A stretch of 64,000 nt of DNA, taken from Polaribacter sp. SA4-10. Lineage in GTDB: Bacteria > Bacteroidota > Bacteroidia > Flavobacteriales > Flavobacteriaceae. A program made the position numbers and the translations under genes. The stretch lies in contig NZ_CP019331.1 of assembly GCF_002163835.1 (NCBI RefSeq), positions 2,703,001-2,767,000 on the forward strand. Direction: 5' to 3'. A model generated the notes under the pieces. It saw nothing but the letters and a program-made list of their open reading frames with translations, had not been told where the DNA came from and did no database searches. Positions 1 through 64,000 of the stretch are shown here, piece after piece. Position 1 is the first letter of the stretch. Each line of letters starts with the position of its first letter.

Positions 1-480
1 TTCTTTATTGTAAAGTAAATTATCGTAAAATGGGAGTTTCTCAAAAAGTTGTTTCTTAATTTCTAAAACTTCTTCTGATGTTGTAGGATCTCCTTCGTAC
101 AAAGGTTCTAGAACAAATTTTCTATTTTTTCTATCTGCTTTTAATTTTTGAACATCAGCAATAGATAATGTGAAATCAATTTCATCTAGCTCCTCAAACT
201 TTTTTACTAAATTATTCCAAGCATTAAATTTTTTGGGTGTGAAAACCGTAGAATCTTTAACGCCTAGTATGACTAAATTTCCTTCTTCTCCAAAAATTTC
301 TAGAAATTTATTATACTCCAAGTTTGCTTCATGATCTTCTGGTAAAAGATTTGCTTCTGTATATGAGAATTTCATATACTTCATTTGAGAAGCTAAAAAA
401 CCTGTTATAATGGCAATTATTAATAGTACCAAATAACGGTTTCTTAAGATAATACCAGCAACTTTAGTCCAGAAATTCAT
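1..480 (-). CDS. RND/MMPL-family exporter, N-terminal part (runs off the window)
   Basis: Translating the complement from the ATG at 480 gives 160 uninterrupted residues that continue past base 1. The protein begins MNFWTKVAGIILRNRYLVLL and has one hydrophobic segment at about residues 14-33, followed by a soluble stretch rich in Glu and Lys. This is the layout of the first transmembrane helix and first periplasmic loop of RND superfamily MMPL-type exporters, where the phrase 'SYTEANLLPEDHEAN' is typical. Substrate cannot be told from this fragment. It lies downstream of frr on the same strand but a hairpin at 528-554 separates them, so it is probably a separate transcript. Family assignment is fairly secure; the exact subgroup is not. 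Confidence 0.75.
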   Translation of the reverse strand, partial: MNFWTKVAGIILRNRYLVLLIIAIITGFLASQMKYMKFSYTEANLLPEDHEANLEYNKFLEIFGEEGNLVILGVKDSTVFTPKKFNAWNNLVKKFEELDEIDFTLSIADVQKLKADRKNRKFVLEPLYEGDPTTSEEVLEIKKQLFEKLPFYDNLLYNKE

Positions 481-527
481 TTAGAAAAATTTTATGCAAA
501 GGTAATTAAATTGTATTCGTGTTTAAA

Positions 528-554
528 CAAAAAAAGAGTGTTGTTAAACACCCT
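528..554 (-). terminator. Intrinsic terminator after frr
   Basis: An 8-bp stem (535-542 with 547-554, one G-U pair, 4-nt loop) is followed on the minus strand by a run of T (complement of 528-534). A T run also follows on the plus strand, so it could work in both directions. It sits 23 nt after the frr stop codon. Confidence 0.75.
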
Positions 555-576
555 TTTTTTATGATAAATGGTTTTT

Positions 577-1131
577 TTAAACCTTCATTATGTCTACTTC
601 TTTTAAAGAAAATTTTGCCTCAATGTCTTTTACATGAGCATCTGTTAATTTTTGTACATCATCTTCTGCTATCTTCTTCATATCATCAGATATGTCTGCT
701 TTCTTTATGTCGTTATTTGCATCTTTACGTGCGTTTCTAATACCAACTTTAGCATGTTCGGCTTCAGCCTTAGCTTGTTTTGCTAAATCCCTTCTTCGTT
801 CTTCTGTTAATGGCGGAACATTAATCATAATAATATCACCATTGTTCATTGGGTTAAAACCTAAATTTGCTAATTGAATTGCTTTTTCAATTTCTTGCAG
901 CATATTTTTCTCCCAAGGTTGAATGCTAATTGTTCTAGGATCTGGTGTGCTTACGTTGGCAATTTGACTTAAAGGAGTTTGTGCTCCATAATAATTCACC
1001 ATAACATTTATTAACATTGATGGTGATGCTTTACCAGCTCTAATAGCACGTAATTCTTTTGTTAAATGCTCTATGGCATTATTCATTGCTTCTTTAGCAG
1101 TGTCTAGTATAAATTCAGTTTCTTCGTTCAC
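577..1131 (-). CDS. frr: Ribosome recycling factor
   Basis: The 184-residue product has the usual RRF length and sequence: an N-terminal helix with the RAGKASPSML block, the YYGAQTPL loop, the central domain with ISIQPWEK, and the C-terminal helix with PPLTEERRRDLAKQAK. RRF works with EF-G to split post-termination ribosomes and free the mRNA. The gene lies 27 nt downstream of pyrH on the same strand, the widely conserved pyrH-frr pair, and is followed by a terminator. Nothing is unusual. Confidence 0.97.
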   Translation of the reverse strand: MNEETEFILDTAKEAMNNAIEHLTKELRAIRAGKASPSMLINVMVNYYGAQTPLSQIANVSTPDPRTISIQPWEKNMLQEIEKAIQLANLGFNPMNNGDIIMINVPPLTEERRRDLAKQAKAEAEHAKVGIRNARKDANNDIKKADISDDMKKIAEDDVQKLTDAHVKDIEAKFSLKEVDIMKV

Positions 1132-1158
1132 CTTCAGTAATAATTTTAAAGATTATGA

Positions 1159-1869
1159 TTATTTATTATTAACAATTGTACCAATGTTTTCTCCAGAAAT
1201 AAGTTTCATTAAATTTCCGTTTGTATTCATATCAAATACTATAATTGGTAAATTATTTTCTTCACTTAATGTAAAAGCAGTCATATCCATTACTTTTAAT
1301 CCTTTCTGAATAACTTCTTTAAAGGTAATTGTATCAAATTTTACTGCATCTTTATTTTTTTCTGGATCTGAGCTATAAACTCCATCCACTCTTGTCCCTT
1401 TTAAAATTGCATCGGCACTAATTTCAATAGCTCTTAATACGGCAGCTGTATCAGTTGTAAAATAAGGATTACCTGTTCCTGCGCCAAAAATAACAACTCT
1501 TCCTTTTTCTAAGTGCCTAATTGCTTTTCTCTTTATATAAGGTTCTGCAACTTCTTTTATCTCTAAAGCAGTTTGTAACCTTGTCTTAACGTCTTCTGCT
1601 TCTAGCGCACTTTGCAGTGCTAATCCATTGATACAAGTTGCAAGCATGCCCATGTGATCTCCTTGCACTCTGTCCATCCCATTGGCTGCACCAGCAACTC
1701 CTCTAAAAATATTTCCACCACCAATTACGATGGCAACTTCAATTCCTTTTTCTACTACTTGTTTTATTTCTTTTGCATATTCTGAAAGACGTTTTGGATC
1801 GATTCCATATTGTCTTTCACCCATTAATGCTTCTCCACTTAATTTTAATAGAATTCTTTTGTATTGCAT
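1159..1869 (-). CDS. pyrH: UMP kinase
   Basis: The 236-residue product matches bacterial PyrH, an amino-acid-kinase-fold enzyme that phosphorylates UMP to UDP and is normally hexameric and controlled by GTP and UTP. Visible motifs are [13 protein letters not shown] at the N terminus (phosphate loop), IGGGNIFRG (residues about 48-56), DHMGMLAT and the [16 protein letters not shown] block for nucleotide and UMP binding. It precedes frr and is separated from the upstream tsf gene by a strong terminator at about 1924-1955, so pyrH-frr probably has its own promoter. Confidence 0.97.
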
Positions 1870-1923
1870 AGTTTTGTTGAAAGTTATGCAAAATTACGTT
1901 TTTTTTTTGATTTTTAATTTTTT

Positions 1924-1955
1924 GAGAAAAAAAAACCTCGCAAAGTTGCGAGGTT
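1924..1955 (-). terminator. Intrinsic terminator after tsf
   Basis: A GC-rich perfect inverted repeat (1934-1943 with 46-55 of the same block, core CCTCG/CGAGG) is followed on the minus strand by an unbroken run of nine T. It ends the rpsB-tsf transcript before pyrH. Confidence 0.88.
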
Positions 1956-2000
1956 TTAATAATTTTTAAATTTCTACTTTCATAGAAATAATAGAATCGT

Positions 2001-2966
2001 TTATCCTAAAGTAACTCTTTTAAAGATACTTACTTCAACATCACCAAACGTTTTAACATATTGTGCAACATTTTTCTTGTCATCTTTAATAAAAGCTTGG
2101 TCTAAAAGACATTGCTCCATATCTAAAGTAGTGTTGTCAGAAATGAATCTTTCCATTTTTCCTGGTAAAATTCTATCCCAGATTTTTTCTGGTTTTCCTT
2201 CAGCAGCTAATTCAGCTTTTGCAACTTCTTCAGCTTTTGCTAATACTTCTTCAGATAGTTGAGACATAGAAATATACTGAGGTACATTTTTAAGTGTTTT
2301 ACCTAATCTACCTAACTCAATATTGTCTTTTTCTATTACAGCAATTCTAGCTTCAGTTTCTGCAGCTACAAATGCAGCGTCAAAATCTTTATAAGATAAA
2401 GTTGTTGCTCCCATAGAAGCAACTTGCATTGCAACATCTTTAGCTAATTCTTCTGCATTGTCTACCGTAGCAGATAAACCTACTAAAGCAGCAATTTTAC
2501 CAATGTGTGTATAAGCACCAACATATGCAGCTTCAACTTTTTCAAAAGCTGTTATGTCTAACTTTTCACCAATAACACCAGTTTGCTCTATTAATTTTTC
2601 TGCAACAGTCATTCCACCAAAATCCGCAGTTAAAAAAGATTCTTTATCAGAATAATTTAAAGCGATGTCTGCAAATTCACCACCTAAAGCTACGAAAGAT
2701 TCGTTTTTACCAACAAAGTCAGTTTCACAAGCTAAAACAATAGCAACTCCAGCAGTTTTACTGTCGTTAATTCTTGTTACAGCTACACCTTCTGTAGATT
2801 CTCTATCAGCTCTTTTTGCAGCAATTTTTTGACCTTTTTTACGTAAAACGTCTATTGCTTTGTCAAAGTTTCCTTCTGCTTCTACTAATGCCTTTTTACA
2901 GTCCATCATTCCAGCTCCAGTTGCTTCTCTTAATTTTTTAACATCAGCAGCACTTACTTTTACCAT
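2001..2966 (-). CDS. tsf: Elongation factor Ts
   Basis: The 321-residue product is EF-Ts, the nucleotide exchange factor of EF-Tu. The N-terminal UBA-like domain holds the family signature LREATGAGMMDCKKAL, and the core has CETDFVGKNESFV, the residues that contact EF-Tu. The longer dimerisation region is present (length somewhat above the roughly 280 residues of E. coli EF-Ts, as is usual in Bacteroidota). It follows rpsB by about 50 nt, the universal rpsB-tsf pair, and ends at a strong terminator. Confidence 0.97.
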   Translation of the reverse strand: MVKVSAADVKKLREATGAGMMDCKKALVEAEGNFDKAIDVLRKKGQKIAAKRADRESTEGVAVTRINDSKTAGVAIVLACETDFVGKNESFVALGGEFADIALNYSDKESFLTADFGGMTVAEKLIEQTGVIGEKLDITAFEKVEAAYVGAYTHIGKIAALVGLSATVDNAEELAKDVAMQVASMGATTLSYKDFDAAFVAAETEARIAVIEKDNIELGRLGKTLKNVPQYISMSQLSEEVLAKAEEVAKAELAAEGKPEKIWDRILPGKMERFISDNTTLDMEQCLLDQAFIKDDKKNVAQYVKTFGDVEVSIFKRVTLG

Positions 2967-3017
2967 GTCACTTATTTGTTTTTATAGAAATCTAAGTTCC
3001 TATATTGTTAATTGTAA

Positions 3018-3884
3018 TTATTTAGTTTCTTTAGCAGGAGTTTCAGTAGCTTCAACTTTAGGAGCTGCTTCTTTAGTCTCTTCAGCTTTCGCTTCTTCAA
3101 CTTTAGGAGCTGCTACTTCTTTAGTTTCTTCAGCTTTCGCTTCTTTAACCTTAGGAGTTGCTACTTCTTTAGTTTCTTTAACTTTTTCTTTATCTGCTTT
3201 TCTATCTGATAAACCTTCTGCAATTGCATTTGTTACAAAAGATAATACTTTGTCTATAGACTTAGAAGCATCATCGTTTGCAGGTATTACATAATCTACT
3301 AATCTAGGATCAGAGTTTGTATCTACCATTGCAAAAATAGGAATGTTTAATTTTTGAGCTTCTGCAACTGCAATGTGCTCTTTTTTGATGTCAACTATAA
3401 ATAATGCACCAGGTAAACGAGTCATATCTGAAATAGAACCTAAATTCTTTTCTAATTTCTCTCTCTGACGATTAATTTGTAATTTCTCTCTTTTAGACAA
3501 TGCATCAAAAGAACCATCTTGCTTCATTCTATCAATTAAAGCCATTTTTTTAACAGCTTTTCTAATAGTTACAAAGTTAGTTAACATACCACCTGGCCAT
3601 CTTTCTGTAATGAAAGGCATGTTTACTGCTTTTGCTTTTTCAGCAACAATATCTTTTGCTTGTTTTTTTGTTGCAACAAATAAAATTTTACGTCCAGAGT
3701 TTGCAATTTTTTGCAAAGCTTCAGAAGATTCTTCTATTTTAGCTGCAGTTTTATACAAGTCAATGATGTGAACACCATTACGCTCTGTATAAATGTATGG
3801 AGCCATGTTAGGGTTCCATTTTCTAGTAAGGTGTCCAAAGTGTACACCATTATCTAATAATTCTTTAATGTTTACGTTTGCCAT
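3018..3884 (-). CDS. rpsB: Ribosomal protein S2 with Lys/Glu/Ala-rich tail
   Basis: Residues 1 to about 225 are standard S2 (LLDNGVHFGHLTRKWNPNM, IHIIDLYKT-like block, ITERWPGGMLTNF, DPRLVDYVIPANDDA). S2 binds the small subunit near S1 and is needed for initiation. The last roughly 60 residues are an imperfect repeat of units like KVKEAKAEETKEVAAP, which is low complexity, highly charged and likely disordered; the repeat is also visible in the DNA (3020-3190). Such tails are common on S2 of Flavobacteria, but their role is not known to me. It is followed by tsf. Confidence 0.96.
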   Translation of the reverse strand: MANVNIKELLDNGVHFGHLTRKWNPNMAPYIYTERNGVHIIDLYKTAAKIEESSEALQKIANSGRKILFVATKKQAKDIVAEKAKAVNMPFITERWPGGMLTNFVTIRKAVKKMALIDRMKQDGSFDALSKREKLQINRQREKLEKNLGSISDMTRLPGALFIVDIKKEHIAVAEAQKLNIPIFAMVDTNSDPRLVDYVIPANDDASKSIDKVLSFVTNAIAEGLSDRKADKEKVKETKEVATPKVKEAKAEETKEVAAPKVEEAKAEETKEAAPKVEATETPAKETK

Positions 3885-4027
3885 TTTTTAAATGTGTTTA
3901 CTTTCTGTTTTGAAATCAATGTATAAGTAGTCTTTCGAGTCTTATATATTTAGATGCTAAACTGTTTAATATTAATTTATATAACAGTTCTCGATATAAT
4001 AATTTGCAGAAATAAATCTGTAAAATA

Positions 4028-4414
4028 TTAACGTTTCGAGAATTGAAATTTCTTACGTGCTTTTTTCTGACCGAATTTCTTACGTTCAACCATTCTAGGG
4101 TCACGAGTTAATAATCCTTCTGGTTTCAAGATTATTCTATGATCTGCATCAATAGAAACTAATGCTCTTGTAATTGCCAAACGAATTGCTTCAGCTTGTC
4201 CAGTTACACCACCACCATAAACATTTACCTTAATATCATAAGATTCTAAGTTTTCTGTTAACATTAATGGTTGTTGAACTTTATATTGTAAAGTTGCAAT
4301 AGGGAAATAGTCTTTGTAATCTTTTTTGTTTACAGTAATATTTCCTTTTCCTTCTGAAAGATAAATACGAGCTACAGCCGTTTTTCTTCTACCGATTTTG
4401 TGTACTATATCCAT
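4028..4414 (-). CDS. rpsI: Ribosomal protein S9
   Basis: The 128-residue product has the S9 N-terminal motif VHKIGRRKTAVARIYL and ends in the basic tail KFGQKKARKKFQFSKR that reaches the P-site tRNA anticodon. Its ATG overlaps the rplM stop codon (TAATG), showing translational coupling in the conserved rplM-rpsI operon. About 140 nt of AT-rich sequence without a convincing terminator separates it from rpsB, so read-through into rpsB-tsf is possible. Confidence 0.97.
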   Translation of the reverse strand: MDIVHKIGRRKTAVARIYLSEGKGNITVNKKDYKDYFPIATLQYKVQQPLMLTENLESYDIKVNVYGGGVTGQAEAIRLAITRALVSIDADHRIILKPEGLLTRDPRMVERKKFGQKKARKKFQFSKR

Positions 4415-4869
4415 TATTTTAAATCGTTAAAGTTAATAGCTTTAGGCTCTTGACCTCCTTGTTTGTGCTCTCCACCTGCATATACATACAAGTTTCTGAA
4501 TAGCGCTGCTCCTAAAATATTTTTAGGTAACATTCCTTTTACTGCTTTTTCGATTAATCTTGTAGGATCTTTCTCAAACATTTCTGTTGCAGTTAATGAT
4601 CTCTGTCCTCCTGGATAACCCGTGTGACGGATGTAAGACTTCTCAGTCCATTTTTTTCCAGTTAAAACAATTTTTTCTGCGTTGATGATAACCACGTTAT
4701 CTCCACAATCTACGTGAGGAGTAAAGTTTGGTTTGTATTTACCTCTAATTAGCTTTGCTACTTTAGAAGCTAGACGACCCAACGTTTGCCCGTCCGCATC
4801 AAGTAAAACCCACTCCTTGTTTACGGTAGCGCTGTTTGCTGATACTGTTTTGTAACTTAATGTGTTCAT
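4414..4869 (-). CDS. rplM: Ribosomal protein L13
   Basis: The 151-residue product is L13, an early-assembling 50S protein. Key blocks are WVLLDADGQTLGRLAS, RGKYKPNFTPHVDCGD and AVKGMLPKN, followed by LYVYAGGEHKQGGQEP. It starts the rplM-rpsI operon, and a well-formed Bacteroidota promoter lies about 60 nt upstream. Length and sequence are normal. Confidence 0.97.
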   Translation of the reverse strand: MNTLSYKTVSANSATVNKEWVLLDADGQTLGRLASKVAKLIRGKYKPNFTPHVDCGDNVVIINAEKIVLTGKKWTEKSYIRHTGYPGGQRSLTATEMFEKDPTRLIEKAVKGMLPKNILGAALFRNLYVYAGGEHKQGGQEPKAINFNDLK

Positions 4870-4927
4870 AATTACACTATTAGTTTTTGTTTATTAATAA
4901 TAATTAATTTTCCTTAAAAAAGGAGTG

Positions 4928-4958
4928 CAAATATACCACTATTTATTTGATTCACAAA
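4928..4958 (-). promoter_or_regulatory. Bacteroidota-type promoter for rplM-rpsI
   Basis: On the minus strand a TTTG box (4955-4958) and TATATTTG (4928-4935) are separated by 19 nt, matching the -33 TTTG / -7 TAnnTTTG consensus of Bacteroidota housekeeping promoters. It lies between the sulfatase stop and the rplM start. Confidence 0.75.
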
Positions 4959-4971
4959 TAGGGTTTTAGTT

Positions 4972-6951
4972 TTATTTTTTAGCCCCTTTTAACTTTATTG
5001 CCCCACTCTTAAATAGCTCAGAGGCAGATTGGTAATATGAAATTGTTTCTTTAAGAAAAGGAGTATTCTTTTTAACTGGGGATAGCGTGTTTTTTTTAGT
5101 ATCCCATTCGTAATAGGAGAATTTTTTTTGTGTTTCTAATACGAGTAAATTGTTGTTTTTTAAAAGTGATACTTTTCTGTGATTACCAATAAAAGCACGT
5201 TCATCATTCGGTGACATTTTAGAAATATCTTTTCCAAAGAAGTTTGTGGTGTAGCTCCAATTTAAATATCCAAAAAGTGTTGGGAAAATATCTATTTGTG
5301 ATGATAATTTATTTACTTCTGAAGGAGTTTTATCATTTAAATTATAGATAAATGCAGGAATATGATGATTTTTAACGTTAATTTCTGTTCTACCTGCGCT
5401 GTAAGCACAATGATCTGCCATAATAACAAAAACAGTATTTGCAAACCAAGGTTTTGTTTTTGCTTTTTCAAAGAACTGTTGTAATGCTTTGTCAGAATAT
5501 TTTACGGCATTATCTCTTGTTCTTTGATTAGAATCAATTAGATCATCTGGAAATGTATAAGGTGGATGATTTGAACTTGTCATTACAAAATTAAAAAAGG
5601 GTTCTTTTGTTTTAGATTGCTTGTCTGCAACTTTTATCAGTTTATCAAAAAGATTTTCATCACAAGTTGCCCAAGCATTTTCAAAAGTAACTTCATTATC
5701 ATTAATTCTATTTCTCTTAGTTGGTAGTTCTTCTTTTATACGATGCCATTTCCTTCTATCTACAATATCAAACCCATTGTAACTAAAGTAGTTTAACATA
5801 TTATCAAAATGAGCATCACCACCATAAATAAAAGTTCTCGAATATCCTTTTTCTTTAAAGATCTCTCCAATGGTAAAAAGGTTATTATTGTTTTCTCTTT
5901 TAACAATGCTTCTTCCTGGTGTTGGTGGAATTGCTAAGCTAATGGCTTCAAGACCTCTAATAGTTCTTGTTCCTGTTGCATACATATTGGTAAATGAAAT
6001 CGATTCTTTTAATAAAGAATCTATCGTGGGAGTTAGTTCTTTTTTAGATCCGTATCTATTAAGGAAAGAAGCACTCAAACTTTCTAAACCAATAAAAATA
6101 ACATTAGGTTTCTTTTCTGTACCTACGTTTTTAGTGAACCTAAGAATACTGTTAGAAGATCTTAATAAGCTGTCATTTGTTGCTTTAACTAGGTTTCTTG
6201 TTATTTTAAAACTTTCTTTTTTGGGTAGCGTTAAATAAAATTCATTGTAATTTAATTCATTGCTTTTATAGGCAGCGAAAAATGAATATAAACCAGATTT
6301 AGCAAGTTCATTTTCACTAATACTATCAAATACTTCTGCTTGAATATTTTTAACTGAAAAATGAAATATTCCGAATATTCCGAAGATTATAAAAGCGGGA
6401 ATTAATTTAGAAACAAAACGATTTCTGCTTTCAAAAGTGTTTTTATAGGCCTTCTTTTTTTTTGCATAACGAATGCTAATAATCAGTATTAAAATAATTA
6501 ACCCAACTAGTAAATATAGCGGAAAAGATTGGTGAATGTTTTCAATAACCTCATACGTGTATAAAAGGTAATCTACTGCTATAAAATTATAGCGACGCTG
6601 GTATTCTTGCCAAAAGGGAATTTCTGCTAAAAAAGAAAAAATAAGCAGAAACAAAAAGAAACCATAAGTGAATTTACTTACTATTTTATCTAATTTACTT
6701 CCATAGAACCTATTTGGTATAAGAAGTAGATATAGGGTGTATATAACTAAAATATAGGACAAAGAGCCAATATCAAAAATAAAACCAATACCAAAAATTT
6801 CAATAAAATTTAGAAAAGAAAAATTAAAGTGATTAAAACTTAAAAAATATAATATTGCACGAATAATAAAAGAAAAGGCTAAAAAAGTAAAGCTAAAAGT
6901 TTTCAGTAATTGAAATCTTTCAGGTAATTTTAAGATGGTTCGTTGTGGCAT
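4972..6951 (-). CDS. LTA-synthase-like membrane sulfatase/phosphotransferase
   Basis: The 659-residue product has about five hydrophobic segments in residues 15-175 and a large extracytoplasmic domain of the alkaline-phosphatase superfamily. The metal site and nucleophile region are clear: FIGLESLSASFLNRYG, the GTRTIRGLEA block whose Thr is the catalytic nucleophile in LtaS, then IMADHCAYSAG and NHHIPAFIY near the end. Gram-negative members transfer phosphoglycerol, phosphoethanolamine or act as sulfatases on surface glycans; the substrate here is not predictable. It precedes the ribosomal operon on the same strand but that operon has its own promoter. No operon partner is evident. Confidence 0.85.
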   Translation of the reverse strand: MPQRTILKLPERFQLLKTFSFTFLAFSFIIRAILYFLSFNHFNFSFLNFIEIFGIGFIFDIGSLSYILVIYTLYLLLIPNRFYGSKLDKIVSKFTYGFFLFLLIFSFLAEIPFWQEYQRRYNFIAVDYLLYTYEVIENIHQSFPLYLLVGLIILILIISIRYAKKKKAYKNTFESRNRFVSKLIPAFIIFGIFGIFHFSVKNIQAEVFDSISENELAKSGLYSFFAAYKSNELNYNEFYLTLPKKESFKITRNLVKATNDSLLRSSNSILRFTKNVGTEKKPNVIFIGLESLSASFLNRYGSKKELTPTIDSLLKESISFTNMYATGTRTIRGLEAISLAIPPTPGRSIVKRENNNNLFTIGEIFKEKGYSRTFIYGGDAHFDNMLNYFSYNGFDIVDRRKWHRIKEELPTKRNRINDNEVTFENAWATCDENLFDKLIKVADKQSKTKEPFFNFVMTSSNHPPYTFPDDLIDSNQRTRDNAVKYSDKALQQFFEKAKTKPWFANTVFVIMADHCAYSAGRTEINVKNHHIPAFIYNLNDKTPSEVNKLSSQIDIFPTLFGYLNWSYTTNFFGKDISKMSPNDERAFIGNHRKVSLLKNNNLLVLETQKKFSYYEWDTKKNTLSPVKKNTPFLKETISYYQSASELFKSGAIKLKGAKK

Positions 6952-7207
6952 AAATGGGTGCTATTAATTTAATATTTTAAGCTAATTATTCTTAGTTATA
7001 GGTTTTTAACAATTTAGTAAGCATAAAGCATTTTCTAAAAAGTATAATTTATTCTATAGAGATGTGAAAGTCAACAAGTAAAAAAAGTAAAAATAGGAAA
7101 ATTTTTTTATTGAAAAAATAAACGGCTTTAACATAGCCCTTCTTTAAATGTTAATTTTCTTTGAGAAAACAGCAAATAATTAACATATCATTAAGAGAAT
7201 AGTCCAC

Positions 7208-7215
7208 TATTTTTG
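7208..7215 (+). promoter_or_regulatory. Probable -7 promoter element for the DUF5916 gene
   Basis: TATTTTTG fits the TAnnTTTG consensus about 50 nt upstream of the start codon at 7264. The -33 element is weak. The rest of the 312-nt divergent intergenic region (6952-7263) is AT-rich and shows no other clear feature. Confidence 0.5.
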
Positions 7216-7263
7216 CACCTTATTTGAAAGCTATTTTCTAACTTTTTTATTAAAAATATTTTG

Positions 7264-9903
7264 ATGAAATATTCATTTATAACCTTCTTTTTTTGTGTTT
7301 TAATTTCAATAAATAGTACTGCTCAAGAAATTAATTCTGAAGTTATTACCAAAAGAATTTACACAACAAAACCACTTAAAAATAAACCGATTATTGATGG
7401 TGATGTTTCTGAGGCTGCTTGGAATGTTGTAGAATGGTCTACAGATTTTGTTCAAAAGACACCCAATGAAGGTGTTGCGCCAACGCATCAAACAAAGTTT
7501 AAAGTAATGTACGATGCTAAATATCTATACGTTGCTATTGTTGCTTTTGATGAAAATCCAGAATTAATTCAACAAAGATTAACAAGAAGGGATGGTTTTG
7601 CTGGTGATAGAGTAAACGTTATTATAGATAGTTATCATGATAAAAGAACAGCATTTGTATTTACAACTACTGCTGCAGGAGTAAAAGGGGAAGAAATTGC
7701 AACCCAAAATGGAGGTAATTGGGATGAAAGTTGGAATCCAATTTGGTATACAGATGCAAAAGTAAATGATAAAGGTTGGGCCGCAGAAATGAAAATTCCT
7801 TTTAGTCAATTGCGTTTTGGAAAAGCGAAAGAACAAATATGGGGCTTTAATATTAATCGTACTATTTTTAGAAAAAACGAACGCTCTTTGTGGCAAAGAA
7901 TTCCAAATGATCAATCTGGATTTATAAGTGAAGCAGGAGAATTGCATGGATTGATAGATCTAGTGCCACAAAAACAATTAGAAATTCAGCCTTTTACAGT
8001 TTTACAATATGATAACTATGAAGCTGAAGCAGGAAATCCTTACAGAGATGGAAGTGATTTTAAAGTAAATGGAGGTTTAGATGCAAAAATTGGAATTACA
8101 AACGATTTAACTTTAGATTTAACAATCAACCCAGATTTTGGTCAAGTTGAAGCAGATCCTGGAGCAATTGCATTAGATGGATTTCAGATTTTTTTCCAAG
8201 AACAACGTCCGTTTTTTGTTGAAAATAAAAACATCTTCGATTTTAAATTTGCAAACGGTAGAGATAATCTTTTTTATAGTAGAAGAATTGGTAGAAATCC
8301 TCATAGAACTGCAAATTTAGCAGATGGAGAATTCTCTAAAGAGCCAATAAATTCAACAATTTTAGGTGCAGCAAAATTTTCTGGAAAAACACAAAATGGT
8401 TGGTCTTTAGGAGTTTTAGAAAGTGTTACGGCTAATGAATATACAGAAGTTAGGGAAGTAGATGGCGAAACAAGAGAAGAGATCGTAGAACCTTTAACAA
8501 ATTATTTTGTAGCCAGAGCTCAAAAAGATTTTAACAAAAGAAATACTTTTATAGGAGGAATTTTTACAGCAACAAATAGAAATTTAGACGGTAATTTTTC
8601 AGAATTACATAAAGCTGCATATTCTGGAGGAATAGATTTTAGACATAATTGGAAAAATAGAGCTTATTATATTGAAGGAAATGCAATATTAAGTCATGTT
8701 TTAGGAAGCGAAGAAGCAATAGAAAATACACAGCGTTCTATTGCACGGTATTTTCAACGAGTAGATGCAACTCATGTAGAAGTAGATCCAACAAGAACCT
8801 CTTTAACAGGAACTGGAGGAAGAATTGAAGCAGGAAAACAAGGTGGAGGAAACTGGCGTTATAACGGAGGTTTTGTATGGCGTTCGCCAGAGTTAGAGTT
8901 AAATGATGTTGGTTTTTTAAGGCAAACAGATGAGGTAATTCAGTTTTCAAATCTTAGATATTTATGGCAAGTTCCAACAAAAACGTACAGAGATATTCAA
9001 TTAAGAATAGAGCAATTTAATACCTATGATTTTGATGGAAATCATAATAGAACACAATATGAATTTCAAGGAAATATAAATTGGATTAATAATTGGTCGA
9101 CAGAAATTGGTTTTGGTCACAAGCCAAGAATTTTTGGTAATTCATTTTTAAGAGGTGGTCCACGTTGGCGTTTTGCTGATGAAAATTTTGGTTTCTTATT
9201 TTTTGGTTCTGATAAAAGTAAAAAAATGAGTTTTACTTTGGGGTATGTTGATGGAGTTTCAAAAGAAAATGTAGTTGATTTTAAAAAATATGTAGTTCGT
9301 ATGAATTATCAACCTTTCGATTCTTTTAATTTGTCATTAGAAACAGAGCTTGAAAAAACAGAAGACAAAACACAATATGTTTCAGAGCGCGATTTTGGAA
9401 ATGAAAAAAGGTATATTTTAGGGAAGATAAATAATCAATCTTGGACAACTACTTTAAGAATGAATTATAGTATTAACCCAAATATGTCTATTCAATTTTA
9501 TGGGCAACCTTATATTGCAAGAGGTAGGTATTCTAACTTTAATTATGTGAATAATCCTACTTCAGAAAGTATAAATGATAAGGTGATTTTGTATACTTCT
9601 AATCAGATTTCTGAAGGTTTAAATGCAGATGGAACTTCAATTTATAATATAGATGAAAATTTAGATGCTGCTTCAGATTATAGTTTTGAAAAACCCGATT
9701 ATTCTTATGTACAATTTAGAACAAATTTAGTTGCACGTTGGGAATATATACCCGGTTCTGAGTTGTTTTTTGTGTGGGCTAGAGGAGGTGTAGGTGCTGG
9801 TGATTCAAGAAATTCGTTAACTAAAAGTTTTCGAAATCAAATCATAGACAGACCCTTAGAAGATACTTTTTTAATAAAAGCTACGTATAGATTTGTGAGG
9901 TAA
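7264..9903 (+). CDS. DUF5916 outer-membrane protein with N-terminal CBM9-like domain
   Basis: The ATG at 7264 is chosen over the TTG just before it and gives 879 residues. A signal peptide (about residues 1-20, ending in STAQ) is followed by a domain like carbohydrate-binding family 9 (KNKPIIDGDVSEAAWNVVEW... YVAIVAFDENPELI, roughly residues 30-220), then the long DUF5916 region, which is rich in alternating hydrophobic/aromatic strands and ends in a C-terminal aromatic-Arg residue pair, as outer-membrane beta-barrels do. Such proteins are frequent in Flavobacteria; function is unknown, perhaps surface sugar or peptide handling. It is a single gene between a divergent sulfatase and a convergent pseudouridine synthase. 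Confidence 0.85.
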   Translation: MKYSFITFFFCVLISINSTAQEINSEVITKRIYTTKPLKNKPIIDGDVSEAAWNVVEWSTDFVQKTPNEGVAPTHQTKFKVMYDAKYLYVAIVAFDENPELIQQRLTRRDGFAGDRVNVIIDSYHDKRTAFVFTTTAAGVKGEEIATQNGGNWDESWNPIWYTDAKVNDKGWAAEMKIPFSQLRFGKAKEQIWGFNINRTIFRKNERSLWQRIPNDQSGFISEAGELHGLIDLVPQKQLEIQPFTVLQYDNYEAEAGNPYRDGSDFKVNGGLDAKIGITNDLTLDLTINPDFGQVEADPGAIALDGFQIFFQEQRPFFVENKNIFDFKFANGRDNLFYSRRIGRNPHRTANLADGEFSKEPINSTILGAAKFSGKTQNGWSLGVLESVTANEYTEVREVDGETREEIVEPLTNYFVARAQKDFNKRNTFIGGIFTATNRNLDGNFSELHKAAYSGGIDFRHNWKNRAYYIEGNAILSHVLGSEEAIENTQRSIARYFQRVDATHVEVDPTRTSLTGTGGRIEAGKQGGGNWRYNGGFVWRSPELELNDVGFLRQTDEVIQFSNLRYLWQVPTKTYRDIQLRIEQFNTYDFDGNHNRTQYEFQGNINWINNWSTEIGFGHKPRIFGNSFLRGGPRWRFADENFGFLFFGSDKSKKMSFTLGYVDGVSKENVVDFKKYVVRMNYQPFDSFNLSLETELEKTEDKTQYVSERDFGNEKRYILGKINNQSWTTTLRMNYSINPNMSIQFYGQPYIARGRYSNFNYVNNPTSESINDKVILYTSNQISEGLNADGTSIYNIDENLDAASDYSFEKPDYSYVQFRTNLVARWEYIPGSELFFVWARGGVGAGDSRNSLTKSFRNQIIDRPLEDTFLIKATYRFVR

Positions 9904-9907
9904 CTTT

Positions 9908-11587
9908 TTAAAAAGGAGCATCAATTTTAAAGGTCATTTTTTCTTTTGTTGATGGATGAATAAACGCTATAAACTCAGCATGTAAATGCAATCTGTTTTC
10001 TTTTTTTCCATACAAATCATCACCAATAATAGGCATATTTAATCCGTTTTTATGTGCAGCATGAACTCTTAATTGATGCGTTCTTCCTGTTATTGGATAA
10101 AAATAAACCAAAGTTTTATCATTTTCTCTTTTGATAACTTTCCAATTTGTTTCTGCCTTTTTTCCATGTTCATAACACACCAATTGTTTAGGTCTATCAT
10201 CTAAATCTACTCTTAAAGGCAAATTAATTGTTCCTTCATTTTCTTTAATATTTCCATCTAATAAAGCAACATAACGTTTTTTAATCGTTCTTTTAATAAA
10301 CTGACTTTGCATTACTTTATTAGCCTCTTTTGTTTTAGTAAGAACTAAAATGCCAGAAGTAGACATGTCTAATCTATGCACAATTAAAGGGCCTGTAGCT
10401 TCAGGATATTTTTCTTTAATACGTGTATATACAGAGTCTTTAATTTCTTTACCGGGAACCGATAAAAGCTCTGTAGGTTTGTGAACCACAAGTAGAACAT
10501 CATCTTCAAAAATAATTTCTAGGTCTTGTTTTTCTGATAAATTTTGCAGCAGTAAATTAGCATCCATTTTAAGACCTTCTAACATGTGAGAAAGAATTGG
10601 TTTACATCTTCCTTGGCAAGCAGGATAATAGTTTTTATGTTTTCTGATTTCTGAGTTTGGAGAAATTCCCCACCAAAATTCTGCCATTGAGATTGGTGTT
10701 AAATCATTAGCAAAAGCATATTGTAATAACTTTGGAGCAGAACATTCTCCAGCGCCTGCAGGAGGTTTTATTTGCGGATTATTAAAAATAGTATTTAAAC
10801 CTTTTAACACTTTGTTTCTATTCAAAAATTGATATTTTTCAAATAAAGTTTGCTGAAGAATTGCAGATTTATCTTTACGCTCTTTCTTTAAAGAAGCAAT
10901 CTTAAGTTCAAAGTCAGCAAGTGATTTTCTGTCTTTTTCTATCTTACTTTCATAATACTCATGCAATTCTTTATAAAAAAATTGATCATTAAAACTTTCT
11001 TGTTCTAATTTTTTTTTGAGCATTTTAAATGTTTCATTATTTTGATTTTCTTTCGCTTTTTTCTTACGGATTCTTCTATTAACTTTAGAAGCTTTCATCT
11101 TTTTTCGCTGTAACTCTAAATCATTAGCAATAATAGTTGAAGTCTTTTTTACTATTTTTTTTAAAGCTAAATAGGTTTCATCTTTTTTTAAAGAACCAAT
11201 TTGTTTATTTATTTCACCAATTTCATCTTCACCTTTTATATAAAAACTACCTTCAGTTCTCATATTAAAAACAGGAGGAACAAATTTTTCTGGCAAACTC
11301 TTATCAGCCAATTTACCTGAAAAAGCAGCTAAATACCCAATTTCATTTTGTTGATTTTTAACAACTAAAACACCAAACATTTTTCCAATAGGTAACTCAT
11401 TTAAATTTGAGTTTAATCCAAAATTATGTTCAAAATCTGTCTGATTTTCTAAGTATTCTTGCAATTCTTTTACCGCAATTTTACTTAACAAATGCGGTTC
11501 ATAGTAAAACGGAAATGTAAATTTCTTTGGAAGCGCTATTGCTGAGATGTTTTCTTTAAAATGTTGGAAGTAGTTCAAATGTATCAA
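9908..11587 (-). CDS. RluA-family RNA pseudouridine synthase with long N-terminal extension
   Basis: The 559-residue product ends in an RluA-type catalytic domain (about residues 345-559). The active-site block is GPLIVHRLDMSTSGILVLTK with the catalytic Asp in HRLD, followed by KRYVALLDG and GRTHQLRVHAA. The first ~340 residues contain a charged, probably coiled-coil stretch (about 150-250) and a Cys-containing segment (AGAGECSAPKLLQYAF, then YPACQGRCKPILSHML) that is typical of a Bacteroidota subgroup of these enzymes. The target RNA is unknown, though rRNA or tRNA is likely. It converges with the DUF5916 gene, with only 4 nt between stops. Confidence 0.9.
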   Translation of the reverse strand: MIHLNYFQHFKENISAIALPKKFTFPFYYEPHLLSKIAVKELQEYLENQTDFEHNFGLNSNLNELPIGKMFGVLVVKNQQNEIGYLAAFSGKLADKSLPEKFVPPVFNMRTEGSFYIKGEDEIGEINKQIGSLKKDETYLALKKIVKKTSTIIANDLELQRKKMKASKVNRRIRKKKAKENQNNETFKMLKKKLEQESFNDQFFYKELHEYYESKIEKDRKSLADFELKIASLKKERKDKSAILQQTLFEKYQFLNRNKVLKGLNTIFNNPQIKPPAGAGECSAPKLLQYAFANDLTPISMAEFWWGISPNSEIRKHKNYYPACQGRCKPILSHMLEGLKMDANLLLQNLSEKQDLEIIFEDDVLLVVHKPTELLSVPGKEIKDSVYTRIKEKYPEATGPLIVHRLDMSTSGILVLTKTKEANKVMQSQFIKRTIKKRYVALLDGNIKENEGTINLPLRVDLDDRPKQLVCYEHGKKAETNWKVIKRENDKTLVYFYPITGRTHQLRVHAAHKNGLNMPIIGDDLYGKKENRLHLHAEFIAFIHPSTKEKMTFKIDAPF

Positions 11588-11714
11588 AGTCTTTATATAA
11601 TCCTATTTATAGAAGGCAAAAGTAGTTATTTTAAAAGGGTTTTTATTTAAAATGTGAAGTTTAGCATGCTATCAAAATAATAACTATTATTTTTGTAAAC
11701 ATAATTTTTCTGAA

Positions 11715-12671
11715 GTGATTCATACAAATAATTCTTTTTTCGATAGTGTTTTAGTAACTCAAAATCAGCAAATAAAACTCCCGGTTTTAGAAGAACATAA
11801 GGTAGAGTTATTTGTAAAAAGAGAAGATTTAATTCACCCATTTATTTCAGGTAATAAGTTTAGAAAACTAAAGTATAATATAAAGGAAGCAAAAAATCAA
11901 CAGAAAAAAACGATACTAACTTTTGGGGGTGCATTTTCTAATCATATTTTAGCAACTGCTGTTGCCGGGAATTTAAACGGATTGAAGACAATTGCAATAA
12001 TTAGAGGAGATGAATTAGGTAGAGATTTAGAGAAGACATTGTCTAATAATTCAACATTAAGAGAAGCAAAAAAAAACGGAATGACTTTTGAGTTTGTTTC
12101 TAGAGAAGCCTATAGAAATAAGACAAGTGAGGAGTTTGTAAATAAATTAAAAGAAAAGTTTGGTGATTTTTATACCATTCCAGAAGGAGGAACAAATGAC
12201 TTTGCCATTAAAGGATGTGAAGAAATTTTAACAAAAGAAGATTCAAAATTCGATTATATTTGTTGTGCGGTGGGTACTGGAGGAACCATTTCTGGTTTGA
12301 TAAACTCAGCAAAAAAACATCAAAAAGTTATTGGTTTTCCGGCTTTAAAAGGAGACTTTTTACAGAATGAAATTCATCAATTTGTAAGAAATAAAGAAAA
12401 TTGGCGTTTAAATACTGATTATCATTTTGGAGGTTATGCAAAATATAATGAAGATTTAGTTTCTTTTATCAATCAATTTAAAGAAGAAACAACCATTTTG
12501 CTAGACCCAATTTATACAGGTAAAATGGTATTCGGAATTATAGATTTAATCAAAAAAAATAAGTTTTCAGAGCAGCGTAAAATTCTAGCAATTCATACTG
12601 GAGGAATTCAGGGAATTGGAGGGTTTAATGAAAAATTAAAGAAAAAAAATCAACAAATAATTAAGAGTTAA
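11715..12671 (+). CDS. PLP enzyme, ACC deaminase / D-cysteine desulfhydrase family
   Basis: The 318-residue product starts at GTG 11715; no better start is in frame. It is a fold-type II PLP enzyme: KREDLIHPFISGNKFRKLKYN carries the PLP lysine (SGNKFRKL), TFGGAFSNHILATA is the substrate-binding loop, and CCAVGTGGTISGLI binds the phosphate. Family members deaminate 1-aminocyclopropane-1-carboxylate or desulfhydrate D-cysteine; sequence alone does not decide. Its stop overlaps the ATG of the next gene by one base, so the two are co-transcribed. A TATTTTTG element at about 11688 may be the promoter. Confidence 0.85.
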   Translation: MIHTNNSFFDSVLVTQNQQIKLPVLEEHKVELFVKREDLIHPFISGNKFRKLKYNIKEAKNQQKKTILTFGGAFSNHILATAVAGNLNGLKTIAIIRGDELGRDLEKTLSNNSTLREAKKNGMTFEFVSREAYRNKTSEEFVNKLKEKFGDFYTIPEGGTNDFAIKGCEEILTKEDSKFDYICCAVGTGGTISGLINSAKKHQKVIGFPALKGDFLQNEIHQFVRNKENWRLNTDYHFGGYAKYNEDLVSFINQFKEETTILLDPIYTGKMVFGIIDLIKKNKFSEQRKILAIHTGGIQGIGGFNEKLKKKNQQIIKS

Positions 12672-13501
12672 TGAAGTTAAGAGTTATAATATCCTGTGTG
12701 TTTTTCTTGGTGCTGGCAAGTTGTGGGTCTAAGAAGAGAGTAGTTCAAAATAAGAAAGGTTCTGGTGTGGTTTTAAGTGAACCAATACCAGAAAAATTAC
12801 CCTCCGTAAATCAAAAAGAGTTTACAAAAAAGTTAATAAAGAAAAACCCAAAATTAAACAAACATACATTAGCTTACATTAGAAAATATGCACCAATTGC
12901 TGTAAAAGAAATGCATGCTTATGAAATTCCAGCAAGTATAACTTTAGCACAAGGAATTTTAGAATCTGGCAGAGGTAGAAGCGAGTTAGCTGCTAAATCT
13001 AACAATCATTTTGGTATAAAATGTCATACAAAATGGCAAGGAGAACGTGTTTATCATGATGATGATGAAAAAGGAGAATGTTTTAGAAAATATCAATATG
13101 TAGAAACTTCTTATAATGATCATTCAGAGTTTTTAACTAAAAGAAGTCGGTATTCTTTTTTGTTTAATTATAGAAAAAAAGACTATAAAAAATGGGCAAA
13201 AGGATTAAAAAAAGCTGGTTACGCAACAGATAAACAATACCCAAATAAATTAATTAAAATTATTGAAACCTACAAATTATATGATTTTGATAACATTAAA
13301 AAGAAAGATTTTAAGGTTACAAAAGGAAAATTAAAATATAATAAACCTTTAAATGCAATTGATGATTCTTACGAAGTAAGAAAGGGAGATACTTTGTATT
13401 CTATTGCCAAAAAGTATAAAACGTCTGTTGCAAAACTGAAAGAAATAAACGAATTAAAAAATAATAACCTAAATATTGGGCAACGTTTGTTGTTAAAATA
13501 A
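12671..13501 (+). CDS. Glucosaminidase-LysM lipoprotein (peptidoglycan hydrolase)
   Basis: The 276-residue product has a lipoprotein signal (residues 1-18, LASC lipobox), a glucosaminidase/Flg_J-type domain (about 55-205) with ITLAQGILESGRGRSELAAKSNNHFGIKCH, whose Glu is the expected catalytic acid, and a C-terminal LysM domain (about 228-276, YEVRKGDTLYSIAKKYKTS). It should cleave glycan strands of peptidoglycan from an outer or inner membrane anchor. It is translationally coupled to the PLP gene upstream and sits one base before the carbonic anhydrase gene, so the three form an operon without an obvious common function. Confidence 0.92.
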   Translation: MKLRVIISCVFFLVLASCGSKKRVVQNKKGSGVVLSEPIPEKLPSVNQKEFTKKLIKKNPKLNKHTLAYIRKYAPIAVKEMHAYEIPASITLAQGILESGRGRSELAAKSNNHFGIKCHTKWQGERVYHDDDEKGECFRKYQYVETSYNDHSEFLTKRSRYSFLFNYRKKDYKKWAKGLKKAGYATDKQYPNKLIKIIETYKLYDFDNIKKKDFKVTKGKLKYNKPLNAIDDSYEVRKGDTLYSIAKKYKTSVAKLKEINELKNNNLNIGQRLLLK

Positions 13502-13502
13502 T

Positions 13503-14021
13503 ATGAAAATAATTAAAGCGGTAAGAGGTAAATATCCACAAATACCAGAAGATTGTTATGTTGCAGAAAATGCAACAATTGTTGGTGAGGTAACTTTAGG
13601 AAAAGAGTGTAGTGTTTGGTTTAATGCAGTAATTCGTGGCGACGTTCATTTTATAAAAATTGGTAATAAAGTAAACATTCAAGATGGTGCAGTAATTCAT
13701 GCAACGTATCAAAAATCACCTACAACAATTGGTAATAATGTTTCTATTGGACACAATGCAATTGTACATGGTTGCACAATTCATGACAATGTTTTGGTTG
13801 GTATGGGAAGTATAATTATGGATGATTGTATTATAGAATCTAACTCAATTATTGCAGCTGGCGCAGTAGTTACCAAAAATACACATGTAAAAAGTGGTAG
13901 TATTTATGCAGGAGTTCCTGCTAAAAAAGTAAAAGATATTTCAGAAGAATTAATTTCTGGAGAAATAAATAGAATTTCAGATAATTATATAAAATACTCA
14001 AGTTGGTTTAAAGAAGAATAG
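13503..14021 (+). CDS. Gamma-carbonic anhydrase family protein
   Basis: The 172-residue product is a left-handed beta-helix protein with hexapeptide repeats, for example TIVGEVTLGKECSVWFNAVIRGD and IGHNAIVHGCTIHDNVLVGMGSII. The His residues in IGHNAIVHG are in the usual metal-binding positions. Related proteins (YrdA, PaaY, CaiE type) are trimeric zinc or iron enzymes, not all with proven carbonic anhydrase activity. It is the last gene of the operon starting at 11715. Confidence 0.92.
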   Translation: MKIIKAVRGKYPQIPEDCYVAENATIVGEVTLGKECSVWFNAVIRGDVHFIKIGNKVNIQDGAVIHATYQKSPTTIGNNVSIGHNAIVHGCTIHDNVLVGMGSIIMDDCIIESNSIIAAGAVVTKNTHVKSGSIYAGVPAKKVKDISEELISGEINRISDNYIKYSSWFKEE

Positions 14022-14038
14022 AATTTGGGTGTTACACA

Positions 14039-14136
14039 AGGTTGCGCTTTACACTATATTTTTTTATGCTGAATTAAGTTCAGCATAAAAAGGTTAAAAA
14101 TATCAGCAGATATTTGAACGGTTTCAAGCGCTAATG
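14039..14136. repeat. Dispersed ~98-bp repeat with palindromic core, copy 1
   Basis: This intergenic block matches the reverse complement of 45576-45674 over almost its whole length with only scattered differences. The core ATGCTGAA/TTCAGCAT (about 14066-14086) is a perfect hairpin with a 5-nt spacer, flanked by AAAAAGGTTAAAAATAT and TTTGAACGGTTTCAA. It is not coding. It looks like a small non-autonomous mobile or REP-like element. Confidence 0.75.
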
Positions 14137-14155
14137 CAAAATGGCGTATAAAATA

Positions 14156-14187
14156 AAAACCCGATTTTAATTAAGAAATCGGGTTTT
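14156..14187. terminator. Bidirectional terminator between convergent genes
   Basis: A 12-bp perfect stem (14156-14167 with 14176-14187, core CCCGATTT/AAATCGGG) is flanked by A on the left and T on the right. It serves the carbonic anhydrase operon (plus) and the gene at 14202 (minus). Confidence 0.85.
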
Positions 14188-14201
14188 ATCAATCAACCAA
14201 A

Positions 14202-14660
14202 CTAGTTCTCTTTATTTCCTTTTCTCTTCTTTTCTCCTTTTTTTCTTTTGTCCATTTTCTTATGAGCCATCATTTTTCTTCCTTTCTGCATTTTATCAAA
14301 CTTCTCAAATTGTTCTTTATTTAAGATTTCTTTCATTTCAGCTTTCATCTTAATTTTATTGTCTAATTGTTTGCTTTTCATTGCATACACCTCATCAGAA
14401 GTAGGTCTTTTTCTCTCTTCTCTATTTGCCATTCTAGCATCTCTTTCAGCTTTTTTTTCAGCCATTTGAGTACTAAGAATTGGTTTTATCTGGTTTTGTT
14501 GTTTTGCAGTTAAATCTAACTTTAAAGTCATTTGCTTTACTGCTAAATCTACTTGTTGTTCTGTAGAAAGTTTAGGTCCTTTTCTATCTCCTCTTTTCTG
14601 TGCCTGTGTAGTTAAAGTAAAAGCGAATACTAAAACTATAATACTTACTAATTTTTTCAT
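14202..14660 (-). CDS. Small exported Lys/Met-rich protein, Spy/LTXXQ-like
   Basis: The 152-residue product has a signal peptide (residues 1-20, ending TTQA) and a highly charged helical body with TLKLDLTAKQQNQIKPIL and ILNKEQFEKFDKMQ, which resemble the LTxxQ motifs of Spy/CpxP-type periplasmic proteins. The C-terminal 30 residues are almost all Lys, Arg, Gly and Met. A periplasmic chaperone-like or metal-stress role is inference from the fold family. It is a single gene, divergent from the MscS gene. Confidence 0.65.
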   Translation of the reverse strand: MKKLVSIIVLVFAFTLTTQAQKRGDRKGPKLSTEQQVDLAVKQMTLKLDLTAKQQNQIKPILSTQMAEKKAERDARMANREERKRPTSDEVYAMKSKQLDNKIKMKAEMKEILNKEQFEKFDKMQKGRKMMAHKKMDKRKKGEKKRKGNKEN

Positions 14661-14761
14661 CTCTATAAATGTTTATATTATTAATTATACTTCTTTGACA
14701 CTTAAAAAATTAAAAAGTTTAAATTTGTTTTTTATTTAATACTTTTTTAACAATTCAGAAA

Positions 14762-16390
14762 ATGCAGAGATTAATTTGGTTCTTATTTTTTATTCCTTTT
14801 TTTACAAATGCACAAGACAGTATTCGTGTAGATTTGAGTAACCCTCATGCTACAGTATATACACACTTATATTTTTTACAATCAGATTCTTACGAACCTA
14901 AAAAAGCGGCAAAAACAATTCAAGGTTTAGAAGAGGATGAAGCGATACAAAGAGCAATAAAAATTAAACAAGTCTTAGATGGTAAAGGTTTATTTGTAGA
15001 TGTAAATAAAATACCCACAAACCCTAGTTATAAAGATACTATTGGTTATTCTTCATTTGATAAGTATGTTTTATTTCCTCAAAGGATGCCTCAGATTTAT
15101 GTAGAAAAAATAGGTGATAAATGGTATTATTCTTCAGTGACAGTTGCTTCAATAGAAAGTTTATATAAGGAAGTATACCCTTGGTATGTGCAAAAATTAC
15201 AGGGTTTAATTCCCGTTTCTGGACATAAAAAATTTTTAGGATTACAATTATGGCAGTTGTTTGGTTTAATTTTACTCTTAGTTTTAGGGTATCTTATTTT
15301 TCTAATAGCGAAAAGAATTGCCTTTTTTATATTAAGAAGAATTCAACAGCTAATAACTAAAAATTCAAATATAGAAGTAAATAAGGTACTTAAAAAGTTA
15401 GCGCACCCTATCAGTTTATTGGTTACAGTAAGTTTTATTGCTACTGTTTTCCCATCATTTCAATTAGGCTTAAAAACAAATACTTGGGTCTTTTTAACAT
15501 TAAATATTGCAAAAACTGTTTTCTGGATATACGTTTTCTTAAAGCTAGTACAAGTTGTAATGCAAATCTATGCTCAATTTACAGAAAGAACACATGGTAG
15601 ATTAGATGATCAATTGGTACCAATTTTAGACAGTTTTCTTACCGGGTTGGTTATTGTAGTTGGTCTTTTTAGGTTATTAGTTCTATTTGGAGTAGATGCA
15701 TCAACAATGTTAGCAGGTGCAACAATAGGAGGTTTGGCATTTGCATTGGCTTCTCAAGATACGGTGAAAAACTTGATAGGAACTATCATGATTTTTCTAG
15801 ATAAACCTTTTCATATTGAAGATTGGATTGAAGCAGGAGAAGTTGTAGGAACCGTAGAAAGAGTAGGTTTTAGATCTACACAAGTTCGTGCAGCAGATAC
15901 TTCTTTGTATCAAATACCAAATAGTAAATTGTCTGAATTGGTAATTAATAATAAAGGCTTGCGTTTATTTAGACGTTATAATACCAATTTAGGTTTGCGT
16001 TATGACACGCCACCAGAGTTAATAGAAGCTTTTGTAAAAGGAGTTAGAGAGATAGTTATAGCACATCCAGAAACACGTTCAGATTCTTTTAATGTAGAAT
16101 TTACAGGTTTTGGAGATTCTGCTTTACTCGTTATGGTAAATGTGTATTTTAAAAGTTTAGCTTGGGGCATTGAGCAGTCATCTAAACATAGATTGCATAT
16201 TGCAATTGTAAAATTAGCCAAAGATTTAGGGGTAGATTTTGCTTTTCCATCAACAACGGTTACTATAGAACAGTTTCCTGAGAAAAAAGGATTGAATCTT
16301 AAATACAATATAGATAAAGAGAGAATTGATGCAGTTATTACAAAGGTTGTGACTGAATTTAATAGTGAAAATCCAATAATAACAGAATGA
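14762..16390 (+). CDS. MscS-family mechanosensitive ion channel
   Basis: The 542-residue product has a signal peptide (ends TNAQ, residue 18), a ~150-residue periplasmic region, four or so membrane segments between about 165 and 340, and the MscS pore and beta domain: AGATIGGLAFALASQDTVKN (pore helix TM3), LDKPFHIEDWI and VGTVERVGFRSTQVRAADTSLYQIPN. These channels open on hypo-osmotic shock. The extra N-terminal domain makes it larger than E. coli MscS (286 aa). The next gene starts 4 nt before its stop, so the two are coupled. Confidence 0.93.
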   Translation: MQRLIWFLFFIPFFTNAQDSIRVDLSNPHATVYTHLYFLQSDSYEPKKAAKTIQGLEEDEAIQRAIKIKQVLDGKGLFVDVNKIPTNPSYKDTIGYSSFDKYVLFPQRMPQIYVEKIGDKWYYSSVTVASIESLYKEVYPWYVQKLQGLIPVSGHKKFLGLQLWQLFGLILLLVLGYLIFLIAKRIAFFILRRIQQLITKNSNIEVNKVLKKLAHPISLLVTVSFIATVFPSFQLGLKTNTWVFLTLNIAKTVFWIYVFLKLVQVVMQIYAQFTERTHGRLDDQLVPILDSFLTGLVIVVGLFRLLVLFGVDASTMLAGATIGGLAFALASQDTVKNLIGTIMIFLDKPFHIEDWIEAGEVVGTVERVGFRSTQVRAADTSLYQIPNSKLSELVINNKGLRLFRRYNTNLGLRYDTPPELIEAFVKGVREIVIAHPETRSDSFNVEFTGFGDSALLVMVNVYFKSLAWGIEQSSKHRLHIAIVKLAKDLGVDFAFPSTTVTIEQFPEKKGLNLKYNIDKERIDAVITKVVTEFNSENPIITE

Positions 16391-17364
16391 AAAGAATCTT
16401 AAAAATAGTTTTTCGTGTTTTTTTATTATTAATAATAGCAGTTGTTATTTTCCTTTTTTGGGCATCTTCTTCAACTTTAGAAGAAAATGAATATTCAAGG
16501 TTGATAAAAAATCAATATGAAAACACCATTGATAACGATTCTATTTTTAGCATTGTAACCTACAATATTGGTTATTTAAGTGGAATGACAAACAACCTTC
16601 CAATACCAAAATCAAAAGAATTATTTGATACTAATTTACAGAAAGTTTTAGCTGAAACAAAAGCTGTAAATCCAGATATTATTGCGTTTCAAGAAATAGA
16701 TTATAAAGCTTCAAGAAGTTATGATGTAAATCAACAGAACGAAATAGCAAAACTAGGATTTAATTATGTTGCTGAAGCTGTAAATTGGGATGAAAGATAT
16801 TTGCCTTTTCCTTATTGGCCAATAAGTATGCAGTTTGGGAAAGTAATTTCAGGACAATCTATTATTAGTAAATATCCGTTAAAAGAACACCAAAGAATTG
16901 TTTTAGATCGTGTTGAAGATACACCATTTTATAGAGATGTATTTTATTTAGAACGTTTAGCACAAGTTGTAAAAGTGGAGTTAAACGGACAGGAAATTGT
17001 GCTTATAAATATACATTTAGAAGCTTTTGATAAAGCGACAAGAGTAAAACAATTTGAAGAGGTTTTAGCAATTTTTAATACATATAAAGATGATTATCCA
17101 ACAATATTATTAGGCGACTTTAATTCTAGAGCTAGAGATAAAGAAGCAATTATTCAAAAAATGTTTGCAAAGGAAGGTGTTGGAAATGCAGCTTTTAATT
17201 CTGTTAACCCTATAAATACTTTTGATACAAAAAATCCTTATGAACGAATAGATTATATCTTCTACACAAAAAATACGATAGCATATATCTCAGGAAAAGT
17301 ATTAACTCAATTTGAACAAGCTTCAGATCATTTACCTGTAGAGATGAAGTTTAGATTAAAGTAA
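16387..17364 (+). CDS. Membrane-anchored endonuclease/exonuclease/phosphatase-family protein
   Basis: The 325-residue product has an N-terminal transmembrane anchor (about residues 7-27) and an EEP-fold domain. Catalytic blocks are FSIVTYNIGYLSG (Asn), PDIIAFQEID (metal Glu), LLGDFNSRA (Asp/Asn pair) and QASDHLPVEMKF (final Asp-His). Relatives include phosphodiesterases, sphingomyelinase-like and nuclease proteins; the substrate is not deducible. It overlaps the MscS gene by 4 nt, and the stop is 1 nt from the convergent dus gene. Confidence 0.85.
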   Translation: MKRILKIVFRVFLLLIIAVVIFLFWASSSTLEENEYSRLIKNQYENTIDNDSIFSIVTYNIGYLSGMTNNLPIPKSKELFDTNLQKVLAETKAVNPDIIAFQEIDYKASRSYDVNQQNEIAKLGFNYVAEAVNWDERYLPFPYWPISMQFGKVISGQSIISKYPLKEHQRIVLDRVEDTPFYRDVFYLERLAQVVKVELNGQEIVLINIHLEAFDKATRVKQFEEVLAIFNTYKDDYPTILLGDFNSRARDKEAIIQKMFAKEGVGNAAFNSVNPINTFDTKNPYERIDYIFYTKNTIAYISGKVLTQFEQASDHLPVEMKFRLK

Positions 17365-17365
17365 A

Positions 17366-18319
17366 TTAGTTGTTTTTTGCTTCCTTAAAAATTTCATCAA
17401 CAGCAATTAAATAGTTTTTCACATTAGATGCTTTCTTAATTTTTTTATAGGTTTTCTGAGGATTTGGAAAGCTTTGAGAAAAGTATTCCCAAAAACCAAG
17501 CATTTTCATTTTAATTGGTGTTGGCCCAGAAAGTGCAGCATCGTATTCGGTAAAAATACGGTCGTGAAAATCTTTAAATATTTCAAACCTATTTTTTGGA
17601 TATTCAGTTGTATTGTTTTTAATCATTTGTGGTAAAAAAGGATCTGCAATGAGTCCTCTTCCAATCATCCAGTGATCTATTTTGGTAAAGCGTTCTTGTA
17701 GTTTTTTAAAAGCGGTAACAGAAGTAATATCGCCATTGTAATACATTTTATGCTTACTATTATCTAAACATTTTTGAAATGCTTCTAAATTAGTTCCTCC
17801 TTTGTACAATTGTTTTCCAATTCTTGCGTGAATTGCAATATTTTTTAAAGGATAATTATCTAAAATTGGTAAAACGTCTAAAATCTCTTCAGGATTGTCA
17901 TAACCCATTCTCATTTTCATAGAAACAATAATGTCTGATTCATTATGAATTTTATGAAGAATACTATTTATTTTTTCAGAATCGCTAATTAACCCAGAGC
18001 CCATTCCTCTTTTTGTAACCATTGGATACGGACAACCTAAATTCCAATTCAGTTCTTTATACCCTAACTCTTGAACATATTTAGAAACGAATAAAAATTC
18101 ATCGACATCATTTGTAATAATTTGCGGAATTACTTCTAATTCGGTGTTATTTTCTAAAATAATATCTTTCTGATAGGAATTTTTAATCACCATTTTTCCA
18201 TTTAGCCGAATATAAGGCGAATAAAACGTGTCTATTCCACCAAAGAAATGGTTGAATGCGTTTCTAAATTTATAATCTGTAAAACCCTGTAAAGGAGAAG
18301 ATAGTAATGTCTGGCTCAT
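17366..18319 (-). CDS. tRNA-dihydrouridine synthase family protein
   Basis: The 317-residue product is a Dus-type FMN enzyme that reduces uridines in tRNA D loops. Motifs are LLSSPLQGFTDYKFRN (FMN-binding start), WNLGCPYPMVTKRGMGSGL with the catalytic Cys, VSMKMRMGYD, IHARIGKQLYKG, YNGDITS and MIGRGLIADP (phosphate binding). The specific Dus subgroup cannot be fixed. It is a single gene convergent with 16387. Confidence 0.9.
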   Translation of the reverse strand: MSQTLLSSPLQGFTDYKFRNAFNHFFGGIDTFYSPYIRLNGKMVIKNSYQKDIILENNTELEVIPQIITNDVDEFLFVSKYVQELGYKELNWNLGCPYPMVTKRGMGSGLISDSEKINSILHKIHNESDIIVSMKMRMGYDNPEEILDVLPILDNYPLKNIAIHARIGKQLYKGGTNLEAFQKCLDNSKHKMYYNGDITSVTAFKKLQERFTKIDHWMIGRGLIADPFLPQMIKNNTTEYPKNRFEIFKDFHDRIFTEYDAALSGPTPIKMKMLGFWEYFSQSFPNPQKTYKKIKKASNVKNYLIAVDEIFKEAKNN

Positions 18320-18532
18320 GAAAAATATTGTTACGCAAATATACCATAGTTTTTAGAGGATTTAGAAAAGATTATAGCGCATAAAAGCAAAACAAATTTA
18401 AATTGTTTAGGTCTGTTTAGAAGGTGTAAGTTTTATTTTAATTTGGAATTTCGTTATTGTGTTTGTATAAGAGCAGTAGCGGCTTAAAATACATTTACTT
18501 TTTGGTCACAATATATTTAATTAAGTACAAAA

Positions 18533-18556
18533 CGGTTTGAATTTACATCCAAACCG
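18533..18556 (-). terminator. Weak terminator-like hairpin after the PEBP gene
   Basis: A 7-bp perfect stem CGGTTTG/CAAACCG (18533-18539 with 18550-18556) lies 33 nt after the minus-strand gene at 18589 and is followed by only a short T stretch. The rest of 18320-18588 is AT-rich with no coding sign. Confidence 0.45.
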
Positions 18557-18588
18557 CTATTGACTTTATATGTTGTTAGAGATAGTTT

Positions 18589-19146
18589 TTATTTCTTATT
18601 CCTCTGGTAATATGTTACTATACTAGCCTTAGCTAATGTGTTATTCCATAAGTAATATCCAACTACAGCAGGATTCGTACTTTCATTTAATCCAAGTTTG
18701 TCTGTTTTTAATGCGTAAACTGTAATTATATATTGATGTAAACCGTGACCTTCTGGAGGGCAAGGTCCACCATAACCATTCGCTCCATAATCTGTAATGC
18801 TTTGAATAGCGCCTTCAGGTGTTAGGTTTAGCGCTGTATTTCCAGCACCAGATACTAATTCTTTAGCGTTAACAGGAATATCAAATACTAGCCAATGCCA
18901 CCATCCACTTCCTGTAGGTGCGTCTGGGTCATACATAGTTACTGCAAAGCTTTTAGTTCCTTCAGGTGCATTTTTCCAAGATAATTGTGGTGATTGATTT
19001 TCTCCAGTACAGCCAAAGCCATTAAACACCTCATTTATAGTAGCTTCTCCACCCAAATCATTACTTGACAAAGTAAACGTGTTTTGAGAAAATACTGTAC
19101 TTGATAAGGTGATTAGTAACCCTATAATTAAATTTGATTTTTTCAT
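18589..19146 (-). CDS. Exported PEBP-family protein (YbhB/YbcL type)
   Basis: The 185-residue product has a signal peptide (about residues 1-20, ending in VFSQ) and a full phosphatidylethanolamine-binding-protein fold. Motifs are NQSPQLSWKNAPEGTKSFAVTMYDPDAP, GWWHWLVFDIP and YGGPCPPEGHGLHQY, which line the anion-binding pocket. Bacterial members are called Raf kinase inhibitor-like, but their ligands are poorly known. An AraC-type regulator lies upstream on the same strand (88 nt gap) and may control it. Confidence 0.9.
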   Translation of the reverse strand: MKKSNLIIGLLITLSSTVFSQNTFTLSSNDLGGEATINEVFNGFGCTGENQSPQLSWKNAPEGTKSFAVTMYDPDAPTGSGWWHWLVFDIPVNAKELVSGAGNTALNLTPEGAIQSITDYGANGYGGPCPPEGHGLHQYIITVYALKTDKLGLNESTNPAVVGYYLWNNTLAKASIVTYYQRNKK

Positions 19147-19234
19147 AATGTTTGTTTTTTAGTTTGGGAACAAAATTAAGAGAGTTAGTAGTAAACCTTG
19201 TGTTTCATACAGTTCAAAAACTATTGATAAAAGT

Positions 19235-20074
19235 TCAATTTGATTGATACTGTTTTGGGGTGATTCCGTATTTCACCTTAAAAGCCTGAATAAAATTTGA
19301 TAAATTTTCATATCCAATTTCCTCATAGATATCAGATGGTCTTTTTGATTTGTTTTTTAGTAAGAATGCAGAATGTTCAAGTCTTTTCTCTTGAAACCAT
19401 TTGCTTGGTGAACTTTGAAAGTGTTTTTCAAATTCTCTTTTGAATGTTGATACACTCATGTTCGATAGAAATGAAAGTTCTTTTATAGTTAGTTTATTTA
19501 ATTGGTTACTCTCTACTGTCTGAATAAACCTTTGACTGTGGTTGTCACTATTGTTAATTATAGAGTATAAAAATCCTACCCCTTTAAATTCAACGAGATA
19601 TAACATTATTTCCTCAAACTTAGCATCTAAAATATTTCTTTGAATTGATGCTGAAAGTTTAGAAATATCTAAAAGACTATCTACAAATCTTTTTATAAAT
19701 GAATCATAATTAAATGAATACGTAGAATACAGTTTGCTTGAGGTTGTTGGGTTAAGTTCAAATTTTCTTATGAATTTTAAAACGTCTTCGTTAGAGAAAA
19801 AGAATAGAATACTTCTATAGTAATTTGCAATGTTAGAAAGCTTTTCAGTCATTAAACAATGTCCAGATTTCATCAACAAGAATTGAGAATTATCTATTGA
19901 AAAAGAAGAATTATCAAAAAAAACTTCTTTTTTCCCTTCTTGAAGAAAACTAAAGGTGTTTTTGTTTAGTAAGACTTGTTGCTTAGAAATTTCTTTAGTG
20001 CTTTCATAATCATAAATCACAATAGACTTAGAAGAGCTCAAATTTAATTCGTCTGGTAAGGTAATTGTCTTCAT
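19235..20074 (-). CDS. AraC-family transcriptional regulator
   Basis: The 279-residue product has a C-terminal AraC/XylS double helix-turn-helix (about 185-279: LTIKELSFLSNMSVSTFKREF and RPSDIYEEIGYENLSNFIQAF, ending in YGITPKQYQ). The N-terminal ~170 residues look like an effector-sensing cupin-like domain, but no ligand motif is recognisable. The next gene on the strand is the PEBP protein, its likely target or partner. Confidence 0.9.
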   Translation of the reverse strand: MKTITLPDELNLSSSKSIVIYDYESTKEISKQQVLLNKNTFSFLQEGKKEVFFDNSSFSIDNSQFLLMKSGHCLMTEKLSNIANYYRSILFFFSNEDVLKFIRKFELNPTTSSKLYSTYSFNYDSFIKRFVDSLLDISKLSASIQRNILDAKFEEIMLYLVEFKGVGFLYSIINNSDNHSQRFIQTVESNQLNKLTIKELSFLSNMSVSTFKREFEKHFQSSPSKWFQEKRLEHSAFLLKNKSKRPSDIYEEIGYENLSNFIQAFKVKYGITPKQYQSN

Positions 20075-20179
20075 TGTGTTCTAATTGTCTCTAACTCTAT
20101 TGATATGGCCAGTTTTAATACGATAACGAAGTTAGCATTTTTAAACTTAGAAACAATCCAGATTATTTTGGTATAAAAA

Positions 20180-20203
20180 AACCTCATCAATTAAGATGAG
20201 GTT
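20180..20203 (-). terminator. Intrinsic terminator after the zinc metalloprotease
   Basis: A 9-bp perfect stem AACCTCATC/GATGAGGTT with a 6-nt loop is followed on the minus strand by seven T. It is 31 nt after the stop at 20234. Confidence 0.85.
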
Positions 20204-20233
20204 TTCAATAATTATAAAATGTATTTTTTTAGA

Positions 20234-22717
20234 TTATTTAGGATCTAAAATTGTGTCAATTCTATCTACAACATCTTGTAAATGGTAACGAGAAATTGTG
20301 TTTCCTCTAGAAGAAGCTGATTTTGCATCACGTTGTAAACGTTTTAATTCTCCTCTAACTACAGATTTAATATCAGATTGATTCACTGTAATACCAGAAG
20401 TCTTTCTGTAACCACTATTTCTACCTTTTTGATCTTTGGCTTTATTCAATAAATAATCTAATCGATCTAAGTGTACTCTTTGTAGGTTTCTTCTATACGT
20501 ATCTATAGAACCTCTAGCGTAAATTTCAGACCAAACACCCTTGCGTAAATCGCTCATCATGTTTACTAAAGTATATGCTTCAGAACCATTTAAAGTTTCA
20601 TTTTCTATCATTCTAGCCATTCTACCAGCATCTAAAAGGTTATTTATAGATCTTGCTTGTAAGCCACGAACTCTTTCTACTGATCCAGAAAATTCTGTTT
20701 TACTAAAAATGTTTTTGTCTATCATCCAAGTTGGCGTTTCAAACAATTCATCAATCACAAATTGTAAAGCTTCTTTTTGAGTTGCTTTATCAATATGCGT
20801 ATAAACTGCTCCTTCTTGGTCTGTAGTTTTAAAGTATTCTGTAACACCACCAACATTTGCAGAAACATGTCCCATATATCTGTTAAACTGACTTAAAACC
20901 TGTCCATACATTGTAGCTAAATCTTCGTAATTTTCTCCTTTTTTAGAAGTCCATTCTTCTAATCTTGGTAAAATTCTTTTTAAGTTTTTAATTCCATAAG
21001 CAGAAGCTTTCATCGCATTGTCACCTAAATCTTCTGTTTGAGAAGTTGGGTCTACAACGCCACCCGCTTGTTGATGTCCAAACCTGTACATTGGATCATC
21101 AGCATGTTTTAAAATCCAATTATCTAAAACAGGCTTTTCTTCTTTAGCAGTTTTATTTAAAATTGGTCTATATCCCCAAGAAATTGCATATTTATCATAC
21201 ACACCAATATTTGGCATTAAAGCAACACCTTTATCTTCTGGTTGAGCAACATAATTAAAACGAGCATAATCCATAATAGAAGGTGCTGTTCCGTATTTTT
21301 TAGTAAAACTTGCAGAACGTAAAGAATCTACAGGAAATGCAGCAGAACTTCCCATATTATGAGGCAATCCTAAAGTATGACCTAACTCATGAGAAGAAAC
21401 AAATTTGATTAATTCTCCCATTGTTTCTGTTTTAAAATTGTTTCCTCTTGCATCAGGATTTATAGCTGCAGTTTGAATAAAAAACCAGTTATGTAATAAA
21501 GACATTACATTGTGATACCAGTTAATATCAGACTCTAAAATTTCTCCTGAACGTGGATCACTAACGTGAGGTCCGTTTGCATTTGGAATTGGAGAAGCTA
21601 AATAACGAATTACAGAATAACGTACATCTTCTGGGCTATATTCTGGATCTTCTTCTTTTGTTGGAGCTCTTTTTGCAATAATTGCATTTTTAAAACCAGC
21701 GGCTTCAAAAGCAACTTGCCAATCGTTTACACCTTGTATAATATAAGGAACCCATTCTTCTGGAGTTGCTCTATCTACATAATAAACAATTTGTTTTTTA
21801 GGTTCAACTAATTCTCCTCTTTCAAATTTTTCAATATCTTCATCCTTAACTTCTAATCGATATCTATCTAAATAAGTTACAGTTTTACTTTTTTGAGCAT
21901 CTAAACCATAATCAGTTTGTCCTCTTGCAAACCATCCAACACGTTCATCAAAATACCTACGCTTCATTGGTACTTTAGGTAATAAAACCATTGAGTTACT
22001 CATTTCTAAAGTAATAGAACCTAATGCACTATTTGATGGCGCTTTAGTGGCAGCATATGTTTTTACATGTCTTACTTCTATGTTCTGAGGATAACTGCTT
22101 ACTCTATCTAAATAAGAACGGTCTTTATCCATTCTTGTTACACCATATCTTTTTCTATAAGACGCTGGAAAACCTAAAGGTTTAACATCTGTTGAAAATA
22201 AAGTAGTTGCATCTATTACGGTAGCCGTAGAATCTTTACTGATTGCTTTAATAGGAAAAGAGAACAAAATAGGTTCTAAATTAGAATTTACAACCGCTTC
22301 GTGCACTGGTAAAAGAGTATCTGCAACAACATCATAAGATACAATTCGTAATAATATTTGTTTATTTTGTCTTTCCCAACGTAAAACCTGAGTGTTGGTT
22401 TTTCCTCCACCAAAACCAATTCCGTTTGCAGTTTTAGCAATTCTTGTAACCATTAACATTTCTCTTTTTAATAGAGAATCAGGAATTTCAAAAAGATAAG
22501 AATCATCTTTTGTATGAACTTTAAACAAACCTTCATCTGTTTTGTGTTCTTTAGTAACTACCTTTCCATAAGGTTGAATTTCTCCTTTTTTAGGTTTAGG
22601 CTTAGGAGCTGTTTTAGTTTCTTTCTTTTTTTTCTTCCAAAATTGTGCATTAGTTTCTGATGAAAAACCAAAAACAAAAGCAACTAAAAGAAACTGTAGG
22701 ATCACTTTTTTTATCAT
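20234..22717 (-). CDS. Exported zinc-dependent metalloprotease (DUF5117/DUF5118 type)
   Basis: The 827-residue product has a signal peptide (about 1-24, ending TNAQ) followed by a Lys/Pro-rich stretch. The DUF5118 and DUF5117 regions (about 45-330) precede a metzincin-like catalytic domain with HELGHTLGLPHNMGSS, an extended HExxHxxGxxH zinc motif, and SIMDYARFNYVAQPED after it (Met-turn). Such proteins are secreted or outer-membrane-associated peptidases widespread in Bacteroidota; substrates are unknown. It is a single gene with its own terminator, downstream of and parallel to metK. Confidence 0.9.
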   Translation of the reverse strand: MIKKVILQFLLVAFVFGFSSETNAQFWKKKKKETKTAPKPKPKKGEIQPYGKVVTKEHKTDEGLFKVHTKDDSYLFEIPDSLLKREMLMVTRIAKTANGIGFGGGKTNTQVLRWERQNKQILLRIVSYDVVADTLLPVHEAVVNSNLEPILFSFPIKAISKDSTATVIDATTLFSTDVKPLGFPASYRKRYGVTRMDKDRSYLDRVSSYPQNIEVRHVKTYAATKAPSNSALGSITLEMSNSMVLLPKVPMKRRYFDERVGWFARGQTDYGLDAQKSKTVTYLDRYRLEVKDEDIEKFERGELVEPKKQIVYYVDRATPEEWVPYIIQGVNDWQVAFEAAGFKNAIIAKRAPTKEEDPEYSPEDVRYSVIRYLASPIPNANGPHVSDPRSGEILESDINWYHNVMSLLHNWFFIQTAAINPDARGNNFKTETMGELIKFVSSHELGHTLGLPHNMGSSAAFPVDSLRSASFTKKYGTAPSIMDYARFNYVAQPEDKGVALMPNIGVYDKYAISWGYRPILNKTAKEEKPVLDNWILKHADDPMYRFGHQQAGGVVDPTSQTEDLGDNAMKASAYGIKNLKRILPRLEEWTSKKGENYEDLATMYGQVLSQFNRYMGHVSANVGGVTEYFKTTDQEGAVYTHIDKATQKEALQFVIDELFETPTWMIDKNIFSKTEFSGSVERVRGLQARSINNLLDAGRMARMIENETLNGSEAYTLVNMMSDLRKGVWSEIYARGSIDTYRRNLQRVHLDRLDYLLNKAKDQKGRNSGYRKTSGITVNQSDIKSVVRGELKRLQRDAKSASSRGNTISRYHLQDVVDRIDTILDPK

Positions 22718-22838
22718 AATATTTTATTTGATTTGAATTTAATTCGAAATTAAGCAAACTAAAAAAAAATAACTCTTAAAAATTTGTTAAAGAGAAAGTA
22801 GCTTAAGTGTTAAAAAACAGGTTTTTTAAACATAAAAA

Positions 22839-22870
22839 AAACCTTCAAAAAAGAATATTTTTGAAGGTTT
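22839..22870 (-). terminator. Intrinsic terminator after metK
   Basis: A 13-bp perfect stem (22839-22851 with 22858-22870, core CCTTCAAAAA/TTTTTGAAGG) is followed on the minus strand by a T run. It is 21 nt after the metK stop. Confidence 0.85.
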
Positions 22871-22891
22871 TATATTGTGTATGAATTGATT

Positions 22892-24148
22892 TTATAAGTT
22901 AAAAGCTTTTTTAACAGTGTCTACATAATCTAATTTTTCCCAAGTAAATGTTTCAACTTCTTGAGAAACAGTTTCTCCCATAGGATTTGAAAAAGTTACT
23001 GTCTTTACTTCTGGAGTTCTTCCCATATGTCCGTAAGCAGCAGTTTCAGAATAAATAGGCGTTCTTAATTTTAAACGTTTTTCAATAAAGTAAGGACGCA
23101 TATCAAAAATGGATTCTACTATTTTACTAATTTCTCCATCAGTTAAATCAACGGTTGCAGTACCATAAGTATCAACATTAATACTAGTTGGTTTTGCAAC
23201 ACCAATTGCATAGGAAACTTGAACTAAAATTTCTTTACAAAGTCCTGCAGCAACTAAATTTTTTGCAATATGACGTGTTGCATAAGCCCCAGATCTATCA
23301 ACTTTACTTGGGTCTTTTCCAGAAAAAGCACCACCACCATGAGCTCCTTTTCCACCATAAGTATCAACAATAATTTTTCTTCCTGTTAAACCAGTGTCTC
23401 CATGAGGTCCACCAATTACAAAAATTCCTGTTGGATTTATATGATATGTAATATTGTCTGTGAATAATTTTTGAATATCAGCAGGTAATTTTGCAATAAC
23501 TCTAGGAATCAAAATTTCTACAATGTCTTTTTTAATTCTTGCTAACATTACACCTTCAGACGCATCAAAATCATCATGTTGCGTAGAAATTACAATTGCA
23601 TCAATTCTTTGAGGAACATTATCATCTGAATACTCAATAGTTACTTGACTTTTTGCATCAGGTCTTAAGTAATCAATATCCTTATTTTCTCTTCTTAAAA
23701 GTGCTAATTCAATTAACAAACGATGAGAAAGTTCTAATGCTAAAGGCATGTAGTTTTCTGTCTCATCAGTTGCATAACCAAACATCATTCCTTGATCTCC
23801 TGCACCTTGTTCTTCTGGGTTAGCTCGATCTACACCTTTGTTTATATCTGGCGACTGTTCATGAATTGCAGACAAAACTCCACAAGAATTTCCATTGAAC
23901 ATATACGCGCTTTTGGTATAACCAATTTTATTTATTACGTCCCTAGCAATTTGCTGAACGTCTAAATATGTTTTAGATTTTACTTCACCAGCTAAAATTA
24001 CTTGCCCTGTAGTAACCAAGGTTTCGCAAGCAACTTTACTTGATTTATCGAATGCTAGAAAATTATCGATTAATGCATCGGAAATTTGATCTGCAACTTT
24101 GTCTGGATGTCCTTCAGAAACACTTTCTGAGGTAAATAAATATGACAT
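22892..24148 (-). CDS. metK: S-adenosylmethionine synthetase
   Basis: MetK makes SAM from methionine and ATP. The start is set at ATG 24148 because [21 protein letters not shown] is the conserved N terminus; an in-frame ATG at 24223 would add 25 residues of unconserved sequence. The 418-residue product has GHPDK, the FGYATDET loop, [34 protein letters not shown] and [19 protein letters not shown]. It has a ~215-nt leader carrying a probable SAM-II riboswitch, so the enzyme's product should repress it. It is divergent from the SAM-I-controlled metY operon. Confidence 0.97.
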
Positions 24149-24179
24149 ATGAATCTTTTTTAATATTAAAAAATGATTT

Positions 24180-24203
24180 CTCAATGTTAAACATTGAGTT
24201 TTT
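24180..24203. terminator. Hairpin in the metK leader, terminator-like
   Basis: CTCAATGTT/AACATTGAG forms a perfect 9-bp inverted repeat about 30 nt upstream of the metK start. On the plus strand it is followed at once by TTTTT; on the minus strand T6 comes only after 6 nt. It may be an attenuator of metK or a stop for antisense transcripts; the assignment is open. Confidence 0.4.
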
Positions 24204-24285
24204 CTTAAACTTATCATTCCCAAGAAAATGGAAATTAAGAAAAATAAAAATTGATTGCTTGGACGCTAAAAGTAGTAGATAATTA

Positions 24286-24356
24286 CTGCTTTAGCATTTT
24301 TTGTTTCAACTGAAAAATCAGTATCAGAGGTTGCAATCAGTTCAAATTTTTCCTCT
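24286..24356 (-). ncRNA. Probable SAM-II riboswitch in the metK leader
   Basis: Read on the minus strand, AGAGG (P1) is followed by AATTTGAACTGATTGCAA, then CCTCT closing P1, a spacer with a small hairpin (CTGA/TCAG), and TGCTAAAGCAGT. ACTG in loop 1 pairs with the final CAGT, giving the H-type pseudoknot. The conserved UUUG...AUUGCA and GCUAAA blocks agree with the SAM-II (metA/SAM-alpha) family as I remember the metX crystal-structure RNA. It begins right after a TAACTTTG promoter box. It should bind SAM and lower metK expression. It is unusually far (about 140 nt) from the start codon. Confidence 0.8.
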
Positions 24357-24367
24357 TAAATTCTTTG

Positions 24368-24375
24368 CAAAGTTA
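24368..24375 (-). promoter_or_regulatory. -7 promoter element for metK
   Basis: The minus strand reads TAACTTTG, a match to TAnnTTTG, ending about 12 nt before the SAM-II aptamer. A transcript would therefore start at the aptamer's 5' edge. Confidence 0.6.
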
Positions 24376-24529
24376 CATTATAAATTGAAATAGGATAATT
24401 TTTGACGATAATATTTAATTATGGTATCATCAATAAAACAAAGTTTGCGGAGTATAATTTATATGATAATTATAAAACATAGGCTTTTAATGTGATATTA
24501 CTATTTCTTAAAAATAATTTCAATTTTAC

Positions 24530-24561
24530 TTGGATATTAAATTTTTCTAAACATATATTTG
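24530..24561 (+). promoter_or_regulatory. Promoter of the SAM-I/metY operon
   Basis: TTG (24530-24532) and TATATTTG (24554-24561) are separated by 21 nt, matching the Bacteroidota consensus. The SAM-I aptamer starts 30 nt downstream. Confidence 0.7.
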
Positions 24562-24591
24562 CACTCACAAAGTTCAATAACTTATTGAAAT

Positions 24592-24696
24592 GTTATCAAG
24601 AAAGGCGGAGGGATTAGACCCATTGAAACCTTAGCAACCCTTTAGAAATAAAGAAGGTGCTACATTCTACCCAATTTTTATAATTGGATAGATAAC
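24592..24696 (+). ncRNA. SAM-I (S-box) riboswitch upstream of metY
   Basis: The conserved S-box blocks appear in order: GTTATCAAGAAAGG, GGAGGGATTAGACCC, TTGAAACCTTAGCAACC, AAGGTGCTACATTC and the closing GATAAC, which pairs with the opening GTTATC (P1). SAM binding should shut down the metY-metX/thrA-metZ operon. A second copy with the same core lies at 41461. Confidence 0.95.
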
Positions 24697-24702
24697 AAAA
24701 AA

Positions 24703-24741
24703 GAATTTTCCTTTTTCTGGAATATTCTATTTTTCTTTTTA
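24703..24741 (+). terminator. Possible expression-platform terminator of the SAM-I switch
   Basis: Seven nt after P1, GAATTTTCC can pair with GGAATATTC (imperfect, central mismatch), followed by TATTTTTCTTTTT. This would be a weak intrinsic terminator in the right place to act with the riboswitch. Confidence 0.45.
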
Positions 24742-24824
24742 ACATTTTTCTAGTAAGTACATCAAAATTTTGATGCATTTGACTTTTGGTTTAATCATTT
24801 ATTAACTCAAAAAAAATTAGAAAA

Positions 24825-26099
24825 ATGAGTACACAAAAATTAGCAACAAACGCATTACATGCCGGACATGATGTAACACAAAATGGAGGAACAAGAGCCG
24901 TTCCTATTTATCAAACATCATCGTATGTTTTTAATAGTTCTGAACATGCAGCAAATCTTTTTTCATTAAAAGAATTAGGTTTTATTTACACACGATTAAA
25001 TAACCCTACAAATCAAATTTTACAAGACCGGTTAGCGGCTGTAGAAGGCGGAATTGCAGCTGTAGTTTTTGCTTCAGGAACAGCTGCTATTTCAACAGGA
25101 TTATTAACCTTGTTAAAAGCAGGAGACCACATTGTAGCTTCAAGTAGTTTATATGGAGGTACTTATAATTTACTAAGTGTAACTTTACCAAGATTCGGAA
25201 TTACAACTACGTTTGTAGATGCATCAAATCCTGATAATTTTGCAGCTGCAGTTCAAGATAATACGAGAGCTTTTTTTGTAGAATCTTTAGGGAATCCTAA
25301 ATTAGATGTTTTAGATTTAGAAGCAATTTCTGTGCATTCTAAAGCAGCAGGAGTTCCTTTTATTGTTGATAATACTGTTGCAACACCCGTTTTATTGAAT
25401 CCGATAAAACATGGAGCAGATATTGTAATTCATTCATTAACAAAATATATTGGTGGACAAGGAACTTCTTTAGGAGGCGCAATTGTTGATGCTGGAACTT
25501 TTAATTGGGCAAATGGGAAATTTCCTGAATTTACAGAACCTTCTGCAGGTTACCATGGTTTAGTTTATCATGATGCTTTAGGAGCAGCTGCCTTTACTTT
25601 TAAATTAATTTTAGAAGGACTACGTGATTTTGGAGGCGCTTTAAGTCCAACAAATGCATTTAATATTATTCAAGGATTAGAGACATTACCTTTAAGAATT
25701 AAGCAACATTCTATAAATGCATTGGCATTAGCAAAATGGTTAGAAAAACAAGAGGAAGTTGCATGGGTAAATTACCCAGGTTTAGAAAGTAGTAAATACA
25801 AAACTTTAGCAGATAAGTACTTGCCAAATGGACAAAGTGGTATTGTAACCTTTGGCCCTACAAAAGGCTTTGAAGCAGCAAAAACAATTGCAGACAAAAC
25901 AAAAATATTCTCTTTATTAGCAAATATTGGAGATACAAAATCACTAATTATTCACCCAGCAAGTACTACGCATCAACAATTAGATGAAGCTGCTCAAGCG
26001 GGTGCAGGAGTGAGTCAAGATTTAATTAGATTGTCTGTAGGAATTGAAGATTTAGAAGATTTAAAAGCAGATTTAAGCGCCGCTTTTTCAGAATTATAA
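24825..26099 (+). CDS. metY: O-acetylhomoserine sulfhydrylase
   Basis: The 424-residue product is a Cys/Met-metabolism PLP enzyme (fold type I). It joins O-acetylhomoserine with sulfide to give homocysteine. Motifs are ALHAGHDVTQNGGTRAVPIYQTSSY, YTRLNNPTNQILQDRLAAVEGG, SLYGGTYNL, VDNTVATPVLLNPIKHGADIVIHSLTKYIGG with the PLP lysine in SLTKY, and SLIIHPASTTH near the end. The length of about 425 and the insert after the PLP lysine fit MetY rather than MetB or MetZ. It is the first gene of the SAM-I operon. Confidence 0.94.
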   Translation: MSTQKLATNALHAGHDVTQNGGTRAVPIYQTSSYVFNSSEHAANLFSLKELGFIYTRLNNPTNQILQDRLAAVEGGIAAVVFASGTAAISTGLLTLLKAGDHIVASSSLYGGTYNLLSVTLPRFGITTTFVDASNPDNFAAAVQDNTRAFFVESLGNPKLDVLDLEAISVHSKAAGVPFIVDNTVATPVLLNPIKHGADIVIHSLTKYIGGQGTSLGGAIVDAGTFNWANGKFPEFTEPSAGYHGLVYHDALGAAAFTFKLILEGLRDFGGALSPTNAFNIIQGLETLPLRIKQHSINALALAKWLEKQEEVAWVNYPGLESSKYKTLADKYLPNGQSGIVTFGPTKGFEAAKTIADKTKIFSLLANIGDTKSLIIHPASTTHQQLDEAAQAGAGVSQDLIRLSVGIEDLEDLKADLSAAFSEL

Positions 26100-26113
26100 T
26101 TATAGTAAAATAT

Positions 26114-26141
26114 GTCTTTCAGGTTTTAAAACCTGAAAGAC
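26114..26141 (+). terminator. Perfect 28-bp palindrome between metY and the fusion gene
   Basis: GTCTTTCAGGTTTT followed by its exact complement, then TTTT, lies 15 nt after the metY stop and 16 nt before the next start. It could partly terminate transcription and lower the downstream genes relative to metY, or protect the metY mRNA 3' end. Confidence 0.6.
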
Positions 26142-26156
26142 TTTTAAACAAAAGAA

Positions 26157-29100
26157 TTGAAAGAACAATTACAACATATTAAAATTGGAAATTTCACCAC
26201 AGAAAAAGGTGCTTTAATTCCTGAACTTAATTTAAGTTTTCATGTTTTTGGAAAAGAATTAGGTACAGCTCCTGTTGTTTTAGTAAATCATGCATTAACT
26301 GGTAATAGTAATGTTGCAGGTAATGAAGGTTGGTGGATAGATATTGTTGGTGAAAATAAAGCGATTAACACAGCTGTTTATACCATTTTATCTTTTAATA
26401 TTCCTGGTAATGGTTTTGATGGTTTCTTAATTGAAAACTATAAAAGTTTTATTGCTAGAGACATTGCAAACCTGTTTTTAATCGGATTAAAAGAATTAAA
26501 AATCAATAAATTATTTGCTTTAATTGGAGGTTCTTTAGGAGGAGGAATTGCTTGGGAAATGATGGTTTTGAACACTAAAATTACGCAACATTTTATTCCT
26601 GTTGCAACAGATTGGAAATCTACAGATTGGTTAATTGGAAATTGCCAAATACAAGAGCAATTTTTAGTAAATTCTAGCAATCCTGTTCATGATGCCCGTA
26701 TGCACGCAATGTTGTGTTATAGAACTCCAGCATCTTTTAAAGAGCGTTTTCAACGGTCTAAAAATGAAGATGCTACAGTTTTTAATGTAGAGAGTTGGTT
26801 GTTGCACCATGGAGAAAAACTGCAAGAACGGTATCAATTATCTTCTTATAAATTAATGAATCAATTATTAAAAACAATTGATGTTACAGATAGTGGGAAA
26901 AAGAAGATAGAAATTCTTGATAAAATAGAAGCTAATATTCACATTATTGGAGTTGATTCAGATTTATTTTTTACTGCGGAAGAGAATAAAGAAACGCATA
27001 AAAAGTTAGCATTAACAAAAGACAATGTTACCTACAACGAAATAAATTCTGTGCATGGACATGATGCTTTTTTAATTGAATATGAGCAATTACAAAAAAT
27101 TATTGAGCCTATTTTTAATGAAGACTATAGAGAAAAGAAGATGAAGGTATTAAAGTTTGGAGGGAAATCTTTAGCAAACGGAAAAGGACTGGAAAATGCT
27201 ATAGAAATTATAGTAAGTAAATATAAAAATGGAGAAAAAATTACGGTTGTTGCTTCTGCAAGAGGAAATACTACAGATGATTTAGAAGCTATTTTAAACA
27301 AGGCAGCAAATAAAAAACCATACAAAGAAGATTTTGAGAAATTTAAAGAATATCAATTAGAACCAAATAGTTCTGTTGATTTTTCTAAAGAATTTTCAAC
27401 TTTAGAAACCATTTTTGAAGGGGTTTCTCTTTTAGGAGATTATAGCCAGAAAATTAAAGATACCGTTTTAGCACAAGGAGAGTTGTTGTCTGTAAAACTA
27501 ATAACAAGTTTGTTAGAGAAATTAGGGGTTTCTGCAAATGCTATAGATGCAAGAAAGCTAATTATTACTGATGAAAACTTTGGAAATGCACAACCAATAG
27601 CAGTTATTTCTAAAGAAAATGTGATTGCACACTTTAAGAAATTTGATCCAGAAATTGTACAAGTTGTAACAGGATATATTGCTTCTAATAAGAAAAATGA
27701 AACGACAACTTTAGGTAGAAATGGTAGTAATTACACTGCTTCATTATTGGCAAATTATTTAGATGCAGAAGAATTACAAAACTACACACACGTAAACGGA
27801 ATTTTTACTGCGAATCCAGATTTGGTTGCAGATGCAAAGAAGATTGAGCAATTATCATTTTCTGAAGCGAATGAGTTAGCCAATTTTGGAGCAACAATTT
27901 TACATGCAAAAACCATCATTCCATTATTAGAAAAAAACATAAACCTTAGAATTTTAAATACGTTCAATTTAGAAGATAAAGGCACGTTAATTACAGCAGA
28001 ATCATCATCAAAAGGAATTAAATCTATTTCTACAATTGATAATGTTGCTTTATTAAATTTTGAAGGTAGAGGTTTGTTAGGTAAAGTTGGTGTTGATGCT
28101 CGTATTTTTAAAACTTTAAGTGATCGAAATATTAGTATCAGTATTATTTCTCAAGGTTCTTCAGAAAGAGGAATTGGGTTAATTATTGATGCTGATAAAG
28201 CACAAGAAGCTGTTGCTGCTCTTGAAAAAGAGTTTGAAAATGATTTTTATTCACAAGATGTTAATCAGATTTCAATTGTAAATAATGTTGCAGTAATTTC
28301 TATCATCGGTCAAGATTTAAGTGAGTTTCATCATCCTTATAATGCATTGATTAAAAACCAAATTGTACCCGTTTTATTCAATAATACGGTTACAGGTAAA
28401 AACGTGAGTTTGGTGGTTAAAAAAGACCAATTACACAAAGCTGTCAATGTAATTCATGGTCAAGTTTTTGGAGTTATAAAAAAAATAAATATTGCCATTT
28501 TTGGAAAAGGTTTGGTTGGTGGAACTTTAATTGATCAAATAATTGAAAACACACAAGCTGTTTTAGAAAGAAGAAAGATTCAACTAAATGTTTTTGCTGT
28601 TGCTGATTCTAAGAAAGTGTTGTTAAATAAAGAGGGTGTTTCTAAAGATTGGAAAGAAAATCTTTTAGAAAATGGAGATTCAACTACTTCTATTGATGCT
28701 ATTATTGCATTTGAAAAAGAGCACCATTTTGAAAACCTAATCGTTGTAGATAATACGGCAAGCGTTAATTTTGTGAGTAATTATATTCCGTTTATAGAAG
28801 CTGGTTTCGATTTGGTTTCTTGTAATAAAATTGCAAACACGTTGTCTTTTGATTTTTACAAAGAAGTAAGATCTAAACTAAAAGAATACAAAAAGCAATA
28901 TCTGTATGAAACCAATGTTGGTGCAGGTTTGCCTTTAATTGATACCATTCGTTTATTACATGAGTCAGGAGAAAATATCACTAAAATTAGAGGTGTTTTT
29001 TCAGGGAGTTTAAGTTACCTCTTCAATACTTTTTCGGCGGAGAATGTTTCTTTTTCTGAAACATTACAAGAAGCAATTGATAAAGGTTTTACAGAACCAG

Positions 29101-29561
29101 ACCCACGAGAAGATTTAGGTGGAAATGATGTTGCTAGAAAATTATTAATTTTAGCAAGAGAATTAGATTTAGAAAATGAATTATCAGAAGTAGAAATCAA
29201 AAATCTAATTCCAGAAAATTTAAGAAAGGGTTCTGCAGATGAATTTCTAGGTAATTTAGAATTATTAAATGCTGAATATCAATCTTTAAAAGAGCATCAA
29301 AAACCAAATCACGTTCTACGTTATATTGGTGAGTTAAGTGGAGATTTATCACAAAATAAAGGAAAATTAGAAGTGAAATTAGTTTCCACACCAAAAAGCA
29401 CCCCATTAGGATCCTTAAAAGGTTCTGACGCAATATTTGAAATTTACACAGAATCTTATGGAGATCAACCCATTGTAATTCAAGGAGCAGGAGCAGGGGC
29501 AAGTGTAACTGCAAGAGGTGTTTTTGGAGATATTTTAAGGTTAGCAAAACATAATAACTAA
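26157..29561 (+). CDS. Three-part fusion: homoserine O-acetyltransferase, aspartokinase and homoserine dehydrogenase
   Basis: The 1134-residue product starts at TTG 26157; a stop codon lies 12 nt upstream and no ATG is nearby. Residues 1-328 are a MetX-type alpha/beta hydrolase: NHALTGNSNV, nucleophile elbow GGSLGGG, acid GVDSDLF and base HGHDAF. From residue 329 (internal ATG 27141) comes aspartokinase (VLKFGGKSLANG, TTLGRNGSNYTA, FGATILHAKT, two ACT-like repeats). From about residue 777 comes homoserine dehydrogenase (IAIFGKGLVGG, SCNKIANTLS, VGAGLPLIDTIR, EPDPREDLGGNDVARK). Together they carry out the first, third and acylating steps from aspartate to O-acetylhomoserine, feeding metY. KFGGKS replaces the usual KFGGTS. 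Internal initiation at 27141 is possible. Confidence 0.93.
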   Translation: MKEQLQHIKIGNFTTEKGALIPELNLSFHVFGKELGTAPVVLVNHALTGNSNVAGNEGWWIDIVGENKAINTAVYTILSFNIPGNGFDGFLIENYKSFIARDIANLFLIGLKELKINKLFALIGGSLGGGIAWEMMVLNTKITQHFIPVATDWKSTDWLIGNCQIQEQFLVNSSNPVHDARMHAMLCYRTPASFKERFQRSKNEDATVFNVESWLLHHGEKLQERYQLSSYKLMNQLLKTIDVTDSGKKKIEILDKIEANIHIIGVDSDLFFTAEENKETHKKLALTKDNVTYNEINSVHGHDAFLIEYEQLQKIIEPIFNEDYREKKMKVLKFGGKSLANGKGLENAIEIIVSKYKNGEKITVVASARGNTTDDLEAILNKAANKKPYKEDFEKFKEYQLEPNSSVDFSKEFSTLETIFEGVSLLGDYSQKIKDTVLAQGELLSVKLITSLLEKLGVSANAIDARKLIITDENFGNAQPIAVISKENVIAHFKKFDPEIVQVVTGYIASNKKNETTTLGRNGSNYTASLLANYLDAEELQNYTHVNGIFTANPDLVADAKKIEQLSFSEANELANFGATILHAKTIIPLLEKNINLRILNTFNLEDKGTLITAESSSKGIKSISTIDNVALLNFEGRGLLGKVGVDARIFKTLSDRNISISIISQGSSERGIGLIIDADKAQEAVAALEKEFENDFYSQDVNQISIVNNVAVISIIGQDLSEFHHPYNALIKNQIVPVLFNNTVTGKNVSLVVKKDQLHKAVNVIHGQVFGVIKKINIAIFGKGLVGGTLIDQIIENTQAVLERRKIQLNVFAVADSKKVLLNKEGVSKDWKENLLENGDSTTSIDAIIAFEKEHHFENLIVVDNTASVNFVSNYIPFIEAGFDLVSCNKIANTLSFDFYKEVRSKLKEYKKQYLYETNVGAGLPLIDTIRLLHESGENITKIRGVFSGSLSYLFNTFSAENVSFSETLQEAIDKGFTEPDPREDLGGNDVARKLLILARELDLENELSEVEIKNLIPENLRKGSADEFLGNLELLNAEYQSLKEHQKPNHVLRYIGELSGDLSQNKGKLEVKLVSTPKSTPLGSLKGSDAIFEIYTESYGDQPIVIQGAGAGASVTARGVFGDILRLAKHNN

Positions 29562-29625
29562 AAAAGAAGGTAGTTTTTAGTTGGCAGTATTTCAGTCAAT
29601 TCGGAACAACAAATAACCATTAAAA

Positions 29626-30792
29626 ATGAGCAAACATTTCGAAACAGAAGCAATTAGAGGTCAAACAGAAAGAAGTCAGTTTTCTGAACATTCTACCCCA
29701 TTATATTTAACATCAAGTTTTGTTTTTGATGATGCAGAAGACATGCGTGCATCCTTCGCAGAAGAAAAAGAGCGTAATTTATATAGTAGATTTACAAACC
29801 CGAACACAACAGAATTTGTAGATAAGATTGTAGCTATGGAAAGAGCAGAGGCAGGTTATGCTTTTGCAACAGGAATGGCAGCTATTTTTTCTTCATTTGC
29901 GGCTTTATTAAGTGCAGGAGATCATATTGTTTCTTGTAGATCTGTATTTGGGTCAACACATGGAATGTTTACCAATTATTTACCAAAATGGAATATTGAA
30001 ACTTCTTATTTTAAGGTGAATGAAGTAGAATTAATAGAAAGCTTAATCAAAGAAAACACAAAAATTCTTTATATAGAAACACCAACAAACCCTGCTGTAG
30101 ATATTTTAGATTTAGAATTGATTGGCAAAATTGCAAAAAAATACAATCTTATTTTTATTGTTGATAATTGCTTTGCTACGCCTTATATACAACAGCCAAT
30201 TAAATTTGGCGCTGATTTAGTAATTCATTCTGCAACAAAATTAATTGACGGTCAAGGAAGAGTTTTAGGTGGCGTTACTGTTGGTAACAAAGAGTTGTTA
30301 AGAGAAATCTATTTATTTGCTAGAAATACTGGGCCTGCCATGTCTCCTTTTAATGCTTGGGTGTTGTCTAAAAGTTTAGAAACATTATCAATAAGAGTAG
30401 AAAAACATTGTGAAAATGCTTTAAAAGTTGCAACTTTTTTAGAGGGAAATGAAAATGTAGCATTTGTAAAATATCCTTTCTTAAAATCGCATCCTCAATA
30501 TGAAGTAGCTAAAAAACAGATGAAATTAGGTGGGAATATTGTTGCTTTTGAAATTAAAGGAGGAATTGAAGCTGGAAGCGCTTTTTTAGATAAAATAAAA
30601 ATGTGTTCATTATCTGCTAACTTAGGAGACACTAGAACAATTGTAACACATCCTTCATCTACAACACATGGTAGATTGTCTCAAGAAGATCGTTTAGAGG
30701 TTGGTATTACGGATGGTTTGGTTAGAGTTTCTGTTGGATTAGAACATGCAGAAGATATTATTGCAGATATTCAACAAGCTTTAGAATTATAA
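29626..30792 (+). CDS. metZ: O-succinylhomoserine sulfhydrylase-type PLP enzyme
   Basis: The 388-residue product is a second Cys/Met-metabolism PLP enzyme, of MetZ length. Motifs are SEHSTPLYLTSSF, YSRFTNPNTTEFVDKIVAMERAEAG, IVDNCFATPYIQQPIKFGADLVIHSATK with the PLP Lys in SATKLIDGQGR, and RTIVTHPSSTTH. It would form homocysteine from an acylated homoserine and sulfide. Because the operon encodes a MetX-like acyltransferase, the true acyl donor may be acetyl or succinyl; sequence does not settle this. It is the last gene of the operon, with a strong terminator 22 nt downstream. Confidence 0.88.
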   Translation: MSKHFETEAIRGQTERSQFSEHSTPLYLTSSFVFDDAEDMRASFAEEKERNLYSRFTNPNTTEFVDKIVAMERAEAGYAFATGMAAIFSSFAALLSAGDHIVSCRSVFGSTHGMFTNYLPKWNIETSYFKVNEVELIESLIKENTKILYIETPTNPAVDILDLELIGKIAKKYNLIFIVDNCFATPYIQQPIKFGADLVIHSATKLIDGQGRVLGGVTVGNKELLREIYLFARNTGPAMSPFNAWVLSKSLETLSIRVEKHCENALKVATFLEGNENVAFVKYPFLKSHPQYEVAKKQMKLGGNIVAFEIKGGIEAGSAFLDKIKMCSLSANLGDTRTIVTHPSSTTHGRLSQEDRLEVGITDGLVRVSVGLEHAEDIIADIQQALEL

Positions 30793-30814
30793 TAAATACA
30801 TCAAAAATATAAAG

Positions 30815-30858
30815 CATGAATTATAGACTTTTCTGTTTCTATAATTCATGTTTTTTTT
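30815..30858 (+). terminator. Intrinsic terminator of the metY operon
   Basis: A 13-bp perfect stem CATGAATTATAGA/TCTATAATTCATG (30815-30827 with 30838-30850) is followed by eight T. Confidence 0.92.
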
Positions 30859-30873
30859 ATTACAAAAGTGTGT

Positions 30874-30917
30874 CCTACTATTTTACTATAGTAATCACAT
30901 TAAATTGTGTAATTTTG
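30874..30917 (+). promoter_or_regulatory. Promoter and candidate operator of the Rrf2 gene
   Basis: CCTACTATTTTACTATAG (30874-30891) is an imperfect dyad resembling IscR/CymR-type sites, and TAATTTTG (30910-30917) is a -7 box only 4 nt before the ATG at 30922. The transcript would be leaderless or nearly so. The CTACTA element recurs before the cys operon, which suggests autoregulation by the Rrf2 protein. Confidence 0.5.
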
Positions 30918-30921
30918 TTTT

Positions 30922-31335
30922 ATGCTTTCAAAGAAAACAAAATACGGAATAAAAGCGCTTACTTATTTGGCAAGACAAGAGAATAAAACTCCTGTTTCTA
31001 TTGCTACAATATCTAAAAGTGAAAATATTTCTTTAAAGTTTTTAGAAAGTATATTACTTACACTTCGTAAAAATGGAATTTTAGGATCTAAAAAAGGAAA
31101 AGGTGGAGGTTATTATCTTTTAAAAGAACCTAATGAAATTCAAATGACTTCTATTATGCGTGTTTTAGAAGGTCCAATCTCAATGATTCCTTGTGTTAGT
31201 TTAAACTTCTATGAAAAATGTGAAGACTGCCCTGATGAAAATTCTTGCGCAGTAAATAAATTGATGATTGACGTTAGAGATAGTTCGCTAAAAATCTTTA
31301 GAAACACTACGTTGTCAGATTTGTGTAATTGCTAA
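30922..31335 (+). CDS. Rrf2-family regulator, probably of sulfur assimilation
   Basis: The 137-residue product is an Rrf2 winged-helix regulator: KTKYGIKALTYLARQE and ISKSENISLKFLESILLTLRKNGILGSKKGKGGGYYL form the DNA-binding domain. The later region has CVSLNFYEKCEDCPDENSC, with cysteines in the range where IscR-like proteins hold an Fe-S cluster. Position between the met operon and the cys operon, plus shared CTACTA elements, points to control of sulfate assimilation, possibly sensing cysteine or O-acetylserine as CymR does, or Fe-S status. That role is inference. Confidence 0.88.
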   Translation: MLSKKTKYGIKALTYLARQENKTPVSIATISKSENISLKFLESILLTLRKNGILGSKKGKGGGYYLLKEPNEIQMTSIMRVLEGPISMIPCVSLNFYEKCEDCPDENSCAVNKLMIDVRDSSLKIFRNTTLSDLCNC

Positions 31336-31427
31336 AAAGCCATCTTCTTATTTTATTAAAATGTATTCATTACTAAATCCTTTTAGTAATTGAGTATTCT
31401 TAATTTTTTCATCCTTTTTTTATTAAT

Positions 31428-31524
31428 CTACTAAATCTATAGGGTTTATATATATTATTTTAATTTTATACATTTCAAACTTTAAAAAAACATTAATTTC
31501 GCATACTCTATTGGTTTAGTAGGG
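31428..31524 (+). promoter_or_regulatory. Control region of the sulfate assimilation operon
   Basis: CTACTAAA (31428-31435) and its inverse TTTAGTAG (31515-31522) flank about 80 nt of very AT-rich DNA. TAATTTCG (31494-31501) is a near match to the -7 box, so the second copy lies just after the likely start of transcription, as expected for a repressor site. Similar bases precede the Rrf2 gene. Confidence 0.45.
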
Positions 31525-31536
31525 TATTTAGTTTTT

Positions 31537-31800
31537 ATGATTGTAGAGCAAATGATTTTAAGTAGAAAGGAAGCAGAATCAAATTTTGAAAAAGATATAA
31601 GTTCAGAGAAACCGCTGCGAAGTATTGCAAAGGCATTAAGCTGGAGGATTGTAGGAACTATAGATACATTAATAGTTTCTTATATATTAATAGGCGAATT
31701 TATTTTAGCAGCATCAATAGCTTCTGTAGATTTTTTAACCAAATTAGTATTGTATTTCTTTCATGAAAGATTGTGGAATAAAATAAAATGGGGTAGGTAA
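31537..31800 (+). CDS. DUF2061 membrane protein
   Basis: The 87-residue product matches DUF2061: EKPLRSIAKALSWRIVGTIDTLIVSYILIGEF, then a second hydrophobic segment and FFHERLWNKIKWGR, giving two membrane helices. Members often sit at the head of Bacteroidota sulfate assimilation clusters, sometimes fused or adjacent to cysteine genes; a sulfate- or sulfite-related membrane role is only a guess. It overlaps cysH by one base (TAATG), so it is co-translated with it. Confidence 0.85.
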   Translation: MIVEQMILSRKEAESNFEKDISSEKPLRSIAKALSWRIVGTIDTLIVSYILIGEFILAASIASVDFLTKLVLYFFHERLWNKIKWGR

Positions 31801-32414
31801 TGAGTTTAGATTTAGAGCAAATTAACAAAGAATTAAAAGGTAAAAGACCAGCAGAAATAATTGCCTGGGCTCTTTCTTTAGGAAAAAATGCAGTAATCAC
31901 TACCAACTTCAGACCTTATGAAGTAGCAATATTAAAAGCGGTTACAGATGTGCAAAAAGACATTAAAGTAATTTGGTGCGATACAGGTTATAATACGATA
32001 CAAACCTATAAACATGCAGAAGAAATAATAGAAAAACTGAACTTAAACATTTATTTATATACACCAAAACAAACGGTTGCTCATAGAAATGTTGTTTTAG
32101 GAGTTCCATCAGTTGAAGATCCTAAACATGTAGTTTTTACAGAGCAAGTAAAATTAGAGCCTTTTTCTAGAGCAATGAAAGAGCACCAGCCAGAAGTTTG
32201 GTTTACTAACTTAAGAAAAGGGCAAACTGCATTTAGAGATAGTATAGATGTAGTCTCACAAAGTAAAGATGGTATTATAAAAGTAAGTCCGTTTTACAAT
32301 GCAACAGATCAAGAATTAGATGCTTATTTAATTGAAAAAGGTTTGCCAAATGAGTTTGTGTATTTCGATCCAACAAAAGTAGAAAGTAATCGAGAATGTG
32401 GATTACATATCTAA
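31800..32414 (+). CDS. cysH: Phosphoadenosine/adenosine phosphosulfate reductase
   Basis: The 204-residue product is a CysH-type reductase that releases sulfite using thioredoxin. It has the VIWCDTGYNT block, WFTNLRKGQTAFR (sulfate-nucleotide binding) and the C-terminal catalytic ECGLHI. The CC...CxxC cysteines that bind the 4Fe-4S cluster of typical APS reductases are absent, which is the PAPS reductase pattern. Yet no APS kinase gene is in the cluster and cysN lacks a kinase domain. It is shorter than E. coli CysH (244 aa). Confidence 0.9.
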   Translation: MSLDLEQINKELKGKRPAEIIAWALSLGKNAVITTNFRPYEVAILKAVTDVQKDIKVIWCDTGYNTIQTYKHAEEIIEKLNLNIYLYTPKQTVAHRNVVLGVPSVEDPKHVVFTEQVKLEPFSRAMKEHQPEVWFTNLRKGQTAFRDSIDVVSQSKDGIIKVSPFYNATDQELDAYLIEKGLPNEFVYFDPTKVESNRECGLHI

Positions 32415-32426
32415 AAAGATAAAATT

Positions 32427-33332
32427 ATGAGTCAAGAAACAATAAAAGTAGCTGCTTTAGAAAGTGAAGCAATTTATATTTTTAGAGAAGTTGTAGCACA
32501 ATTTGAAAAACCTGTGTTATTATTTTCAGGAGGAAAAGACAGTATTACGTTAGTGCGTTTAGCGCAGAAAGCATTTTTTCCTGCAAAAATTCCTTTTCCA
32601 TTAATGCATATTGATACTGGTCATAACTTTCCTGAAACCATAGAATTTAGAGATCGTTTGACTAAAGAGTTGGGCGTTGAGTTAATTGTAAGAAATGTTC
32701 AAGATAACATTGACAATGGAACTGTAAAAGAAGAAACTGGGAGATATGCAAGTAGAAATATGTTGCAAACAGAAACGTTATTAGATGCTATTGAAGAGTT
32801 TGGTTTTGATGCTTGTATTGGTGGCGCAAGAAGAGATGAAGAAAAAGCAAGAGCAAAAGAAAGAATTTTCTCTGTAAGAGATGATTTTGGACAATGGGAT
32901 GAAAAAAACCAACGTCCAGAAGTATTTGATATGTTAAATGGGCGTATTGATTTAGGACAAAATGTACGAGTTTTTCCAATTTCTAATTGGACGGAATTAG
33001 ATGTTTGGTCTTATATAAAACAAGAAGATATCGAAATTCCTTCTATCTATTTTGCACACAAAAGAAAAATATTTGTAAGAGATGGTATGATCTGGTCTGC
33101 AGATGATACAGTTGTTTTTAGAGATGAAGAGGAAATAGTAGAAGAAAGAATGGTTCGGTTTAGAACTGTAGGAGATATGAGTTGTACAGCAGCCGTTTTA
33201 TCTGATGCAGTAGATATTGCAAAAGTTGTTGAAGAAATTAGAGATTCTTCTATTTCAGAAAGAGGAGCAAGAATTGATGATAAGCGTTCTGAAGCAGCTA
33301 TGGAAAAAAGAAAAAAACAAGGGTATTTTTAA
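32427..33332 (+). CDS. cysD: Sulfate adenylyltransferase subunit 2
   Basis: The 301-residue product is the catalytic small subunit of ATP sulfurylase, which makes APS from sulfate and ATP. It has the PP-loop LLFSGGKDSITLVRLA, the block MHIDTGHNFPETIEFRD, CIGGARRDEEKARAKERIFS and FPISNWTELDVWSYI, and ends KRKKQGYF. It acts with the GTPase CysN, whose gene follows after a ~100-nt repeat-containing spacer. Confidence 0.97.
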   Translation: MSQETIKVAALESEAIYIFREVVAQFEKPVLLFSGGKDSITLVRLAQKAFFPAKIPFPLMHIDTGHNFPETIEFRDRLTKELGVELIVRNVQDNIDNGTVKEETGRYASRNMLQTETLLDAIEEFGFDACIGGARRDEEKARAKERIFSVRDDFGQWDEKNQRPEVFDMLNGRIDLGQNVRVFPISNWTELDVWSYIKQEDIEIPSIYFAHKRKIFVRDGMIWSADDTVVFRDEEEIVEERMVRFRTVGDMSCTAAVLSDAVDIAKVVEEIRDSSISERGARIDDKRSEAAMEKRKKQGYF

Positions 33333-33334
33333 AA

Positions 33335-33431
33335 TTTGCCTTTAGCAATTGGCTATTAGCCTTTAGCGGAAAATGAAAACGATTACAAACTAAGCTAATA
33401 GCCAAAAGCTAATAGCGAACAGCTAATAAAA
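33335..33431. repeat. Short interspersed GCTAATAG/CTATTAGC repeats between cysD and cysN
   Basis: The spacer holds several copies of the 9-mer GCTATTAGC or its complement (for example TTGGCTATTAGCC near 33351 and AGCTAATAGCCAAAAGCTAATAGC near 33394-33415, which can pair). The units are too short and irregular for a CRISPR array. A role in RNA folding between the two genes is possible. Confidence 0.6.
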
Positions 33432-34679
33432 ATGAAAGTACTAAAAATAGCAACAGCAGGAAGTGTAGATGATGGTAAAAGTACCTTAATTGGTCGTATT
33501 TTATATGATACAAAATCATTGACTGATGATAAATTAGAAGCAATAGAAGAAAAGAGCAAACAGCGTGGTTTTGATTATTTAGATTTTTCTTTAGCAACAG
33601 ATGGTTTAGTTGCAGAACGTGAGCAAGGAATCACCATTGATGTTGCACATATTTATTTTTCAACGCCATCTAAAAGTTTCATTATTGCAGATACTCCAGG
33701 TCATATAGAGTACACTAGAAATATGGTTACAGGAGCTTCAACTGCACAAGTTTCTATTGTTTTAATTGATGCTAGAAACGGAGTGGTAGAGCAAACTTAT
33801 CGTCATTTTTTTATCAATAATTTATTAAGAATTAAAGAGGTTGTAATCGCTATAAATAAAATGGATTTGGTTAATTTTTCTGAAGAGAAATACAATGTTA
33901 TCAAAGGAGAAATTGAATATTTAGCAAGTAAAAGTGAATATAAAGGTCAGAATTTAACTTTCATTCCATTATCTGCTTTACAAGGGGATAATGTAGTTTC
34001 TGTATCAGAAAATATGCCTTGGTATACCGGTGTAACATTAATGCATCATTTAGAAAGTTTAGATACAGAAGATGTAAGTGATGTTTCTCAAGTACGTTTT
34101 CCTGTTCAAACAGTAATTAGACCAAAAACAGAAAAGTATCACGATTTTAGAGGATATGCAGGTAAGATTTATGGTGGAGATTTATCAGTGGGAGATGAGA
34201 TTTCTGTTTTACCATCGCAAACAAAATCAAAAATTAAAAGTATTAATTTCTTCAATAAAGAGTATGCAACTGCTAAAAGAGGAAGTGCTGTTACGATCAC
34301 TTTAGAGGATAATGTAAATGTAAGTAGAGGAGATATGTTGGTAAAAGTAAATGAAGAACCAACAATTGCAAAACAATTAGCGGCAACTATTTGTTGGATG
34401 GATAGAGAGCCTTTACAAGCATTGCAAAAATACTATATCAAACATGGTGTAAATGATGCGCAGGCGAAAATCACGAAACTATCAAGTATCATTAAAACTG
34501 ATTTTTCTGGAATTGAAGAAAATCCATCTGAATTAGTATTAAATCAAATTGGAGATGTGCAACTAAAAGTAAGTAAACCATTGTTATTTGATTCTTATAA
34601 AGACAATAAATCTAATGGATCTTTTATTTTAATCAACCCAAAAACGAATAATACAGTTGGAGTAGGTTTTATAAAATAA
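33432..34679 (+). CDS. cysN: Sulfate adenylyltransferase subunit 1 (GTPase)
   Basis: The 415-residue product is the regulatory GTPase that drives APS formation by CysD. GTPase motifs are GSVDDGKST (G1), DTPGH (G3) and NKMD (G4), with EREQGITIDVAHIYF as the switch region. EF-Tu-like beta domains follow. It ends there: no C-terminal APS kinase (CysC) domain is present, unlike longer CysNC fusions. It is separated from the sulfite reductase gene by a repeat. Confidence 0.96.
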   Translation: MKVLKIATAGSVDDGKSTLIGRILYDTKSLTDDKLEAIEEKSKQRGFDYLDFSLATDGLVAEREQGITIDVAHIYFSTPSKSFIIADTPGHIEYTRNMVTGASTAQVSIVLIDARNGVVEQTYRHFFINNLLRIKEVVIAINKMDLVNFSEEKYNVIKGEIEYLASKSEYKGQNLTFIPLSALQGDNVVSVSENMPWYTGVTLMHHLESLDTEDVSDVSQVRFPVQTVIRPKTEKYHDFRGYAGKIYGGDLSVGDEISVLPSQTKSKIKSINFFNKEYATAKRGSAVTITLEDNVNVSRGDMLVKVNEEPTIAKQLAATICWMDREPLQALQKYYIKHGVNDAQAKITKLSSIIKTDFSGIEENPSELVLNQIGDVQLKVSKPLLFDSYKDNKSNGSFILINPKTNNTVGVGFIK

Positions 34680-34812
34680 AAGCCCCTTTTAATTCCCCGA
34701 AGGGGAAATTTAGCAAGTTTGCTAATAAATGAAAAAAATAGAAAATAATTAACAATATTCTTACCTACCGAGTAAGAGTTCCTTCCCCTTGGGAAGGTTA
34801 GGATGGGCTTTA
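34678..34812. repeat. Intergenic element with inverted ends between cysN and sulfite reductase
   Basis: The block starts AAAAGCCCC and ends GGATGGGCTTT, an inverted pair. Inside are the palindromes TTCCCCGAAGGGGAA (about 34693-34707) and CCTTCCCCTTGGGAAGG (about 34782-34798). GC-rich hairpins like these are scattered between genes in Flavobacteria and look like a MITE- or REP-like element. It overlaps the first possible ATG (34803) of the next gene. Confidence 0.6.
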
Positions 34813-34814
34813 AT

Positions 34815-36911
34815 ATGCAAAGTTTTAGAACCGAAATAGAAAATCCAATTGTAGAAAAAGATATTATTGAATTAGCAGATAAAATTGCTGCTTTCAATAA
34901 CCTACAAATAGATGAAGAAAAATTTAGAAGTTTACGTTTAGCAAGAGGAGTTTACGGTCAGCGTCAACAAGGCGTTCAAATGATTCGTATTAAGCTTCCT
35001 TATGGTAAAGTAATGAGTAATCAATTACGAAGAATTTCTGAAGTTTCAGATGAATATTCAAGAGGAAGATTACATATTACAACACGTCAAGATATTCAAA
35101 TTCACTATGTAGATTTACAACGAACGCCAGAATTGTGGGCAGCATTAGAACGTGATGATGTTACTTTACGTGAAGCTTGTGGTAATGTGGTAAGAAATGT
35201 TACTGCATCTGAAACTGCTGGGATAGATATTAACGAGCCTTTTGATGTTTCTCCTTATGCAGATGCATTGTATAAATTCTTTTTACGTAATCCTATTTGT
35301 CAAGAAATGGGGCGTAAATTCAAGGTTTCTTTTTCTTCTACGGATGAAGATACAGGTTTGTCTTATTTACATGATTTAGGATATATTGCTAAAATTGAAA
35401 ACGGAGTTAGAGGTTTTAAAGTGATGGCTGCAGGAGGGCTAGGTTCTCAGCCAAGACATGCAGAAACGTTGTATGAGTTTTTACCTTCAGATAAAATTAT
35501 TCCATTAATGGAAGGAGTTTTAAGAGTTTTTGATCGTTTTGGAGAACGTAAAAGTAGAGCCAAAGCAAGAATGAAATTTTTATTAAAAGATATCGGTTTA
35601 GAAGCTTTTAGAAACTTAATTGAAGAAGAACAAAAAGCAATTGAATTTAAAACGGTTGCTATTGATGTTGCCTCTTATGTGACGTCAAAACCAGTTACAA
35701 TTGAAGCTCCAGAAGTAGAAATTAAAGACCAAACAGCTTTTGATTTGTGGAAATCAACAAACTTGATTCCTCAAAAACAAAAAGGATATGTTGCAATCGG
35801 AATTAAAGTTTTATTAGGAGATTTTTATACAGACAAAGCAAGGTTATTAGCAGATTTAGTTGAGACATACGCAGCAGGAGAAGTTCGTTTAACCTTACGC
35901 CAGAATATCGTAATCCCTTTTGTAAAGGAAGATTTAGTGCCACTTTTCTATTCGGAATTAAAAAAACTAGAATTTGTAGAAGCAGGTTATAATAAAGCGG
36001 TAGATATTACAGCGTGTCCTGGTACTGATACGTGTAATTTAGGAATTTCAAGTAGTACAGGAATCGCAAAAGAATTAGAAAAAGTAATTGCTGCAGAATA
36101 TCCTCAGTACTTAAAAAATGAAGATTTAGTTATAAAAATCAGTGGTTGTATGAATGCTTGTGGACAACACAATATGGCAAACATTGGTTTTCAAGGAATG
36201 ACAGTAAGAACTCCAGATAAATTAGTTGCACCAGCATTACAAGTTTTATTAGGTGGAGGTAATTTTGGAAATGGAAACGGAGCTTTTGCAGATAAAGTAG
36301 TAAAAGTACCAAGTAAAAGAGGTCCTGAAGCTTTGCGAAGAATTTTTAATGATTTTGAAGCAAATGGAAACGGACAGCAATTTGTTACCTATTATAAGGA
36401 AAAAGGAGAAAAATATTTTTACGATTTATTAAATGATCTACAAGACGTTACTAATTTAACTCAAGAAGATTTTATTGATTGGGGAGAAGAAGAAAAATAT
36501 GTTAAAGCAATAGGAATTGGAGAGTGTGCAGGAGTTATGATCGATTTAATTGCCACTTTATTTTTTGAAAGTGAAGAGAAAATTGAAAATGCAAATGAAG
36601 CTTTTGAAAACGGAGTGTATTCTGGTGCTATTTATTATGCATATCAGTCTTTAGCCAATTCTGCAAAAGCAATGTTATTGGCAGCAGAAAAGAAAACGAA
36701 TACACACGCAAGTATTATTTCTCAATTCGATGAAGAATTTATTTCAACAAGAAAAATAGACCTAGGTACTTCTTTTACAGATATGATATATCAAATTAAT
36801 AAATTTTCGCCAACAAAAGATTTTGCATCAAAATATATAGACAATGCAACTATTTTTTTACAAAAAGTAAGAGCATATAGAGAAGCAGCAATAACAACAA
36901 AAGCTCTTTAA
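34815..36911 (+). CDS. Siroheme-dependent sulfite (nitrite) reductase with C-terminal HEPN-like domain
   Basis: The start is ATG 34815, because the ATG at 34803 lies within the intergenic repeat; the product has 698 residues. Residues 1 to about 550 form a siroheme/4Fe-4S reductase: two ferredoxin-like half domains (RLHITTRQDIQIHYV and RLTLRQNIVIPFV) and cluster cysteines in TACPGTDTCN and SGCMNACGQHN. In this operon the reaction should be sulfite to sulfide. The last ~140 residues (YSGAIYYAYQSLANSAKAMLLA region) are all-helical and resemble HEPN domains, an addition absent from E. coli CysI. Confidence 0.9.
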   Translation: MQSFRTEIENPIVEKDIIELADKIAAFNNLQIDEEKFRSLRLARGVYGQRQQGVQMIRIKLPYGKVMSNQLRRISEVSDEYSRGRLHITTRQDIQIHYVDLQRTPELWAALERDDVTLREACGNVVRNVTASETAGIDINEPFDVSPYADALYKFFLRNPICQEMGRKFKVSFSSTDEDTGLSYLHDLGYIAKIENGVRGFKVMAAGGLGSQPRHAETLYEFLPSDKIIPLMEGVLRVFDRFGERKSRAKARMKFLLKDIGLEAFRNLIEEEQKAIEFKTVAIDVASYVTSKPVTIEAPEVEIKDQTAFDLWKSTNLIPQKQKGYVAIGIKVLLGDFYTDKARLLADLVETYAAGEVRLTLRQNIVIPFVKEDLVPLFYSELKKLEFVEAGYNKAVDITACPGTDTCNLGISSSTGIAKELEKVIAAEYPQYLKNEDLVIKISGCMNACGQHNMANIGFQGMTVRTPDKLVAPALQVLLGGGNFGNGNGAFADKVVKVPSKRGPEALRRIFNDFEANGNGQQFVTYYKEKGEKYFYDLLNDLQDVTNLTQEDFIDWGEEEKYVKAIGIGECAGVMIDLIATLFFESEEKIENANEAFENGVYSGAIYYAYQSLANSAKAMLLAAEKKTNTHASIISQFDEEFISTRKIDLGTSFTDMIYQINKFSPTKDFASKYIDNATIFLQKVRAYREAAITTKAL

Positions 36912-36919
36912 AGAATAGA

Positions 36920-37690
36920 ATGAATATAAAGAAACCAAAATTAACAGTTGTTGGTGCAGGACCTGGCGATGTAGATTTAATTACAGTAAAAGCAATAAAA
37001 GTTTTAAAAACTGCGGATGTAGTTTTGTACGATGCTTTGGTGAATGAAGAATTACTAGATTATATAAACCCAGAAGCAGAACAAATTTTTGTAGGAAAAA
37101 GAAGAGGTTGTTATAAATATCAGCAAGAACAAATAAATGAATTAATTGTAGCTCGAGCAAAATCAAGCGGACATGTGGTTCGTTTAAAAGGTGGTGACCC
37201 ATTTATTTTTGGCAGAGGTGCAGAAGAAATGGAATATGCTGCAAGTTTTGGTATAGATGTTGATGTTGTTCCTGGAATTTCATCATCATTAGCAGTAGCT
37301 GCTTATCAAAATATACCCTTAACAAAACGTGGAAGTGCAGAAAGTTTTTGGGTAATTACAGGCACAACAAAAGAGCATAAAAGATCTAATGATATTGCGT
37401 TGGCAGCAAAGTCAAGTGCTACTGTAGTTGTTTTAATGGGTATGAGTAAATTATCTCAAATTGTAAAGTTTTTTCAAGATGAAGGTAAAAGTAATTTACC
37501 TGTAGCAATTATTCAAAATGGAACTACTGTTAGAGAAAAAGTAGGAATTGGAACGGTAGCTACTATAGAACATATTGTTGCAGAAAAGGAATTAAAAAAT
37601 CCTGCAATTATTGTGTTGGGAGAGGTTGTAAAACATCGTAAAATAATTTTAGATATAAAGCAACAATATGCAAATGTGTTACAAGGATAG
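36920..37690 (+). CDS. cobA: Uroporphyrinogen-III C-methyltransferase
   Basis: The 256-residue product is a SUMT enzyme that methylates uroporphyrinogen III twice to precorrin-2, using SAM. Motifs are LTVVGAGPGDVDLITVKA, VRLKGGDPFIFGRGAEE, VVPGISSSLAVAAYQNIPLTKRG and VVLMGMSKL. It supplies siroheme for the reductase encoded just upstream (8 nt gap). Confidence 0.95.
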   Translation: MNIKKPKLTVVGAGPGDVDLITVKAIKVLKTADVVLYDALVNEELLDYINPEAEQIFVGKRRGCYKYQQEQINELIVARAKSSGHVVRLKGGDPFIFGRGAEEMEYAASFGIDVDVVPGISSSLAVAAYQNIPLTKRGSAESFWVITGTTKEHKRSNDIALAAKSSATVVVLMGMSKLSQIVKFFQDEGKSNLPVAIIQNGTTVREKVGIGTVATIEHIVAEKELKNPAIIVLGEVVKHRKIILDIKQQYANVLQG

Positions 37691-37694
37691 TTTA

Positions 37695-38279
37695 ATGGAA
37701 AGAAATAATTTATATCCTATTTTTTTAAAAACACAAAACTTACAAGTATTAATTATTGGAGGTGGTTTTGTGGCTGAAGAAAAGTTGACTTTTTTATTAA
37801 AGTCGAGTCCAGATGCAAATGTAACAATCGTTTCCCCAATGTTTAGAGAAGGTACAAAAGCCTTAGCTAAAAAAGGAAACGTAAAACTCATCAATAAAAA
37901 ATACAGTAGACGTTACTTAAAAGGAAAACATATTGTAGTGGCAACAACAGAGTTTCCTAAAGTAAATGAAACTGTTTATGCGCATTGTAGAAAGCGAAGT
38001 ATTTTAGTTAATGTTGCTGATAATCCTCCATTTTGCGATTTTTATATGGGAGGTATTGTAACCAAAGGGAATGTAAAATTGGCTATTTCTACAAACGGAA
38101 AATCGCCAACAACAGCCAAAAGATTGCGTCAATTTTTTGAGGATGTAATTCCTGAAAATGTAGATGATTTGGTACAGAATTTAAATGAGTTTAGAAAAAC
38201 AATAAAAGGAGATTTCGAACAAAAAGTGGAAACGCTAAACGAATTCACCAAAGGATTAATTGAGAAAAAAGAATCTTAA
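37695..38279 (+). CDS. Precorrin-2 dehydrogenase / sirohydrochlorin ferrochelatase
   Basis: The start is ATG 37695, 4 nt after cobA; an earlier in-frame ATG (37668) would overlap cobA. The 194-residue product matches the CysG N-terminal half or Met8p: VLIIGGGFVAEEKLTFLLKS (NAD binding), VATTEFPKVNETVYAHC, VADNPPFCDFYMGGIV and LAISTNGKSPTTAKRLRQ. It oxidises precorrin-2 and inserts iron to finish siroheme. Its last codon is two bases before the next ATG. Confidence 0.93.
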   Translation: MERNNLYPIFLKTQNLQVLIIGGGFVAEEKLTFLLKSSPDANVTIVSPMFREGTKALAKKGNVKLINKKYSRRYLKGKHIVVATTEFPKVNETVYAHCRKRSILVNVADNPPFCDFYMGGIVTKGNVKLAISTNGKSPTTAKRLRQFFEDVIPENVDDLVQNLNEFRKTIKGDFEQKVETLNEFTKGLIEKKES

Positions 38280-38280
38280 T

Positions 38281-39336
38281 ATGATTACAACAGATATACT
38301 AATTATTGGAGCAGGACCAACAGGATTATTCACCGTTTTTGAAGCTGGATTATTAAAGTTAAAATGTCATTTAATTGATGCATTACCGCAACCTGGAGGT
38401 CAGTGTTCAGAGATCTATCCAAAGAAACCAATTTATGATATTCCTGCATATCCAGAAATTTTAGCAGGAGATTTAACTCAGAAATTAATAGAACAAACAA
38501 AACAATTTGAACCTGGTTTTACTTTAGGAGAAAGAGCAGAAACAATTGATAAGCAAGATGATGGAACGTTTATTGTAACAACCAATAAAGGAACAAAACA
38601 TCATGCAAAAATTGTTGCAATTGCCGGAGGTTTAGGTTCTTTTGAACCAAGAAAGCCACTAATTCCTACTATTGCAAATTTTGAAGATAAAGGTGTAGAA
38701 TACATTATTAAAGAACCCGAATTATACAGAGATAAAAAAGTTGTGATTTCCGGAGGTGGAGATTCTGCTTTAGATTGGGCTGTTTTCTTATCAAATGTTG
38801 CCTCAGAAGTAACTTTAATTCATAGAAGAAATGAATTTAGAGGTGCTTTAGATTCAGTTGAAAAAGTACAAGAGCTAAAGAATTTAGGAAAAATTAGAAT
38901 GATTACTCCTGCAGAAGTAAAAGGAATTATTGGTACAGATAAAGTAACAGGTGTTGCCGTTGAGAAAAAAGGCGAAGATGCTTTTATTGTAGATACAGAT
39001 CACTTTATCCCTTTGTTTGGTTTATCGCCAAAATTAGGTCCAATTGGAAACTGGGGATTAGAAATTGAGAAGAATGCGATCAAAGTAAATAATGCATTAG
39101 ACTATCAAACAAATATTCCAGGAATTTATGCAATTGGTGATGTAAATACATATCCAGGAAAATTGAAATTGATTTTATGTGGCTTCCATGAAGCAACTTT
39201 AATGTGTCAAAGTGCCTACAAACGTATTTTTCCAAATAAAAAATATGTAATGAAGTATACAACTGTTGGTGGTGTAGATGGTTTTGACGGAACAAGAAAA
39301 GAAGCACCAAAAGCAGTAGTAAAAGCAATTCAATAG
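38281..39336 (+). CDS. Ferredoxin--NADP reductase (thioredoxin-reductase-like)
   Basis: The start is ATG 38281 (MITTDILIIGAGPTGL); the product has 351 residues. It has FAD-binding DILIIGAGPTGLFTVFEA, the NADPH site KKVVISGGGDSALDWAV and the second FAD motif IPGIYAIGDVNTYPGK. The redox CxxC of thioredoxin reductase is missing, as in TrxR-like FNRs. It would pass electrons from NADPH to the ferredoxin encoded next, and from there to sulfite reductase. Confidence 0.93.
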   Translation: MITTDILIIGAGPTGLFTVFEAGLLKLKCHLIDALPQPGGQCSEIYPKKPIYDIPAYPEILAGDLTQKLIEQTKQFEPGFTLGERAETIDKQDDGTFIVTTNKGTKHHAKIVAIAGGLGSFEPRKPLIPTIANFEDKGVEYIIKEPELYRDKKVVISGGGDSALDWAVFLSNVASEVTLIHRRNEFRGALDSVEKVQELKNLGKIRMITPAEVKGIIGTDKVTGVAVEKKGEDAFIVDTDHFIPLFGLSPKLGPIGNWGLEIEKNAIKVNNALDYQTNIPGIYAIGDVNTYPGKLKLILCGFHEATLMCQSAYKRIFPNKKYVMKYTTVGGVDGFDGTRKEAPKAVVKAIQ

Positions 39337-39394
39337 CACAATTTTTGTTAGGTTTATGTAATTTTGCAGACAATAACAATAAAAGAGAAAAAAG

Positions 39395-39724
39395 ATGCAA
39401 GACATCAATATAAAAATAACAGATAGAAACGGTGAAACTCATGAAGTTGTAGCGCCAACAGACATGGCAATGAACTTAATGGAAGTAGTTCGTTCTTATG
39501 AATTGGCAGAAGAAGGTACAATTGGAGTTTGTGGAGGAATGGCGATGTGTGCATCCTGTCAATGTTATGTGGTGTCAGATCATAAATTACCAGAAATCAC
39601 GGATGATGAAGATGCGATGTTAGCAGAAGCGTTTAACGTAGAAGATAACAGTAGATTAGGATGTCAGATACAGATGACATCAGAAATGAACGGGTTAGAA
39701 GTAGTATTAGCTCCAGAAATGTAA
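39395..39724 (+). CDS. 2Fe-2S ferredoxin (adrenodoxin type)
   Basis: The 109-residue product has the four cluster cysteines in VCGGMAMCASCQCYV and SRLGCQIQM, the spacing of adrenodoxin-type [2Fe-2S] ferredoxins. Placement between FNR and cysE indicates that it is the electron donor to sulfite reductase. Confidence 0.95.
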   Translation: MQDINIKITDRNGETHEVVAPTDMAMNLMEVVRSYELAEEGTIGVCGGMAMCASCQCYVVSDHKLPEITDDEDAMLAEAFNVEDNSRLGCQIQMTSEMNGLEVVLAPEM

Positions 39725-39732
39725 TAGCTAAA

Positions 39733-40491
39733 ATGAAGAGAGCTGAAGAAATTGTAGTATTAAAAAACTATAGTATGTGTTTAAGAGATGCTGTAGAAAT
39801 TTTCACCAAAGAAATTATCAATAATTTATTTGATGCAAATCATTTGGCAGAAAAAGGTGCGCAAACAAAAAATAAATTTCTAAAGATTCTAGAGCGATTG
39901 TCTATTGAAAACGGTGAAGATATTTGGAGAAGTTTTAATGATTCTTTTTATGGAATCAGACAAAAATTAGATTTAGATGCTATTGCTGCAGAAAAAAATG
40001 ATCCTGCTTCTAAAAGTTTAGAAGAAATTTATTTAGCGTATCCTGGTTTTTATGCAATTGCTGTTCACCGTTTAAGTCATAAATTGTTAAAATTAGAAGT
40101 TCCTGTTTTACCAAGAATGATGAGTGAATTTGCGCATAGTTCAACAGGTACAGATATACACCCAGGTGCAGAAATAGGGGATTCTTTTTTTATAGACCAT
40201 GCAACAGGAATTGTTATAGGAGAAACTACTGTTATAAAAGATAATGTGCAAATTTTTCAAGGAGTTACATTGGGAGGTATTCAAGTAAAAAAAAGTTTAG
40301 CATCTACAAAAAGACACCCAACTATAGAAAGTGGAGTTGTTATTTATGCAAATGCAACCATTTTAGGTGGAGACGTTGTTATTGGAGAAAATTCTGTAAT
40401 TGGAGCAAATGTTTGTATCACAGATTCAGTCCCAAGTAACTCAATTGTAACAGTGCAATCAGAAAATAATATTTTTCAAAAAAGAAATTAA
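39733..40491 (+). CDS. cysE: Serine O-acetyltransferase
   Basis: ATG 39733 is preferred; an in-frame start at 39661 would overlap the ferredoxin gene by 64 nt and add unconserved residues. The 252-residue product has an alpha-helical N-terminal domain and a left-handed beta-helix with AEIGDSFFIDHATGIVIGETTVI and FQGVTLGGIQVK, the SAT active site (His, Asp). It makes O-acetylserine for CysM. The gene is longer than the EpsC form and follows the ferredoxin by 8 nt. Confidence 0.94.
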   Translation: MKRAEEIVVLKNYSMCLRDAVEIFTKEIINNLFDANHLAEKGAQTKNKFLKILERLSIENGEDIWRSFNDSFYGIRQKLDLDAIAAEKNDPASKSLEEIYLAYPGFYAIAVHRLSHKLLKLEVPVLPRMMSEFAHSSTGTDIHPGAEIGDSFFIDHATGIVIGETTVIKDNVQIFQGVTLGGIQVKKSLASTKRHPTIESGVVIYANATILGGDVVIGENSVIGANVCITDSVPSNSIVTVQSENNIFQKRN

Positions 40492-40492
40492 T

Positions 40493-41386
40493 ATGAAAAC
40501 TAAAACTATTATAGATTTTGTAGGAAATACCCCACTTGTAGAAGCGAAAAATATTTTACAAAAAGAAGGTGTTACGTTATTGCTAAAATTAGAAGGTAAT
40601 AATCCTGGAGGAAGCGTAAAAGATAGAGCTGCTTATAATATGATTTCTGAAGCAATTAAAAGAAAAAATATTAGAAAAGGAGACACTTTAGTTGAAGCAA
40701 CTAGTGGAAACACTGGTATTGCATTAGCGTTAATGGCAAAAGTTTTAGGTGTTAATATGGTATTGGTTTTACCAGAAAATTCAACTGAAGAAAGAATAAA
40801 GACAATGCGTTCTTATGGGGCAAAAGTAATTTTAACTTCAAAAGAGTTAGGTATGGAAGGCTCTAGAGATCATGCGTTAAAATTGAAGTATAAAAAAGGA
40901 TATTATCGTTTAAATCAGTTTGATAATACAGATAATTCTAAAGCACATTACAAAACTACGGGTCCAGAAATTTGGAGAGATACAGAAGGAGAAGTAACAC
41001 ATTTTGTTTCAGCAATGGGAACAACAGGCACTATTATGGGTGTTTCAGATTATTTAAAAGAACAAAATCCTAATATAACTATTATTGGAGCGCAACCAAG
41101 TGAAGGATCTCGAATTCCTGGAATAAGAAAATGGACAGAAGAATACATGCCAGCAATCTTTACACCATCTAAAGTAGATGAGGTAATTGAAGTAAGCGAA
41201 AAAGAAGCAAAAGCTATGACACAGAGGTTAGCGTCTGAGGAAGGTATTTTTGCAGGTATGAGTAGTGGAGGTTCGGTAGCAACTGCGTTAAAAGTTGCTA
41301 AAAAGATAGACAAAGGAGTTATTGTTGCTATCATTTGTGATAGAGGAGATAGATACTTATCATCTACTTTGTTCGAAAAAGATTAG
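40493..41386 (+). CDS. cysM: Cysteine synthase B (O-acetylserine sulfhydrylase)
   Basis: The 297-residue product is a fold-type II PLP enzyme: GNTPLVEAKNI, GNNPGGSVKDRAAYNMI with the PLP Lys, EATSGNTGIALAL, SAMGTTGTIMGVSDYL (phosphate loop) and GIFAGMSSGG. It joins O-acetylserine (or sulfide donors) and sulfide to make cysteine. CysM rather than CysK is suggested by length and by RIPGIRKW. It starts 1 nt after cysE and ends the sulfate assimilation operon. Confidence 0.95.
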   Translation: MKTKTIIDFVGNTPLVEAKNILQKEGVTLLLKLEGNNPGGSVKDRAAYNMISEAIKRKNIRKGDTLVEATSGNTGIALALMAKVLGVNMVLVLPENSTEERIKTMRSYGAKVILTSKELGMEGSRDHALKLKYKKGYYRLNQFDNTDNSKAHYKTTGPEIWRDTEGEVTHFVSAMGTTGTIMGVSDYLKEQNPNITIIGAQPSEGSRIPGIRKWTEEYMPAIFTPSKVDEVIEVSEKEAKAMTQRLASEEGIFAGMSSGGSVATALKVAKKIDKGVIVAIICDRGDRYLSSTLFEKD

Positions 41387-41460
41387 ATTTTACAAATAGA
41401 TTCTGCAAATAAAAAAATAATCCTTTTCTTTGTAAAATAGTTCATTAACTTATTGATTAC

Positions 41461-41585
41461 GTTATCACGAAAGGCAGAGGGATTAGACCCGTTGACGCCT
41501 TAGCAACCCATTTCTTTTCGAAATAAAGGTGCTACATTCTACAGTTTATCCTGAACTTATTTCAGGAATTAATCTGACAGATAAC
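41461..41585 (+). ncRNA. SAM-I riboswitch upstream of split metH
   Basis: S-box blocks in order are GTTATCACGAAAGG, AGAGGGATTAGACCC, TTGACGCCTTAGCAACCC, AAAGGTGCTACATTC and the closing GATAAC pairing with GTTATC. P3/P4 holds an extra hairpin (TCCTGAA/TTCAGGA, 41549-41567) not seen in the copy at 24592. It should lower metH expression when SAM is high. The start codon is 50 nt further on, and no strong terminator lies between. Confidence 0.95.
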
Positions 41586-41635
41586 AGCGAAAAAATTACT
41601 TTTCCTGATGACATATTGATGAAAATATCATAATA

Positions 41636-42649
41636 ATGTCAAATATATATAAAGCTTTACAAGAACGAATTTTGGTTTTAGACGGTGCTATGGGCACGAT
41701 GCTACAAGCTTATAAATTTACTGAAGAAGATTTTAGAGGAGAACGCTTTAAAGAATATCCAACACCTTTACAAGGCAATAATGATTTGTTGTCTCTAACG
41801 CAACCAGAAGCTATCAAAACCATTCACGGAAAATATTTTGAAGCGGGTGCAGATATTATAGAAACCAACACTTTTTCTGGTACTACAATTGCAATGGCAG
41901 ATTATCAAATGGAAGATTTGGTGTATGAACTAAATTACCAATCTGCAAAAATAGCCAAAGAAGTTGCAAATGAATTTACTGCAAGAGAACCTCATAAACC
42001 ACGTTTTGTAGCAGGTTCTATTGGCCCAACAAATAGAACTGCAAGTATGTCTCCAGATGTAAATGATCCTGGTTATAGAGCTGTAACTTTTGATGATTTA
42101 AGAATTGCATACAAACAACAAACAGAGGCTTTAATTGATGGTGGAATAGATTTATTATTGGTTGAAACAGTATTTGATACTTTAAATGCAAAAGCAGCTT
42201 TGTTTGCTATAGAAGAAGTAAAAGAAGAAAGAAATATAGACATTCCAATAATGTTAAGTGGAACGATTACAGATGCTTCAGGAAGAACATTATCTGGGCA
42301 AACTGCAGAAGCTTTTTTAATTTCTGTTTCTCATATTCCATTATTATCTGTAGGATTTAATTGTGCATTAGGCGCCAATTTATTACAACCACATTTAGAG
42401 GCGATTGCGAACAAAACGGATTTTGCGATTTCTGCACACCCCAATGCAGGTTTGCCAAATGCTTTTGGGGAGTATGATGAATCTCCAGAAGAAATGGGTG
42501 AGCAAATTGAAGAATATTTAAAGAAAAATTTAATCAATATTATTGGTGGTTGTTGTGGTACAAGTCCAGAACATATTAAAGTCATTGCAAATATTGCTGC
42601 AAAATATAAACCAAGAAAACATGCGGAACATGTTTCAAAAGTTAACTAG
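41636..42649 (+). CDS. metH: Methionine synthase, homocysteine-binding module
   Basis: The 337-residue product is the N-terminal S-methyltransferase domain of MetH as a separate protein: [42 protein letters not shown] and the zinc cysteines in VGFNCALGA and [12 protein letters not shown]. It binds homocysteine. The rest of MetH is the next gene (11 nt gap), so enzyme activity needs both products. Split MetH is usual in Bacteroidota. Confidence 0.94.
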
Positions 42650-42660
42650 CGGGAAAGAAG

Positions 42661-45336
42661 ATGAAAGTGAAACAAACTAAATACATGCATTTATCAGGAT
42701 TAGAGCCACTAATCTTGAATGAAAACAGCAATTTTATAAATGTAGGTGAAAGAACGAACGTGGCAGGATCTAAAAAATTCTTACGTTTAATAAAAGAAGA
42801 AAGATTTGATGAAGCTCTAGATGTTGCAAGACATCAAGTAGATGGAGGAGCTCAAATTATAGATATTAATTTCGATGATGGTTTAATTGATGGAAAAGAA
42901 GCGATGGTTCGTTTTTTGAATTTAATTGCTGCTGAACCAGATATCTGTAGAGTCCCAATTATGATTGATAGTTCTAAATGGGAAATCATTGAAGCGGGTT
43001 TAAAAGTAGTACAAGGTAAGTGTGTTGTAAATTCTATTTCTTTAAAAGAAGGGGAAGAAAAATTTATTTGGGAAGCAAAACAAATAAAACGATATGGAGC
43101 TGCAGTAATTGTTATGGCTTTTGATGAAACGGGACAAGCAGATAGTTATGATAGAAGAATAGAAATAGCAAAACGTTCTTATGATGTTTTAGTTCATAAA
43201 GTTGGCTTTGCATCCGAAGATATTATTTTTGATTTAAATATTTTTCCTGTTGCTACAGGAATGGATGAGCATAAAAGAAATGCTATTGATTTTATTGAAG
43301 CAACACGTTGGGTAAGACAAAATCTTGAAAATGTATCTGTAAGTGGAGGTGTAAGTAATGTGTCGTTTTCTTTTAGAGGGAATAATGGCGTTAGAGAAGC
43401 AATGCATTCTGTGTTTTTATACCATGCAATTCAAGCAGGTATGAATATAGGTATTGTAAACCCTGCCATGTTAGAAATTTATGATGACATTCCAAAAGAT
43501 TTATTAGAACGTGTAGAAGATGTAATTTTAGACAGAAGAGAAGATGCAACGGAACGTTTGTTAGATTTTGCTGAAACCGTAAAAGGGTCTAAAGTAGGTA
43601 AAACTGCAGATTTATCTTGGAGAGAAAAACCATTGCAAGAAAGAATTACACACGCTTTGGTAAAAGGAATTGATGCTTTTATTATTGAAGACGTAGAACA
43701 AGCAAGACAAGAAGCAGAAAAGCCAATCGAAGTCATTGAAGGAAATTTAATGATTGGTATGAATGTGGTTGGAGATTTATTTGGAGCAGGAAAAATGTTT
43801 TTACCACAAGTAGTAAAGTCTGCACGGGTAATGAAAAAAGCGGTAGGTTATTTAAATCCTTTTATAGAAGAAGAAAAAGGCGATTTACAAGAACCTGTTG
43901 GTAAAATTTTAATGGCAACTGTAAAAGGGGATGTTCATGATATTGGTAAAAATATTGTAAGTGTTGTTTTGGCTTGTAATAACTACGAAATTGTAGATTT
44001 AGGAGTGATGGTTCCACCAGAAAAAATTATTGAAGCCGCTAAAAGAGAAAACGTAGATGCCATTGGGTTATCTGGTTTAATAACGCCTTCTTTAGATGAA
44101 ATGGTGTATTTAGCCAAAGAAATGGAACTTCAAAATTTTGTATTACCATTACTTATTGGTGGCGCAACAACATCAAAAGCACATACAGCAGTTAAGATAG
44201 ATACACAGTATAAAAATGCAGTTGTTCATGTAAATGATGCATCTAGAGCTGTTACAGTTGTGGGTGATTTATTAAACAAAAAAACGTCACATATTTACAC
44301 TGCAAAATTAAAGAAAGACTATGATGAGTTTAGAACTAAGTTTTTAAAACGAGGTAAAGAAAAATCATATGTTTCTATTGAAGAAGCGCGTAAAAGAAAA
44401 TATAAAATTGATTGGAAAACAGCAGAAATTATAAAACCTAATCAATTAGGTATTCAAGTTTTAGAGCAGTTAAGTTTAAGAGAATTAGTTCCTTTTATAG
44501 ATTGGAGTCCGTTTTTTAGAAGTTGGGATTTACATGGTAAATTTCCGGCTATTTTAACTGATAAAGTTGTGGGTGAACAAGCCTCTATAATGTATGAAGA
44601 AGCACAACAAATGATTAAAGAAATTATTGCAAAACAACTTTTAAAGCCAAAAGCAGTTTTTGGTTTGTTTGAAGCAAATTCTATTAATGAAGATGATATT
44701 TCTGTTCAGAAAAAAGGAAAAGAAGTTGCTATTTTTAGAACTTTACGTCAGCAATTAAAAAAGCGTGAAGGAATTCCTAATATAGCATTGTCAGATTTTA
44801 TTGCTCCAAAAGAAACTGGGGTAACAGATTATATGGGGGCTTTTTGTGTGGGAATTTTTGGAGCACAAGAATTAGCAGATAGTTACAAAGAAAAAGAAGA
44901 CGATTATAATGCAATTATGGCGCAAGCAATTGCAGATAGGTTTGCAGAAGCATTTGCAGAATACTTGCACAAACAGGTGAGAACAAAATTTTGGGGTTAT
45001 GATGCTGATAAAGATTTAACAAATGATGATTTAATTAAAGAAAGTTATAAGGGAATTAGACCTGCACCCGGGTATCCTGCGTGTCCAGATCATTTAGAAA
45101 AAGAAACCATTTGGGATGTACTAAAAGTAGAAGAAAATATTGGAGTTACTTTAACTGAAAGTTTAGCAATGTGGCCGGCAGCATCGGTTTCTGGGTATTA
45201 TTTTGCAAACAAAGAAGCAAAATATTTTGGTTTGGGTAAAATGACAGATGATCAAATTACAGATTATTCAGAAAGAAAAGGCATTACAAAAGCGAAAGCA
45301 AGAAAGTGGTTGCATCCTAATATTGCAGAACAATAG
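42661..45336 (+). CDS. metH: Methionine synthase, folate-, B12- and reactivation modules
   Basis: The 891-residue product holds the pterin-binding domain (about 15-290, [18 protein letters not shown]), the cobalamin cap and binding domain (about 330-560) with [19 protein letters not shown] (B12 His ligand) and [16 protein letters not shown], and the C-terminal activation domain (about 590-890) with [15 protein letters not shown], which binds SAM. It transfers methyl from 5-methyltetrahydrofolate through cobalamin to homocysteine held on the preceding protein. It needs B12; no metE is in the window. Confidence 0.95.
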
Positions 45337-45339
45337 AAA

Positions 45340-45564
45340 ATGGAATTTATAGAATTACATTTAGGAAGCTATATTATTTCTCATGGTTATGATAAGAATA
45401 ACAAAGAGCTAGTTGTACCTATTCTTGCAGGTAAATTTGGTAAAAAATTAGTTGCAGTTTAACGAATTAAATCTTTAAGTGAAAAATATAATCTGACAGA
45501 TTATGTAGATGGAAGATGGATATATTGGGAATATCAAGAAGATTTTGAAGATGTAAAAAAGTGA
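45340..45564 (+). pseudogene. Small hypothetical gene with an in-frame stop
   Basis: From ATG 45340 the frame reads 40 residues (MEFIELHLGSYIISHGYDKN...), meets TAA at 45460-45462, and continues in the same frame for 34 more coherent residues (RIKSLSEKYNLTDYVDGRWI ... EDFEDVKK) to TGA at 45564. The two halves look like one ~75-residue protein with a single nonsense change. Function is unknown. It lies 3 nt after metH. Confidence 0.55.
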
Positions 45565-45575
45565 CTAAGTAAGCA

Positions 45576-45674
45576 GCGTTAGATATTGAAACCGTTCAAA
45601 TAGCTGCTCATATTTTTAACCTTTTTATGCTGAACTTGATTCAGTATAAAAAGATATAGTGAAAAGCGCGACCT
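45576..45674. repeat. Dispersed ~98-bp repeat with palindromic core, copy 2
   Basis: This block is the reverse complement of 14039-14136 with scattered mismatches. The core here is TGCTGAACTTGATTCAGTAT (imperfect palindrome), flanked by TATTTTTAACCTTTTTA and TTGAAACCGTTCAAA. A related half-element (ATACTGAACTAAATTCAGCAT) lies just downstream at about 45701-45721, directly against the metF start. Confidence 0.75.
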
Positions 45675-45722
45675 GAAAAGAAACTCCAAAAAAAATAAAA
45701 TACTGAACTAAATTCAGCATAA

Positions 45723-46679
45723 ATGAAAATTACAGATCACATAAAAAAAGCAGCAGGAAAAACATTGTTTTCATTTGAAATTATTCCGCCAAAAAAAGGA
45801 AATAATATTCAAGATTTATATAATAATATAGATCCATTAATGGAATTTAACCCACCTTTTATAGACGTTACAACTTCGAGAGAAGAGTATGTGTATATTA
45901 ATAAAGCAGATGGTTTATTAGATAGAAAAATAACTAGAATGCGTCCTGGAACTCTTGGTATTTGTGCTGCAATTAAGCATAAATATAATGTAGATACAGT
46001 GCCTCATGTGTTGTGTGGAGGTTTTACAAAAGAAGAAACAGAGTACCTTTTGGTAGATTGTCATTATTTAGGAATTGATAATGTAATGGCGTTGAGAGGA
46101 GATGCAATGAGTCATCAAAAGTATTTTACAGCAAATGACGGAGGGAATCATTATGCTGCAGATTTAGTATCTCAAATTAATGATTTGAATTCTGGAAAAT
46201 ATTTGCACGATGTTATAGAGTCTACCACTAAGCCAGATTTTTGTATTGGAGTTGCAGGGTATCCAGAAAAACATTTAGAATCTCCATCATTACAAACTGA
46301 TTTAAGACGTTTGAAGGAAAAAGTTGATGCTGGTGCAGATTATGTAGTAACGCAAATGTTTTTTGATAATCAGAAATATTTTGAATTTGTAGAAGCTGCC
46401 AAAAAAGCAGGAATTAATGTGCCTATTATTCCAGGAATTAAACCAATTGCTGTAAAACGTCATTTGCAATTATTGCCTCAAGTTTTTAGAATTGATTTAC
46501 CAGAAACATTAATTTCTAATGTTGAGCGTTGTAAAACAAATAAAGATGTTCGTCAAGTAGGAATTGAATGGGCAATTCAACAATCTAAAGAATTATTAGC
46601 AGCAGGTGTTCCTGTATTGCACTATTATTCTATGGGTAAAAGTGATAATATACAAGCAATAGCATCTGAGTTGTTTTAA
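45723..46679 (+). CDS. metF: 5,10-methylenetetrahydrofolate reductase
   Basis: The 318-residue product is a flavin TIM-barrel MetF that supplies 5-methyl-THF to MetH. Motifs are FSFEIIPPKKGNNIQDLY with the catalytic Glu, VDTVPHVLCGG, LGIDNVMALRGDAM (folate binding), GVAGYPEKH and GADYVVTQMFFDNQKYFEF. The ATG at 45723 follows the AAATTCAGCATAA end of a repeat. It completes the methionine cycle genes. Confidence 0.95.
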   Translation: MKITDHIKKAAGKTLFSFEIIPPKKGNNIQDLYNNIDPLMEFNPPFIDVTTSREEYVYINKADGLLDRKITRMRPGTLGICAAIKHKYNVDTVPHVLCGGFTKEETEYLLVDCHYLGIDNVMALRGDAMSHQKYFTANDGGNHYAADLVSQINDLNSGKYLHDVIESTTKPDFCIGVAGYPEKHLESPSLQTDLRRLKEKVDAGADYVVTQMFFDNQKYFEFVEAAKKAGINVPIIPGIKPIAVKRHLQLLPQVFRIDLPETLISNVERCKTNKDVRQVGIEWAIQQSKELLAAGVPVLHYYSMGKSDNIQAIASELF

Positions 46680-46780
46680 TTAAAACAATGTTCTTGAAGT
46701 TTTATTTTAAGTATAAACACAATTTATAGACAAATAGTAAAAAGTAATTTTTGTAAAATAGAAGTAGTTAAAATTTTGAT

Positions 46781-46788
46781 TACTTTTG
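46781..46788 (+). promoter_or_regulatory. -7 promoter element for trxA
   Basis: TACTTTTG matches TAnnTTTG, 38 nt upstream of the trxA start. A -33 box at the usual spacing is not clear. Confidence 0.5.
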
Positions 46789-46825
46789 TAGCATAAAACT
46801 AGAATAACAATTTAAAAAAAATAAT

Positions 46826-47143
46826 ATGGCATTAGAAATAACAGATGCAAATTTTGAAGAAGTAGTATTAAAGTCTGATAAGCCAGTATTGGTAGATTTT
46901 TGGGCTGCTTGGTGTGGACCTTGTAGAATGGTTGGACCAATAGTTGATGAAATTTACGCAGAATATGAAGGTAAAGCGATTGTTGGTAAAGTAGATGTTG
47001 ATGCAAATCAAGAATTTGCAGCTAAATACGGAGTACGTAATATACCAACTGTTTTAATCTTTAAAAACGGAGAAGTTGTAGATAAACAAGTAGGTGTTGC
47101 ACCTAAAAATGTTTACACGGGTAAAATTGATGCTGTTATATAA
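46826..47143 (+). CDS. trxA: Thioredoxin
   Basis: The 105-residue product is a classical cytoplasmic thioredoxin: VLVDFWAAWCGPCRMVGP with the WCGPC active site, the buried Asp, and the cis-proline in RNIPTVLIFKNGE. It would serve CysH among others. It is a single gene with its own -7 element and terminator. Confidence 0.98.
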   Translation: MALEITDANFEEVVLKSDKPVLVDFWAAWCGPCRMVGPIVDEIYAEYEGKAIVGKVDVDANQEFAAKYGVRNIPTVLIFKNGEVVDKQVGVAPKNVYTGKIDAVI

Positions 47144-47169
47144 ATAGTATTATTTTTTTTTAATAAGAT

Positions 47170-47199
47170 AAAGGTTTGGCTAACGTCAAACCTTTTTTT
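47170..47199 (+). terminator. Intrinsic terminator after trxA
   Basis: AAAGGTTTG/CAAACCTTT forms a 9-bp stem with an 8-nt loop, followed by a T run. Confidence 0.85.
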
Positions 47200-47309
47200 A
47201 TTTTTAGAACTTTAATAGTATGCAACTCTATTTTACTACATACACATATAGCTTGTGTTTTCTATGTGCCTTTGTGGTTTTAAGGTTTGTATTTTTTAAT
47301 TAAACCAGA

Positions 47310-49871
47310 ATGATGAAGAATTTTTTATACCTATTATGTATTGTGTTTTTTGTTTCTTGTGACAAGCAAGACAATAAACTAAAACTTGAAACAGGAATCT
47401 CTTTTGAATTGTCAAAATATAGAAAGCAACAAATTTCTGATGTTGTTTATAATTTGCATTTTAAAATTCCGAAAGAAAAAACCAATCCTATTTCTTCAAT
47501 ATTGGAAGTAAATTTTATCATTAATGATTTAGTAAACGATGTGTTTCTAGACTTTAATGAAGATGCTTCAAAACTACATTCAATCAAAGTAAATGGTAAA
47601 AAAACAGCAATTCATCATCAAAAAGAACATGTAATTATTAATAAAAAATTATTGAGTTTAGGTAAAAATAGTGTTGAAATATTTTTTGATGCAGGAGAAA
47701 AATCACTCAATAGAAATGAAGAATTTTTATACACGCTATTGGTTCCTGATAGAGCAAGTACATTATTTCCTTGTTTTGATCAACCAGATATAAAAGCCAA
47801 ATACAATTTAAGAATTACAGCTCCAAAAGATTGGAAAGTTCTTTGTGGTGCTTTTGAAGAAAGTAGTTTAGAGGTTGATGATTTTACAGAACACAATTTT
47901 GCAACTTCAGATTTAATGAGTACCTATTTGTTTTCTTTTGTAGCTGGTAAATTTACCCAAGAAACTAAAAATCCAGGAGCGTTTGATATGCGCTTTTTAT
48001 ACAGGGAGAATAACAAAGAAAAGATAACTGAAAGTGTTGGTGAAGTATTTAAAATTCATCAGAATTCTATCGATTTTTTAGAAGAATATACCGCTGTTAA
48101 ATTCCCTTTTCAAAAAATGGATTTTGCTGCAATTCCACCTTTTCAATATGGAGGTATGGAACATGTTGGTGCAATTCAATACAGACAATCGTCGTTGTTT
48201 TTAGATAAAAATGCAACTCAAAATAGAAAATTAAGTAGAGCAAAATTAATTGCACACGAAACTTCACATATGTGGTTTGGAGATTTGGTTACAATGAAAT
48301 GGTTTAATGATGTTTGGATGAAAGAAGTTTTTGCCAACTTTATGGCAGATAAAATTATGAATCCTGTTTTCCCTGAAGTAAATCATGATTTAAACTTTAT
48401 GATGAGTCATTACCCAAGTGCCTATTCAGAAGACAGAACAAAAGGCACTAATGCTATTCGTCAATATTTAGGAAACCTTAAAAATGCAGGTTCTTTGTAC
48501 GGGAGAATTATTTATAACAAAGCGCCAATTATGATGCGTCAGTTGGAGTATTTGTTGGGTGAAGAAGGTTTTAGAGATGGAATTCAAGAGTACATAAAAA
48601 CCTACCAAAACTCAAATGCAGATTGGAATGAATTGGTTTCAATTTTGGATAAAAAATCACCAGCAGATATAAAAAACTGGAGTGATGTTTGGGTAAATTC
48701 ATCGGGAAGACCTATTTTTTCTGAAGAGATTAAATATGATGAAAAAGGAAATGTTACGAAGTTTATTATTCATCAAAATGCAGAAGATGGTTCTGATAAA
48801 GTTTGGACACAGTCTTTTAAAATTAAACTGTTAGATGAAAGTGGGTTTGAGAAAGGGATCAATATAGAAAACATGGGCGCTTCTTTTGATATCTCTGAAG
48901 CCGTTAAAGATTTTAAGCCTGAGCAAGTTTTATACAATACAAATGGTTTTGGATATGGTGTTTATCCTATTTATAAAATTAAGATTTCTACTTTTAAAGA
49001 GATCAAAGATGAGGTTTCTAGAGGATATCAATTTATTAATCTATATGAAAATATGTTACTAGGAAATGAAATTCCATTAACAACGTTTCAAGTTTTTTTA
49101 GATGCGATTCTTATAGAAAAAAACGAATTAATAGTAAATTATTTATCAGGAAGAATTGAAACTATCTTTTGGTCATTTTTACATCAAGAACAACAAGATA
49201 AAATTCAAAATAAAACAGAGAATAGCATTGCTGTTTTACTAGAGAAAGAACTGCCAGCAAATATTAAAAAAACGTTATTTGGTTTATATCAATCAATTGC
49301 AATTTCTGAAGAAGGAAAAGAAAATTTATATCAAATTTGGAAAGAAAATAAGAAGATTAAAAAGCTGTTTTTAAATGAAAATGATTTTACTTCATTAGCA
49401 ATAAAATTAGCAATTTTTAAACATTCAAAAGCGGCAGAAATAGTAGAAGAACAACATACTAGAATTTCAAATAAAGATCGATTAGAGCGTTTTAAATGGC
49501 TGATGCCATCACTTTCTAATGATGATGAGGTAAGAGCTACTTTTATGAGTTCTCTTTTACAAAAAGAAAACAGAGAAAAAGAGTCTTGGGTTCAAACTGC
49601 TTTGAGTACGATTCATCATCCGTTAAGACAAAATTCATCAACAAAGCATTTAAAGTCGGTTTTAGAAAAATTAGAAGAAGTACAATTAACAGGAGATATT
49701 TTCTTTCCTAAAGGATGGTTAGCTAGTTCTATTGGTAATTATTCATCTAAAGAAGCTTTTGATATTTTACAGCAGTTTCTAAAAGAAAACCCAAATTATA
49801 ATCCAATTTTATTAAAAAAGCTATTGCAAACTACTGATAATTTAACCAGAGCTCAAAGCATTAAAAAATAA
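47310..49871 (+). CDS. M1-family aminopeptidase lipoprotein
   Basis: The 853-residue product has a lipoprotein signal (LCIVFFVSC at about 8-18). The M1 domain has FQYGGMEHVGAIQYR (exopeptidase GxMEN-like motif) and the zinc motif HETSHMWFGDLVTMKWFNDVWMKE, with the second Glu in WMKE. A C-terminal helical region of about 250 residues follows. It should trim N-terminal residues from peptides in the cell envelope. The DUF58 gene begins 1 nt after its stop. Confidence 0.93.
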   Translation: MMKNFLYLLCIVFFVSCDKQDNKLKLETGISFELSKYRKQQISDVVYNLHFKIPKEKTNPISSILEVNFIINDLVNDVFLDFNEDASKLHSIKVNGKKTAIHHQKEHVIINKKLLSLGKNSVEIFFDAGEKSLNRNEEFLYTLLVPDRASTLFPCFDQPDIKAKYNLRITAPKDWKVLCGAFEESSLEVDDFTEHNFATSDLMSTYLFSFVAGKFTQETKNPGAFDMRFLYRENNKEKITESVGEVFKIHQNSIDFLEEYTAVKFPFQKMDFAAIPPFQYGGMEHVGAIQYRQSSLFLDKNATQNRKLSRAKLIAHETSHMWFGDLVTMKWFNDVWMKEVFANFMADKIMNPVFPEVNHDLNFMMSHYPSAYSEDRTKGTNAIRQYLGNLKNAGSLYGRIIYNKAPIMMRQLEYLLGEEGFRDGIQEYIKTYQNSNADWNELVSILDKKSPADIKNWSDVWVNSSGRPIFSEEIKYDEKGNVTKFIIHQNAEDGSDKVWTQSFKIKLLDESGFEKGINIENMGASFDISEAVKDFKPEQVLYNTNGFGYGVYPIYKIKISTFKEIKDEVSRGYQFINLYENMLLGNEIPLTTFQVFLDAILIEKNELIVNYLSGRIETIFWSFLHQEQQDKIQNKTENSIAVLLEKELPANIKKTLFGLYQSIAISEEGKENLYQIWKENKKIKKLFLNENDFTSLAIKLAIFKHSKAAEIVEEQHTRISNKDRLERFKWLMPSLSNDDEVRATFMSSLLQKENREKESWVQTALSTIHHPLRQNSSTKHLKSVLEKLEEVQLTGDIFFPKGWLASSIGNYSSKEAFDILQQFLKENPNYNPILLKKLLQTTDNLTRAQSIKK

Positions 49872-49872
49872 C

Positions 49873-50793
49873 ATGAATTTATCCGAAGTTAAAACATCTG
49901 AAATTAAAAACTTAGACCTACTTGCAAAACAAGTGGTAGAAGGTTTTGTAACAGGTATTCATAAAAGCCCATTTCATGGGTTTTCTGTAGAATTTTCTGA
50001 GCATAAATTATACAATAAAGGAGAAAGTTCAAGGCATATAGATTGGAAGCTTTTTGCAAAGACAGAAAAATTATATACCAAAAAATATGAAGAAGAAACA
50101 AATCTTCGTTGTCATATTATTATAGATAATTCTGCTTCTATGCATTACCCAGTTGTAAAAAAGCAATCTTTAGGTACTCTAAATAAAATTGGTTTTTCTG
50201 CAGTTGCAGCAGCTTCTTTAATGGAGATTTTAAAAAGGCAAAGAGATGCTGTTGGTTTAAGTATCTATTCTGACTCTTATGAGTATTATGCACCAGAAAA
50301 AGGATCTGCGCGTCATAGGAAGATGATTTTGCATCAGCTAGAACAATTACTGGTTTCAAGTTCTAAGAAAACTACAGAGACGTATAAATATTTACATGAA
50401 ATTGCAGAAAAGATTCATAGACGGTCATTAATCTTTCTTTTTACGGATATGTTTCAACCAACAAAAGATAATAAAGCCCTTTTTGAAGCTTTACGTCACC
50501 TAAAATATAACAAACATGAGGTGGTTTTGTTCCATACTTATGATGAAAAAACAGAATTAAGCTTCGATTTTGACAATGCACCCAAAAAATTTGTAGATGT
50601 TGAGACTGGGGAAGAAATAAATATCTACGCAGAAAATATTCAAGAAAAATATAAAGAATTTGTTAGTGCGTATTTTAAAGAGTTGAAAAATAAATGTTTA
50701 CAGTATAAAATAGATTATGTTCCTGTAGCTATTAACCAAGGATTTAATGCGGTTTTAACCGCATATTTAATAAGAAGAAAAAAAATTAAATAA
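49873..50793 (+). CDS. DUF58 domain protein (MoxR-associated vWA-like)
   Basis: The 306-residue product has the DUF58 core GESSRHIDWKLFAKTEKLYTK and a von Willebrand A-like part: IIIDNSASMHYP (MIDAS DxSxS) and FLFTDMFQP. Such proteins usually partner with a MoxR ATPase in protein maturation, but no moxR is in the window. It follows the M1 peptidase by 1 nt and is probably co-transcribed. Confidence 0.9.
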   Translation: MNLSEVKTSEIKNLDLLAKQVVEGFVTGIHKSPFHGFSVEFSEHKLYNKGESSRHIDWKLFAKTEKLYTKKYEEETNLRCHIIIDNSASMHYPVVKKQSLGTLNKIGFSAVAAASLMEILKRQRDAVGLSIYSDSYEYYAPEKGSARHRKMILHQLEQLLVSSSKKTTETYKYLHEIAEKIHRRSLIFLFTDMFQPTKDNKALFEALRHLKYNKHEVVLFHTYDEKTELSFDFDNAPKKFVDVETGEEINIYAENIQEKYKEFVSAYFKELKNKCLQYKIDYVPVAINQGFNAVLTAYLIRRKKIK

Positions 50794-50808
50794 TTTTTGA
50801 TTTTATGC

Positions 50809-50838
50809 TTGTGTACTTAAAAATGTGTGTTATATTTG
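50809..50838 (+). promoter_or_regulatory. Promoter of tRNA-Asp
   Basis: TTG (50809-50811) and TATATTTG (50831-50838) are spaced by 19 nt, giving a start a few bases before the tRNA. Confidence 0.7.
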
Positions 50839-50855
50839 CACCCGCTATAAGCAAC

Positions 50856-50929
50856 GGTTTGGTAGTTCAGTTGGTTAGAATACCTGCCTGTCACGCAGGG
50901 GGTCGCGGGTTCGAGTCCCGTCCAGACCG
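50856..50929 (+). tRNA. tRNA-Asp (GTC)
   Basis: A full cloverleaf is visible. The acceptor is GGTTTGG/CCAGACC (one G-U), the D arm is GTTC...GAAT, the anticodon stem CCTGC/GCAGG has loop CTGTCAC with anticodon GTC, and the T arm GCGGG/CCCGT has loop TTCGAGT. The discriminator base is G, as expected for Asp, and CCA is not encoded. A terminator follows closely. Confidence 0.97.
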
Positions 50930-50938
50930 CTTAAAAAG

Positions 50939-50977
50939 TCCTTAACAATCTATTTATTAGAGAGTTAAGGATTTTTT
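50939..50977 (+). terminator. Intrinsic terminator after tRNA-Asp
   Basis: TCCTTAAC/GTTAAGGA (50939-50946 with 50964-50971) is followed by TTTTTT. The remaining stretch to 51168 is AT-rich and holds nothing I recognise. Confidence 0.8.
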
Positions 50978-51142
50978 GTTTTCTGTTTAGTCCGTGTTCT
51001 TTTAAGTTGTTTTCTATCTTCGGTTTAAAATCCAAAAAAGGTAAGTTATTTAATGGAGGATTAATGAATTGTATTTATTGTTAGTGACTTCTTTAAAAGA
51101 GTTAAGTGTCTAAAAAAAACTTACTTCTATGTTTTGCTAAAA

Positions 51143-51176
51143 TTGATGCTTCATTTAATTTTTTATTTTATTTTTG
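51143..51176 (+). promoter_or_regulatory. Promoter of the LytTR regulator gene
   Basis: TTG (51143-51145), 23 nt, TATTTTTG (51169-51176). This places the transcript start after the upstream in-frame ATG at 51134, which supports the start at 51203. Confidence 0.55.
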
Positions 51177-51202
51177 CGAATAAATTATTATATAAGAGTT
51201 AT

Positions 51203-51949
51203 ATGATTGCAAATTTAAAGGTACTTGTTGTTGAGAATAATATATCAAATTATAAGTTAATTGAAGCTTATTTTAAGAAATATTTCCCCACTATTGAAGT
51301 CCTAGGACCTGCAAAAAGCTCAAAGGAATTTGTTGATTTATACTTTAAAATAAACCCAGATATTCTGTTGCTTGATATTATTTTAGATGATGATAAAACC
51401 TCGCTTGAAACATTAGCTGAATTAGGCCTTATCACTGCCGAAATTATTATTACAAGTTCTTTTGAACAATATGCTTTAGATGCAATTAACAAACACAGCG
51501 TTTCTGCCTATTTAGTAAAACCTATAGATGTTTTTAGTTTTAGAAATGCTTTAGCTGTTGCTGTTCAAAATATTGATATAAAAAGGAGAAATATTAAGAG
51601 TGATAATTACGGCTATAATAATAAAAAAAATATAGCAGTTGCTACAATTGACTCTATAGATTTAATAGAAATTAATGATATTTTGTATTTAGAGGCAGAT
51701 GGTACCTATACTGTGTTTTACCTAGAAAACAAAGACCCAGTAGTAGCATCAAAAAATATTGGAGTATATGATAAATTAATGCCAGGAGATAGTTTTTTTA
51801 GAATACACCACAAATTCCATGTTAACGTTAACAAGGTTGTTAAAGTTTTTAAAGCCGATGGTTATTATTGCGTATTGAATAATGGAAAACACCTATCTAT
51901 AGCGTTAAGAAGGCAAGAACAATTTAAAAAATTTTTAAATATAAAATAA
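51203..51949 (+). CDS. LytTR-type response regulator
   Basis: The start is ATG 51203 because the promoter -7 box lies at 51169; the product has 248 residues. The receiver domain (about 1-125) has the acidic VVENN pocket start, phospho-acceptor Asp in PDILLLDIILDDD, and SAYLVKPID with the conserved Lys. The LytTR DNA-binding domain (about 150-248) has LIEINDILYLEADGTYTVFYL and FFRIHHKFHVNVNKVVKVF. A cognate kinase is not adjacent. It lies just upstream of the T9SS-DGR cluster, which it might regulate (inference). Confidence 0.92.
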   Translation: MIANLKVLVVENNISNYKLIEAYFKKYFPTIEVLGPAKSSKEFVDLYFKINPDILLLDIILDDDKTSLETLAELGLITAEIIITSSFEQYALDAINKHSVSAYLVKPIDVFSFRNALAVAVQNIDIKRRNIKSDNYGYNNKKNIAVATIDSIDLIEINDILYLEADGTYTVFYLENKDPVVASKNIGVYDKLMPGDSFFRIHHKFHVNVNKVVKVFKADGYYCVLNNGKHLSIALRRQEQFKKFLNIK

Positions 51950-51964
51950 TTCTAGTTTTCTTAG

Positions 51965-52047
51965 AAAACAAACCCTTCATGGTGAAGTCTCTAATTTAAC
52001 AAATTAGATAGGACTTAGTGGGTTGTTAAAATATTTTTTTAACAACT
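51965..52047 (+). other. Structured intergenic region with mutually exclusive hairpins
   Basis: AACAAACCC (51968-51976) can pair with GGGTTGTT (52020-52027), enclosing a small hairpin CTTCATGGTGAAG and a stem AAGTC/GACTT capped by CTAATTT/AAATTAG. Alternatively GTTGTTAAAA (52023-52032) pairs perfectly with TTTTAACAAC (52038-52047). The two folds compete for GTTGTT. This may be the 3' end of the regulator mRNA or a leader upstream of 52160. Confidence 0.4.
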
Positions 52048-52123
52048 ATTTCTGTACAACTGCACTTATTGCTCTTTAGGGGGCATTTATATGTTCACTT
52101 TCGCTTTAAATCTTAGTAAGGTT

Positions 52124-52131
52124 TATTTTTG
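52124..52131 (+). promoter_or_regulatory. -7 promoter element upstream of the T9SS protein
   Basis: TATTTTTG matches TAnnTTTG, 28 nt before the start at 52160. No clear -33 box is seen. Confidence 0.5.
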
Positions 52132-52159
52132 CTAGTTACTAAACAGCAAGAAATAAGAT

Positions 52160-53716
52160 ATGAAAAAAATTATAATTTTAATAGTTGGCCTTGTAAGTGC
52201 CAATGTTGCATGGTCTCAAGATCTGCATGTAGGTTCAGGAGCAGCAATAACAACGTTACCCGGTAGCGTATTATTTTCAGGAAGCAATACCTCCGTAGAT
52301 GCATCAGCAAGCTTAACCACTACCTCAGATGCTACTGTAAGTGGCTCTTTTATTGTGAGTGGCACCACAACAGGAGACATTACGTATAAGCGTTATATAC
52401 CTGACACTGATTGGCATTTGGTTTCTGCACCTGTTACAAGTCAAAGCATTCCTACTTTTGTAGGGGTTGCTGGCAATGCAGTAGCTCAAAGTGGTACAAC
52501 AAGTAATTACGGGGTGTCTTATTACAACAACACCAATGCTGCGGGTAATCGTTGGACGTATCATAATACGGCAACCACGGCTCCAGAAAATCAAGAAACA
52601 TTAACAAATTTTGTTTCGGGGCAAGGGTATAGTATGAAGAAGGCCGCTACTGGCGCTTACACCTTTACTGGTGCCATGGCAAACACAGATGTTGCTGTGT
52701 CAATACCAACTGTAAATGCTGGTACGCATCGTTGGAGTTGTATTGGAAACCCGTTTCCATCATTTTTAGCTGTAAATAATGCTGCAAATGCAGTGGCAAA
52801 TGTGTTAACAGGTAACCTTGGTAATTTAGACCCAAGTTTTGCTTTTTTATATGTTTGGAATGGAACTTCTTATGATCCTATAGGGCTTTCGGATACTGCT
52901 TTACAGTTAGCTCCAGGGCAAGCTTTTATGGTGAAAGCAATTAATTTGAATGAAACATTTACCTTTAGCAAAGGTTTACAAAACCATAACAGTGGTCCAA
53001 CCACTTTTTATAAAGGGAGTTCTTCAATACCTACTATTTTAGTAAATCTTACAAGTGGTGCTGTAAACAAAGCTACAAAATTAACGTTTTTAGACAGCTC
53101 AACTACAGGTTTAGATGTAGGGTATGATGCAGGTGCCTACCAAGACGGTACCCCTTCATTTTCTATAAACACCCATTTGGTATCCGATAGCCAAGGCATC
53201 GATTTTACCAGACAATCTTTACCAACAAGTGTTTTAGATAGTGAGGTAGCAATACCTTTATCTGTGTACGCTGCTGTAAATAAAAAATTAACATTTAGTG
53301 TAGCTGCTAATAATGTGCCAGACGGCGTAGCAGTCTATTTAGAAGATAGCTTTAACAATACTTTTACAAACCTAACCGATGCATCTGTAGAAATAACAAC
53401 TACTACTGCTTTAAATGGTATTGGTCGGTTTTACCTACGTACCTCTAGTAGTGTCTTAAGTTTAGAGAATAACGTTGTAGATAATAGTGTAAACTTATAT
53501 AAAACTTCTAATAGTACGCTAAAAATTACAGGTTTAAAAGCACAAGGTAATGCTACGCTTCAAATGTATAACATTGGTGGTAAAGAAGTATTGGCTACAC
53601 AATTTGTTGCACAGCGTGTAAAAGAAATTTCATTACCAATGTTACCAACAGGCGTTTACATTGTAAGTGTTGTTTCTAAATTGGGTACGTTTCATAAAAA
53701 ATTAATTATCGAATAA
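52160..53716 (+). CDS. Secreted surface protein with T9SS C-terminal sorting domain
   Basis: The 518-residue product has a signal peptide (about 1-19, ending AWSQ). The body is rich in Thr, Ser, Asn and Gly and is likely beta-structured, with adhesin-like wording such as WHLVSAPVTSQSIPTF and SCIGNPFPSFL. The last ~75 residues are a type A T9SS sorting domain (LQMYNIGGKEVLAT ... LPTGVYIVSVVSKLGTFHKKLIIE), so it is exported across the outer membrane and anchored or released. It lies directly before the 60-residue protein and the DGR target, probably in one transcript. Codon use is more GC-rich and Thr-heavy than in the housekeeping genes. Confidence 0.88.
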   Translation: MKKIIILIVGLVSANVAWSQDLHVGSGAAITTLPGSVLFSGSNTSVDASASLTTTSDATVSGSFIVSGTTTGDITYKRYIPDTDWHLVSAPVTSQSIPTFVGVAGNAVAQSGTTSNYGVSYYNNTNAAGNRWTYHNTATTAPENQETLTNFVSGQGYSMKKAATGAYTFTGAMANTDVAVSIPTVNAGTHRWSCIGNPFPSFLAVNNAANAVANVLTGNLGNLDPSFAFLYVWNGTSYDPIGLSDTALQLAPGQAFMVKAINLNETFTFSKGLQNHNSGPTTFYKGSSSIPTILVNLTSGAVNKATKLTFLDSSTTGLDVGYDAGAYQDGTPSFSINTHLVSDSQGIDFTRQSLPTSVLDSEVAIPLSVYAAVNKKLTFSVAANNVPDGVAVYLEDSFNNTFTNLTDASVEITTTTALNGIGRFYLRTSSSVLSLENNVVDNSVNLYKTSNSTLKITGLKAQGNATLQMYNIGGKEVLATQFVAQRVKEISLPMLPTGVYIVSVVSKLGTFHKKLIIE

Positions 53717-53729
53717 AAACTTCAATTAA

Positions 53730-53912
53730 ATGAAAGTAAATAACAAGAAATTTGTGGAGCAAGAAAAAGAAGAAATCTCTAGAAAAGAAGCCATTTCTAA
53801 AATAGGAAATTATGGAAAGTATGCTGCTTTAACAGCATTAGGTACGTATCTAATTTTAAGTCCACAAAAAGCACAAGCTGCTAGTGCTGAGTCACCAGGT
53901 ACTGGTTTCTAA
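53730..53912 (+). CDS. 60-residue membrane-associated hypothetical protein
   Basis: The product begins with a charged region (residues 1-25, containing ISRKEAISKIGNYGKYAA), then one hydrophobic segment (about 28-45, ALTALGTYLILSP), and ends KAQAASAESPGTGF. It is not a classical signal peptide because the hydrophobic part comes late. I do not recognise a function, but it sits 13 nt after the T9SS protein and 66 nt before the DGR target and is probably co-expressed with both. Confidence 0.7.
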   Translation: MKVNNKKFVEQEKEEISRKEAISKIGNYGKYAALTALGTYLILSPQKAQAASAESPGTGF

Positions 53913-53978
53913 AAATAAACACACAAATAGCATTTAAATAAAAATAACAATTAACTAACAAAAAAAGAAAATAAAATT

Positions 53979-54863
53979 ATGAAAAAACTATTATTATGTG
54001 CTGCATTTATAGCGGCAAGTTTTACAACAGTTGCACAGGTTGGTGTTGGTACCGCAACGCCACAAGCAGCTTTAGATGTAGTGTCTACAACTAGTGGTGT
54101 TCTTTTGCCGCGTGTTGCTAATATTGCCGCAGTTACCGCTCCCGTAAATGGAATGCTTATTTACGATCTATCAAGTAACTGTTTTAAAGGGTTCGAAAAT
54201 GGGGCCTGGACCTCTTGTTTTAATATTCAGGTAGGTGAAAATGATGTTGTATCTACTACCGGTAAAATATGGATGGACCGTAATTTAGGAGCAACACAAG
54301 TAGCCACTGGTAGTCAAGATTTTGCATCTTATGGAAATTTATATCAATGGGGTAGAGCTGCAGATGGCCACCAAGTAATAATGCGAGATGCAGCCACATT
54401 ACCAAATGGTACTAATCCACCAAGCGGTTCTTCTTCATCTGCAGCAGGGCCAGTGGCTAGTGGTAGTGAAGGTGCAAACTTTATTACTGGTAATTCTGAT
54501 TGGTTAAGTACACAAGATGATGTGCGTTGGAGCACTGGTACAGAAATAGCTCCTGTAAAAACTGCTAACGACCCTTGTCCATCTGGGTATAGAGTGCCAA
54601 CCGAGACAGAATTAACCCAAGAACATCTTTCTTGGTCTTCTAATGATAGTGATGGAGCCATAGATAGCCCATTAAAATTACCTCTTGCGGGCCGCCGCTA
54701 CTCCAGTAATGGTACGCTTTACAGTGTTGGCTCAAATGGCTACTATTGGTCAAGTACCGTAAGTAGTACGGGCGCACGTTTCCTGTACTTCGATAGCAGT
54801 AATGCTAACATGTACAATGACACTCGTACCTACGGCTTCTCGGTACGTTGCATTAAGGATTAA
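53979..54863 (+). CDS. DGR target protein, secreted, with variable C-type-lectin-like C terminus
   Basis: The 294-residue product has a signal peptide (1-20, TTVAQ), a conserved surface-protein segment (GVGTATPQAALDVVSTTSGVL, about 21-80) and a FISUMP-type domain (about 85-294): WMDRNLGATQVA, YGNLYQWGRAADG, ANDPCPSGYRVPTETE and the end YGFSVRCIKD. The last ~60 residues are the variable repeat: 15 codons between residues 239 and 285 differ from the template, and 14 of these are Asn in the template but Arg, Tyr, Ser, Gly, Phe, Asp or Thr here. The fixed scaffold (YYWSSTVSS, FSVRCIK) surrounds the varied sites, as in lectin-fold DGR targets. Its ligand is unknown. Confidence 0.93.
   Translation: MKKLLLCAAFIAASFTTVAQVGVGTATPQAALDVVSTTSGVLLPRVANIAAVTAPVNGMLIYDLSSNCFKGFENGAWTSCFNIQVGENDVVSTTGKIWMDRNLGATQVATGSQDFASYGNLYQWGRAADGHQVIMRDAATLPNGTNPPSGSSSSAAGPVASGSEGANFITGNSDWLSTQDDVRWSTGTEIAPVKTANDPCPSGYRVPTETELTQEHLSWSSNDSDGAIDSPLKLPLAGRRYSSNGTLYSVGSNGYYWSSTVSSTGARFLYFDSSNANMYNDTRTYGFSVRCIKD
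54679..54859 (+). repeat. DGR variable repeat (VR)
   Basis: 181 bp at the 3' end of the target gene align without gaps to 57326-57506. There are 20 mismatches, 19 where the template has A (4 A-to-C, 6 A-to-G, 9 A-to-T). The last 28 bp (from ACGGCTTCTCGG to AAGGA) are identical and probably hold the initiation-of-mutagenic-homing (IMH) site. Identity ends exactly at 54679 and 54859. Confidence 0.95.
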
Positions 54864-54870
54864 TTACTTT

Positions 54871-54944
54871 GGGTTTTTGTACCCTTTATACTTAAACTGG
54901 TTGTCCCGTAGGGCAGCCAGTTTTTAAAACACCGCTTTAGCGGT
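54871..54944 (+). terminator. Hairpins just after the variable repeat: terminator and possible DGR homing hairpin
   Basis: AAACTGGTTG(T)CCC pairs with GGGCAGCCAGTTT (54894-54923) and is followed by TTTTT, a strong terminator for the target gene. A second perfect hairpin, ACCGC-TTTA-GCGGT (54931-54944), begins 72 nt after the VR. DGRs commonly have a short GC-rich hairpin or cruciform downstream of the VR that helps retrohoming; either hairpin could have that job. The rest of 54864-55079 is AT-rich and probably carries the promoter of the next gene. Confidence 0.65.
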
Positions 54945-55079
54945 CAAAATAAAAATTTAAAAAAGTAGGTTTGTTTTATACCTAGTTTGTTGTGTTCTTC
55001 TTTAAGCACCTAAGAGTTTCACGCAACAACAAGCAAACAACAAACAAAACCGTAACGTTGGTCTTTAACAAAAAAAGCA

Positions 55080-55541
55080 ATGACTTTAAAAGAAAAAGTA
55101 ACTTTAGCAGCACAACCTAATAGGTTGTACCTTTTTAAAGAAGGCATGTTTTACAAAGCGTATAACCAAAATGCAATGTGGTTTGTACAAAAAATAAAAC
55201 GGTACAATGTAACGGTTAAATACATAAAAAATATACAGCAAGAGGTGTTTAGTATTGGTTTTCCTGTAACCTACTTAAATACATTAAATTTAAAGCCTTT
55301 TACTGCACAAAATATAGATAATACGGCTTCAAATTTATGTTGTTATACCATAACACAACAGCCTATAAAAACAACAAACTATATAAGTTGGTGTGCTAAT
55401 TTGCCAAGGCCAAATGCACAACCAATACAAACAATAAAACCATACACAAACATACGTACGCAACTACAAAATTTTAATATGGCAATAAAAACACCTATAG
55501 AAGCCTTTGAGTTTTTAATACAGTTAAAAAAAATGTTATAG
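55080..55541 (+). CDS. DGR-associated MutS-domain-I-like accessory protein
   Basis: The 153-residue product has RLYLFKEGMFYKAYNQNAMWF (positions about 15-35), which resembles the LLLFRVGDFYE...A block of MutS domain I, followed by a mixed alpha/beta segment ending in SIGFPVTYLNTL. The ATPase and clamp domains of MutS are absent. Small MutS-like proteins are known next to some Bacteroidota DGR reverse transcriptases, where they may replace or assist Avd (role unproven). It lies between target and RT; the 121-nt gap to the RT has no other ORF. Confidence 0.7.
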   Translation: MTLKEKVTLAAQPNRLYLFKEGMFYKAYNQNAMWFVQKIKRYNVTVKYIKNIQQEVFSIGFPVTYLNTLNLKPFTAQNIDNTASNLCCYTITQQPIKTTNYISWCANLPRPNAQPIQTIKPYTNIRTQLQNFNMAIKTPIEAFEFLIQLKKML

Positions 55542-55662
55542 TGTGTTATTTTAGTATACAGTAACCCGTCTTGTTTGCACACATCTTGTTAGCCTGGGAT
55601 AGTCTTACGCAATAGTAAGCAACCAAAAACCCACCAACTATAGAACCATATCCAAATAAAAA

Positions 55663-56886
55663 TTGCAAAACTTAACAGAACAACTTTACTTCTCTTACTT
55701 AGATGCGCGTAAAAACAAACGTAACACGCATAATCAATTAGCTTTCGAGCTAGATTTAGAGCATAATTTATGCACTCTAGCAGCTCAAATTTATACCAAT
55801 AGCTACCAACCAAAACCGGCTATTGCGTTTATAGTAAATAAACCTGTGCAAAGAGAAATTTTTGCAGCAGATTTTGCAGATCGTGTAGTACATCATTTAA
55901 TTTACAGGTGTTTATACCATAAACACGTAGATCCTTTTTTTATAAAAGATAGTTACAGTTGCCGTAAGGGAAAAGGTACACTTTATGGCGTAAAAAGAGC
56001 AACTCATTTTATACGTTCTTGCACACAAAACTATACACAAGAAGCGTACATTTTAAAATTAGATATCTCGGGTTATTTTATGAATATGAGCCATAACTTA
56101 CTATACAATAAAGTAATGGCTTTTATAACTAAAAAAGAGTATTTAGGCATCCCTTCAAAAACATTAATACAGCTTTTACGCAAAACAATTTTTGCAGATG
56201 TAGCTAGTAATTGCCACATAAAAGGTAGTAAAAGCGAATGGGTTGGGCTACCAAAAGATAAAAGTTTATTTAACAAACCCGCTGGTATTGGCTTGCCAAT
56301 TGGTAACTTAACTTCACAAATATTTGGTAATATTTATTTAAATCAACTAGACCATTATATAAAAAACACCTTGCAAATTAAATATTATGGCAGGTATGTA
56401 GATGATATGATATTTGTGCATAAAAATAAAACAGTGTTAAAAAAAATAATACCCAAAATACAAGCACAGTTAGACATTGTTGGATTAACAATACATCCTA
56501 AAAAAATGTACTTGCAACATTACACAAAAGGCGTTTTGTTTTTAGGGCATTATATAAAGCCATACAGAGCGTATATAAGCAATCGTACAAAAGCAAATTT
56601 TTATAAGGCCATACCTACAATAAATCATTTAATTACTGCAAATTTTCAAATTACCTGGGAAACAATGATAAAAGTAAGAGCATTATTAAACGCTTATTTA
56701 GGTACTTTAAGCCATGCTAAATGTTATAACCTAATAGTAAAAACATTACAAAACCTAGACAGTAAATTTTATTACTTTTTTGGGTTCACAAAAAACTATT
56801 CTAAAACCTATATAAAAAAAGACTATTGGCTATGGCACTATACACAAACCTACCTGTTTACAAAACAAGCTACGATGTATTGTTAG
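55663..56886 (+). CDS. Diversity-generating retroelement reverse transcriptase
   Basis: The 407-residue product starts at TTG 55663; a stop codon lies 6 nt upstream and there is no early ATG. RT motifs are in order: REIFAADFADRVVHHLI (about 64-80), SYSCRKGKGT (98-106), LKLDISGYF (131-139, first catalytic Asp), GLPIGNLTSQIFGNIYL (210-226; the [IVL]GxxxSQ form is diagnostic for DGR RTs, where group II RTs have QGxxxSP), YVDDMIF (245-251, catalytic Asp pair) and KGVLFLGHYIKPY. There is no maturase or endonuclease domain. It should copy the TR RNA with errors at adenines. Confidence 0.96.
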   Translation: MQNLTEQLYFSYLDARKNKRNTHNQLAFELDLEHNLCTLAAQIYTNSYQPKPAIAFIVNKPVQREIFAADFADRVVHHLIYRCLYHKHVDPFFIKDSYSCRKGKGTLYGVKRATHFIRSCTQNYTQEAYILKLDISGYFMNMSHNLLYNKVMAFITKKEYLGIPSKTLIQLLRKTIFADVASNCHIKGSKSEWVGLPKDKSLFNKPAGIGLPIGNLTSQIFGNIYLNQLDHYIKNTLQIKYYGRYVDDMIFVHKNKTVLKKIIPKIQAQLDIVGLTIHPKKMYLQHYTKGVLFLGHYIKPYRAYISNRTKANFYKAIPTINHLITANFQITWETMIKVRALLNAYLGTLSHAKCYNLIVKTLQNLDSKFYYFFGFTKNYSKTYIKKDYWLWHYTQTYLFTKQATMYC

Positions 56887-57191
56887 ACGTACATAGATAT
56901 ACAAACACCTTTACAAGAGAACATAAATACACGATAGGTGAAAAACTAAAAGAAGAAAGTATACAGGTGCTAATAGCTATTTTTAAAGCAAACAAAGCTA
57001 AAAAAAATAACAGATTAGTACACATAGATACCGCAAGAGAACATGTAGAGTTGTTACGTTTGCTATCTCGTATAGCAAAAGAGTTAGAGGTACTAACTGC
57101 AAGACTTTATGTGGCCTTAAACTTAAAAATAGAAGAAGTATCAAAACAACTAACAGCATGGCAAAAATACACGGCCGGAGCTATTACCTAA
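56832..57191 (+). CDS. avd: DGR accessory variability determinant (Avd-like four-helix bundle)
   Basis: The ATG at 56832 gives 119 residues and overlaps the RT by 55 nt in another frame. The protein is all-helical, basic and of Avd size: VYKTSYDVLLDVHRYTNTFTREHKYTIGEKLKEES, then a Lys/Asn-rich loop, HVELLRLLSRIAKEL and a final helix. The YTIGEKL block and helix pattern match the Avd / 23S intervening-sequence protein fold, a pentameric barrel that binds RT and the template RNA. It is followed by the template repeat. Confidence 0.9.
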   Translation: MALYTNLPVYKTSYDVLLDVHRYTNTFTREHKYTIGEKLKEESIQVLIAIFKANKAKKNNRLVHIDTAREHVELLRLLSRIAKELEVLTARLYVALNLKIEEVSKQLTAWQKYTAGAIT

Positions 57192-57325
57192 ATTTTTTAT
57201 AAATTTAATAATAGGAGTGTTTTGTAATCCTAACACAACTCTTACAAATTGTAAGGACATGTTTTTTTAAACATTTAGTATACAAATATATGTTGTATAT
57301 TAAATTACAAGTTTGTGTTTAATAG
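57192..57325 (+). ncRNA. Leader of the DGR template RNA
   Basis: This 134-nt AT-rich, non-coding stretch between avd and the template repeat is presumably the 5' part of the template RNA. It can form partial hairpins (GGAGTGTT with AACACAACTC; CTTACAAATTGTAAG is a perfect small one near 57241). No clear promoter is seen, so the RNA may be processed from the RT-avd transcript. Confidence 0.45.
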
Positions 57326-57506
57326 TACCTCTTGCGGGCAACCGCAACAACAGTAATGGTACGCTTAACAATGTTGGCTCAAATGGCAACTATTGGTCAA
57401 GTACCGTAAGTAGTACGAACGCACGTAACCTGAACTTCAATAGCAGTAATGCTAACATGAACAATAACAATCGTGCAAACGGCTTCTCGGTACGTTGCAT
57501 TAAGGA
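57326..57506 (+). repeat. DGR template repeat (TR)
   Basis: This invariant 181-bp copy of the VR contains about 60 adenines by hand count. In the target's frame it is rich in AAC and AAT (Asn) codons, whose adenine changes cannot create stop codons. The open frame running through it (57313-57561) is a by-product of templating, not a gene. Only about 50 nt separate it from the next CDS, so any downstream spacer RNA needed for cDNA priming would run into that gene. Confidence 0.95.
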
Positions 57507-57557
57507 AAACAATTTTTGCCATGCTTTTAAAATAATAATTAAAAAAGAAAGATTAAG

Positions 57558-58902
57558 ATGAGAAACGCATTACTACTAACATTATTACTAGCAAACATAC
57601 TGCAAGCAAAGGCTCAAACACTAAAGGGCACATTAACACAACATAAAGGGCAAACAATAACCTTAATAGGCTTTAACTATTACAAAGCATTAGATTTAGA
57701 CAAAACAGTTGCAGATAGCCTTGGTAATTTTAGCCTAAACTACCCAAAAAATTACAAAGGTATGGGCATCTTAAAAACCCAAGATAATAGTAGTTTAGTA
57801 ATGCTACTTAAAAAATCTAAAACACAAATTACAGGCACACATTTAAAAGATGCAGCTAGTTTACAGTTTATAAATAGTAAAGAAAACAACCAATTTGTAA
57901 CGTATGCAAAGACATATACCCAAGGCAAACAAGCGTACAGCGCATGGCGTTATCTAAAACCCAAGTATACAAATATAGAAACTTTAAAAACAGAAAAAAA
58001 AAGTACTACAAACAATAGACAAAGAGTTAGAACGTTTAGAGCAAGTAGCTGCCAATGCTATAAAATTAATACCAGAAAAAAGCTATTTACATTGGTTTTT
58101 ACCCATGCAAACTTTGGTAAAAGACATGCCAGAAACCATCCATAAGTATACAGAGAACTTACCTAAAAACATACAGCAGTTTAGAAGTATAGACTTTAGC
58201 CACCCAAATTTTAAAACAAGTGGTTTATTTAAAGAATTGATAGAAGGGCATTATTTTTTACTAGAAAATATGGGGCAAAATTTAGACAGTGTCTATACCC
58301 AAATGAATACAAGTACAGATTATTTAATTAAAAGCCTAAAGAAGAATGACAGCTTGTTAAACACCGTTTCAGAAACACTGTTTAAATACTTTGAAAAACG
58401 AAGTTTATACCCTGCAGCAGCACATTTAGCTACCCAAATGCTAAGCCAAGACCAATGTGTGTTAAGCACCAGTTTAGCCAATACGATGCAAAAATATAAA
58501 GATTTAAAAGTGGGTGCTATTGCACCAGATATACAACTAGATGCAAGCACCACATTAAGTAGTATTAAAAAACCGGTATTGCTTGTGTTTGGTGCAAGTG
58601 GGTGTACACACTGCAAAAAAGAAGCTTTAGAATTATTAGGCTATTATGACACTTGGAAAGCCAGAAAAAATATAGAAGTAGTGTATATAAGCTTAGACAC
58701 AGATAAACAAGCTTTTAAAACCACTTACCAAAATACGCCTTGGCAAACCTATTGCGATTATAAAGGTTGGGAAACCCAAGCAGCAAAAGACTATTATATA
58801 AACGCTACACCAACCTATTTTTTATTAGATAAAGATTTAAAAATATTGGTGCATCCTAGATCTTTAGGGCAAGTAGATGCTTGGGTTACTCACAAGTTGT
58901 AG
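57558..58902 (+). pseudogene. Exported thioredoxin-like (TlpA/AhpC-type) protein broken by a frameshift
   Basis: The first frame starts at ATG 57558 with a signal peptide (MRNALLLTLLLANILQAKAQ) and a DUF4369-like domain. Coherent sequence then switches frame at a run of nine A (57994-58002); with eight A the frames join as ...ETLKTEKK-VLQTIDKELERLEQ... and continue to 58902, about 447 residues. The second part ends in a thioredoxin fold with VFGASGCTHCKKEALELL (CxxC) and NATPTYFLLDKD. Such proteins are periplasmic thiol oxidoreductases. The break may be a real mutation, phase variation, slippage-corrected, or a sequencing error. Confidence 0.8.
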
Positions 58903-59121
58903 TTGTTGTTATAAAGTTACCTCTTTGTTCTGCTACACTTGTTGTAGTATCTATAAAATAAGCATTTACAAAAAAAAATACGGACATAAATTCTGGGTAA
59001 CAGTATAATTTTGTTATTGCTTTATACGTCTTCCTTCTTAAAAATAAAATTGAAACACAAACTACAAAAAATAACTATTTTTTATTATTTTAGAAACTAG
59101 ATATTAAAAATAAAAAAATAG

Positions 59122-59155
59122 GACACCTTTAATTTTTTATCAGGTGTCATTTTTT
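59122..59155 (+). terminator. Intrinsic terminator downstream of the thioredoxin-like gene
   Basis: GACACCT/AGGTGTC (59122-59128 with 59142-59148) has a 13-nt AT loop and is followed by TTTTTT. A-rich sequence on its left could make it bidirectional. Confidence 0.65.
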
Positions 59156-60039
59156 AGAAACAGATAAACAACCATTTAAGATACTTTCTAAATATTAGAA
59201 ACCACTTTTACACTTAAAGTACCCCATCTGTCTCCGCAAGAACGCAAACAGTTTGGTGGTGTTAATGCGCAAAACAAATTAAGTATTAAGAAAGTAACAG
59301 GTTATAGAGAAAGGCAACCTAGTTTAAGTAGACCAGATATACAATAGGCAGCTTATTTACAAAATCATAATAATCCAAATTTTTTGTCAAAACGAAGCAA
59401 AACGTTTAACAGGACAGGTAAGGGTGTTTAAAATGCTAAAAAAATGTATAAATAGGATAATGACCAAGTCTCTTTAATAGATTATAGTTATACTCAATAC
59501 AAAAACAAGTCTAGAGCAATAGAACACAAAACTGTATTCATGGAAAGATAAGTATTGTGATTTTTAAGAAAAACAAGTTGTTAACTTTAAAACGATGGTG
59601 TAAAAGACGCTTCTACTTTACTTCTTATAGAAAAACAAAGAAACATATTAGTAGGAGTACACTATTGAAGAAAATAATTATAAAAATGGTAAAGCATTAG
59701 TTGTGAAGTTATTGAGTTTATTTTTTTTAAAATAGTTAGATTGTTTAAAAACTTGGTAACACCTGCGCTACAAATTCTCTTAACTTTTTACTTTATGTCT
59801 CCCTAAAATAACTTGTTAGATTATATATAGGTAATCAAAGTTACCTTCTCTTTTTTATCCGCCTTCCGTAAGTGTTAACCTAAAAGGTTTCTATAATTGG
59901 GTTAGAAGGGGTAATGTGTTGCTTAACGCTACGGTAAGCTATATTTATCAAGATATATGCCACTGGTTATTTTCAGTACTATTACTTAGTGTTTTTAGTA
60001 TTAATACGGTGTTTATTTGGTATATATAAATCTATATTT

Positions 60040-60086
60040 GCCAACTCTTACAATAAATTAGACGATTATTTATTGTGGGAGTTGGC
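60040..60086. repeat. Long imperfect inverted repeat (hairpin)
   Basis: GCCAACTCTTACAATAAA pairs with TTTATTGTGGGAGTTGGC through 18 positions, two of them G-U, around an 11-nt loop. TATATTTG (60033-60040) directly precedes it. There is no T run after it on either strand, so it is not a simple terminator. It may be a small RNA or the end of a lost mobile element. Confidence 0.5.
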
Positions 60087-60427
60087 TTAAAACAATTTGC
60101 AACAAAAAGCACTTGGTTTTACTGTTTCATGTAAGGGTGCTAATACATGTTCTAATTTCACAAAAAAGACAAGGCATTTCTAAAGTTGTATACAAAGGTT
60201 TTAACCAGATATTTTTAGGAAATTTAAAGAATGTAGATGCAGTTGTTAAGTTTTTAATGCCAGGTTATATTGGTAAGAAAAGAATGATTACCTCATTTTA
60301 ATTTAATAATTTTGACCTTAAAAAATAGATAAACACAGAATTAAGAGTAAAAACATAATGTTAATAAATAAGTAGATACTAGTCTTTAATTATATAAAGT
60401 TTTAGCAACTTCGGTAATAATAAGATT

Positions 60428-60661
60428 ATGGAATTTAAAGATGTAAAAAACAACGAGCCTGATTTAGTAAAAGTAAGCGACACATTTTATAAAAGTGAAA
60501 AACACTTAGTTTTAGTAGGAGGAGAATATCCTTTAGTTGCTAGATTTGAAAAAGATATTTCAATTGATTATGAATACGAATCTTGGTTCTTTGAAGAGTA
60601 CGATGATATAGTTGATGAAGTTACTCATTTTGCTAAAATAACAAACCTACCTAAATTGTAG
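60428..60661 (+). CDS. Small hypothetical protein
   Basis: The 77-residue acidic product (MEFKDVKNNEPDLVKVSDTF start) has no signal peptide or membrane segment and shows alternating hydrophobic and charged residues with aromatic-rich DYEYESWFFEEYDD. I do not recognise a family. Continuous frame, normal start and plausible composition suggest a real small gene, but it stands alone in a decayed region. Confidence 0.5.
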   Translation: MEFKDVKNNEPDLVKVSDTFYKSEKHLVLVGGEYPLVARFEKDISIDYEYESWFFEEYDDIVDEVTHFAKITNLPKL

Positions 60662-60828
60662 TTGTTGCTAACTATAGAATATAAAACTTATTTTTTCATG
60701 ATTATTAATGAAAAAGGAAGTACTAAGAAGTTATTGGTTACTCTTAAAAATAGATTCAAAGTAAAAAAAAAGAAATGATTAAAGATGCCTCTTCTTTAAA
60801 ATAAGGTAAACAAATCAAACACAAGAAA

Positions 60829-61518
60829 ATGAAACAGAATGTAAAGTTTTTAATAGAAGCGAATGAAACAAAACGAAAATTCTTGTCAATTATATCTCAC
60901 GAGTTGGCAAATCAGTTTAACACAATACTAGGGTTTACAAGCTTATTAGAACAAGACTATGATACCTTCACAGATAAAGAAAGAAAAGAGTATGTTTCTA
61001 TAATTAATTTACATGTCAACCGCAATTATAAAATAACAAAAAATCTTTTAAATTGGTCAAAGTCTCAACAAGATGGTATGGTTTTACTTAAGAAACAGAT
61101 TAATGTTAGAAAGAGCGTTTTAGATTGTATTAAACCATATCAAACTTTAGCTTGTAAGAAGCAACTAGTTACAAGCTTAATTATTGAAGATTCGTTAACT
61201 GTTTTAGCAGATTTAAATTCTTTTAATACCATTTTAATAAATATATATAGTAATGCCATAAAGTTTTCATGTAAAGGTGAAATAATTATAAAAGCAGAAA
61301 AAAATAAAGAGGAAATTAAAATACAGATTATAGACCAAGGGGTTGGTTTTAAAAAAGAAAAAATAAATTCTACTTTAGGTACTAATAATGAAGAAGGCTC
61401 AGGTGTAGGGTTATTAATTGTCAAAGACCTTTTAGATGCACATAGGGGAAGTCTAGAAATTTCAAAAAACTTTTTAAAAGGTACTATTATTTCACTAAGA
61501 TTTCCTTTAGGAAAATAG
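60829..61518 (+). CDS. Short sensor histidine kinase core
   Basis: The 229-residue product holds only a transmitter. The H-box is FLSIISHELANQFNTILGF with the phospho-acceptor His; the N-box is NIYSNAIKFSCKGEI, G1 is IDQGVGF and G2 is EGSGVGLLIVKDLL. There is no membrane segment or sensing domain, so it is soluble, perhaps the tail of a longer kinase that was truncated, as much of the surrounding DNA is degenerate. No response regulator is adjacent; the LytTR regulator at 51203 is 9 kb away. Confidence 0.85.
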   Translation: MKQNVKFLIEANETKRKFLSIISHELANQFNTILGFTSLLEQDYDTFTDKERKEYVSIINLHVNRNYKITKNLLNWSKSQQDGMVLLKKQINVRKSVLDCIKPYQTLACKKQLVTSLIIEDSLTVLADLNSFNTILINIYSNAIKFSCKGEIIIKAEKNKEEIKIQIIDQGVGFKKEKINSTLGTNNEEGSGVGLLIVKDLLDAHRGSLEISKNFLKGTIISLRFPLGK

Positions 61519-62460
61519 TTTAAACCTTTGGTGTGTTCCTGTGTATGTTTTTTGTTGGATACTCTCTTTTTTAGCGTAAGAAAATTAAATATATATTTTT
61601 TATAAACAAAACGCTCTACTTCCTTTTAATTTTTATTAGTGTATCATGCTTATTTGACGATGGAATTAACATTCCTGATAATAGCTGACAAAACGATAAT
61701 AACGCAATATATTTAGATACAAATAACAGAACAATTAAAGTCAAATATTGTTGTCTATCTTAGATGTATCCAATCAAAATTTTTCAAAAATCTTAGGAAA
61801 TTTTAATAGAAAGAATAATTAAAATTGAGGTTATGCTGGTTCTGTAGCAATCATCAATCAAATTATGGGAAAAGCGAGAGTTAACTCAACTGCTAATGGT
61901 TTAGCAATTCTATCCGAAAAGTTACCAAACAGCGTAAATTATATAAATACCTCAAAAATAAAAAGAGAATTAATGATATTACGTTACTTCTCTTTTTTAA
62001 TGCGATTTTATACATCATTAAAATAGCTGTATTTTTTTAAAGAAATATTTCAAGTTGTTTTGCACCTATTTAGAAATATAGTGCAAACAGTTTTGCTTAA
62101 ATTAATTAAATATATATATTTAAGAAAAATTGAGCAATTTGTCAATTCAATCTAAGTACTGATTAGCCTCAAATTGCTTTTGGTTCTCATACGATAGTTC
62201 ATGAAATATTTAAAGTTTATTAATTTTAAAATAGGAAATAGTATTTTACTAATCGAACGAATTGGTTAGATGCTTGTCTTGAAAAATGGACAAAATTAAA
62301 CTAAAATACAAGGTTTTAACCCTGTTTTTATTGAAGGTTTGTATGAAGTGAATAAACTAAGATATAAATAACAATTTAGTGATTGTTGTTTTATTGAAAA
62401 TGAAAAAAGCAGTTAAAATTAACAAAACAGAGATAAAATAAAGCACAATAAATTAGTTTT
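61519..62460. pseudogene. Degenerate stretch with lipoprotein remnant
   Basis: About 940 bp has no intact gene. Near 61607 the frame TLYFLLIFISVSCLFDDG reads like a lipoprotein signal with an SVSC lipobox, then stops at TGA and continues as QNDNNAIYLDTNNRTIKVK. Around 61838-62038 another open frame reads GYAGSVAIINQIMGKARVNS and LAILSEKLPNSVNYI. These look like pieces of one or two decayed genes. A stem AGCAATTTG/CAAATTGCT (about 62133-62176) could be a terminator. The parent families are not recognisable to me. Confidence 0.45.
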
Positions 62461-63510
62461 ATGACAGACATATCTACTAGAAAAGAACAAAACCCTTTAT
62501 TAGCTCCCAAAGATTTAAAGCCAAGCAATGAAAACATGATAATTGAATGTTTATTGAATCCTGGAGTGTTTGAATTTAATGGAAAAATAGGTTTATTAGT
62601 AAGGGTTGCGGAAAGAACAATTCAAAAACAAGGCATTGTATCAGTGCCTATTTACAATAGTGTTGGAGAAGTTGAAATTCTTGATTTTAATAGAGAGGAT
62701 CCAAAATTAGATTCCTCAGATGCTAGAGTTATTAATTATGATGGAACAGACTATTTAACAACCATTTCTCATTTAAGATTGCTTTTTAGTAATGATGGAA
62801 TCAGTTTTGAAGAATCAGAGGAATATCCTTCTATTTTTGGCGAAGGAGAATATGAGTCTTTTGGAATAGAAGATTGTAGAGTTTCTAAAATAGATAGTAC
62901 CTACCATCTTACCTATACAATGGTTTCTTCTAACGGAGTTGGGGTAGGATTAAGGACAACCAAAGATTGGAGGAATTTTGAAAAAAAAGGAATGATTTTT
63001 AGTCCTCATAATAAAGATTGCGCCATTTTTGAAGAAAAAATCAATGGACTATTTTATGCCTTACACAGACCTAGCAGTCCTGAATTAGGTGGTAACTATA
63101 TATGGCTAGCAGAATCTCCTGACGGTGTTCATTGGGGAAATCATAAATGTATTGCTAAAACACGGATAGGAAAGTTTGATAGTAAACGTCTAGGAGCGGG
63201 AGCAGCACCAATTAAGACAGCAAAAGGGTGGTTAGAAATTTACCATGGTGCAACAGCAGAAAACAGATATTGTTTAGGAGCTATCTTATTAGATTTAAAG
63301 GATCCTTCAAAAGTAATTGCAAGATCAGAAGAGCCTATTATGGAGCCCATTGCAGCATATGAACAAACTGGCTTTTTTGGAAATGTAGTTTTTACGAATG
63401 GCCACTATGTAGATGGAGATATAATACATCTGTATTACGGAGCATCGGATGAATTTGTTTGTTCTGCAAACTTTTCAATTAATGAAATTTTAAAAACACT
63501 AGAACAATAA
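62461..63510 (+). CDS. GH130-family mannoside phosphorylase-type protein
   Basis: The 349-residue product fits glycoside hydrolase family 130 (five-bladed beta-propeller enzymes that phosphorolyse or hydrolyse beta-mannosides). Visible family blocks are NPGVFEFNGKIGLLVRVAER, SDARVINYDGTDYLTTISH, FGIEDCRVSKIDSTYHLTYT (IEDxR with the catalytic-region Asp), KDCAIF, LHRPSSPELGGNYIWLAESPDG, RLGAGAAPIKTAKGWLEIYHGA and FTNGHYVDGDIIHLYYGASDE. The mannoside substrate cannot be fixed. The next gene, a transporter, overlaps its stop by one base, which suggests a glycan utilisation operon continuing beyond the window. Confidence 0.92.
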   Translation: MTDISTRKEQNPLLAPKDLKPSNENMIIECLLNPGVFEFNGKIGLLVRVAERTIQKQGIVSVPIYNSVGEVEILDFNREDPKLDSSDARVINYDGTDYLTTISHLRLLFSNDGISFEESEEYPSIFGEGEYESFGIEDCRVSKIDSTYHLTYTMVSSNGVGVGLRTTKDWRNFEKKGMIFSPHNKDCAIFEEKINGLFYALHRPSSPELGGNYIWLAESPDGVHWGNHKCIAKTRIGKFDSKRLGAGAAPIKTAKGWLEIYHGATAENRYCLGAILLDLKDPSKVIARSEEPIMEPIAAYEQTGFFGNVVFTNGHYVDGDIIHLYYGASDEFVCSANFSINEILKTLEQ

Positions 63511-64000
63511 TGGTAAAATTAGCAGGAGTAGGGTTAAAAGATTTTACAAGAAGTGCGAAAATATTGATACTTACAAATACAATTTATGCCTTTGTATTGC
63601 CCGTCATAGATATATTTGTAGCGTCTTATATTATGAGAAATTCAAATGACCCTTCAAAAGTTATTTTATACCAATTGGCTATTTATACAGGTATTCCTAT
63701 TACTTTTTTTATAAATGGATATTTATTGAACAAGATTAATATCAAAAAATTATTCTCATTAGGAATGATACTAAGTGGAGTTTCTATGGTGTTTATGATG
63801 TCTTTAGATGAAATTAATTATACAGGAATAGCAGTTGCTGGTTTAATTATGGGAATGTCTTTTGGCTTATATTGGGCAAATAGAGACTATTTGGTGCTGG
63901 CTACAACTAAAGATAAGACACGAAATTTTTATTATGGCTTAGAAACATTTTTGTATACAATAATTGCATCTATTGTTCCTGTAATGATTGGGTGGTTTTT
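63510..64000 (+). CDS. MFS-type transporter, N-terminal part (runs off the window)
   Basis: The ATG at 63510 overlaps the GH130 stop by one base (TAATG). The 163 visible residues show at least five hydrophobic segments (for example ILILTNTIYAFVLPVIDIFV, IAVAGLIMGMSFGLYWANRDY and IIASIVPVMIGWF). GMSFGLYWANRDYLVLATT resembles the central loop of MFS sugar transporters. Pairing with GH130 suggests import of mannose-containing oligosaccharides across the inner membrane. Confidence 0.8.
   Translation, partial: MVKLAGVGLKDFTRSAKILILTNTIYAFVLPVIDIFVASYIMRNSNDPSKVILYQLAIYTGIPITFFINGYLLNKINIKKLFSLGMILSGVSMVFMMSLDEINYTGIAVAGLIMGMSFGLYWANRDYLVLATTKDKTRNFYYGLETFLYTIIASIVPVMIGWF

Follow-up and report, generated by a model that had tools for sequence, protein, structure and literature searches.

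Organization of the locus

The window analysed here, a 64,000-nucleotide stretch of the Polaribacter sp. SA4-10 chromosome, contains a complete diversity-generating retroelement (DGR), in which a target gene with a C-terminal variable repeat (VR1) is followed by msl, the reverse transcriptase (RT) gene, avd and the template repeat (TR) (Table 1). The original prediction had placed a complete DGR here, in a flavobacterial host, with every part known to be required for mutagenic retrohoming present and open. This is borne out by the repeat pair with its adenine-specific mismatches, the open reading frames and the Pfam and PHROGs matches described below; the host genus is Polaribacter, and RT, avd, msl, TR and both copies of the target (a second one lies elsewhere in the genome) are open.

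Table 1. Features of the DGR and its surroundings (window coordinates)
Feature	Position	Strand	Remarks
518-aa protein with T9SS sorting domain	52160-53716	+	duplicated together with the target in locus 2
60-aa ORF	53730-53912	+	has conserved counterparts in locus 2 and in P. marinus
Complete DGR	53979-57506	+	target with C-terminal VR, msl, RT, avd, TR
Target gene 1, 294 aa	53979-54863	+	FISUMP / C-type-lectin-fold C-terminal domain (predicted), ending in VR1
VR1, 181-bp variable repeat	54679-54859	+	extended repeat 54672-54859
Hairpin 1	54895-54922	+	starts 35 nt past VR; CGTA loop on a 12-bp stem that includes two G-T pairs
Hairpin 2	54931-54944	+	ACCGC-TTTA-GCGGT; sole match of ACCGCNNNNGCGGT in the window
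msl, 153 aa	55080-55541	+	MutS-domain-I-like; F-Y-K in place of MutS F-Y-E
DGR RT, 407 aa	55663-56886	+	TTG start, as in P. marinus
avd	56832-57191	+	119 aa from ATG at 56832; 121 aa from TTG at 56826
avd-TR spacer	57192-57325	+	predicted multibranch RNA fold
TR, 181-bp template repeat	57326-57506	+	60 adenines
Thioredoxin-like gene, split into two ORFs	57558-58902	+	ORFs 57558-58145 and 58105-58902

As had been noticed from the sequence, no phage genes surround the cassette: a Pfam scan of the 10 neighbouring ORFs revealed neither structural nor replication genes of phages. No Rfam family reaches its gathering score at the DGR; there are four matches elsewhere in the window. The gene of the protein with the T9SS sorting domain was considered as a partner of the DGR and rejected; at E<=1e-40, 82 of 95 genomes were found to encode a relative, and since the family is so common in Polaribacter, this neighbour is not DGR-specific. 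The thioredoxin-like gene is intact in locus 2, where it encodes 447 aa.

Reverse transcriptase and accessory proteins

The RT contains the motifs GLPIGNLTSQ (with the terminal SQ) and YVDD, and matches Pfam RVT_1 (3.7e-19) and the PHROGs family Reverse transcriptase (2e-89); it is the only RVT_1 match in the whole genome. In a tree of 16 rows it lies on the DGR side of a branch with 100/100 support, and a clade uniting it with the three non-DGR rows is rejected (p-AU 0.025), in agreement with the DGR type proposed from its motifs. Three rows had been dropped before the calculation of this tree, and its non-DGR rows include no curated retron; the same split had appeared, with support of just 77/79, in an earlier tree of 19 rows that included one curated retron. 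The RT did not group with group II intron or retron RTs in these trees, which contained hardly any curated retrons (one row among the 19, none among the 16). Three curated retron loci, L063-L065, gave no match to the RT and were left out of the 19-row tree, and L060 was not used. The best-ranked RTs from a viral contig and from a phage record are 50% and 42% identical to it, respectively.

The avd gene overlaps the RT gene. Its product matches PF22296 (bAvd; 2e-14, above the cut-off) and phrog_3206 (Avd protein of DGR; 1.2e-20), which confirms the anticipated Avd-like accessory protein; with the NCBIfam Avd model it scores 50.3 bits, below the cut-off of 80.

MutS uses a Glu residue together with its Phe wedge (F-x-E). 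In MSL the Phe is kept and the Glu is replaced by Lys, as in all 27 proteins found. The description of msl as a MutS-like gene is better supported by the family than by the single sequence: the window protein alone scores 17.1 bits against PF01624 (MutS_I), under the cut-off of 20.6 (E 0.0067), whereas 20 of the 22 proteins aligned match at E<=0.05, the best at 7.8e-5 (the alignment comprises 16 of the 27 proteins found, with fragments and odd lengths excluded, the window protein and five fetched loci). The family is similar to domain I of MutS and lacks the rest of that protein. The first three Foldseek ranks for MSL are all Taq MutS, with probabilities of 0.97-0.99 but E of 0.1-0.2, and a PDB search with the MSL profile gave nothing at E<=1. 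According to the accessible text of PMC10053308, MutS-like proteins (PF01624) are known DGR accessories; our locus resembles such MSL-type DGRs in that a gene of the MutS domain I family adjoins a DGR RT. Seven of eight other msl loci have the order msl-RT-avd-TR. The same cassette occurs in other Bacteroidota. A search for msl-type loci in 395 genomes of the phylum (E<=1e-90) yielded 11 matches, namely the own genome and 10 others at 45-51% identity. The RT itself was found in four Polaribacter genomes.

Target protein and repeat pair

The N-terminus of the target looks like a signal peptide by eye. The protein matches Pfam PF09603 Fib_succ_major (2.8e-10) and TIGR02145 (42.8 bits, cut-off 41.65). 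A PDB search with its sequence found nothing at E<=1, and its AF2 model (pLDDT 82.8) is matched (VIA) by the C-terminal domains (CTD) of Lcl and Bd2740 and by Mtd. The target thus models as a C-type-lectin fold, in support of the earlier proposal of a lectin-fold protein, and VR1 occupies the 3' end of its gene. The likeness to the C-terminal domains of Lcl (Legionella) and Bd2740 (Bdellovibrio) is one of predicted fold only, with identities of 19% and 12%.

The 181-bp variable repeat and its 181-bp downstream near-copy, reported in the original prediction, are real. The extended pair covers 188 nt (54672-54859 and 57319-57506; 88% identity, spacing 2647), of which 181 bp form the homologous core. 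VR1 differs from TR at 20 of the 181 core positions, and 19 of these lie opposite TR adenines (hypergeometric P 1.3e-9 against a background of 60 adenines among the 181 TR bases). The 22 mismatches over 188 nt fall on first, second and third codon positions 14, 7 and 1 times, respectively, and the last changed adenine is 28 nt from the 3' end of VR1.

A second target and recent diversification

A second VR (VR2), which the original prediction did not include, lies at G000:C1:2126775-2126962, 630 kb from the DGR. Its locus (locus 2) is a duplicated cassette that lacks RT, avd and TR and in which a 129-bp relic of msl with six differences is followed by the region that comes after TR; locus 2 therefore seems once to have had the whole cassette and presumably lost RT, avd and TR. 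VR2 differs from the shared TR at 26 core positions, 23 of them adenines, and from VR1 at 31 of 181 sites, 27 of them TR adenines. The flanks of the two VRs are identical over 362 bp on the upstream side of the repeat and 66 bp on its downstream side, whereas the loci differ by 3.3% across most of the T9SS gene, which points to a recent exchange of sequence between them. The divergence of VR1 and VR2 within such flanks is thus strong evidence that the targets were diversified recently.

Apart from the duplicated locus, one related protein also varies mainly at the codons of TR adenines. In three relatives of the same length (P0125, P0132 and P0133), 22 of 59 VR residues deviate from the window target, 17-19 of these at TR-adenine codons, and so do 56-81 of the 234 residues before the VR, so that these proteins are too distant for a clean test; the alignment of targets comprised 65 of the 120 proteins listed, the window protein and that of locus 2.

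Elements around the repeats

Two inverted repeats follow VR1. Hairpin 1 is unchanged after VR2, and two further Polaribacter genomes have it with changes in the stem; it could serve as the target hairpin of the DGR, as a transcription terminator or as both. Hairpin 2 occurs with altered letters after VR2 and in two other genomes of the genus, and by eye the loops of the relatives' hairpins are GTTA and TTTA. The target hairpin of phage-type DGRs, as described in the accessible part of Guo 2011, has a GC-rich stem of 7-10 bp and a 4-nt GRNA loop and begins 4-34 bp after the VR. The distance, stem length and loop of hairpin 1 place it outside that consensus.

The spacer between avd and TR may be structured, which we regard as a lead only. 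All eight aligned loci with the order msl-RT-avd-TR share TCCTAACA (57228-57235 in the window), and the z-scores of the predicted folds are modest as a set (window -2.03, L018 -1.76, L019 +0.39, L020 -1.41, L021 -2.25, L022 -1.55, L023 -0.96). A covariance model (R1), built from five non-Polaribacter loci (A5), found nothing beyond its training sequences, and hence not the window spacer, in 75 sources at E<=1; with filters off, within 52000-60000 of the window, a piece of the spacer came fifth among 21 places, at 9.0 bits (E 0.9). As R1 gave no model match, the link between the Polaribacter and the other spacers rests on TCCTAACA, position and the like topology of separately predicted folds. 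About 40 nt downstream of TR are alike within Polaribacter and, by eye, about 40 nt among L019-L021, with no likeness between the two sets.

Proposed mechanism and alternatives

DGRs, MSL, multiple VRs and C-type-lectin targets are all known already, and some parts of the present system are less usual. We consider it very probable that the locus is an MSL-type DGR of cellular and not of phage nature, with one RT, one TR and two targets; the element in this marine Polaribacter was apparently active in recent times. In the proposed mechanism, the transcript carrying TR would be recognized by RT and Avd, perhaps via the structured spacer directly upstream of TR; reverse transcription would place random bases across from the adenines of TR, and the resulting cDNA would replace VR at the 3' end of the gene for the secreted FISUMP/C-type-lectin protein, leaving TR unchanged. 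Up to about 20 Asn-type codons could be altered in this way on the presumed binding face. VR1, which adjoins the RT, would be the target in cis; VR2 could now be served in trans only, because its locus lacks RT, avd and TR.

The alternative that survives best, though we find it the less likely course, is that the same DGR now rewrites VR1 alone, VR2 having been diversified while its own RT and TR were present and then frozen. This would fit the msl relic followed by the post-TR region, as well as the three non-adenine core mismatches to TR in VR2 compared with one in VR1; yet the 428 bp of identical flanks imply a recent exchange, within which VR2 has kept its distinct pattern at adenine sites, and hairpin 1 after VR2 is unchanged. 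We judge it improbable that the element is sequence-intact but silent, with old VR differences preserved by selection for diversity of binding: one of the four Polaribacter genomes with this RT does carry a decayed copy (G036, with the RT in two pieces, a stop in it, and TR reduced to a fragment), and the adjoining thioredoxin-like gene is split, but all parts of the present DGR are open, and its two target copies differ at 27 of 60 adenine sites and at none of the 428 flank sites. That an ordinary duplicated 3' gene fragment lies beside the RT of a group II intron or a retron is refuted, unless the adenine bias arose by chance: the group II NCBIfam model does match the RT, but far under its cut-off (96 against 300 bits), and the mismatches, the avd gene, the RT tree and the cassettes of other Bacteroidota speak against it.

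Returning to the cellular DGR with two targets, it is tempting, if rather doubtful, to regard MSL-RT-Avd-TR as a distinct class of DGRs. MSL would be a stripped-down mismatch binder, with the Phe wedge of MutS and Lys for Glu, that shields the heteroduplex of cDNA and target from host mismatch repair, while the RNA upstream of TR would recruit RT and Avd, with a junction closed at the start of TR, the reverse of BPP-1. Whether a MutS-like accessory handles heteroduplex mismatches, and how the RT is recruited when TR is last in the cassette, are questions raised by this arrangement, to which the literature we searched, mostly papers outside subscription, offered no answer.

The locus resembles the DGR of the Bordetella phage BPP-1 (mtd-avd-TR-brt) in its RT, Avd, TR, C-terminal VR in a protein of predicted C-type-lectin fold, differences at TR adenines and inverted repeat downstream of VR. 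However, it is chromosomal, possesses msl and two targets, and follows the order target-msl-RT-avd-TR with TR last; its conserved, perhaps structured spacer is upstream of TR, whereas that of BPP-1 is downstream, and its post-VR hairpin loops are not GRNA. Several VRs are reported for 271 of 948 non-redundant DGRs in the accessible text of PMC6642488, and such systems, as far as described there, likewise combine one TR with several VRs in targets related by duplication. The two-copy arrangement provides a direct test case for homing in trans by a marine bacterial DGR that is chromosomal and not phage-borne, and the two target copies of this one complete genome, rewritten differently at template adenines, form a built-in record of what appears to be recent DGR action. 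Unlike other multi-target DGRs, the Polaribacter system has its VR2 630 kb away, in a copy of the cassette without RT, avd and TR and within identical flanks that date the divergence of the VRs.

The window element is a complete DGR of a known kind

In agreement with the original prediction, a target gene ending in a variable repeat (VR1), a MutS-like gene (msl), an RT gene, avd and the template repeat (TR) were all found, in this order and on the plus strand (see the table below). VR and TR are 88% identical across 188 nt, bearing out the near-copies reported earlier, and 19 of the 20 mismatches between VR1 and TR in the 181-bp core lie opposite TR adenines (60 in total; P 1.3e-9), comprising nine A->T, six A->G and four A->C changes. 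Read in the target frame, 19 of the 59 TR codons are AAC or AAT, and codon positions 1 and 2 hold 21 of the 22 mismatches of the 188-nt span. Every adenine in the last 28 nt of TR is unaltered in both VR1 and VR2 (the variable repeat of locus 2, a duplicated cassette about 630 kb away in the same genome), as expected if cDNA synthesis begins upstream of that stretch; in BPP-1, a stretch of this kind is the IMH.

Features of the DGR, its surroundings and related loci (window positions unless prefixed)
Feature	Position	Strand	Remark
Target gene	53979-54863	+	ends in VR1
VR1 core	54679-54859		
Hairpin 1	54895-54922		inverted repeat after VR1
Hairpin 2	54931-54944		inverted repeat after VR1
msl	55080-55541	+	
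RT gene	55663-56886	+	
avd	56832-57191	+	overlaps RT gene
TR	57326-57506	+	last in cassette
Thioredoxin-like gene	57558-58902		two ORFs
LytTR response regulator	51134-51949		upstream of DGR
60-aa ORF	53730-53912		
Histidine kinase	60829-61518		downstream of DGR
SAM (S box) riboswitches	24590-24698, 41459-41587	-	
SAM-II riboswitch	24281-24361	-	
Inverted repeat pair	14039-14127, 45586-45674		89 bp, 92% identical
Locus 2 (L004)	G000:C1:2118000-2136000	-	duplicate cassette: VR2, msl relic, intact thioredoxin-like gene
VR2 (own genome)	2126775-2126962	-	found with TR
L016	G036:C1:2620000-2638000		decayed DGR
L017	G041:C84:1-10721		different DGR

The target belongs to the Fib_succ_major/FISUMP family (Pfam, NCBIfam). 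The RT matches RVT_1 (Pfam) and the PHROG family Reverse transcriptase (302 bits), and the top match of a PDB sequence search is 8ub7 (E 8.9e-22), which we take to be the Bordetella DGR RT. The alternative raised against a DGR-type enzyme, a place among group II or retron RTs, finds no support in the 16-row tree: the window RT falls on the DGR side with BPP-1, phage F2 and crAss LMMB (100/100), and its union in one clade with the three non-DGR rows (two group II RTs and a "retron-type" record grouping with them) is rejected (p-AU 0.025). A curated retron is represented by one row, present only in the first, weaker 19-row tree (split 77/79). In two trees (100/99 and 100/100) the window RT groups with those of P. 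marinus, L019, L021 and L022, the four members of the msl-RT-avd set included. The Avd-like protein was likewise correctly recognized, matching bAvd (Pfam) and Avd (PHROG); the NCBIfam Avd model gives 50.3 bits, under its 80-bit cut-off.

After VR2, hairpin 1 is unchanged and hairpin 2 has altered letters with the pairing kept; both recur, with altered stem letters, in P. marinus and in G036, another Polaribacter genome. According to an excerpt of Guo 2011 (PMC3240598), phage DGRs carry stems of 7-10 bp with GRNA loops, 4-34 bp from VR; in contrast, the loops in the window do not fit GRNA, and hairpin 1 begins 35 nt past VR. A T run comes after hairpin 1, which could double as a terminator.

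Evidence of recent use and a second target

There is strong evidence that this DGR was used recently and has a second, remote target. A search of the host genome (a single contig of 3,435,762 bases) with TR finds three places, namely TR, VR1 and VR2, and RVT_1 has one match in all. Locus 2 contains the T9SS protein, the 60-aa ORF, a 294-aa target 87% identical to that of the window and the first 129 bp of msl, followed by about 50 bp, the sequence found after TR and a 447-aa thioredoxin-like gene; RT, avd and TR are absent from it. No equivalent second-target place was found in P. marinus.

VR2 differs from the TR core at 26 sites, 23 of them adenines, and VR1 from VR2 at 31 of 181 sites, 27 of them TR adenines. 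Altogether 32 of the 60 TR adenines are altered in one or both repeats; ten are altered in both, five of these to the same base. Since the VR flanks of the two loci are identical (362 bp on the 5' side, 66 bp on the 3' side), whereas the remaining duplicate shows patchy divergence of several per cent, the loci seem to have exchanged sequence recently, with at least one VR rewritten afterwards; the comparison, made within one genome, does not tell which. The mosaic of identical and diverged patches suggests gene conversion.

P0122, a related protein whose contig is 115,888 bases long, departs from the window target at one N-terminal residue out of 135 and at 18 of the 60 VR residues; 16 of these 18 fall in codons whose first or second position is a TR adenine (P 3.5e-4). 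Its residues 181-234 hold 14 further differences not accounted for by the DGR. The next relatives of the same length are too distant for this codon test.

The MSL accessory

The window MSL protein itself scores under the MutS_I (Pfam) cut-off, and the MutS-like character ascribed to it is borne by the family, in which 20 of 22 aligned members match MutS_I at E<=0.05. Models based on the 22 sequences reach a pLDDT of 81.2 at best (all five: 81, 77, 77, 40, 40), and Foldseek ranks 1-3 for the best model are all Taq MutS (prob 0.97-0.99, E 0.1-0.2; rmsd 1.6-1.9 over about 50 columns). GDFYETFGEDA in domain I of the host MutS aligns with GMFYKAYNQNA in MSL. MutS inserts the Phe as a wedge at mismatches, with the Glu as its partner; F-Y-K occurs in all 22 aligned MSL rows and all 27 proteins found by the search, and in L029, whose protein is more distant, the motif reads F-Y-H. 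MSL has already been published as a DGR accessory (PMC10053308, in excerpt), and none of the literature matches listed connects it with mismatch repair. The excerpt of PMC12875486 describes mutS deletion as an aid to retaining DGR substitutions and an insertion-repair assay in which MutS was without effect. We regard it as unlikely that MSL-type elements have a working of their own at the two steps of recruitment and heteroduplex handling.

Cassette order and the spacer upstream of TR

Among 60 further loci with RT, some of them near-copies of one another, 44 have avd upstream of RT and 8 have it downstream, with none found in the other 8; TR was detected ahead of RT in 38 loci, behind it in 4 and not at all in 18. 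Eight loci have msl, of which seven (L016, L018-L023) share the RT-avd order of the window, all seven with a stretch resembling the window TR after RT; in the eighth, L029, msl, avd and TR all precede RT. The viral locus L070 lacks msl, and its avd and TR lie downstream of RT. DGR cassettes occur in many arrangements, 122 patterns according to an excerpt of PMC6642488, so the order in the window is not new in kind.

The loci of the window type have a conserved stretch 5' of TR, unlike BPP-1, where RT-Avd is recruited by a structured spacer 3' of TR (PMC12875486, in excerpt). Within this stretch, TCCTAACA is identical across all eight aligned loci including the window. RNAalifold on five loci gives 32 pairs, four with both sides changed, and a junction just 5' of TR whose closing stem, AACATATC/GATATGTT, does not vary within the five. 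Single-sequence folds place a similar junction there, closed by ACACAA/TTGTGT in the window and by ACACAG/TTGTGT in P. marinus (final pair G-T); L022 folded singly gives a partly different structure. The fold z-scores are small, and a covariance model of the spacer misses the Polaribacter copies. We treat a structured spacer RNA 5' of TR as a lead.

Distribution and genomic surroundings

A search of 97 Polaribacter genomes at E<=1e-30 finds this RT in 4, the host among them; one of the four copies is broken. The P. marinus RT is 88% identical to that of the window, and 16 of the 17 VR/TR mismatches there are at A. Its array (regulator, 518-aa T9SS-like protein, 61-aa ORF, target, msl, RT, avd, TR, thioredoxin-like gene) matches that of the window, but additional ORFs precede the target. 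In L016, RT is in two pieces, TR is a fragment, the msl match is split over two ORFs, and one of three target copies is truncated next to a transposase-like ORF, presumably of the IS256-like family. In L017, from a further Polaribacter genome, avd and TR precede RT, and 19 of 20 VR/TR mismatches are at A. A Parcubacteria MAG (L033, PKTH01000023.1) has a DGR whose adjoining target ORF is about 2049 aa long; two ORFs there match RT. Records titled Thioalkalivibrio (L020) and Bifidobacterium breve (L023) carry Bacteroidota-like msl DGRs and are probably misbinned contigs. The single literature match for Polaribacter and DGR concerned crAss-like phages, judging by its listing.

The reported lack of surrounding phage genes holds for the ten adjoining ORFs scanned with Pfam: besides metabolic genes, these are a peptidase, a DUF58 protein, a histidine kinase and a glycosidase-family gene. 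ORFs resembling the LytTR regulator and the histidine kinase also flank the P. marinus DGR (DNA match, by eye), and a role of these genes in DGR regulation is possible. The 60-aa ORF adjoins the T9SS protein, has a hydrophobic stretch, ends in PGTGF, is kept in locus 2 and P. marinus, and has no match at E<=1 in Pfam, NCBIfam or PHROG. The broken thioredoxin-like gene differs from the intact locus-2 copy by one base in the length of an A run, and either a sequencing slip or phase variation at the run could account for this; such a gene lies downstream of RT also in L016, L018, L020 and L021. Elsewhere in the window are the inverted repeat pair and three riboswitches, that at 41459 directly preceding a homocysteine S-methyltransferase gene.
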